34,881 nucleotides of DNA from Lachnospiraceae bacterium (GTDB lineage: Bacteria > Bacillota > Clostridia > Lachnospirales > Lachnospiraceae): NCBI GenBank assembly GCA_016281085.1, contig JAEEHY010000174.1, positions 1 through 34,881 of the forward strand, given 5' to 3'. Positions within the stretch are counted from its first letter, which is position 1; every line of letters begins with the position of its first letter. The position numbers and the translations under genes are program-made. The notes under the pieces were generated by a model that searched no databases, was not told where the DNA came from, and saw nothing but the letters and a program-made list of their open reading frames with translations. Below are positions 1-34,881 of this stretch, one piece after another.

Positions 1-1
1 G

Positions 2-1255
2 CCGGATCTTAAGTCCGCTATGGATGACCAGGTAGGTGGTAACTACATCACCACACCTCTTTTCGGTCTGATTTCAGGCAGTCAGCCTACCAACTATGAC
101 GGCTCAACAAATATCAGCCCTAAGAGCACTGATACTTACACCCACAGCCGTGTTGTTGTAGGTCGTTCAAACGGTTGGACTGAGAGAGATTTCTCTTATG
201 ATATCGCAGGCGGTACTGATTTCATGGAAAACGTAGCAAACCAGGTTTCGGAGTACTGGAGCGAGATAGACCAGGCAACTCTTATCCATATCCTTAATGG
301 TGTGTTCAAGATGAACGATACCGCAGGTGCAGCATTCGTAGAGTCTCATACGAACGACGTATCTGAGGAGACAAACGCACAGGGCGCACTTGGTATGGTA
401 GACGCTATATCCTTCAACAACGCTATGCAGAAGGCTTGTGGCGACAACAAGAGCAAGTTCAGCCTTGCAATCATGCATTCGGTAGTTGCAACTAACCTTG
501 AAAACCTTAAGATCCTCATTTACGCTAAGTACAATGATGAGAATGGTATGGAGAGGGATGCTGCTATGGCTACACTGAACGGCAGACTGGTTCTCATTGA
601 CGACGGTATGCCGGTACAGAACGTTCCTGCAACCGCAGGTGTTTATGAGGTAGCAATCGGCGGCACTGTAGCAGCAGACGACGTTATTAACTGTGCAGGT
701 GTAACTCTTACACTTGACGCAACCAGCGGAGCTTCTAAGAACGCAGCAGCGTCAGCTCTTAAGGACGCTATTGACGCAGACGCAGTTGCAAGTGCAATCT
801 ACAGCACTGCTGTATCCGGCGCAAAGGTAACTCTTACCGAAAAGACCGGTCACTATGGCAACAAGCCTACTGTCAGCATCACTTCAACCGCAGGTACTAT
901 CGCACTTACGGTTAAGACAGAGCCTATCGAGGAAGCATACAACCTCTACACCACATATGTACTTGGCGACGGTACTATTGAGTACACAGACTGTGGCGCA
1001 AAGGTTCCTTACGAGATGGATCGTGACCCTAAGACAAACGGTGGTGAGGATATTCTTTACAGCCGTCAGAGGAAGTGCTTTGCACCTTACGGTATAAACT
1101 TCACTAAGTACTCTATGGCTTCCGCTTCACCTACAGACGCAGAGCTTGAAATAGGAGCTAACTGGGAGCTTGTCAACAACGGTCAGGCTGATAGCGCAAG
1201 AGCTTACATTGACGGTAAGGCTATCGCGATCGCAAGGATCATTTCACGCGGCTAA
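2..1255 (+). CDS. Major capsid protein (5' truncated by window edge)
   Basis: Open frame continues upstream of the listed ATG at 20 (PDLKSAMDDQVGGNYITTPLFGLISG...); size and position before connector and tail genes; sequence reminiscent of phage coat proteins. Contains an apparent inserted Ala/Thr/Val-rich domain. Confidence 0.7.
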   Translation, partial: PDLKSAMDDQVGGNYITTPLFGLISGSQPTNYDGSTNISPKSTDTYTHSRVVVGRSNGWTERDFSYDIAGGTDFMENVANQVSEYWSEIDQATLIHILNGVFKMNDTAGAAFVESHTNDVSEETNAQGALGMVDAISFNNAMQKACGDNKSKFSLAIMHSVVATNLENLKILIYAKYNDENGMERDAAMATLNGRLVLIDDGMPVQNVPATAGVYEVAIGGTVAADDVINCAGVTLTLDATSGASKNAAASALKDAIDADAVASAIYSTAVSGAKVTLTEKTGHYGNKPTVSITSTAGTIALTVKTEPIEEAYNLYTTYVLGDGTIEYTDCGAKVPYEMDRDPKTNGGEDILYSRQRKCFAPYGINFTKYSMASASPTDAELEIGANWELVNNGQADSARAYIDGKAIAIARIISRG

Positions 1256-1278
1256 TTCCCTGATGGGAGGTGTCGCAT

Positions 1279-1665
1279 ATGGATAAATACCTTACGTATG
1301 CCGAATACCAGGCTTACGGCGGTACATTATCACAGAGCGATTTTAACTTAGCAGAATTTAGGGCGCAGAAACGCATAGACTACTTAACGGACACAAGGGT
1401 AGCTGCAATGGCTGTCGTGCCGGAAGAGGTAAAGCTGTGCATAATGTCCTTAATCAAGGTGAATCAGACAGCGGGTGTGGATGCAATAGCAGACAACCCG
1501 CTGCTTTCATCTTTTAATAATGATGGTTATTCAGAGAGTTATGGAAGCGCGTCAGAACAGATATCTGTCCTTGACAAAAAGATGAATGCGACCATAACTG
1601 AAATGCTCTATGGTGTCATGGATGACAATGATGTACCGTTACTCTACAGAGGATTGGACGTATGA
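1279..1665 (+). CDS. Head-tail connector-like protein
   Basis: ORF 1270-1665; SD GGGAGG at 1265-1270 favours ATG at 1279; position directly after capsid; MDKYLTYAEYQAYGG... resembles gp6-type connector proteins. Confidence 0.6.
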   Translation: MDKYLTYAEYQAYGGTLSQSDFNLAEFRAQKRIDYLTDTRVAAMAVVPEEVKLCIMSLIKVNQTAGVDAIADNPLLSSFNNDGYSESYGSASEQISVLDKKMNATITEMLYGVMDDNDVPLLYRGLDV

Positions 1666-2078
1666 AATTATGTGATGAGACTATAACAGTATTCAATAAG
1701 CAATGGGATAGTAACACCGGATATGACGTTTACTATCCGACTGTTATAAAAGGTGTGTCATGGTTCAGCGAGATAACATCCAACGTAGAAGAAACTGGTT
1801 TGCTGGCAGCAAATAAATTTACAATCCGTATCCCCACGGACGCGGATTTTTCCGGGAAGAGTTACGTAACACCAAAAGCGTATGAGAGTAGTGACCACAC
1901 AAAGGCATTCACGCTTGGCAATGGAGATATCATTGTTAAGGGCGCGGTTGTACCGCAGGCGGGGCAGAGCTTAAAACCCTCGGATCTACAAGAGGCTTAC
2001 GGCGAAATAGTAACAATCCTGGGCGTAACGGATGACCGCAGAGGACGGTCCCCGCACTGGAAGGTGGTTGGTAAGTAA
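1662..2078 (+). CDS. Phage head closure/minor structural protein
   Basis: 138 aa ORF in tight synteny between connector and minor capsid genes. Confidence 0.5.
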   Translation: MKLCDETITVFNKQWDSNTGYDVYYPTVIKGVSWFSEITSNVEETGLLAANKFTIRIPTDADFSGKSYVTPKAYESSDHTKAFTLGNGDIIVKGAVVPQAGQSLKPSDLQEAYGEIVTILGVTDDRRGRSPHWKVVGK

Positions 2079-2542
2079 TGCGCTTAACAGTCGAAATGCA
2101 GGATTTCATACCCGCACACTCTAAGGAAGCTATAATGGCTGAGTTCGGATTACAGGAAGGTGGAAGAGTACAGCAGGCGATAGATGAAGCAGTGATAGAC
2201 TACTGCTTACCATATTGCCCTATGGAAACAGGCACGCTTGCAAAATCGGCTTATGCGGCTACACGGGTCGGATCAGGAGTCGTGGAGTATGCAGGACCTT
2301 ACGCGCATTATATGTACTATGGCAACGTTTACGGTCCCAACATCCCGATAAAGGATGAGGAAGGAAACGTTGAGGGATTCTTTTCAAAGAAGGGTGTAAC
2401 TAAGCAGCCTACAGGGAATAAGATAAAGTACAAGACCACGTACAATCCGCTTGCCGGTTCATTCTGGTTTGAACGTATGAAAGCAGACCATATGAATGAT
2501 ATCTTAGCACTGGCAAGAAGAGTGGCAAGAGGGAGAGGGTAG
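2078..2542 (+). CDS. Minor capsid / HK97 gp10-like protein
   Basis: CPMETGTLAKSAYA...YAGPYAHYMYYGNVYGPN pattern typical of phage minor capsid proteins; synteny. Confidence 0.6.
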   Translation: MRLTVEMQDFIPAHSKEAIMAEFGLQEGGRVQQAIDEAVIDYCLPYCPMETGTLAKSAYAATRVGSGVVEYAGPYAHYMYYGNVYGPNIPIKDEEGNVEGFFSKKGVTKQPTGNKIKYKTTYNPLAGSFWFERMKADHMNDILALARRVARGRG

Positions 2543-2544
2543 AT

Positions 2545-2985
2545 ATGGCAACGGTGAACAACATTGAGCAGTTAAGGATATGGTTCAGGACGTGCACAGA
2601 CATTGTTGCAAAAAATCGTTTTGGCGTTAACCATATTTCTGAAAAAGCGGTTGAGTATGCTATCTATTCAAGCCCGTCAACACTTAACTATCGTGAGAAC
2701 GTGCTGGGTGAAAGAGTCCTTACGGATATTCAAACAGAAAACTATATTTTCGCATCCAAAGAAAACTATGGAGCTGACGTTGAACAAAATCTTTCGGTGC
2801 TTGGGTGGTATCAGGACATTATTACTTGGATCATCCAGCAAAACAACACCGGGAATTTTCCGACAATGGAGAATGGCAAAGTACTTTCTATCCTGCCCAC
2901 GCTTACAGCATATCCGGCAGAGGTCGGCAGCTCAATCGCTAAATATCAGATCCAAATTGCGGTGCGATACAGAATAAATCAATAG
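2545..2985 (+). CDS. Minor capsid / tail terminator-like protein
   Basis: 146 aa ORF immediately upstream of major tail genes. Confidence 0.5.
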   Translation: MATVNNIEQLRIWFRTCTDIVAKNRFGVNHISEKAVEYAIYSSPSTLNYRENVLGERVLTDIQTENYIFASKENYGADVEQNLSVLGWYQDIITWIIQQNNTGNFPTMENGKVLSILPTLTAYPAEVGSSIAKYQIQIAVRYRINQ

Positions 2986-3002
2986 TAGGAGGATAAAAGG
3001 TT

Positions 3003-3482
3003 ATGGCGAAACTTGATCGTAACAGATTGATGTTTTTTGCATCCTTCAACGGGACCAACTGGGAAGTTCTTGGACGTGATAATGATGATCTGTCTAAGGC
3101 ACTTAACCCGGATACGGAAACGTCGAAGAACGTGCTGGGTGAGTCAACCTTTAAGCATTCTGGCTATGAGCCTGAAATAGAGGTTGATCCCTACTACGCA
3201 GACCCGTCATCCGCACTGTATGAAAAGCTGATTGCTGCTGCTATGCAGGAAAAGTACGGTGATGATGATATCAAGGGTTATTTTGTAGAAGTTATCTTCT
3301 CAACCGTTAACGGCGATACCATGAGCGGCACGGGTTATAAGCGCGACGCTTATATTGTACCGCAGTCAACCGGTGGTGATACCGCAGGTCTGGGTATTCC
3401 TTTTACCATTAACCCTGTCGGATCACAGACAACGGTATCCGTTTCATACACTAAGTCAACCAGGGCAGTGACTATAACCTAA
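3003..3482 (+). CDS. Major tail protein, copy 1
   Basis: Followed by a close paralogue (3496-4137); SD AGGAGG upstream; position upstream of tail chaperone and tape measure. Confidence 0.7.
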   Translation: MAKLDRNRLMFFASFNGTNWEVLGRDNDDLSKALNPDTETSKNVLGESTFKHSGYEPEIEVDPYYADPSSALYEKLIAAAMQEKYGDDDIKGYFVEVIFSTVNGDTMSGTGYKRDAYIVPQSTGGDTAGLGIPFTINPVGSQTTVSVSYTKSTRAVTIT

Positions 3483-3495
3483 GGAGGTGTAAAAG

Positions 3496-4137
3496 ATGGC
3501 TAAATTAGATCGTAACAGACTTATGTTCTTTGCTTCCTTTGATAGTTCAAACTGGGAGGCTTTAGGACGTGACAATGATGATCTGTCAAAGGCACTCAAT
3601 CCTGATACTGAAACCAGTAAGAATGTGCTTGGAGAGTCAACCTTTAAGCATTCGGGATATGAGTCAGAGGTTGAGACAGATCCTTACTACGCAGATCCGT
3701 CATCTCCGCTTTATGAGAAGCTGGCGGCTGCTGCTATGCAGGAAAAATACGGTGACACAGATATTCTTGGATACTTCCTTGAAGTTATCTTTGATACCGT
3801 CAATGCATCCGCAGGCACTATGAGTGGTACAGGATATATGCGTCAGGCATACATTGTACCGCAGTCAACCGGTGGTGATACCGCAGGTCTGGGCATACCG
3901 TTCACGGTTAACCCCGTAGGCGCGCAGACGCAGAAAAGCGTTGTTTACACGAAGGCTACACGGGCTGTGAGTGTATCCGCAGCAGCAACATACACCTACA
4001 GCGCAGTTACGCCTGAGAGTGGCGACAATCCTGCAAGCGAGGGATGGTATGAGAAGTACGGCACAGGTACATACATGAGCACGACTGATACAACTTGCGT
4101 AACAGGTAAGACCTATTACGAGCGCAGTTCGGGCTGA
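3496..4137 (+). CDS. Major tail protein, copy 2 with C-terminal extension
   Basis: Shares most of its length with the 3003-3482 product (MAKLDRNRLMFFASF...GLGIPFT.NPVG); extra C-terminal segment TYTYSAVTPESGDNPASEGWYEKYG...YYERSSG. Confidence 0.7.
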   Translation: MAKLDRNRLMFFASFDSSNWEALGRDNDDLSKALNPDTETSKNVLGESTFKHSGYESEVETDPYYADPSSPLYEKLAAAAMQEKYGDTDILGYFLEVIFDTVNASAGTMSGTGYMRQAYIVPQSTGGDTAGLGIPFTVNPVGAQTQKSVVYTKATRAVSVSAAATYTYSAVTPESGDNPASEGWYEKYGTGTYMSTTDTTCVTGKTYYERSSG

Positions 4138-4152
4138 CACGCACAATGATAT

Positions 4153-4190
4153 AGAGCTGGCATCTGTAAAGGTGTCAGCTCTTTTGTTTT
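4153..4190 (+). terminator. Intrinsic terminator after the major tail genes
   Basis: agagctggca (4153-4162) pairs with tgtcagctct (4173-4182), one G.U, followed by tttgtttt. Confidence 0.7.
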
Positions 4191-4205
4191 AGGAGGAAAA
4201 AGGAA

Positions 4206-4757
4206 ATGGCAGAGTTATCTAAGATAGTAAATATTGATGGCAGCATTAAGGGAGTAGTGGACGACGGTACCAGAGCGATACCGATTGAGAATAAGTTTGG
4301 CAAGCCTATATGCACTATATATGTGCGTCCGGGCGACTTCTCAATAATTGACCGGTACAACGACGTTATCAGAGCATTGCCGGATATCGTTGAACCGCTT
4401 AAGCAGTTAAGTATTGAGAATGACGGTACAGCAAAGCTGGATGATGAATGGAAGGTTATCAAGCAGGTAGAGGTTGAGCTGTATAAGCAGATAAATTATC
4501 TGTTTGATATGGAGGAAGCAGAGAAGATCTTTGAGAAGCGTAATCCCTTTTCATCCGTTAACGGTGTATTTTTCTGTGAAACAATTATATCCCTGATAGG
4601 CGATATCATTTCAGAGAACGTTGTAAAAGAGGCTGAAAAGGTACAGATAAGGACAGAGAAGTATCTTGATGATCTTCCACAGCAGCCTACAGCGGAGGTA
4701 ACAGATAATGCTGGGACTATTACCAACTTCCCTACAGGTGGCGGGGAAGCAATATAA
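4206..4757 (+). CDS. Tail assembly chaperone-like protein
   Basis: 183 aa ORF between major tail and Gp15-like/tape-measure genes; 50-nt overlap with the next ORF. Confidence 0.55.
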   Translation: MAELSKIVNIDGSIKGVVDDGTRAIPIENKFGKPICTIYVRPGDFSIIDRYNDVIRALPDIVEPLKQLSIENDGTAKLDDEWKVIKQVEVELYKQINYLFDMEEAEKIFEKRNPFSSVNGVFFCETIISLIGDIISENVVKEAEKVQIRTEKYLDDLPQQPTAEVTDNAGTITNFPTGGGEAI

Positions 4758-5304
4758 CATACAGACCGATTATCGGAACGTTTTAAGGATCATAACGGCG
4801 TATACAGATAAAGAGCTGACGGACAGCGAAAAGGTTTATATCTGTATGCGCCGTTTATACGGTGAAGATTTTTTTAAAATCCCGTCTGACGATTATGAGG
4901 AAGCAATCAAACAGGCAAACCTTTTTATCGAAAACGGGGAACACGAGGACAGGCCAAGTCCGCGGGTTATAAATTGGGAAAAAGATGAAATGCTTTTATT
5001 TCCGGCTATCAATAAGATAGCGGGAACAGAGGTAAGAGCACTTCAATATATGCATTGGTGGACTTTCCTGGGCTGCTTCCAGAACATAGATCCCGAAAGT
5101 ACGTGGGGCTATATCCTTACCTTACGTCAGAAACGGGCGCGCGGTAAGAAATTCGAGAAACATGAAAAAGAGTTCTGGAACAATAACAGGCTATTATGTT
5201 CTGTTGACCCGCCTAAGACCGTGAAACGCGGCAAGGACAGGTTAGACAGTATATTTGATGATATTTTGGAAGAACAAAGGGGAGGAGGTAGCGAAGATGG
5301 CTGA
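4708..5304 (+). CDS. Bacteriophage Gp15-like tail assembly protein
   Basis: MLGLLPTSLQVAGKQYNIQTDYRNVLRI... resembles Gp15 family; directly before tape measure; SD GGAGGT at 4694-4699. Confidence 0.6.
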   Translation: MLGLLPTSLQVAGKQYNIQTDYRNVLRIITAYTDKELTDSEKVYICMRRLYGEDFFKIPSDDYEEAIKQANLFIENGEHEDRPSPRVINWEKDEMLLFPAINKIAGTEVRALQYMHWWTFLGCFQNIDPESTWGYILTLRQKRARGKKFEKHEKEFWNNNRLLCSVDPPKTVKRGKDRLDSIFDDILEEQRGGGSEDG

Positions 5305-8300
5305 CAGTTATGACGGTTCTTTGCGGTTTAATACTGAGCTTGATAACAGCGGTTTTGAACAGGGATCTGATAAGCTGCTTCAAGCCATTAAAAGCCTCCA
5401 GCAGTCCGTTGAGAATATAGGACAGAATATGTCCGCAGGCTTAAACAGCGTCACACAATCCTTACAGAATTTATCCAATAATGCTGTAAGTGCAAATCAG
5501 GCAGTGTCACAGTCCGGTCAGGAAGCTGTGACCACAAATCAGCAGATAGCGCAGAGTGCAAATGCGGCGGCAGAGGCTACACAGCGTATGAGCACGGCTC
5601 CGCGCAACGTCAACACAGAATACAGCAGCATAGAGCGCACTATAATTTCACTCGGAGATCAGCTTACACGACTGGGCACACAGGCACGTATAGGCTTCAA
5701 TTCGGAGGGGCAGGTATTAAGGTTCAATGATAGCGTCGGCATAGTTGCACGCAGAGTACAGGAATTGCGTGACAGGCTTGCGGCACTTGCAGAGGTAAGA
5801 ACCCCAACCGAAGAGTTTACCACTTATCAGGAAATAGTTAACGAGGCGCAGCAGTCATTAGAAGATTTGATTGCAGCGCGTAACAGACTTAGCGAGGCGG
5901 GTATAGGTGATGAAAGTGAAACTTTTAGAGGGATAGTGCAGGCTATAGAACAGGCCACACAGAGGCTTAACGACTTCCAGGGACGTATACAGGAATTAGA
6001 AGCGACCGGACGTGCTTTCACACTCGGATCTGATACGGCTGAATATCAGAATATTGCCGGACAGTTAGCTGCCCTTGAACCGCGTTTAGGTGCAGTGATA
6101 AGTGCAGGCCAGAGAGCGGCACACGCTTTCAATGGTATTACATCCGCGCTGGGCAGAATGGGAAGAGCTATGGGCAACGCAGTTGTTCATGCATTCACGG
6201 CAACCGTTCAGAGACTCGGAGCGGGCTTACGTGCAATAGGCGGAGCGGCGCGCAGAGCGGTCGCAGGACTCTTTAATTTTAACAGGGCTACAGGAAATGG
6301 CATCAACCCCATTAACGGCCTTATTCGAGGTCTGACGAGCTTCAGGACATTGTTAGCGCAGAGAGTTAAGAACGCAATTATGTCGGAAGTTTACAAGAGC
6401 TTCCAGGAAGGTATACAGAAATTTGCTGAATACTCATCTGCTTTCAATCAGGCAATGTCTAACATAAAGAATACAGGCGCACAGATAGGCGCGCAGGTGG
6501 CTTCCCTTGTGGCGGGTATTATCACAGCAGTTGAGCCGGTGCTTACACGTATCCTGTCGCTTATCAATTCAGTTATTACAGCCTTAAGTGCTTTGTTTGC
6601 GAAGCTGGGCGGCAAGAGTACAGTTGCGGTTGCAACTAAGGGTACACAGTCTTATGCTGACAGCCTTAAAAGTGCAGCAGGCGGCGCAGGCAAGGCGGCA
6701 AAGGAACAGAAAAAGTTTAATGCGGAGCTGTACGGATGGGATGAGCTTACCCGTCAAAATAAGCAGGAAGATTCGTCCGGTGGCGGGGGAGGCGGCGCAG
6801 GTGCTTCCGGTCCCTCATGGACAGAGGTGCCTGTTAAGGATCTATGGCCGGATGATATTGACTGGTTTCAGAAAGGCTTTGAGTGGGCAGAGAAATTTGC
6901 TGACGCGCTTGATTCTATCCCGTGGGATTCCATTCAGGAAGGTGCAAGAAAAGCCGGTACAGCTATTGCACAGTTCCTTAACGGCGTGTTCGCAAACCTT
7001 CACCTTGCGCGCAGTTTGGGTACCACCATAGCGCAGGCATTCAATACGGCGTTTGATTTTGCCCTTGCATTCCTTAAGGAATTTAACTTTGCGCAGTTTG
7101 GTGTTTGGGCGGGTACGTTGTGGAATGCGTTTGTAGAAGCATTTGACTTTGCTGACGTGAGGGAAACGATCAAACTTGCGGGCAACGGTCTTATTACAGC
7201 CCTTGCAAACTTCTTTGAAACGATAGAGAGAACGTGCAGTACGTTAGGCGCAGGGTTAGCAGAGATCTTTAACGGGATCTTTGCTGATATCGACTTACAA
7301 TCACTGGCGTATGCGTTTATGTTAGGGCTACACGACCTTAACGTTGCTATCCAGGCATTCATTGACGGTGTTGAGTGGGATAAGATAGCTGCAAATATAG
7401 AGTCCGGTCTGAATACTCTTATCAAGGGTATGGTATTCAACAAAGACGGTGAGCTTGTAAACGTATGGGCAGAAAACGGCAAAGTCGTTGGTGAGCTTAT
7501 AGGTAAGTTTGTAAGCCTTGTCTATGATATCGTGACCGGCTTGGAGTGGGAAACACTTGGATCTAATCTTGCAGCGTGGTTATCCAATGCTATAAAGGGC
7601 ATAGACCTTACTAAGCTATTCGGGATATTCGTGCAGGCATTCAACGGCCTTGTGAAGCTGGTAGGCGGTTTTGTGCGAGGTATGGACTGGGTAGATCTCG
7701 GCAAGAACCTCGGAGAGAGCCTGCTTAATGCTATCAAGATGATAGATTGGGCTAATTTTGGTAAGACTGTAAGTGATCTGCTGATAGGTGCGCTTGCACT
7801 GCTTACCGGATTTGTTTCCGGTATAGACTGGAGTGAATTAAGCAGTACACTTATCGAAGGTTTGGGGGATATGATCGCCAATATTGACTGGATAGGACTT
7901 ATGGCTCAATTAGGTGCATGCTTAGTATCCCTTATAGGTGGAGCTGTTGATCTGCTTATAGGTGTTTGGGAAGGAGAAGCAAATTTACTTGCTGAGTTTT
8001 TTGAGAGTATTGGATTAGACGGTATAGCGGGATTATTCAAAGGTATCAGCGATGCTTTAGCGGGTATAAGTACCTGGCTGAAAGAGCATATAGTAGATCC
8101 GGTTGTTAACGGAGTGAAGGAAATGCTCGGGATTAACAGCCCGTCTACAGTCTTTGCGGAAATAGGTGGTAATCTTATTGCCGGACTTTTGCAGGGTATC
8201 AGCGAGGCTTGGCATACCATAACCGACTTCTTTAGTGAGGTGCTTGGAACACTATTCCAGACTATATCGGATAAGTGGGAAGAGATCAAAACAACTACGC

Positions 8301-9574
8301 TTGAAACCTATACCCAAATAAAAGATACCATAATGGAAAAATGGGAAGAGATAAAAGCTATTGTCTCGGAAAAGGTTGAGGGCATAAAAGCCGACCTTGC
8401 GGAAAAATGGGAGACTATTAAAGCCGATCTGTCCGAAAAGGTTGAGACAATAAAAGCGGAAATCACTCAGAAATGGGAGGAGATCAAAACCACAGTTGCT
8501 ACCACGGTGGAGAACATTAAAACTGATACGATTCAGAAATGGGAGAACATCAAACAAACGGTATCGGCAACGGTGGAAAATCTCAAACAGGATATTCAGA
8601 ATAAGTGGAACGACGTAAAACAGAACGTCAGCACAACCGCAAACGATATTAAGCAGACTGTAACGGAGAAATGGAATGAGGCGAAGCAGAATGCTTCTAC
8701 AGCCATAAACAATATCAAAAGTACTGCTGAAACCAATTTCAACAACATAAAAACATCCGTTTCAAATTCGCTTGATACAATGAAGCAGAATGCACTTACA
8801 AACTGGGAAACAATGCAGTCAACCGCTTCAACTCAGTTTGAGAATATCAGGGCAACCGTGCAGAGCAAGATGGAAGAGGCAGAGAGCTTCCTTAAAAATC
8901 TTAACTGGTCAACCATTGGTACGGACCTCATTGAAGGATTTTTTGAGGGTGTTAAAGAAAAATGGGATCACGTTAAGGAATGGGTAAGCGACGCAGCAGA
9001 GAGCCTTACCCGGACAGTCAAGGACGCGTTTGATATCAATTCACCTTCTAAGGTATGGATGCAGATAGGTACTTATCTGGATGAAGGTCTTGCAGACGGT
9101 TTACAGGGTGGTGAAAGATCCCTGCTGAATGCCGCAAGCGGTATTGCAACAAGCCTTAATCAGCGTATGCAGGGTGCGGAAATGGATATATCCACGGACG
9201 CAGACTTAGAGAGGCTTGACGTTATTATGGATAAGCTGTCCGGCATAGCGTCGATCATAGATCATATCGCAGAGGCACTTGCGGCTATGGGTGGTCTTGA
9301 GATCCCGCAGATAGCAGTAGGACAGGTGGTACCGCCTAAGACAAGAGTAGGCGCGCCGGGAACAATGCCGGAGGAGAGCTACACGGTGCAGGATGAGGCA
9401 ACGAGTGAGCTTGTGCAGCTTGTGAGAAATATCCGCGACTTCTTATCATCTAACAGTGGTGGTAGACCTATCAACCTGACAGCGACCGTGAATGGGCGTG
9501 TATTATTCCAGACGGTTGTTGATGAGAATAACAGAGCTATAAACAGAACGGGCGCAAGTCCGATAAGGGTATAA
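5297..9574 (+). CDS. Tail tape measure protein
   Basis: Largest ORF (track start 5255; SD GGAGGAGGT favours ATG 5297); Gln-rich helical N-terminus, hydrophobic middle, long coiled-coil-like WEEIK repeats. Confidence 0.9.
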   Translation: MADSYDGSLRFNTELDNSGFEQGSDKLLQAIKSLQQSVENIGQNMSAGLNSVTQSLQNLSNNAVSANQAVSQSGQEAVTTNQQIAQSANAAAEATQRMSTAPRNVNTEYSSIERTIISLGDQLTRLGTQARIGFNSEGQVLRFNDSVGIVARRVQELRDRLAALAEVRTPTEEFTTYQEIVNEAQQSLEDLIAARNRLSEAGIGDESETFRGIVQAIEQATQRLNDFQGRIQELEATGRAFTLGSDTAEYQNIAGQLAALEPRLGAVISAGQRAAHAFNGITSALGRMGRAMGNAVVHAFTATVQRLGAGLRAIGGAARRAVAGLFNFNRATGNGINPINGLIRGLTSFRTLLAQRVKNAIMSEVYKSFQEGIQKFAEYSSAFNQAMSNIKNTGAQIGAQVASLVAGIITAVEPVLTRILSLINSVITALSALFAKLGGKSTVAVATKGTQSYADSLKSAAGGAGKAAKEQKKFNAELYGWDELTRQNKQEDSSGGGGGGAGASGPSWTEVPVKDLWPDDIDWFQKGFEWAEKFADALDSIPWDSIQEGARKAGTAIAQFLNGVFANLHLARSLGTTIAQAFNTAFDFALAFLKEFNFAQFGVWAGTLWNAFVEAFDFADVRETIKLAGNGLITALANFFETIERTCSTLGAGLAEIFNGIFADIDLQSLAYAFMLGLHDLNVAIQAFIDGVEWDKIAANIESGLNTLIKGMVFNKDGELVNVWAENGKVVGELIGKFVSLVYDIVTGLEWETLGSNLAAWLSNAIKGIDLTKLFGIFVQAFNGLVKLVGGFVRGMDWVDLGKNLGESLLNAIKMIDWANFGKTVSDLLIGALALLTGFVSGIDWSELSSTLIEGLGDMIANIDWIGLMAQLGACLVSLIGGAVDLLIGVWEGEANLLAEFFESIGLDGIAGLFKGISDALAGISTWLKEHIVDPVVNGVKEMLGINSPSTVFAEIGGNLIAGLLQGISEAWHTITDFFSEVLGTLFQTISDKWEEIKTTTLETYTQIKDTIMEKWEEIKAIVSEKVEGIKADLAEKWETIKADLSEKVETIKAEITQKWEEIKTTVATTVENIKTDTIQKWENIKQTVSATVENLKQDIQNKWNDVKQNVSTTANDIKQTVTEKWNEAKQNASTAINNIKSTAETNFNNIKTSVSNSLDTMKQNALTNWETMQSTASTQFENIRATVQSKMEEAESFLKNLNWSTIGTDLIEGFFEGVKEKWDHVKEWVSDAAESLTRTVKDAFDINSPSKVWMQIGTYLDEGLADGLQGGERSLLNAASGIATSLNQRMQGAEMDISTDADLERLDVIMDKLSGIASIIDHIAEALAAMGGLEIPQIAVGQVVPPKTRVGAPGTMPEESYTVQDEATSELVQLVRNIRDFLSSNSGGRPINLTATVNGRVLFQTVVDENNRAINRTGASPIRV

Positions 9575-9577
9575 GCT

Positions 9578-9967
9578 ATGGGATATGCGAAACTTGATAC
9601 AAATGGATACTGGGCCGTAGACGGCACGCCTATTTACGTGCCGTCGGAGGGCGGCGTACAGATTGACCATGATAACATTGTAGGTCCCGATTCCGGTCGA
9701 GTAGAGAGCGGCAAGATGCGTATTGACTGGGTACGTACAGATGTAAGGAAAGTATCACTTACCTATGATTATCTTACGGGTGCAGAGGTCGAGTATATGC
9801 GTAATCTTATGCAAGGCAAGGTATTCCAGTTCACCTACTATGACAACGGGGTACAGACTATGGAAGGGTATTGTGGCAAGAATACCTATTCTCAGGAAAA
9901 TCTGTCGCTGTACTCTACAGAGGGCGGGCTGTATAAGGGCTTTAAGATAAACGTGGAAGAGATGTAG
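9578..9967 (+). CDS. Distal tail / tail accessory protein
   Basis: 129 aa ORF directly downstream of tape measure. Confidence 0.5.
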   Translation: MGYAKLDTNGYWAVDGTPIYVPSEGGVQIDHDNIVGPDSGRVESGKMRIDWVRTDVRKVSLTYDYLTGAEVEYMRNLMQGKVFQFTYYDNGVQTMEGYCGKNTYSQENLSLYSTEGGLYKGFKINVEEM

Positions 9968-9977
9968 GAGCGCGTGT

Positions 9978-12119
9978 ATGTATCCGGTATCAGAAGATTA
10001 TTTAGAGGCTATAGAAAAGTCTACCACAACTACATACTGGTATGGACAGATAAAGGCAAAAAACGGCGTGCTGTATTCCTTCACAGAGGATGATATAGAT
10101 TCCGGTTCGGGAAGGATAACACGAGAAATCAGTTCGGGTGAGGATTTAGAGATAGGTTCGACCTGTGCGGCCGGTCTTGATCTGTCCTTATACCTGGATG
10201 CAAACAGGTATGAGCTGTATGGGGCAGAGGTTAAGCTGTTCTATATGCTTAAACTTGACTCAAATAGCTGGGAGACTATACCACTCGGAGTGTTCTATAT
10301 AGAGGACCCGCCGGAAAGAGATATGGGCGTGCTTTCGATCCACGCCTATGACGCTATGATGCGTTTCAATAAAGATTTTGGATCTACTCTTATAGGCAAT
10401 CCATACTATATGCTTCAATATGCTTGTAATGCATGTAATGTGGAGCTTGGCAATACTCAGAGTGAAATAGCAAATATGCCAAACGGCAGCGTGGATACAT
10501 ACACTTATGAGGAAGCCACGATAAGCACCTATAAGGATCTGATAAGCTATATAGCAACCTTCTTAGGCGGGTATGCTTATATAGGCGTAGACGGCAAGCT
10601 GTATATCGCGCAGTACTCTATGGAGCCAGTACGTACTATAGATTCTGATTGGAGATATGATTATAAGCCTACAGATTATGAGACTTATTATACAGCCCTG
10701 ACAGCGTTCTTTATGGTTACGGAGGAAGAAGAGACATATAGCACGGGGGCCAGTGGGGGACTGACGTATGATATCGGGAGCAATCCGCTGATTCAGTTCA
10801 ATCTGGACGCTACACGAAGCGCGGTGCTTAATAATATCCTCAATGCGCTATCCAGCTTCACGTATACACCATTCAAAGCATCAACGCCTTGCGATCCTGC
10901 TTTGATGGTTGGAGATGTTTTAAACTTCACGGATAATCATGCCGTGGACGGTAAGCTGTCCGTTATCACTAAACAGATCATATCAATCAAGGGCGGGATG
11001 GAGCTTGAATGTTCCGGCGCAGATCCTAACCTTAATGTGCTTACTAAAGTACAGAAAAGTATAAAGTCGGTTGCAAAGTCCAATAATAAGGATGCAATGT
11101 ATTATTATGACTTTATCAATGCCGGAAGCATTCATGCTGACGACGGCGAAACGGTAAAAATAACTGAATTTAACTATATAACGACAAAGGCAACACACGT
11201 AGACTATCACGGCCAGGTCAAACTTGTGATAGATACAACGGAGATCATATCAGAGGATATGGTGTCCTGTTATGAAAACGACGGTGTTATAAAAGTAACT
11301 TATAAGATGGATGATAGTGAGGTCAAAGAGTACTATCCGGTGGACACATTTACAGACGGAGAGGTGCTGCTTGACCTTTTGTATTTCTTCTATGCGTCCG
11401 GCAATCTGACAGGCGTTTTTTCCGTATACCTTACGTGCGAGGGATGTTCTTTTGATATAGAGTCCGGGGCAGCAAGAGGCTATATCGCGGGCGCAGGTCT
11501 TGTCGGTGATTCCGCTTGGGATGGATCTGTGAAGGTAGAAGATAACTTCTACAAGTTTAATTTCAGTAGCAGAATGCATAAGCAGATGACGGATGAGCTT
11601 GTAAGCGTTGCACCGCAGGTGCCTAACGGTGATACCTTCTCACAGAATTATAAGAGGATATCATTTAGTCGTATCCTTAAGTCTCTTACAAGCGCAGTCG
11701 GAAACGTATTCAAACTTCATAAATTTACTGTCCCGTATAACGCGGGTGAAGTCACACTTGATAATACTAAGGTATCTGATGATAAGTGGGTGCTTGATAA
11801 TACATCACAGATAGGTATGGTTACGACACCAAACAAAACAGCATCAACCATACTTTACGTGAAAACAATAAATTCAGGACTTAATGTATTCTATATTGTG
11901 TCGTTTGACAGCGGTACTACGTGGTGGACGTATAACAACGGCTGGGTTGCGCCGGATTATACACAGGACGTTTACGGTATGTTTAAGTCCACAATGGAAG
12001 CGATCACACAGGCTCAATGGGCTACAAAGTTCACGGGTAACATTATGATAAGAGCCGTCCTGATTGACAGCATAGCATCACTCACAAATATTGAGATATT
12101 CACAGAGGAGGTACTTTAA
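9978..12119 (+). CDS. Tail-associated / baseplate hub-like protein
   Basis: 713 aa ORF; MYPVSEDYLEAIEKSTTTTYWYGQI... N-terminus and position downstream of the distal tail gene. Confidence 0.55.
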   Translation: MYPVSEDYLEAIEKSTTTTYWYGQIKAKNGVLYSFTEDDIDSGSGRITREISSGEDLEIGSTCAAGLDLSLYLDANRYELYGAEVKLFYMLKLDSNSWETIPLGVFYIEDPPERDMGVLSIHAYDAMMRFNKDFGSTLIGNPYYMLQYACNACNVELGNTQSEIANMPNGSVDTYTYEEATISTYKDLISYIATFLGGYAYIGVDGKLYIAQYSMEPVRTIDSDWRYDYKPTDYETYYTALTAFFMVTEEEETYSTGASGGLTYDIGSNPLIQFNLDATRSAVLNNILNALSSFTYTPFKASTPCDPALMVGDVLNFTDNHAVDGKLSVITKQIISIKGGMELECSGADPNLNVLTKVQKSIKSVAKSNNKDAMYYYDFINAGSIHADDGETVKITEFNYITTKATHVDYHGQVKLVIDTTEIISEDMVSCYENDGVIKVTYKMDDSEVKEYYPVDTFTDGEVLLDLLYFFYASGNLTGVFSVYLTCEGCSFDIESGAARGYIAGAGLVGDSAWDGSVKVEDNFYKFNFSSRMHKQMTDELVSVAPQVPNGDTFSQNYKRISFSRILKSLTSAVGNVFKLHKFTVPYNAGEVTLDNTKVSDDKWVLDNTSQIGMVTTPNKTASTILYVKTINSGLNVFYIVSFDSGTTWWTYNNGWVAPDYTQDVYGMFKSTMEAITQAQWATKFTGNIMIRAVLIDSIASLTNIEIFTEEVL

Positions 12120-13534
12120 TGTTAAAAGGTAAGACACGGATTGAATTGAGAAACGCAGAAACCGGAGAGCTGGAAGAAGTAAGGGAAGATGAAAACCTAA
12201 TAACACACGCTATTGATTATATCATAGACGCGGAAATGTCTTACAATGCCGCGCCGAATGATTATTGTTTACCGGTTGCGACTAAGCTGCTGGGCGGGAT
12301 CATGCTTTTTGATGATGAGCTGGATGAAGATGTTGATAATATCCACTTCCCGGTTGACGTTCATTTAGTGGGGTACGCAGGACAGACAGTTAATCCAACA
12401 GATGATTACGGCGGGTCCTATAACACTGTAGAGAGTTATAAAACCGAAACTGGATTCCGTAGTGTGTGGGATTTTGGTACTAACCAGGCAAACGGACAGA
12501 TAGCGGCTGTCGCACGTACAAGCGCATATGCGGGCAGAAATCCTTTAAGGTATATGTATGGTCCGCGATTCGTTCAAAGAGCTTGCGGCTTGCCGCAGAC
12601 GGATACAGGATGGGCACCGATCAGATATGACGGTGAATACCTGTATATGCTTAAGGGTAACAGCACTACGCACCTTATGAGACTTGCAAAGGTGAAGATG
12701 CCTATACACGCTATGGGCGCGGCTGATTACAGCGCAGTCAACTATGACTATGAGGTTATAGCGTCGTGGGATACGTCGGTACTGGTGCACGGTGGCGTGA
12801 CTGTATATCTTGACTCCCCTAATCAATACAGGGATGGTGGTGACGGATACATATATGCGCTTAGAGGAGATTGTACGGATGATCCTCAGAGTGGTAGAGG
12901 CATAAGATACTTCACTATATGTTATGGTGATGATTCTTATGATAAGTCAGCTTATAAGACCTTCACGATTGGATCTGAATACTATTACAATGGACAGACT
13001 GATCTAGGATATTATTCAAGCGGTACCCGTATTTATTGTAAATACTTCAATCACGCATATTTCCATATAAGCGACGGTAACTTATATCTGTTAAGCCTTG
13101 ACCGGAAAAGCGTATTTATCATAGATATGGAAAATCCTGCTTCTATGAGATCTGTACGCCTGATAGCAGTAGATAGCAGCGACTACATTGACAACATACA
13201 TAACTTAAGGCCGCACGCGGGCGGGGTATATGTAGTGATTTATCATTACGGGTATACAAGTAACCAGTGGGAAAACGGTATAGTATATCCTGACGGTACA
13301 TATGTTGTGAATGATATAGCGGGTACTAGTGATGAAACGCAAAGATGGGGATATTGCAGAGAACACGGCGATAAGTTAGAGCTGCTTTGCAATAATTACA
13401 ACGACGCTTACACCTTTGCTTACGGATGGGTGGCTAACTATCTTGGAACGATCAATAATCTAAGTTCTGTAGTAACAAAAACAGCCGCTCAGACTATGAG
13501 GATTATATACACCCTTACAGACGTGGATGAGTAA
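12119..13534 (+). CDS. Tail/baseplate structural protein, unknown family
   Basis: 471 aa ORF with start overlapping the previous stop; in tail module. Confidence 0.5.
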   Translation: MLKGKTRIELRNAETGELEEVREDENLITHAIDYIIDAEMSYNAAPNDYCLPVATKLLGGIMLFDDELDEDVDNIHFPVDVHLVGYAGQTVNPTDDYGGSYNTVESYKTETGFRSVWDFGTNQANGQIAAVARTSAYAGRNPLRYMYGPRFVQRACGLPQTDTGWAPIRYDGEYLYMLKGNSTTHLMRLAKVKMPIHAMGAADYSAVNYDYEVIASWDTSVLVHGGVTVYLDSPNQYRDGGDGYIYALRGDCTDDPQSGRGIRYFTICYGDDSYDKSAYKTFTIGSEYYYNGQTDLGYYSSGTRIYCKYFNHAYFHISDGNLYLLSLDRKSVFIIDMENPASMRSVRLIAVDSSDYIDNIHNLRPHAGGVYVVIYHYGYTSNQWENGIVYPDGTYVVNDIAGTSDETQRWGYCREHGDKLELLCNNYNDAYTFAYGWVANYLGTINNLSSVVTKTAAQTMRIIYTLTDVDE

Positions 13535-13546
13535 GGGGGTGTTTAT

Positions 13547-14302
13547 ATGGCTGATATAACCTATGCCAATTCCGGGGAAGGTTGGCTTTGTGATAAACGA
13601 TATTATAAAAGTGTTAAAGGGCTGATAGCTACACTGAACAATCGAAGCTATCACACATTAAGAAACGGGGCAGTCGTATTCGCAACGGTATTTTTACCAA
13701 ATGGATACACAGGCCCCGTTGTTATATCCACAGATGAGCTTAGAGCTTCTTACGATCAGGGAAGCACTAAGGCACAGGGCAGCTTTACCTATGCCGGATA
13801 TACGTGGTACATAACACAGTTCAAATACTTTGTCGTGGGCGACTATCCTGATACATCCGGTATGTCACAGCGGCTTGTGATGGATACCACAAATTATGCA
13901 GCAGTCGGTGAGGCTATCCTGGAAGCAGCAAGCATAATACGTGAGGAAGATTTTACAACAAGCCTTGAAAAGATCTATTACAACGGCAAGAGCAAAGTTA
14001 TCAAGCGTATATGCCAGCTTATCAACCAGCTCCATAAGTTAGGTACAACTCACAATGATGCGTACTATGGGGACTTGGGACAGATAGCATATGAGCACTC
14101 GCAGACACAGGGTAATGCTCATAATCTGACGTTAGAGGATTTAGGTCTTGAAAGAGTTAATGACCAGATAGCTTCTATCTTAGAGGCTATAGGTTCTGTA
14201 GACCAATGGGGAACGTCAGCAGCAAAGACGGATACGATTGTTGACCATAGCGGCAACGATCTTGTGTTCAAATCACCTGCCCAGCTTTTAGCTTGGCACT
14301 AA
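13547..14302 (+). CDS. Tail structural protein, unknown family
   Basis: 251 aa ORF in tail module immediately upstream of the DGR target. Confidence 0.45.
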   Translation: MADITYANSGEGWLCDKRYYKSVKGLIATLNNRSYHTLRNGAVVFATVFLPNGYTGPVVISTDELRASYDQGSTKAQGSFTYAGYTWYITQFKYFVVGDYPDTSGMSQRLVMDTTNYAAVGEAILEAASIIREEDFTTSLEKIYYNGKSKVIKRICQLINQLHKLGTTHNDAYYGDLGQIAYEHSQTQGNAHNLTLEDLGLERVNDQIASILEAIGSVDQWGTSAAKTDTIVDHSGNDLVFKSPAQLLAWH

Positions 14303-14330
14303 ACAAAATTCTTAAGAGAGGAGAAACGAA

Positions 14331-15503
14331 ATGGCTATCAAAACTATTTCAGAGCTGCCGGAAAAGCTCAATCTTAGCAACAGCGATCTGTTTGTTGTTG
14401 ATGACGGCGACAACAACTATCGCATTACGTGGGCACAGCTTATCCAGCTTTTACCGTGCGTAAGTCAGTTCAAAAAAGATGACGAGACAGGCACGATAAG
14501 CATTAAGCTCACAAACAACCAGATACTTTCAATTGTACCGCATGATCCGACTAAACTGAATGCTTCCGCTTATGTGGTATTTACGGGGGCTACACAGAGC
14601 ACGGAGGGTGCAGCCGGTATTGTACCGAAACCCACAGCGATTAACAAGTATCTTGGATCAGGCGGGTCGTGGGAGACACCTGATACTACACCTACGCAGG
14701 ACTCACAGAAGCTCATCACGTCAGCAGGCGTATTCAATGCGCTGAATGATAAGGTAAGCATCCAGGATAACGCGGGCTTCCATAACAGCATATTCAGAGG
14801 AAAGAACCTCGGATCATCCCTTACAGCGGCGCAAAAAACCGCTATAGCTGCCGGTACATTTGAAGATATGTATATAGGCGACTACTGGGAGATCAACAGT
14901 GTCAAGTATCGTATCGCACACTTTGACTACTGGCTGAATTGTGGTGATGGAAGTAACGTATGCACGGATCATCACGTAGTTGTTGTACCGGACAGCGCAC
15001 TGGTTAACAAGAGGATGAATGCAAAGGTTGATAATGTGGATACAACCGCAGGTGCGTATGTCAATTCCGAAATGCGCACAACTAACCTTGCAGACGCTAA
15101 GACCATTGTTAATGCGGCGTTTGGTGCTGATAACATTCTGGGGCACAGAGAGTACATGCAGAATGCTGTAACTGACGGCTATGAGTCAGCGGGAGCTTGG
15201 GTTAATGCTGATATCGAGCTTATGAGTGAGATTATGGTATACGGCTCAAATATCTTCCATAACGTGAAGTGTGGAACAGCCCTGCCTAACCTTTATACGG
15301 TTAATAAGACGCAGCTTGCATTGTTCAGACTTGATCCGTCGTACATCATATGCAAGAACGTCGCACAGACAGACCGATCTTACTGGTGGCTTCGTGATGT
15401 TGTATCTGCTACGTACTTCGCTCTTGTCAGCGCCGGCGGCAGTGCCTACGCTGGCGGCGCGTCGGACACTATTGGCGTGCGCCCGGCTTTCGGAATCAAA
15501 TAA
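14331..15503 (+). CDS. Tail-fibre-like protein, DGR target 1 carrying VR1 at its C-terminus
   Basis: Fibre-like N-terminus; C-terminus SYWWLRDVVSATYFALVSAGGSAYAGGASDTIGVRPAFGIK aligns to TR-encoded SNWWLRDVVSATNFANVNNNGNANNNGASNSNGVRPDF with changes at Asn codons. Confidence 0.9.
   Translation: MAIKTISELPEKLNLSNSDLFVVDDGDNNYRITWAQLIQLLPCVSQFKKDDETGTISIKLTNNQILSIVPHDPTKLNASAYVVFTGATQSTEGAAGIVPKPTAINKYLGSGGSWETPDTTPTQDSQKLITSAGVFNALNDKVSIQDNAGFHNSIFRGKNLGSSLTAAQKTAIAAGTFEDMYIGDYWEINSVKYRIAHFDYWLNCGDGSNVCTDHHVVVVPDSALVNKRMNAKVDNVDTTAGAYVNSEMRTTNLADAKTIVNAAFGADNILGHREYMQNAVTDGYESAGAWVNADIELMSEIMVYGSNIFHNVKCGTALPNLYTVNKTQLALFRLDPSYIICKNVAQTDRSYWWLRDVVSATYFALVSAGGSAYAGGASDTIGVRPAFGIK
15374..15492 (+). 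repeat. DGR variable repeat VR1
   Basis: Ungapped match to TR 16204-16322; 18 of 30 TR adenines substituted, 1 of 87 non-adenines (16204-16320). Confidence 0.95.
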
Positions 15504-15511
15504 TCTTCAAT

Positions 15512-15532
15512 CCCCGCCCCTCGTGGGCGGGG
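15512..15532 (+). promoter_or_regulatory. GC-rich hairpin downstream of VR1 (putative DGR target-site hairpin)
   Basis: ccccgccc (15512-15519) - ctcgt - gggcgggg (15525-15532): 8-bp stem, 5-nt loop, right after the stop codon. Confidence 0.8.
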
Positions 15533-15538
15533 TCAATA

Positions 15539-16180
15539 GTGGATAAGGAGATAGATAAAGTGTCAAGTGTACCATTAAGCAGACGTAAACCTTCACGCTT
15601 TGAAGCAGAACATCAATACTACAAACTTCGCGACGCAGTAACAGAGTTTATGTTACTGGATTTTGGCTTTTCACAGGAGAAGTATGCAAGAAAAATTGAG
15701 AGATATCGCGCTACACACTGTGGAGTTGATAACGTGGATGAAGTAGTTGCGCGGTTCAAGAAAAAGTCGGATGCATTTTATGATTGGTACATAGACAAAG
15801 AGTGTAATGCCATTCTTAAGATTTTGCAGGATATTGAAGCAGAGTTTACTTTTGGCAATTCAATCTATCCCTCGGAAACAGCGGCAAAACTTTTTGAGTT
15901 TATAGAACGCAGGAAGCATATCAACGCCGCTATCGCAAACTGCTATATCTTACGCCAGGAGCTACAGGATATCGTGAGGATCTTGCCCGTTGACTTCAAC
16001 AAGTGCACGCGCTTCACGGAGGCTATTGATAAGCAGATTGCGTTATTTAAGGGTGTAAGACAGGCTGATAACCGGTTCTTACGCACAAAGAAACGTAACG
16101 AATTAACCAATGATATCATACAAATACTGAACGGGATTATATCAGTCGTATCCCAGATGGAAAACAGGGTTACTGATTAG
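15539..16180 (+). CDS. Putative DGR accessory protein (Avd-like)
   Basis: Located between target and TR, mostly helical composition; SD AAGGAG suggests GTG start at 15560. Call is by position and helical character. Confidence 0.55.
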   Translation: MDKEIDKVSSVPLSRRKPSRFEAEHQYYKLRDAVTEFMLLDFGFSQEKYARKIERYRATHCGVDNVDEVVARFKKKSDAFYDWYIDKECNAILKILQDIEAEFTFGNSIYPSETAAKLFEFIERRKHINAAIANCYILRQELQDIVRILPVDFNKCTRFTEAIDKQIALFKGVRQADNRFLRTKKRNELTNDIIQILNGIISVVSQMENRVTD

Positions 16181-16203
16181 GGCAGCTTTTGAACGAGATA
16201 ACG

Positions 16204-16322
16204 CCGATCTAACTGGTGGCTTCGTGATGTTGTATCTGCTACGAACTTCGCTAATGTCAACAACAACGGCAATGCCAACAATAACGGCGCGTCGAACAGT
16301 AATGGCGTGCGCCCGGATTTCG
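16204..16322 (+). repeat. DGR template repeat (TR)
   Basis: Non-coding copy of the VR with AAC/AAT-rich core; lies between accessory ORF and RT; both VRs differ from it essentially only at A positions. Confidence 0.95.
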
Positions 16323-16503
16323 ACATATCAGATAAGACCTAAAAAGAGGCGAGATATGTTTACGAAAGGAAAAGCTGTCCATGCTTAACAGCTAAAAGAT
16401 AGCGCACAAGCGGAGTAGTGCCCTATGACTACTTGGCCTATGGCGTATGGTTACGACTGTGCCCTATCCGGGTCTTAACCCCGTTTGGGGAATATAGGGA
16501 AAC
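16323..16503 (+). ncRNA. DGR RNA spacer between TR and RT
   Basis: TR-RT spacer with foldable segments: agtag/ctact around 16435, and ccctat (16463-16468)/ataggg (16494-16499) enclosing cccc-gttt-gggg (16479-16490). Confidence 0.55.
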
Positions 16504-17670
16504 ATGGAAATAGTTTCTGATATGAATGTGCTGTATGAGGCATTCAGGGCTTCAATGAAAAGCAGCTCATGGAAGGAGGAACCACAACGCTTTGAAGCAA
16601 ACTTTTTGTCAGAGTTAAATGCACTGAGAATAGAGCTTGAAGAGAAGTCGTATAAAACCTTACCGGGCAATGAGTTTGAACAGAATGAGAGAGGCAAGAA
16701 GAGACACATACACGGTAACAGGATGCGTGACAGAGTAGTAAGGCACGCCTTGTGTGATAAGGTGTTGGGTCCCTGCTTACAGCCCTATATCATTTATAAC
16801 AACGGTGCCAGTCAGGAAGGTAAAGGTGTGGACTTCTCACGCAGACTGTTTGAGAGGGACTTGCATAACTACTGGTTAGAGTACAGGACTAATGACGGCT
16901 ATATTGCTTTCGTGGATCTGTCAAAGTTTTATGACAATATCCGGCATGACGTTACAAAGGCTATGATCTGTCCTAAGATAGATCCATTTTCCGGGTGGCT
17001 CTTCTCAAATATCGTAGACTCATTTCAGGTGGATGTATCATACATGACAGATGAAGAGTATTCGCGTTGCCTGGATAATAAGTTTGACTCTATCAAGTAT
17101 TACGCCAACGTCCCGAAAGAAGCACGGACGGGTGAAAAGTATATGGCAAAGTCAGCCAATATCGGAGATCAGACGGCACAGAATATTGGGGTTTACCTGC
17201 CTACACGAATCGACAACTATGTAACTATCGTGAGAGGCTTTAAACGGTACGGCCGTTATATGGATGATATGTACCTGATACACCCTGACAAAGAGTACTT
17301 AGAAGAAACACTTAAGGGTATGTATGAGGAAGCAACACGACTCGGATTTTTCATAAATCAGAAGAAAACGCGTGTGTGCAAGCTGTCCGATACATACACT
17401 TATCTTCAATTCAAGTATTATCTGACGGATACAGGCAAGGTTGTTAAACGGATCAATCCTAAGTCAGTAACACGTCAGAGAAGAAAACTTAAGAAGTATC
17501 ACAACCTGTGGAGCAAAAACGTAGTTTCCTATGACACGGTAAAGCAGGAATATAAGTCGTGGATGGGAAGATACGCTAAATATATGTCGAAAGCACAGAT
17601 ACGGCATATGAAGGAATTATACCAATACTTATTTAAGGAGGATGTAAGATGGAAGGAAAATACACCATAA
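16504..17670 (+). CDS. DGR reverse transcriptase
   Basis: RT motifs: GYIAFVDLSKFYDNIRHD, ANIGDQTAQNIGVYLPTRID, and the YxDD catalytic motif GRYMDDMYLI; adjacent to TR/VR. Confidence 0.95.
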   Translation: MEIVSDMNVLYEAFRASMKSSSWKEEPQRFEANFLSELNALRIELEEKSYKTLPGNEFEQNERGKKRHIHGNRMRDRVVRHALCDKVLGPCLQPYIIYNNGASQEGKGVDFSRRLFERDLHNYWLEYRTNDGYIAFVDLSKFYDNIRHDVTKAMICPKIDPFSGWLFSNIVDSFQVDVSYMTDEEYSRCLDNKFDSIKYYANVPKEARTGEKYMAKSANIGDQTAQNIGVYLPTRIDNYVTIVRGFKRYGRYMDDMYLIHPDKEYLEETLKGMYEEATRLGFFINQKKTRVCKLSDTYTYLQFKYYLTDTGKVVKRINPKSVTRQRRKLKKYHNLWSKNVVSYDTVKQEYKSWMGRYAKYMSKAQIRHMKELYQYLFKEDVRWKENTP

Positions 17671-17954
17671 CATTATCAGACGGTACGCAGATCAGTAACC
17701 TGGATCTGAACGGTAACAACTTTGTCTCAAAGACAAAAGTAAAGGAATCAGACTTTGAGGGTAAGTTGCAGGTCGTTACAGTAACAAACGGAGAAGAGGA
17801 AACAGTGATGCATAACTGTGAGCTTGTCCAGATAGTAAAGACCGGCAATGAATACTGGTTCGTTATCAATGAAATGTCTGAGGAAAAGCTGACACTCTTA
17901 CAGATGCAGGCCAACATTGATTTTATCGCGGCTATGTCTGATATCGAATTATAA
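17649..17954 (+). CDS. Hypothetical phage protein
   Basis: 101 aa ORF with SD aaggagg, overlaps 3' end of RT by 22 nt. Confidence 0.6.
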   Translation: MEGKYTITLSDGTQISNLDLNGNNFVSKTKVKESDFEGKLQVVTVTNGEEETVMHNCELVQIVKTGNEYWFVINEMSEEKLTLLQMQANIDFIAAMSDIEL

Positions 17955-17971
17955 GAAGGGAGGATAAGAGA

Positions 17972-18124
17972 ATGCAGCACAGTAAGAATTTTGAGAAGGT
18001 AAAGATGTATTATGACACGGGAGTATGGGATAAGGATAAGGTAAGGAAGATGGTTACAAATCCTAAGTCGGGTCCGTGGATCACTGAGGCCGAATACAAA
18101 GAGATCACGGGAGAAGATTATTAA
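17972..18124 (+). CDS. XkdX family protein
   Basis: 50 aa not in the ORF track: MQHSKNFEKVKMYYDTGVWDKDKVRKMVTNPKSGPWITEAEYKEITGEDY; SD gggagg; matches XkdX pattern. Confidence 0.75.
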   Translation: MQHSKNFEKVKMYYDTGVWDKDKVRKMVTNPKSGPWITEAEYKEITGEDY

Positions 18125-18138
18125 AGGGAGGTATCCTG

Positions 18139-18456
18139 ATGACACCAATAATTACAGCGATTATAGCGGGCGTAACTTCAAGCGGGTTATGCTCGCTTAT
18201 TATTTTCTTTGTCCAGCGGCATGATGCAAAGACCGGCAAAAGGTCAGCGGAATCAGAAATGCTGCTGGGATTGGGGCATGATCGGATAGTATCACTTGGA
18301 GGTGAGTATATCCGACGCGGATCTATCACGCAAGACGAATATGAAAATTTGCATGAGTACTTATACAAACCATACAAAGAGCTTGGCGGTAATGGTACAG
18401 CCGCCCGGATAATGGCTGAGATAGAGAAGCTGCCTCTGGTCAAAAAAGGACGGTGA
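18139..18456 (+). CDS. Small membrane protein of the lysis module
   Basis: N-terminal TM helix; SD GGGAGG; synteny with holin and endolysin. Confidence 0.5.
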   Translation: MTPIITAIIAGVTSSGLCSLIIFFVQRHDAKTGKRSAESEMLLGLGHDRIVSLGGEYIRRGSITQDEYENLHEYLYKPYKELGGNGTAARIMAEIEKLPLVKKGR

Positions 18457-18728
18457 TAATTATGAAGAGAAGGAAACAGAGAAGCAAGTACCGTTCACTA
18501 ACCTTATACGTGGTATTCAGCATTGCAATGATAATTCTGTATAGCGTGGTGGAGCTGGTGACTGCTACACTCACCGGGATATCTCACGACACATTGACAA
18601 CCTGTTTTATGTCAGTGTTTGGGGGAGAGATCCTGTGCGCCTGCCTGATAAAGATATTCAAGCTCAAACAGGATAACGTGATTGATAATTCAGATCCGCG
18701 CTATGATGAAGGGAGTGATGAGATATGA
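18453..18728 (+). CDS. Small two-TM membrane protein
   Basis: Hydrophobic segments; overlapping start/stop with neighbours. Likely start is the downstream ATG (MKRRKQRSKYRS). Confidence 0.5.
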   Translation: MIIMKRRKQRSKYRSLTLYVVFSIAMIILYSVVELVTATLTGISHDTLTTCFMSVFGGEILCACLIKIFKLKQDNVIDNSDPRYDEGSDEI

Positions 18729-19027
18729 ATACCGGTTATATAGTATCAGCACTTGCTATATCAAGTGCCTTAACATCTTTGACCGTAGAAGGTATCAAGA
18801 AGCTGCTGGATGAACAGGGAAAGCCGTACAAGCCTAACCTGCTTGCAGCTATCGTAGCTGTCCTTTTATCGGTCTTTGCTATTGCAGGATACGCGCTGTA
18901 TAAGTCTATCCCTATGAGCGTACAGCTTGTGGTGATAACCATAGCGTTTGCGTTCCTGTCGTGGCTTGTATCAATGGTAGGCTTTGACAAAGTTAAGCAG
19001 CTTATAGCGCAGCTTACGGGAGGGTGA
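18725..19027 (+). CDS. Phage holin
   Basis: Three hydrophobic segments, directly upstream of the endolysin. Confidence 0.65.
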   Translation: MNTGYIVSALAISSALTSLTVEGIKKLLDEQGKPYKPNLLAAIVAVLLSVFAIAGYALYKSIPMSVQLVVITIAFAFLSWLVSMVGFDKVKQLIAQLTGG

Positions 19028-19030
19028 GAT

Positions 19031-19750
19031 ATGGCTAAATACACAGTTAAATCATTCTTTGAAGAGCTTAAGCCATACGTGATCCAGGATATGCAGCAGA
19101 CCGGGATACTGGCATCCTTAACGGCTGCACAGGCAAAGATCGAGAGCCGGTACGGTAACTCGAAATTGACGGTAGAATGCTCGAATCTATTTGGGATCAA
19201 GGGTAAGTACAACGGACAGTCAGGACGCTATCTTACCACAGAATACTATAACGGAGTCGCTAAAAAGGTCTATGCAGACTTTAGGAAGTATCCTTCCTGG
19301 GCTGAATCTATCGCGGATCATTCCGGGCTGTTTAACCGCCTTGCAAGGTATAAGAACCTTAGAGGGGAAACAGACTATGTTAAGGCCTGCAATAATGTTC
19401 AGGCTGACGGCTATGCGACTTCACCCGTCTATTCGACTACGCTCTTGCAGTGCATTAACCAGTACAAGTTGTATGAGTGGGATGCAGAAGCACTCGGGAG
19501 AACATCACAGAAACAGAAGATCCTTAAGATCGCAGACTACTATCCGACTCTTAAGATCGGAAGTACAGGGGAACACGTTCTTGCGTGGCAGAAGTTCCTT
19601 AACCTGTCCGGTTATCCTTGCGGCATAGAAGATGGGATATTCGGAAAAAATACTCGTCTTGCAGTAATTGACTACCAGGCCGCGCGTGGGCTTACGGCCG
19701 ACGGTGTTATAGGTCCTAAGACGTGGAACAGTTTACCGAAGGCGGCATAA
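19031..19750 (+). CDS. Endolysin: glucosaminidase-like domain plus C-terminal peptidoglycan-binding domain
   Basis: GILASLTAAQAKIESRYGNS...NLFGIKG...YSTTLLQCINQYKLYEWD and LKIGSTGEHVLAWQKFLNLSGYPCGIEDGIFGKNTRLAVIDYQAARGLTADGVIGPKTW. Confidence 0.9.
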   Translation: MAKYTVKSFFEELKPYVIQDMQQTGILASLTAAQAKIESRYGNSKLTVECSNLFGIKGKYNGQSGRYLTTEYYNGVAKKVYADFRKYPSWAESIADHSGLFNRLARYKNLRGETDYVKACNNVQADGYATSPVYSTTLLQCINQYKLYEWDAEALGRTSQKQKILKIADYYPTLKIGSTGEHVLAWQKFLNLSGYPCGIEDGIFGKNTRLAVIDYQAARGLTADGVIGPKTWNSLPKAA

Positions 19751-19762
19751 GGGAGAGATAAG

Positions 19763-19984
19763 ATGAAGAAGAAAGCTACTATAGATAAGAAAGAAGAAAA
19801 GCTGATGCGTACAACAGTGTGTAACCTGAATGTGCGCAAAGATCCTACAATAGAATCTGAAATAGTTGAGATCCTACCGGAAGGTTCAGAGGTTGAATGC
19901 CTCGGAGATCCCGTCACCGGTGAGGATGGAAATGAATATATCCAGGTACAGAATGGATATTGCCAAACACGCTATTTATCTTAA
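19763..19984 (+). CDS. Bacterial SH3-domain protein
   Basis: CNLNVRKDPTIESEIVEILPEGSEVECLG...YIQVQNGYCQTRYLS. Confidence 0.7.
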   Translation: MKKKATIDKKEEKLMRTTVCNLNVRKDPTIESEIVEILPEGSEVECLGDPVTGEDGNEYIQVQNGYCQTRYLS

Positions 19985-20008
19985 TTTCGTGTCTGCCTCC
20001 TTTTTTCA

Positions 20009-20042
20009 GGCTCCTCGGATTGCCACCGGGGAGCCGCTTTTT
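20009..20042 (+). terminator. Intrinsic terminator of the late operon
   Basis: ggctcctcgg (20009-20018) / ccggggagcc (20026-20035) followed by gcttttttta. Confidence 0.85.
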
Positions 20043-20045
20043 TAT

Positions 20046-20275
20046 TGTAACAATTCCTGTAACAATTATTTTTTAAGGAATTGTGAAAAAGGCTTGTAAA
20101 CCGCATAAACACTGGCTTTGAGGGTTGTAACAATTTTTGTAACAATTCCTGTAACAATTTTTGAATTGTTACAAGTCCTGTCAACAATCCGAAACAATTT
20201 GAAACAATTTTTTAAACTGATTGTTACACCAAAAATCCGCTTATTTCCTATGTTTTCTAAAAATCTGTAACAATT
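20046..20275. repeat. TGTAACAATT iteron-like repeat cluster
   Basis: Direct copies at 20046, 20058, 20126, 20138, 20150, 20266; inverted copies at 20164-20173 and 20220-20228 (9/10). Adjacent direct copies are spaced exactly 12 bp. Confidence 0.85.
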
Positions 20276-20414
20276 TAACAATTTTTTCCTATAGAGGGGC
20301 ATAGATAGAGAGGATAGAGAGTAAAAATACGCCCTGTTCGCCCTAATCGCGTATGGTCTATAACGCACGTGCGCGCGTGAGCAAAAATCAGTAAAAAATT
20401 TTATACTAAAAGCG

Positions 20415-20469
20415 TTGACAAGTCTAATCTATTAGACTATACTATGCATACAGTATAAAATATTAGACT
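20415..20469 (+). promoter_or_regulatory. Sigma-A-like promoter with palindromic operators
   Basis: TTGACA (20415-20420) -N17- TATACT (20438-20443); operator AGTCTAATCTATTAGACT at 20421-20438 and second imperfect copy agtataaaatattagact at 20452-20469. Confidence 0.75.
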
Positions 20470-20490
20470 AACAGAAAGGGGATACGGATT

Positions 20491-20670
20491 ATGGCAAAAA
20501 TGACAAAAGCACAGATCATTGAAAAGCTATCAGGGATGGGAGAAATGCACTTGGATATGATGAGCTGGAAAAAATCAGATCTGGAAAACTATTACAACAG
20601 GACTATGGAAGCAAGATCAATGAGTCTGGAAGAGTTGAGAGCAAAGCTAATCAGTGAAGGGAAGATGTAG
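20491..20670 (+). CDS. Small hypothetical protein (59 aa)
   Basis: Not in the ORF track; MAKMTKAQIIEKLSGMGEMHLDMMSWKKSDLENYYNRTMEARSMSLEELRAKLISEGKM; SD aaagggg; first gene after the promoter. Confidence 0.65.
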   Translation: MAKMTKAQIIEKLSGMGEMHLDMMSWKKSDLENYYNRTMEARSMSLEELRAKLISEGKM

Positions 20671-20682
20671 GAGGTAGGGACT

Positions 20683-20892
20683 ATGGCAAAGAGAAGAAAG
20701 AGCCTGTCAGAAAATGATATCAGAACGATCTTATCAGTATTTGAGTCAATCAATGAGAAGTGTCACTACAACTATGAAGAGCTTAATACTTTTATGGGAA
20801 GTATTACGATAGGTGAGATGCAGGATCTTAATAAGAAGCTGCTTAAGTGGTATGACACAGATCTTTATAACAAGCAGTACGAAGAGCCGTAA
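20683..20892 (+). CDS. Hypothetical protein
   Basis: 69 aa ORF with SD ggaggt. Confidence 0.55.
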   Translation: MAKRRKSLSENDIRTILSVFESINEKCHYNYEELNTFMGSITIGEMQDLNKKLLKWYDTDLYNKQYEEP

Positions 20893-20910
20893 GAAGGGAG
20901 GGCTACACGG

Positions 20911-21312
20911 ATGAAGAACAGAAAAACAGTCGCGGCATTGGTCGCAATGAACGCCTTACGGGGACGAATCACACCTGTCCCTACAGATATGGATGTATTT
21001 GAGGTTCTGGCTGAAATGCCGGAAATGGGCGGCATACACTTATCAGAATCAGCGCAGGAGATAGCAGCAAAGGCGCAGAGGATTGAAGATAGCAGGATAA
21101 CGTATCTTGCGGTGAACGTATCAGACGGGGATCTTATGATAACAATGCTGTGCGATATACCGGAAGAGCGGTTGACTAATGAAAATGAAATGCTGTCGCG
21201 TGATGGTTATGCGTTCGCGTATGTATATAACAATAATTCGCCCTGGTGCAGTGAGTACGGGGACGTATTTGTTGAGAAGCAGCCCGACGGATCTATAAGA
21301 AGGGTTGGCTAA
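20911..21312 (+). CDS. Hypothetical protein
   Basis: 133 aa ORF with SD gggagg. Confidence 0.6.
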   Translation: MKNRKTVAALVAMNALRGRITPVPTDMDVFEVLAEMPEMGGIHLSESAQEIAAKAQRIEDSRITYLAVNVSDGDLMITMLCDIPEERLTNENEMLSRDGYAFAYVYNNNSPWCSEYGDVFVEKQPDGSIRRVG

Positions 21313-21450
21313 AAACGCTTTCTGACTATGTCATATAAATCACTTCCCATGTGTAACACAACATCCGCTGTGCATCATGGGACAGTCCGGTAATAGCGGT
21401 GCGAGATTGTGGTTATCGGTCCTTTCTAAAAGAGTGTGGAGGATTAGAGC

Positions 21451-21756
21451 ATGAAAGAACCTATAAAAGTAATATCGTATGAATGCCCATATTGCGGATT
21501 TGAACGATACAACATACATGAAGTTGAGGAGCATATAAAGACCTGTGAATCGAATGATGAATTGCCACCAAAAGACTGTTCAAAGTGTGGACATCATTCC
21601 ACTTCTAAATCAAGAGAATGGTGCGGTCATGATAGAGGCCCACAAGTTTTATGCGATAGAATATGGCATCATTGCGATATACGCGGTAAAGATTGTGAAA
21701 AACGAGCAGGATATTATTGCAGTGAATTTTTTATTGAGAAGGAGGATCAGGCGTGA
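21451..21756 (+). CDS. Cys-rich (zinc-binding) hypothetical protein
   Basis: CPYCGFERYNIHEVEEHIKTC and CSKCGHHS...C...C pattern; SD ggagg. Confidence 0.55.
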   Translation: MKEPIKVISYECPYCGFERYNIHEVEEHIKTCESNDELPPKDCSKCGHHSTSKSREWCGHDRGPQVLCDRIWHHCDIRGKDCEKRAGYYCSEFFIEKEDQA

Positions 21757-21947
21757 AAAAGAGCTTAAGAGAGGCCCTTAACCGGGCAAAGCAGTTAAGT
21801 ATATCACATCCGGCCTGCAAGGTCTATGTGATGGATAAGCCGCGTTGTAGAAAGCCGCTTGTGCTTACAAATCAATGGTGCATAAAAGAGAGTATGTTTG
21901 AGGGTTATTACGGAGTAGCGACTTTTTTAAACGGAGAAAGAGGGTGA
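21753..21947 (+). CDS. Hypothetical protein
   Basis: 64 aa ORF overlapping previous stop; SD ggagg. Confidence 0.45.
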   Translation: MKKSLREALNRAKQLSISHPACKVYVMDKPRCRKPLVLTNQWCIKESMFEGYYGVATFLNGERG

Positions 21948-21953
21948 GCAGAA

Positions 21954-22196
21954 ATGATGAAATGCACAGTGTGTGGCGAGAGCTACACGGGAGAAGAGGT
22001 ATGCGAGTGGAGAAGTGACGGTGAGGCTTATTCACACCGGCCACTTATATGCCCGGACTGTTATGACAATATGAACAAGCAGCCGTTAGAAGCACAGTTC
22101 TCACAGCTCATACATCCTATGCCGTGCATACAGCCGGTGGATTATGAGATGTTAGATTATCTGGAAGGAAGGTGCCTGGGTGATGCGTATGACTAA
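21954..22196 (+). CDS. Small zinc-ribbon-like protein
   Basis: CTVCGESYTGEEVCEW...CPDCYDN. Confidence 0.5.
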   Translation: MMKCTVCGESYTGEEVCEWRSDGEAYSHRPLICPDCYDNMNKQPLEAQFSQLIHPMPCIQPVDYEMLDYLEGRCLGDAYD

Positions 22197-22833
22197 GGCA
22201 AGGGCTTTTCTGTATATCCTTACGTCCGTGGTAATCACTCTTACAGCGCATGAGGTATACGCGGAAGAGCCGGAACCGGAAAAGCCTATGCCAATAATCA
22301 TAATGCATGATAGGCCGGTTAAGCCTAAGATCGAGGTAGAAGTGACAGAATATGTACTGGAACCTGTAGAGGAAGATCCGGTGATACCTGATATCGAAGA
22401 AACGTATATATCCGCGGAGGCTTATGCCGCTTGTGAGAAGTATGGAGCTGCTTACGGTATCCCGCCAGAGCTGCTTATGGCAATGATCGAAACGGAATCA
22501 GAGGGCAAGGCAAACGCGTATAACCATAGTTCAGCGTCAGGGCTTATGCAGGTATCTGTTAAATGGCATGAGGATCGGATGATACGGCTGGGTATAACCA
22601 ATGTGTTTGACACGGATCAGAATATCCATCTTGCATCCGACTATATAGCAGAGCTTAAGGATCAGTGTGGCGATATGGAGCTGGTGCTTATGACCTACAA
22701 TATGGGATACAATAAAGCCGTTAAGTTTTACCAGCAGGGCAAGGTCAGCAGGTATGCAAAAGATATCATAAACCGCGCGGAAGAGCTTGAAAAGCTACAC
22801 GAAGCACTGTATAATAAAGGTGTCGTGGAATGA
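22183..22833 (+). CDS. Secreted lytic transglycosylase-like protein
   Basis: N-terminal signal/TM-like segment (MRMTKARAFLYILTSVVITLTAHEVYA) and SLT core ELLMAMIETESEGKANAYNHSSASGLMQVSVKWH...LVLMTYNMG. Confidence 0.8.
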   Translation: MRMTKARAFLYILTSVVITLTAHEVYAEEPEPEKPMPIIIMHDRPVKPKIEVEVTEYVLEPVEEDPVIPDIEETYISAEAYAACEKYGAAYGIPPELLMAMIETESEGKANAYNHSSASGLMQVSVKWHEDRMIRLGITNVFDTDQNIHLASDYIAELKDQCGDMELVLMTYNMGYNKAVKFYQQGKVSRYAKDIINRAEELEKLHEALYNKGVVE

Positions 22834-22892
22834 TTCCTTGTTTTTACAACATTTTGTTCTTTTTCATGTTAGTAGCATTATCCTCAAAGAGA

Positions 22893-22922
22893 ATAGCACC
22901 CACTCAGGGTGCTATCTTTTTT
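22893..22922 (+). terminator. Intrinsic terminator between convergent transglycosylase and recombinase genes
   Basis: atagcaccc (22893-22901) / gggtgctat (22907-22915) followed by ctttttttat. Confidence 0.85.
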
Positions 22923-24543
22923 ATCGTATGTATGTAATTGCGAAAGCTGCATAATCCTTAAGAATTATGGGGCTTTGAGGGGTGTTCGTATGGACACCCC
23001 TCAGTGAAGCATTGCAAACAGGATGCGAACACTTCACTGGTACACTATTATCTAATTCTTTGAGGGTAACGGCTCTTTTACCACCGGGGCCGCCTGGATC
23101 ATTCGACACATTGAATACAATTTTTATTTCCTTATCGGTTACGAATACCGAATTAACAAAAGTTTCTATCAGCCGCACATCACATTTTATATCCCCTACT
23201 TTGTTATCCCGGAATTGTTCAAGGAAGAAAAGTATATGATCCTTAGTCAGCTTAAGTATGGGCTGTAATTCAGTATCGGCAATAAGCAGGTTCAGCTTAT
23301 CACGTTCGGCATTCAGAGCTTCTATACGTGGTGTTATGGCTTCTACCGCTATACCGCGTTCTATTGCGTCTATAAGGCGTTGCATACGCGCGTCTATATC
23401 CTTAAGCTGTTCATTCAGTCTGTTAAGTTCCTGTGAGTTGTCGTGCTCGTCAAGGTACAGCTTATAAACGCTATCGGCTATCTGGTTAAGCAGTTCGGGA
23501 TCAGCCAGCAGTTTATGTACCTCATCCAGTACCACATCTTCTACATAGTTCTTACGGACGTTATGTGCGTCACACTTCTTATGAAGATGATTTTGACAGC
23601 CGTAGTAGCAGAATTTCTTGCCGGACTTCCCGAACCCTGATACGCCGACCATAGGAGCACCGCACTTACCACAGAAGATCTTACCGGTTAACAGGTATTC
23701 CTCACGAGTCCACGTAGATACCGGCCTACGCTTATTTACCTGTAGCTTTTCCTGTACCTTATCAAACAATTCCTTATCAATGATCTCAGGCATACCGCCC
23801 TCATCAAAAATATCGTTCTCAGAATCGTGATATGTATACACCCCGTAGTACCTGGGATTGGATAGGATACGGGGCAGACTGTTTTTTGTGAAGGGCTTTT
23901 TAAATTCGGTCTGGTATCCTTTTTCGTTAAGATACCGCATAAGATCAAAGAGAGAACAGCCGGAAGCATACTTTTCAAATATGAGCTTCACGGTAGGAGC
24001 GGTATCAGGGTTGATCTCATATTTCTTTGTTTCCTTATTGACCTTGTATCCTAAAGGGCATACACCACCAACGGCCTGATGCTTTGTTGCGGCATTAAGC
24101 CTACCACGCTTGACATTTTGGGAGAGCTGCAAGCTGTAGTATTCGGCCATACCCTCAAAGAGACTTTCGAGTATAACAGCCTCCGGTCCTTGTGGCATGT
24201 TCTCGGCAACATACTCTATGTGTACGCCATTCTTTTTGCACTTGTACTTGTTAAAGGTCAACTCTTCACGGTTGCGTCCGAAACGGTCAGTTTTCCATAC
24301 TATGATTATGCTAAATTGCTTTTTGGCGGTATCCGATAACATTTGCTGGAATGCCGCACGGTTGTCATTGCGTCCGGTCATTGCCCTGTCTATGTATTCA
24401 TGCACGATAGTATATCCGTGATCCTTTGCGTACTTCTTGGCTGCTGCAAGTTGCCCCTCAATGGATTGATCTGTTTGAGCGTGTGAGCTGTACCGCGCAT
24501 ATACCACAGCATTCTTTGATATATCCCTGTCATGTGTACTCAT
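22921..24543 (-). CDS. Large serine recombinase / phage integrase
   Basis: N-terminal resolvase domain (VVYARYSSHAQTDQSIEGQL...WKTDRFGRN), recombinase domain, zinc ribbon (CGKCGAPMVGVSG...CYYGCQNH...KCDA), coiled coil. Confidence 0.95.
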   Translation of the reverse strand: MSTHDRDISKNAVVYARYSSHAQTDQSIEGQLAAAKKYAKDHGYTIVHEYIDRAMTGRNDNRAAFQQMLSDTAKKQFSIIIVWKTDRFGRNREELTFNKYKCKKNGVHIEYVAENMPQGPEAVILESLFEGMAEYYSLQLSQNVKRGRLNAATKHQAVGGVCPLGYKVNKETKKYEINPDTAPTVKLIFEKYASGCSLFDLMRYLNEKGYQTEFKKPFTKNSLPRILSNPRYYGVYTYHDSENDIFDEGGMPEIIDKELFDKVQEKLQVNKRRPVSTWTREEYLLTGKIFCGKCGAPMVGVSGFGKSGKKFCYYGCQNHLHKKCDAHNVRKNYVEDVVLDEVHKLLADPELLNQIADSVYKLYLDEHDNSQELNRLNEQLKDIDARMQRLIDAIERGIAVEAITPRIEALNAERDKLNLLIADTELQPILKLTKDHILFFLEQFRDNKVGDIKCDVRLIETFVNSVFVTDKEIKIVFNVSNDPGGPGGKRAVTLKELDNSVPVKCSHPVCNASLRGVHTNTPQSPIILKDYAAFAITYIR

Positions 24544-24561
24544 AATAGATGACCCTCCCCG

Positions 24562-25032
24562 CTACACGGCGTGTGATGCGGTATTTCTTTTTTCTTGTGG
24601 TTCATACATAGATAGCTTAAATTTGATAAAACTAATTACTTCCTGTTGATCCTCATACGTGAGCTTATTGTATAATTTAAGTACCAAAGGCATTTCAGAT
24701 CTTACGTCATTATCAGTGATCTTTTGAAGGTTTATGGTTTTTTCGACATCCCCATTGAAGTGATCCAGAGCAGCACCGGCATGATCGGCTATCAGATCCC
24801 CGTCACTATAATCAGTCGGGTCGTTAGTTTCACCTAAGAGATAATCCATAGTCGTATTTAATCTTTCAGTCAGCAGCTTTAAGTATTTTGAGCTGGGCGT
24901 TTTAGCCCTATCCCTTTTCCATGCCGATATGGTCCCCTTCTTGATCCCTAACTTTTCCTCTGCTTCCTTGGAGCATACCTGTGTTATGCCGCGTTCGTGG
25001 CATAATTTTTCAAAATTTTCATAGAATCCCAT
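24562..25032 (-). CDS. XRE-family phage repressor
   Basis: HTH: ITQVCSKEAEEKLGIKKGTISAWKRDRAKTPSSKYLKLLTERLNTTMDYLLGE; divergent from the early operon. Confidence 0.85.
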   Translation of the reverse strand: MGFYENFEKLCHERGITQVCSKEAEEKLGIKKGTISAWKRDRAKTPSSKYLKLLTERLNTTMDYLLGETNDPTDYSDGDLIADHAGAALDHFNGDVEKTINLQKITDNDVRSEMPLVLKLYNKLTYEDQQEVISFIKFKLSMYEPQEKRNTASHAV

Positions 25033-25054
25033 AATAAGTCCCCCCTAAAAGAAT

Positions 25055-25134
25055 AGTATAAAAAATTTGACTTTTTATATTGACAGTCTAAATGATTGGA
25101 CTTATAATAGGGTCACAGTCAAATATTTTAGACT
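25055..25134. promoter_or_regulatory. Divergent control region with three 18-bp operators and early promoter
   Basis: AGTATAAAAAATTTGACT (25055-25072), AGTCTAAATGATTGGACT (25085-25102), AGTCAAATATTTTAGACT (25117-25134); + strand promoter TTGACA (25080-25085) -N17- TATAAT (25103-25108). Confidence 0.8.
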
Positions 25135-25252
25135 ATCAAAAACACACACCTATCGAAAATCCGGTAGGTCAAAAAATGATATAGGTTTAGGCAAAAACAG
25201 TATATCACGATAGTATAAAATTTTCAACTGAAAATAAGGGAAGGAGGCCGAT

Positions 25253-25489
25253 ATGTTGCAGTTCAACGAGGATTGGACGGCTGACGTTGTAGGACGGATG
25301 CACAAGTACAAAATATCCAATGATGCACTTGCTGACGAAGCTGAGTACACACCCGGATACACGTCAATGGTTCTGAATGGCCGGAAAGAATTTTCATCTG
25401 ATAAGGCTAAAGAGGAGACAAAGACGAAGATCCTGGAAGCACTTGACCGTCTTATAGCAAAACGGGAGGAGGGCGATAGTGATGCTTGA
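25253..25489 (+). CDS. Small HTH (Cro-like) regulator
   Basis: First + strand gene of early operon; ALADEAEYTPGYTSMVLNGRKEFSS looks like an HTH. Confidence 0.6.
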   Translation: MLQFNEDWTADVVGRMHKYKISNDALADEAEYTPGYTSMVLNGRKEFSSDKAKEETKTKILEALDRLIAKREEGDSDA

Positions 25490-25631
25490 AATTGAGGCCA
25501 CAGCAAAACAGAGCTTATCACGTAGCTTTTTAGCAGCTATCCAATCGTACTACGCTAATCCGCTTAATGCGGAAAAATTCAAAGAGTGGCAGAATACGCA
25601 CAAAAAGGAGGAAGAAACGAACAATGGCTAA
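25482..25631 (+). CDS. Small hypothetical protein (49 aa)
   Basis: Not in ORF track; MLEIEATAKQSLSRSFLAAIQSYYANPLNAEKFKEWQNTHKKEEETNNG; SD ggaggag. Confidence 0.5.
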   Translation: MLEIEATAKQSLSRSFLAAIQSYYANPLNAEKFKEWQNTHKKEEETNNG

Positions 25632-26178
25632 AGCAGATATGACAATTCAGGTTCAGATCAGTGCGCCGGACTTAGTAGCAGCTATCACAGCTTTAACAGA
25701 CGCTATCGCTGGAAGCAAAGTAGAGCCTACAGCACCGGCAGTCAAGATTGAACAGGTACAGGCGGTACCGCAGCAGGATATAATGCCCGCACCGGTAGTT
25801 GAGGCACCACAGCCCGCAGCCGCAGTACCCACAACACCAACACCCGCACCAGTACAGCAAGCACAGCCCGCGCCCGCACCAGTACAGCAGGTGGTACCGA
25901 CAGCGGCACCAGTACAGCAGGCACAGCCCGCACCAGTACAGCAGGCACAGCCCGCACCGGTTCAGACAGCAGCGGCACCTGCTACACCGACCGCACCGGC
26001 TCTTACGCTTGACGCTATCAGCGCAGCAGGGGCACAGCTTATCCAGGACAATCCCGATAATATGCAGAAGATCTTAGGGCTTTTACCTAAGTACAACGTT
26101 CCCGCTATCAATCTCATAAAGCCCGAACAGTTTGAGGCTGTGGCAGCAGATCTGAGAGCGTTAGGAGCGAAGATATGA
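25624..26178 (+). CDS. Early phage protein with Pro/Ala/Gln repeat linker
   Basis: ORF 25567-26178; SD AAGGAGG favours ATG 25624; PAPVQQAQ repeats between short N- and C-terminal domains. Confidence 0.65.
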   Translation: MAKADMTIQVQISAPDLVAAITALTDAIAGSKVEPTAPAVKIEQVQAVPQQDIMPAPVVEAPQPAAAVPTTPTPAPVQQAQPAPAPVQQVVPTAAPVQQAQPAPVQQAQPAPVQTAAAPATPTAPALTLDAISAAGAQLIQDNPDNMQKILGLLPKYNVPAINLIKPEQFEAVAADLRALGAKI

Positions 26179-27413
26179 GCGCGACAGGACACGCCCTGTT
26201 ATCCTCATCATCATCTCACAGATGGCTAAATTGTACGCCAGCACCACGGTTCGAGGCACAGTTTGAAAGCGGCGAGACAAGTGTATATGCGAAGGAAGGG
26301 ACGTTAGCCCATTCGATATGTGAGGAAGTTGCAAATTATAATTTTCACAAGATCGACAAGCGGACGTTCAACAACCGGATGAAGAAGCTGAGACAGGATG
26401 AGCTTTACAAAGAAGAGATGGAAAAGACAGCAGAGTTTTACGGCAATTATCTTTTCCAGAAATATCTTTCCTTTGAACAGAAGCCATTTACCGTGCAAGA
26501 GGATATGGTTGATCTTAGGGACTGGGTACCGGAAGGGTTTGGTACTTGTGACTCAATCATAATCGGTTCCGGTAAGATCCATATAACGGATTACAAGCAC
26601 GGCAAAGGCGTTCAGGTATCAGCAGTAAACAATCCGCAGATGCGTCTGTATGCGCTTGGAGCACTTAAGAAGTATATGCCGATATACGGCGATACCATTA
26701 AGACCGTTTCAATGGCGATAGTACAGCCCAGGATATCAGAGGACGTAGAAGAGGAAGAGCTGACAGTAGAAGAGCTGCTTGCGTGGGGTGACAACATCAA
26801 GCCTATAGCTGAGAAAGCATACAAAGGCGAAGGTGAGTTTAATCCCGGATCGTGGTGTAAGTTCTGTAAGGCAAAGGGTGTATGTAAGGCAAGAACAGAG
26901 AATGCTACAGCCTTAGAGGATTTCAAGGACGCAGTTATCTTAGGGAAGCTGGAAGGTGAGGAAAAGACTAAGGCCGCTACAGAGAAGCTGCTTACCGGAT
27001 CTGACAAGATCCTTACGGATGAAGAGGTTGCGGATCTGTTAGAGAGAGGTAAGTACTTAGTCGAGTGGTACAACGACCTACAGGAATATGCATTACAGGC
27101 AATCCTTGACGGTCATATCATACCGGGCTTTAAGGTTGTCGCGGGCAAGTCTAACCGTGCATGGTCTGATGAGGATGCAGCGTTTAAGGCTATCGTTGCC
27201 AGCGGAATTGAAGAAACAATGCTTTATGAGCGCAAAGCCAAAACCTTATCACAGCTTGAAAAGATGATCGGCAAAAAAGACTTTGAAGCTATGGTGGGAC
27301 AGTTCATCACGAAGCCTATGGACAAGCCTACACTAACCGGAAGCGACGACAGCAGGCCGGACTATAGTGAGGCAAAGAAGGATTTTGAAGGGGTGGTTGA
27401 GAATGCTGTATAG
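26175..27413 (+). CDS. DUF2800-like protein (PD-(D/E)XK nuclease-like)
   Basis: GHALLSSSSSHRWLNCTPAPRFEA...EGTLAHSICE... and GTCDSIIIGSGKIHITDYKHGKGVQVSAVNNPQMRLYALGA. Confidence 0.85.
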   Translation: MSATGHALLSSSSSHRWLNCTPAPRFEAQFESGETSVYAKEGTLAHSICEEVANYNFHKIDKRTFNNRMKKLRQDELYKEEMEKTAEFYGNYLFQKYLSFEQKPFTVQEDMVDLRDWVPEGFGTCDSIIIGSGKIHITDYKHGKGVQVSAVNNPQMRLYALGALKKYMPIYGDTIKTVSMAIVQPRISEDVEEEELTVEELLAWGDNIKPIAEKAYKGEGEFNPGSWCKFCKAKGVCKARTENATALEDFKDAVILGKLEGEEKTKAATEKLLTGSDKILTDEEVADLLERGKYLVEWYNDLQEYALQAILDGHIIPGFKVVAGKSNRAWSDEDAAFKAIVASGIEETMLYERKAKTLSQLEKMIGKKDFEAMVGQFITKPMDKPTLTGSDDSRPDYSEAKKDFEGVVENAV

Positions 27414-27822
27414 ACCAGACGTTGATTGTATACGAATTGAAAACGAATGGAAGCACGCACGCATGACCTTCAACTTCCCATTTCTGATAACGGATATGAC
27501 ACTTACGGATATGAAAAAATCCATGAAGCTCATACTTGAATGGAGTGAGGAAGAGCATATACCGGTTATCGAGGAATGGTTTAAGTACTTGATAGAAGAA
27601 GCACGCGACTTGTGGGAAGCAAACAGTAAGAAGTTTGTAGATGAATATAAGGACGCAGACTATTACAAGCGTGATCCAAAAGTCAGTGTTAAAGAGATCA
27701 AGCACATGAGGGCGCATAACAGCGCACTCAAAGATGATGTAAGAAGATCTAAGTCTACTTACGAAAAGCTACTTAAGAGGCACGAGGCATTTAAGGAATT
27801 AAAGGTTACTAAAGGTTATTAG
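27403..27822 (+). CDS. Hypothetical phage early protein
   Basis: ORF 27367-27822, in-frame ATG at 27403 likely; between DUF2800-like and DUF2815-like genes. Confidence 0.55.
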   Translation: MLYRPDVDCIRIENEWKHARMTFNFPFLITDMTLTDMKKSMKLILEWSEEEHIPVIEEWFKYLIEEARDLWEANSKKFVDEYKDADYYKRDPKVSVKEIKHMRAHNSALKDDVRRSKSTYEKLLKRHEAFKELKVTKGY

Positions 27823-27834
27823 GAGGAAAAAATT

Positions 27835-28635
27835 ATGTATCAGGGTATTCCTACAAAAGTTTTAACGGGAGAGTGCAGACTGTCGTATGTGCATTTATCA
27901 CAGCCTTATCTCAATCCCAACAATTCAAATAGTGAGCCTAAGTATCAGGTCACTATGCTTATCCCTAAAACGGATCAGGCAACCTACAACGATATAATCA
28001 AGTCAAGGGACGCAGCTTATGAAGCAGCGGTACAGAATGACTGGAAGGGTAACAGACCGCAGTTAAGATCATTACTTATCTATGACGGCGACGGAGTACG
28101 TCAGGACGGTTCAAAATTCGGTCCTGAATGCGCTGGACACTGGGTTATAACTGCTTCAACAAAGCGTAAGCCACAGGTTGTTGATATATCAAATATCAAC
28201 GTGGAGCTTGCACCGCAGGATATCTACAGCGGTATGTATGGACGTGTAACACTCAATTTCTTTTCATTCAATAGTAACGGAAACAAGGGTATAGGTTGTG
28301 GACTCGGAAACGTTCTTAAGACAAGAGATGGAGAGCAGCTTGCAGGTGGATCTACAGCAGAACAGGATTTTGCCGAAATTACAGCGGCTATACAGCAGCA
28401 GGCAGCACCAGTACCGCAGGCAGCACCAGTACCGCAGGCACCACAGGGAGGAATGGTACCGCAGGCACAGGGTTACGGTTCGGTTCCTGGCGTTCAGGGA
28501 GGAATGGTACCGCAGGCACAGGGTTACGGTCCGGTTCCTGGCGTTCAGGGAGCTACACCGACCGCAGGATATACGCCTGTCCCGAATATTGATCCCATAA
28601 CCGGACAGCCGTTATCACCTTTGCCGTTTGGTTAA
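27835..28635 (+). CDS. DUF2815-like (putative ssDNA-binding) protein with repetitive C-terminus
   Basis: GECRLSYVHLSQPYLNPNNSNSEPKYQVTMLIPKTDQATYNDI...; C-terminal GGMVPQAQGYG.VPGVQ repeats. Confidence 0.8.
   Translation: MYQGIPTKVLTGECRLSYVHLSQPYLNPNNSNSEPKYQVTMLIPKTDQATYNDIIKSRDAAYEAAVQNDWKGNRPQLRSLLIYDGDGVRQDGSKFGPECAGHWVITASTKRKPQVVDISNINVELAPQDIYSGMYGRVTLNFFSFNSNGNKGIGCGLGNVLKTRDGEQLAGGSTAEQDFAEITAAIQQQAAPVPQAAPVPQAPQGGMVPQAQGYGSVPGVQGGMVPQAQGYGPVPGVQGATPTAGYTPVPNIDPITGQPLSPLPFG
28447..28548 (+). repeat. Two tandem 51-bp repeats inside the DUF2815-like gene
   Basis: 28447-28497 and 28498-28548 differ at a single t/c position. Confidence 0.9.
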
Positions 28636-28650
28636 CTTATATAGGTGGTT

Positions 28651-28797
28651 AGCCCGTAACACGTATTCCCCACGTTTCCCTTCACGGGCTTTACCATACA
28701 GGCACAAGATGTATTAACCCCAGGGGTGACTATGCACCATCCTGTATAGTCGGGCAGCTTGGAAAGCCCCTACCAATAAGCTGCCCATTATTTTTTT
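28651..28797 (+). ncRNA. Candidate structured RNA ending in an intrinsic terminator
   Basis: Three consecutive hairpins: agcccgt 28651-28657/acgggct 28684-28690; atacagg 28696-28702/cctgtat 28741-28747; gggcagctt 28752-28760/aagctgccc 28778-28786, then attattttttt. Confidence 0.55.
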
Positions 28798-28825
28798 ATA
28801 CACGCACGAACGGAGGCAATGTACT

Positions 28826-30820
28826 ATGCATACTCTATTCATAGATCTTGAAACTTTTTCAAGTGTTCCAATAACAGATGCGGGAGCTTATAAGTACGTT
28901 CAAAGCCCCGATTTTGAAATTCTGTTATTCGCTTATTCAATAGATTATCAACCGGTACAGGTTATAGACCTTGCATCCGGCCAAATCCTACTAGACGATA
29001 TCAAAACAGCTCTTACAGATCCCGATTATTTGAAGCACGCCTACAACGCGGCATTCGAGTTTATGTGCTTATCTAAAGTATATGGAAGTATGATCCCGTC
29101 ACAGTGGCGTTGCACAATGATCCACGGTCTGTATTGCGGATATCCCGCAGGACTGGGAGTTATCGGTGCAGTTCTCGGAATGCCGGAAGATAAGCAGAAA
29201 CTTACGACCGGCAAAGCTCTTATCAGATATTTTTGTGTACCTTGTAGACCTACCAAATCAAATGGTGGAAGGACACGTAACCTTCCCAAACATGATCCCG
29301 AAAAATGGAGTCTGTTTGTTGAGTACAACAGACAGGATGTAGTTGCAGAACAGGAAATAGAGAAACGGCTTGTGTTGTATCCAGTTCCCGATCATATACA
29401 GAAGCAGTGGGAAACGGATCTGATTATCAATATGCGCGGCGTATCGGTTGATATGGAGTTTGTGCAGGGCGCGCTTGGTATCGGACAGCAGTTGACCTAT
29501 GACCTTATGGAAGAAGCAAAGCAGCTTACCGGACTTGAAAACCCTAACAGCGTTCAGCAGCTTAAGACCTGGATAAACACCCGTCTGTTTGGTAAGTCAG
29601 GCGTGAGTGATCTTCAAAAAGATACAGTAACAAAGCTGCTTGCGGAGCAGGATCTACCCGCTGACGTTAAGAGGGTATTAGAGATACGTCAGGAGCTTGG
29701 TAAGACCAGTACAAAGAAGTATAACGCCATAGAGGATTGTGTGTGCGAGGATGACAGGGTAAGAGGACTTTTACAGTTCTATGGAGCAAACCGGACAGGC
29801 CGCTGGGCAGGACGTTTGGTACAGGTGCAAAACTTACCGCGTACCTATACCAATCCTATCGACCTTGCGAGGGATCTTGTGAGGCGCAGACAGTCTAAGG
29901 CACTGAGAGTAGTTTATGGGTCGGTCAATGATACACTGTCGCAGCTTATCAGGACGGCGTTCGTTGCTACACAGGGCAATGTGCTGATTGACGCGGACTT
30001 TTCGGCAATCGAAGCACGGGTTATATCGTGGCTTGCAGGCGAGGAATGGCGACTTAACGTATTCAGGACGCACGGTAAGATCTACGAAGCAAGCGCGAGT
30101 CAGATGTTTGGAGTTCCTATTGAGTTGATAAAGAAGGGCAATCCCGAATATGCGCTTAGAGCCAAAGGTAAGGTTGCGGAGCTTGCGCTTGGATATCAGG
30201 GGTCCGTAGGCGCACTGATACAGATGGGCGCGCTGGATAACGGTCTGGAAGAGTCAGAGCTGCCTGATATCGTCAATAAATGGAGGCAGGCTAACAACCG
30301 TATACAGGCATTGTGGGATGAGCTTAACAGGGCTGCTATCGAGGTTATAGATCAGGGTGGATCACGTCATTTACACGGGCTTATCCTTGCGCGCGAGTGT
30401 GATATCATCCGGGGTACTGTATCCTTCACGATCACGTTACCGTCAGGACGCAAGCTGTATTATATCAATCCTTCACTCGGAGAAAACCAGTGGGGCGGCG
30501 CGTCAATCTGTTATATGGGTATGGATCAGTCTACTAAGAAGTGGACTAAGCTGGAAACATACGGCGGGAAGCTGACAGAGAATATAGTACAGGCTATCGC
30601 GCGTGACTTGCTTGCGGAAGCGATAGAGAGACTTGCAGCAGCGGGCTATCCAATCGTATTCCATGTTCACGACGAGGTGATAATAGACATCAAGCCTTAC
30701 GCAGATAATGAGAAAATGCTTAAGGACGTGGTTGAGATAATGTCAGTAGTTCCTTCCTGGGCTACAGGCTTACCGCTTGGAGCCGACGGCTGGGTAGGCG
30801 ATTACTTTACTAAGGAATGA
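28826..30820 (+). CDS. Phage DNA polymerase, family A, with 3'-5' exonuclease domain
   Basis: LFIDLETFSS exonuclease motif; DADFSAIEARVISWLAGEEWRLNVF; AKGKVAELALGYQGSVGAL; FHVHDEVIIDI. Confidence 0.95.
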   Translation: MHTLFIDLETFSSVPITDAGAYKYVQSPDFEILLFAYSIDYQPVQVIDLASGQILLDDIKTALTDPDYLKHAYNAAFEFMCLSKVYGSMIPSQWRCTMIHGLYCGYPAGLGVIGAVLGMPEDKQKLTTGKALIRYFCVPCRPTKSNGGRTRNLPKHDPEKWSLFVEYNRQDVVAEQEIEKRLVLYPVPDHIQKQWETDLIINMRGVSVDMEFVQGALGIGQQLTYDLMEEAKQLTGLENPNSVQQLKTWINTRLFGKSGVSDLQKDTVTKLLAEQDLPADVKRVLEIRQELGKTSTKKYNAIEDCVCEDDRVRGLLQFYGANRTGRWAGRLVQVQNLPRTYTNPIDLARDLVRRRQSKALRVVYGSVNDTLSQLIRTAFVATQGNVLIDADFSAIEARVISWLAGEEWRLNVFRTHGKIYEASASQMFGVPIELIKKGNPEYALRAKGKVAELALGYQGSVGALIQMGALDNGLEESELPDIVNKWRQANNRIQALWDELNRAAIEVIDQGGSRHLHGLILARECDIIRGTVSFTITLPSGRKLYYINPSLGENQWGGASICYMGMDQSTKKWTKLETYGGKLTENIVQAIARDLLAEAIERLAAAGYPIVFHVHDEVIIDIKPYADNEKMLKDVVEIMSVVPSWATGLPLGADGWVGDYFTKE

Positions 30821-30829
30821 GGTGAGAGT

Positions 30830-30994
30830 ATGAAACTGATTGTATTGCAGATAACGTTACTTGTTCTGGCGATCCTTTACTTATGTATGGGAGCGGGTGA
30901 GCGGGAGAAGTTTTGCAGAGCGTCGGATCTGATTATAGGCGTTTCGCTGTTTATCCTGCTTTATGTATCAATCATATGTAGTGGAGGTGCTTAA
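30830..30994 (+). CDS. Small two-TM membrane protein (54 aa)
   Basis: Not in ORF track; MKLIVLQITLLVLAILYLCMGAGEREKFCRASDLIIGVSLFILLYVSIICSGGA; stop/start overlap with next ORF. Confidence 0.55.
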   Translation: MKLIVLQITLLVLAILYLCMGAGEREKFCRASDLIIGVSLFILLYVSIICSGGA

Positions 30995-31236
30995 TGGCTA
31001 TAGAGAAAAGATACGAGGGCAAAGAACAGTATTATACGCTTGTGTGCGACCGTTGCGGTGATGAAGTCGGATATTTTGACGACTTTCAGGAAGCGGTTGA
31101 TGAAAAGCGCAGATACGGGTTCCGGTCATTCAATATAGACGGTATATGGGAAGATGTGTGTGCGGACTGTCAGGATACGGTGCAGTATAAGCGCGGTACA
31201 GCAACGGCCGCAGATGATTTTGGAGGATTGATATGA
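30994..31236 (+). CDS. Small zinc-ribbon-like protein
   Basis: CDRCGDEVGYF...CADCQD. Confidence 0.55.
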   Translation: MAIEKRYEGKEQYYTLVCDRCGDEVGYFDDFQEAVDEKRRYGFRSFNIDGIWEDVCADCQDTVQYKRGTATAADDFGGLI

Positions 31237-31817
31237 AAGTATACAGAGAAGTAAAGATGAAAGTAGAACACTTTGAGCTATGTGATTCTATAGATGTAAA
31301 ACTTAAGGGCATAGGTAAGTTTACGGCGACGGCTTATAAGGTATATGAAGATGGGAGTGCGCTGTTTATCTTTGATGAATGTATCACTGACAGACCTATG
31401 AATAATAAGAGCACAAACGAGGGCGGCTTTAACCAGTCGGATCTGAGGAAGTGGATGAACACAGAGCTGCTGAGAGCATTCCCGGCAAAGATACGTACAC
31501 GAATGATGGATGTACGCGTCAATGATGATGAGGACGCAATGCTGCTAAGAGTGCCTACACGGATGGAGATGTTTGGAACGGATGAATATACAGACGATTA
31601 TGAGGCAGAAAACAATGAGCGTTTGGCGTTTATGGATATCCGCAGCAACCGCGTATGTATGAGTCCGGCTGACGAATATTGCTGGTATTGGTTATGGAAT
31701 AGGCGTGTTGTATCTGCTACGAACTTCGCTTTTGTCGCCTACTACGGCCTTGCCGGCGATTACGGCGCGTCGAACAGTGTTGGCGTGCGCCCGGCTTTCA
31801 GGATCAACTATCTTTAA
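31233..31817 (+). CDS. DGR target 2: DUF6273-like protein carrying VR2 at its C-terminus
   Basis: FNQSDLRKWMNTELL...RVPTRMEMFG...YWLWNRRVVSATNFAFVAYYGLAGDYGASNSVGVRPAFRI; C-terminus aligns to the TR. DUF6273 resemblance is from memory of the family. Confidence 0.85.
   Translation: MKVYREVKMKVEHFELCDSIDVKLKGIGKFTATAYKVYEDGSALFIFDECITDRPMNNKSTNEGGFNQSDLRKWMNTELLRAFPAKIRTRMMDVRVNDDEDAMLLRVPTRMEMFGTDEYTDDYEAENNERLAFMDIRSNRVCMSPADEYCWYWLWNRRVVSATNFAFVAYYGLAGDYGASNSVGVRPAFRINYL
31706..31799 (+). repeat. DGR variable repeat VR2 (remote)
   Basis: Ungapped match to TR 16228-16321; 15 of 26 TR adenines substituted, 0 of 67 non-adenines (16228-16320). Confidence 0.95.
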
Positions 31818-31820
31818 TCC

Positions 31821-31837
31821 CCGCCCCTTGTGGGCGG
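31821..31837 (+). promoter_or_regulatory. GC-rich hairpin downstream of VR2
   Basis: ccgccc (31821-31826) - cttgt - gggcgg (31832-31837), just after the stop codon; near-identical in sequence to the VR1 hairpin. Confidence 0.75.
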
Positions 31838-31872
31838 TCAAAGATGGTAGATAAGCAAATGGGAGCGCAGTT

Positions 31873-32043
31873 ATGAATTATAGACAAGCGAAAAAAGCAT
31901 TTAAGAAGAAACACGGGATAACACCTTTACAGGCTATGAGGGAAGTCACGCGGGTGTATGAGGAATTTATAGAACAGATCAATAAAATTCTTAAGGGGAT
32001 TGTAGGGGATGATAAAGGAAATGAGGAGGCAGAGAAGCTGTGA
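31873..32043 (+). CDS. Small hypothetical protein (56 aa)
   Basis: Not in ORF track; MNYRQAKKAFKKKHGITPLQAMREVTRVYEEFIEQINKILKGIVGDDKGNEEAEKL. Confidence 0.5.
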   Translation: MNYRQAKKAFKKKHGITPLQAMREVTRVYEEFIEQINKILKGIVGDDKGNEEAEKL

Positions 32044-32194
32044 CAAGTGCAAATCTGTATTTGAGTATGCAGAACAGGATATAAGACGGAGCTGTAGTCT
32101 TAACCACGGGTTCAAGAGCACTAAGGAATGGCTTATCTGCCCTTATTGCGGTAACAGAGTATTTTACGGGTACTGGGGATGTATGAAGAAGTAA
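32009..32194 (+). CDS. Small zinc-finger-like protein
   Basis: CDKCKSVFEY...CPYCGNRVFYGYWGC. Confidence 0.5.
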   Translation: MIKEMRRQRSCDKCKSVFEYAEQDIRRSCSLNHGFKSTKEWLICPYCGNRVFYGYWGCMKK

Positions 32195-32418
32195 GAAAGA
32201 TGCTTGAAGAAGCAGTAAAGGACGTATCACGGATCAGAGGCATAAGCAGGGAAGAATATCTGAAAGAGCTTTATGACCGGATACAGGAAAAGCCCGAAAA
32301 GGCTGGCTACACGGATGACGGAGCGGATCTGTTTGTGCCGGTGATGATTATTGTTTATCTGGCAATCATAATCGGCGCGTGGATATATGCAGCTTATCAC
32401 GGAGTAATCACAATATGA
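32179..32418 (+). CDS. Small membrane protein
   Basis: C-terminal hydrophobic segment VPVMIIVYLAIIIGAWIYAAY. Confidence 0.5.
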   Translation: MYEEVRKMLEEAVKDVSRIRGISREEYLKELYDRIQEKPEKAGYTDDGADLFVPVMIIVYLAIIIGAWIYAAYHGVITI

Positions 32419-32430
32419 GGAGGGTAACAG

Positions 32431-32838
32431 ATGAACGCAGACAGTGTTGTAACGGATGCTGACAAAATGAGTAACTTTGAAATATGTAAGTCCTATCGTG
32501 AGTCAAAGAATCCGAGTGCGCAGGTCAAGATCCTTGCGCAGATGAATTGTAAAACAACGGCTGAGATCTTTGAGATCCTTAAGGCCAACAACGAACCGAT
32601 AAGGAAACGCCAGTACAAGACTAAGACGGCAAAGAAGGTTAAGCCAAAGGGTAAAGAGAAGGTACCGGCATTCCTGGTATCAATAGCGGTTGATGAACGC
32701 CGGAAGATTGAAGCAGAGATTGAGGCTAAACAGATGGAGCTTACAGCCTTGAAACAGCAGTACGACGATATCAGCGAATGGTTAGAGAGCATAGGAGAGG
32801 TTGCGGAGGATGATGTTATCAGAGGCGCAGAAGGATAA
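32431..32838 (+). CDS. Hypothetical phage protein with coiled-coil C-terminus
   Basis: 135 aa ORF, SD gagg. Confidence 0.55.
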   Translation: MNADSVVTDADKMSNFEICKSYRESKNPSAQVKILAQMNCKTTAEIFEILKANNEPIRKRQYKTKTAKKVKPKGKEKVPAFLVSIAVDERRKIEAEIEAKQMELTALKQQYDDISEWLESIGEVAEDDVIRGAEG

Positions 32839-33181
32839 AGCCCTGAGAGCTATGGAAGGGGCAAGACCTAAGTTCCGTCCGGGCAAATACGGCAAACAGT
32901 ATGATACGCATATATGCGGTAATTGCGGAAGGACAGTAAGGGTAGAAGATAATTATTGCGGCGGTTGCGGGTTCAGAATCTTGTGGGATAATCCGCGCTG
33001 CTTAACTGATTATCATACGGAGGGCGAAGATGATAAGCGAGAAGATGTATGCCAATCACAGAGCGCAGAATTATGTAGCTTGCGAGAAGAGGCGTTACAA
33101 GCACGAGCAATACTTGAACAATGCCAGCAAGTACAGGGAAATGATATCGAGGAACAGCTACACAATGGGGAAGGAGGCTGA
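32801..33181 (+). CDS. Zinc-ribbon protein
   Basis: CGNCGRTVRVEDNYCGGCG; true start may be an internal ATG near 32813. Confidence 0.55.
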   Translation: MRRMMLSEAQKDKALRAMEGARPKFRPGKYGKQYDTHICGNCGRTVRVEDNYCGGCGFRILWDNPRCLTDYHTEGEDDKREDVCQSQSAELCSLREEALQARAILEQCQQVQGNDIEEQLHNGEGG

Positions 33182-33183
33182 AA

Positions 33184-33492
33184 ATGCACGATCAGGCGGC
33201 GATAGACAGGATATACAAGTGGGCTGATAAGAACCGGAAGAAATACGAAACAGTGTATCAGATTGACGGAAGCCCGTCAGCTCTTAAGACTTTCGAGAAG
33301 TATGATGATATCTGTGACATATGCGACGCAGCTTCACGGGGCAACAGTGAAGAGGATCTGGTGCGGAAGGGCCTGCATAAGAATCAGACGTGTATCCTGG
33401 AACAGTTCAAAGATACACAAAAAGTATCACCAAACAAAACCTTTACATATGAAGAGGTTGAGAAGTGGATGCGTAAGATGATGATATGGTGA
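33184..33492 (+). CDS. Hypothetical protein
   Basis: 102 aa ORF with strong SD (aaggagg). Confidence 0.55.
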   Translation: MHDQAAIDRIYKWADKNRKKYETVYQIDGSPSALKTFEKYDDICDICDAASRGNSEEDLVRKGLHKNQTCILEQFKDTQKVSPNKTFTYEEVEKWMRKMMIW

Positions 33493-33501
33493 GGTGGAAA
33501 G

Positions 33502-33918
33502 ATGTATGCAACGTTAGAGCATAAGATCAGGACAGCACGCAAAGAACATAGCTGTGATTATTGCGGCAAAATTATTAAGCCAGGCACGCCGTATATGTGG
33601 TCAAAGAATGTATATGACGACACGATATACGAGTGGCACAGCCACACGGAATGCGAGTTCATAGTTGGGCAGATATGGGACTATGTTGATCCGGATGAGG
33701 GTATGAGCGAAGAAGATTTCCGGGAAGCGTGCAAGGATCTGAGTGAAACATTTATCTGTCCCGACTGTAAGAAGTGGGACGCAGATAATATCGAGTGTAA
33801 CGACGGGGAGCAGTACTGCTTGAATAAGCTGTATAAGTTCCTACAGAAAAATGAATTATACCGCGCTGACAGAGGCATAGATTATTGCGTCTGGAAGAGC
33901 AGGCCGAAAGAGGGGTGA
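33502..33918 (+). CDS. Zinc-binding hypothetical protein
   Basis: CDYCGKIIKPGTPYMW...CPDCKKWD; SD gaggtgg. Confidence 0.6.
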   Translation: MYATLEHKIRTARKEHSCDYCGKIIKPGTPYMWSKNVYDDTIYEWHSHTECEFIVGQIWDYVDPDEGMSEEDFREACKDLSETFICPDCKKWDADNIECNDGEQYCLNKLYKFLQKNELYRADRGIDYCVWKSRPKEG

Positions 33919-34178
33919 ATGAATTGCTTAAGAAAATCAAAATATGCGGAATACCGTACAAGATCACACAGGGCTTGATATCTTATTCGGAGGGCATAAT
34001 CAGCATAAAGAAGGATATGCCTAAGAAGATAAAAGAGTCAGTCCTGTATCACGAGATAATCCACGGTATTCTGACACAGATAGGTTATAACGATCTTAGC
34101 AATGATGAGAGGTTAGTACAGGCTTTAACAGTTGCTATCTATCAGATGTTTGATCTGAAAGAAGGTAAGAAGAAATGA
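33915..34178 (+). CDS. Small zinc metallopeptidase-like protein
   Basis: HExxH motif YHEIIHGIL; ORF 33885-34178, GTG at 33915 a plausible start. Confidence 0.6.
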   Translation: MNELLKKIKICGIPYKITQGLISYSEGIISIKKDMPKKIKESVLYHEIIHGILTQIGYNDLSNDERLVQALTVAIYQMFDLKEGKKK

Positions 34179-34573
34179 TGTCATTAGATGAAGCTATTAT
34201 ACATACGCAGAAAAAAGCAGAGGAATTAGAACGTAACGCAGAGCATATCAAAGCAACTATGAAGTCGGATATAGCTTTACAGAATGCAGAAGGGTGTATT
34301 GAGTGCGCGAATGAACACAAGCAGCTTGGAGAGTGGTTAACGGAGCTGAAAGAACGTCGGTCGAATGACAGACCACAGGGACATTGGATATTTGATCCTG
34401 ACGGTATGGATTGGGGATTGGGCGCGTGGTTATGTAGTGAATGTCATTGTAAAAATGATAACATTTCACCCATAGCGGAGAACCCTTATTTATTTGCAGG
34501 AAGTAAGTTCTGTCCGCAGTGTGGCGCGAAGATGGATGGCAGGGCTACACGGAGGGAAGCGAAACATGATTAG
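34175..34573 (+). CDS. Hypothetical protein with C-terminal zinc ribbon
   Basis: CSECHCKND...FCPQCGAKMDG. Confidence 0.6.
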   Translation: MMSLDEAIIHTQKKAEELERNAEHIKATMKSDIALQNAEGCIECANEHKQLGEWLTELKERRSNDRPQGHWIFDPDGMDWGLGAWLCSECHCKNDNISPIAENPYLFAGSKFCPQCGAKMDGRATRREAKHD

Positions 34574-34766
34574 TGGATATCCGATCCGTATTGCAACTAG
34601 GAAGTATCAGCGCAGGAAACACCGCAAAAAGCGTATCAATAAAAAGTGGCAAAAGAGGTACGGCTTTGTTGTATACGATATGCTGCCGGATGGAAAAGTG
34701 ATGCTGGTTGATGGCGTATTATGGATGAATGAGAAAACACTTATGGGATTAAAGGAGAATATATAA
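34566..34766 (+). CDS. Small basic hypothetical protein
   Basis: In-frame ATG 34566 within ORF 34494-34766; MISGYPIRIATRKYQRRKHRKKRINKKWQKRYGF. Confidence 0.5.
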   Translation: MISGYPIRIATRKYQRRKHRKKRINKKWQKRYGFVVYDMLPDGKVMLVDGVLWMNEKTLMGLKENI

Positions 34767-34881
34767 TGTTTGGATTTGTAAGTAAAAAGAAACTAAGAAA
34801 ATGGTTGGTGTTTTGCGCGTCAAACAGTGATTACATGAGACATAAAGGATGGACAGTAGAACAAAGAATTGATGAAGAAGC
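34766..34881 (+). CDS. Hypothetical protein, 3' truncated by window edge
   Basis: ATG at 34766 after aaaggag; open to end of window. Confidence 0.4.
   Translation, partial: MFGFVSKKKLRKWLVFCASNSDYMRHKGWTVEQRIDEE

Follow-up and report, generated by a model that had tools for sequence, protein, structure and literature searches.

A single DGR with a probable second target in a remote early gene of a temperate Clostridia phage

The window (the whole 34,881-nt stretch of DNA analysed here) very probably represents a temperate phage in which one DGR serves two targets, VR1 in a tail-region gene and VR2 in an early gene encoding a DUF6273 protein, as judged from its sequence features (Table 1). 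DGRs (diversity-generating retroelements) give phages a means to alter what they stick to, and the conservation in many Clostridia phages of a naturally hypermutated target within the replication module suggests that a protein working inside the cell is diversified as well.

Table 1. Features of the window discussed in the text, with positions counted from its first nucleotide.
Feature	Position	Strand	Remarks
Target gene 1	14331..15503	+	encodes 390 aa; lies after the tail genes; carries VR1 at its C-terminal end
VR1	15374..15492	+	18/30 TR adenines changed, 1 non-adenine
Hairpin after VR1	15512..15532	+	CCCCGCCC-CTCGT-GGGCGGGG
ORF at DGR accessory (Avd-like) gene position	15539..16180	+	213 aa; assigned by position only
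TR	16204..16322	+	ungapped comparison; between accessory ORF and RT
TR part common to VR2	16228..16321	+	ungapped comparison
DGR reverse transcriptase (RT)	16504..17670	+	388 aa; YMDD motif, IGDQTAQ motif
Promoter-like site	25080..25108	+	TTGACA-17-TATAAT; consensus match only; divergent repressor/early-gene gap
Family A DNA polymerase (polA)	28826..30820	+	Pfam DNA_pol_A; synteny; upstream of target 2
Target gene 2	31233..31817	+	194-aa DUF6273 protein; early/replication module
VR2	31706..31799	+	15/26 TR adenines changed, 0/68 others
Hairpin after VR2	31821..31837	+	CCGCCC-CTTGT-GGGCGG; just beyond stop codon

One template and two targets in the window

The DGR lies in a gene order of tail genes, target 1, a 213-aa ORF, TR, RT, lysis genes and a terminator-like site (20009-20035), and beyond the lysis genes a large serine recombinase and a repressor are encoded on the minus strand. 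The RT is of DGR type by its profile matches (Pfam RVT_1, 3e-10; PHROG reverse transcriptase, 4e-52) together with its two motifs. The 213-aa ORF has no family match in Pfam, PHROGs, NCBIfam or PADLOC and may be a DGR accessory protein of an unrecognised kind. Target 1 gave a weak DUF6273 match at residues 327-390 that scored just below the cut-off (23.4 vs 23.5), and outside the VR itself little of the VR1 domain matches the DUF6273 family. The tail region also contains a tandemly duplicated gene (3003-3482 and 3496-4137), whose copies share two blocks with DNA identities of 77% and 74%; the second copy also bears an extra C-terminal part.

The TR and VR2 align without gaps over 94 nt, with adenines changed to T at seven sites, to G at five and to C at three. 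The first-pass annotation had correctly counted 15 of 26 adenines as changed, while its total of 67 unchanged non-adenines should have been 68 (94 - 26). If mismatch positions were random, all 15 would hit adenines with P = 8e-11. We found no points favouring an ordinary duplication in which the adenine bias arose by chance or by another mutational process, and we give this reading almost no weight given the P value in the window alone, the recurrence of the pattern in 20 other phages, each with its own TR, and the failure of a shuffled TR to give anything. The TR match of VR1 is longer, at 119 nt. Only the TR, VR1 (15398) and VR2 appeared as sites with few non-adenine mismatches in the window, and no fourth copy was found in the whole 3.26-Mb assembly. 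The signature and the restriction to three copies bear out the proposal made in the first-pass annotation that the same TR and RT serve VR2 as a second target, 15 kb distant and separate from the tail module.

Across the 26 adenine sites shared by the two targets, VR1 is changed at 17, VR2 at 15 and both at 11, with an identical base at only 4 of these 11. Since the bases differ at most sites changed in both, VR1 and VR2 were mutagenised separately, in agreement with the earlier suggestion that each was independently mutagenised from one TR. VR1 and VR2 share the same reading frame relative to the TR, whose adenines fall mostly within AAC/AAT codons, in which changes at adenine positions alone give no stops. 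VR2 stops 18 nt short of the end of its gene, and VR1 likewise ends near the end of its own. An A-to-C change at TR 16317 is common to VR1 and VR2 and recurs in most relatives; this is probably a fixed IMH/IMH* difference, which would leave about 14 genuine changes in VR2.

A GC-rich hairpin with a CYYGY-type loop follows both VR1 and VR2 (stems of 8 bp and 6 bp, respectively) and is absent after the TR. Across nearly all phages examined, such a hairpin lies within ~60 nt past the VR match of VR1 and VR2, usually with a stem of 5-9 bp. An analysis of 26 hairpins found strong covariation: 90% of pair cells were standard, with 61 double-sided changes compared to 19.6 +/- 3.2 in shuffled sets and a score of 0.758 compared to 0.17. 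The loops of G151 and Shimadzu VR2 deviate from the CYYGY type, a CYYGY hairpin was not found after the VRs of phage Lelie, and no good hairpin was seen in G161, which has a frameshifted target gene. The VR2 hairpin was also considered as a terminator and rejected, as no T run follows the stem. In BPP-1, the hairpin is required for homing, with a stem sequence that may vary and a GRNA loop that is constrained (PMC3240598).

Following established DGR biochemistry, the RT would make error-prone copies of RNA from the TR (16204-16322), the errors falling at adenines, and the resulting cDNA would replace either VR1 at the end of the tail-region gene or VR2 at the end of the 194-aa DUF6273 gene 15 kb off. 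The mark of a target would be the short IMH-like 3' end of the VR plus the GC-rich hairpin immediately after the stop codon, which would make distance from the TR irrelevant.

Remote targets in related phages

A small, remote DUF6273-type gene that matches its own TR with almost only adenine changes was found in 20 other phages or prophages (11 IMG/VR contigs plus Fontainebleau, Shimadzu, G028, G082, Lelie, G298, G481, G312 and G182), which extends the two-target layout of the window to related phages. Among 31 IMG/VR DGR phage contigs, 11 carried a VR2-like gene distant from the RT, either full or edge-cut, and all 11 matched their own TR with 11-19 adenine changes and 0-1 others; these contigs are often partial, which makes the absence of a remote gene from the other 20 uninformative. 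In G028 (Lachnospiraceae bacterium RGIG6779, sheep rumen), the order DUF2800, SSB, polA, two small ORFs and target 2 is kept, target 2 is 72% identical to that of the window, and VR2 differs from its own TR at 7/29 adenines and at no other site. Target 2 directly follows polA in Fontainebleau and precedes Erf in Shimadzu, and the remote VR of each has 15 adenine changes and 0 others. Remote targets lie ~9 to 51 kb away in contig coordinates, and two neighbouring remote targets are present in G152, G298 and G481.

When seven TRs were compared against seven phages, each TR matched only the targets of its own phage, and a shuffled TR used as a control gave no matches. Distances between RT proteins and between target-2 proteins correlate (Mantel r = 0.73, p = 2e-4), as expected if both travel together. 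Direct searches with the target 2 protein of the window found one genome and no IMG/VR relative, searching IMG/VR for exact TR-like patterns from the window or from Shimadzu returned nothing, and an alignment of 14 divergent homologues contained no stretch conserved enough for searching. Three relatives of the window RT (L025, L017, L074) show a different layout, in which a pair of VRs near the TR takes the place of the remote one. Four genomes (G009, G411, G425, G368) have a target-2-like gene but lack a matching DGR RT at the threshold applied, and are either incomplete assemblies or DGR-free homologues.

Comparisons between relatives, together with the hairpin as a target mark, argue that VR2 is a live DGR target, with hypermutation itself seen in the remote VRs of relatives. 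At the 9 non-adenine sites where the TRs of the window and G028 differ, the VR2 of either phage has the base of its own TR (9/9); the same tracking was found at 14/14 sites between the window and Fontainebleau and at 1/1 between Fontainebleau and its IMG/VR relative. Because VR2 tracks its own TR at diverged non-adenine sites, it does not behave as a relic, and sequence must have passed repeatedly from TR to VR2 while these phages diverged. L181 and L188, IMG/VR contigs of a related lineage from different samples, have 16 differences over 9,982 bp, all at TR adenines of the remote VR. L182 and L188 differ at 20/85 positions in the VR vs 0/3000 in the flanks, and L198 and L202 at 13/85 vs 6/2456. 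Diversity among 12 close homologues from one lineage was 0.600 at TR adenine sites, compared to 0.032 for the remaining VR sites and 0.109 for the coding region upstream. Rewriting is not constant, since the VR2s of L195 and L196 are identical, as are those of L183 and L184. Phage pairs that differ only at the remote VR provide ready natural variants.

On the alternative reading, VR2 would be a dead relic, a former target whose old copy of the VR domain has drifted since. The first-pass annotation had associated a relic with a VR2 fixed across relatives while VR1 varies or with variation away from TR adenines; in the relatives the remote VR varies, and the 16 sites that separate L181 from L188 are at TR adenines in 16/16 cases. 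Relics do occur in this family, as the homologue in G161 (L129/L158) looks dead through its frameshift and the L187 homologue looks dead as well, with a truncated frame and a 1-nt gap in the VR, and the VR2 hairpin stem in the window is shorter than that of VR1. Even so, a relic is very improbable for VR2 in the window, as its non-adenine sites are fully conserved to its own TR (0/68), it follows that TR at 9/9 diverged sites, its reading frame and hairpin are intact, and homologues differ at TR adenines between otherwise identical phages.

Early location and possible role of target 2

Target 2 is a single-domain protein that matches Pfam DUF6273 (PF19789; 9e-13, 48.9 bits vs a curated cut-off of 23.5) and phrog_21980 (4e-41), and nothing was matched in PADLOC or NCBIfam. 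DUF6273 has been reported to resemble C-type lectin domains (PMC10743442). AlphaFold models of target 2 were poor over the VR, and with these models no PDB match was obtained below E 0.001; weak structural neighbours in a viral library were DUF6273 phage proteins, and comparison to PDB sequences gave no meaningful match. No TM-like segment or obvious signal peptide was found in the 194-aa protein.

The gene for target 2 lies downstream of polA, as described previously for this locus. The promoter-like site upstream matches a sigma-70-like consensus at 12/12 positions and is followed by a plus-strand array in which target 2 comes after the genes for a DUF2800 nuclease-like protein, a ssDNA-binding protein and the DNA polymerase and then two small ORFs. 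Between the promoter-like site and VR2, no forward terminator-like site was found. Gene order, promoter-like site and uninterrupted array agree with the early, non-structural location assigned at first pass, as far as sequence can indicate. Target 2 is probably expressed early, probably from a transcription unit other than that of the DGR, and its product is probably intracellular, given the gene order and the lack of a TM segment or obvious signal peptide. Two repeat tracts also occur in this region, a 51-bp unit that occurs in two copies with 98% identity (28444-28545), in the C-terminal tail of the ssDNA-binding protein, and a second, PAQ-rich tract at 25759-25998.

Neighbours of target 2 vary across lineages and include polA, the primase N-part facing a methyltransferase or the primase C-part across the target gene, DUF6353 proteins with TM-like segments, a radical SAM protein, a G39P-like helicase-loader inhibitor, and a methyltransferase with Erf. 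The constant feature of these surroundings is the early/replication module, not a partner gene. In L155 (377-2813) and L156 (3583-7405), the remote target sits between the primase N-terminal part and a downstream DNA methyltransferase or primase C-terminal part, an arrangement that resembles an insertion into a split primase. In L188 (3077-8315), as well as L151, L152, L153, L158 and L102, two to three DUF6353/phrog_2152 proteins with TM-like segments surround the remote target, and the same cassette includes a ~100-aa phrog_10740 protein.

We tentatively propose that target 2 binds a variable intracellular partner, for example a host defence protein or a factor of a rival prophage, and is diversified to keep up with it, in parallel with a tail-region target that would track cell-surface receptors. 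Such intracellular recognition in phage-host or phage-phage conflict, although itself held with reservation, ranks above display on the virion. In the latter case target 2 would belong to the virion or the surface, its gene merely lying in the early region, and both targets would act in receptor or mucus binding. DUF6273 domains do occur in tail-region targets too, and the weak structural neighbours of target 2 are DUF6273 phage proteins. We nonetheless consider a virion component unlikely, as the remote genes lie after polA, between primase halves, or near methyltransferase, recombination or helicase-loader genes and never in the tail module, and as target 2 combines the lack of a TM-like segment or obvious signal peptide with a position downstream of the early promoter-like site and no intervening forward terminator-like site.

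Somewhat less likely still is an action of target 2 against other phages, whether by excluding superinfection or in conflicts between prophages, with small membrane proteins as possible partners. A two-TM 54-aa ORF two genes upstream of target 2 in the window, the DUF6353 proteins with TM-like segments that adjoin VR2 genes in one lineage, and the tandem duplication of the target 2 gene in some genomes are in line with this role. Against it, partner genes differ by lineage with no conserved complex seen, and there was no PADLOC model match. Returning to recognition of an intracellular partner, a widespread family of Clostridia phages could keep an early, intracellular binder, sometimes in tandem, whose binding face is rewritten by the DGR that also diversifies the tail, for counter-defence or inter-phage recognition, a generalization that we offer provisionally. 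What non-structural DGR targets bind, a long-standing question, is now testable.

Comparison with known systems

The window had been put forward as a candidate for an undescribed system, which does not hold for the two-target layout as such: two-target DGRs are known in Quimbyvirus (PMC8008677), in four gut prophage species (PMC12629997) and, according to PMC11792537, in Shimadzu. We did not find described in open-licence papers the recognition of early DUF6273 targets as one conserved family across many Clostridia phages, nor the shared non-GRNA hairpin, tandem copies and recent-rewriting evidence of that family. Surveys limited to VRs near the RT miss this class of target, and a warning of targets missed in this way was given in PMC8144416 itself.

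BPP-1 (PMC3240598) resembles the window in TR/VR adenine mutagenesis, a VR at the 3' end of a gene and a GC-rich hairpin after the VR, and its transplanted target is functional in a heterologous gene (PMC3240598). It differs in having a single, adjacent tail target and a 4-nt GRNA loop, compared to the mostly 5-nt CYYGY loops here. The Quimbyvirus DGR (PMC8008677) has a structural and a distal non-structural target, and the four gut prophage species (PMC12629997) have a distal non-structural second VR near counter-defence genes. These systems share with the window one DGR acting on a structural and a distal non-structural target, theirs being near defence/counter-defence genes. Unlike the window, Quimbyvirus infects Bacteroides, has a frameshifted RT and carries its second target on the opposite strand, and homology of that target to the one in the window is not established.

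Faecalibacterium phage Lelie and candidate prophage CP11 (PMC11792537) have, like the window, a large and a small DUF6273 target with one TR; the second VR of Lelie is ~16 kb from the TR, and both VRs of CP11 vary among cognate genomes. The RT is only ~24% identical to that of the window, and the Lelie VRs also differ in that no CYYGY hairpin was found after them. Roseburia phage Shimadzu (LR596903) has a tail protein and an unknown protein as DGR targets (Cornuault 2020, cited in PMC11792537), and for the second PMC11792537 states no more than that its function is unknown. It resembles the window in combining a single TR with two VRs, one tail-fibre and one remote; the remote VR is in a small early gene, orf43, which precedes the Erf recombinase and encodes a 28%-identical homologue of target 2. 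Shimadzu differs in its contractile tail, an RT that is ~33% identical, and a target 2 that is not beside polA.

Acutalibacter phage Fontainebleau (ON453893) and its IMG/VR relatives share the arrangement of polA followed by target 2 and differ from the window in hairpin loop and stem sequences. The text of the Fontainebleau source paper mentions no DGR, and the two-target layout of this phage appears to be unreported among open-licence papers. Among named phages, the system occurs in Shimadzu and in Fontainebleau, which is an induced Acutalibacter muris prophage.
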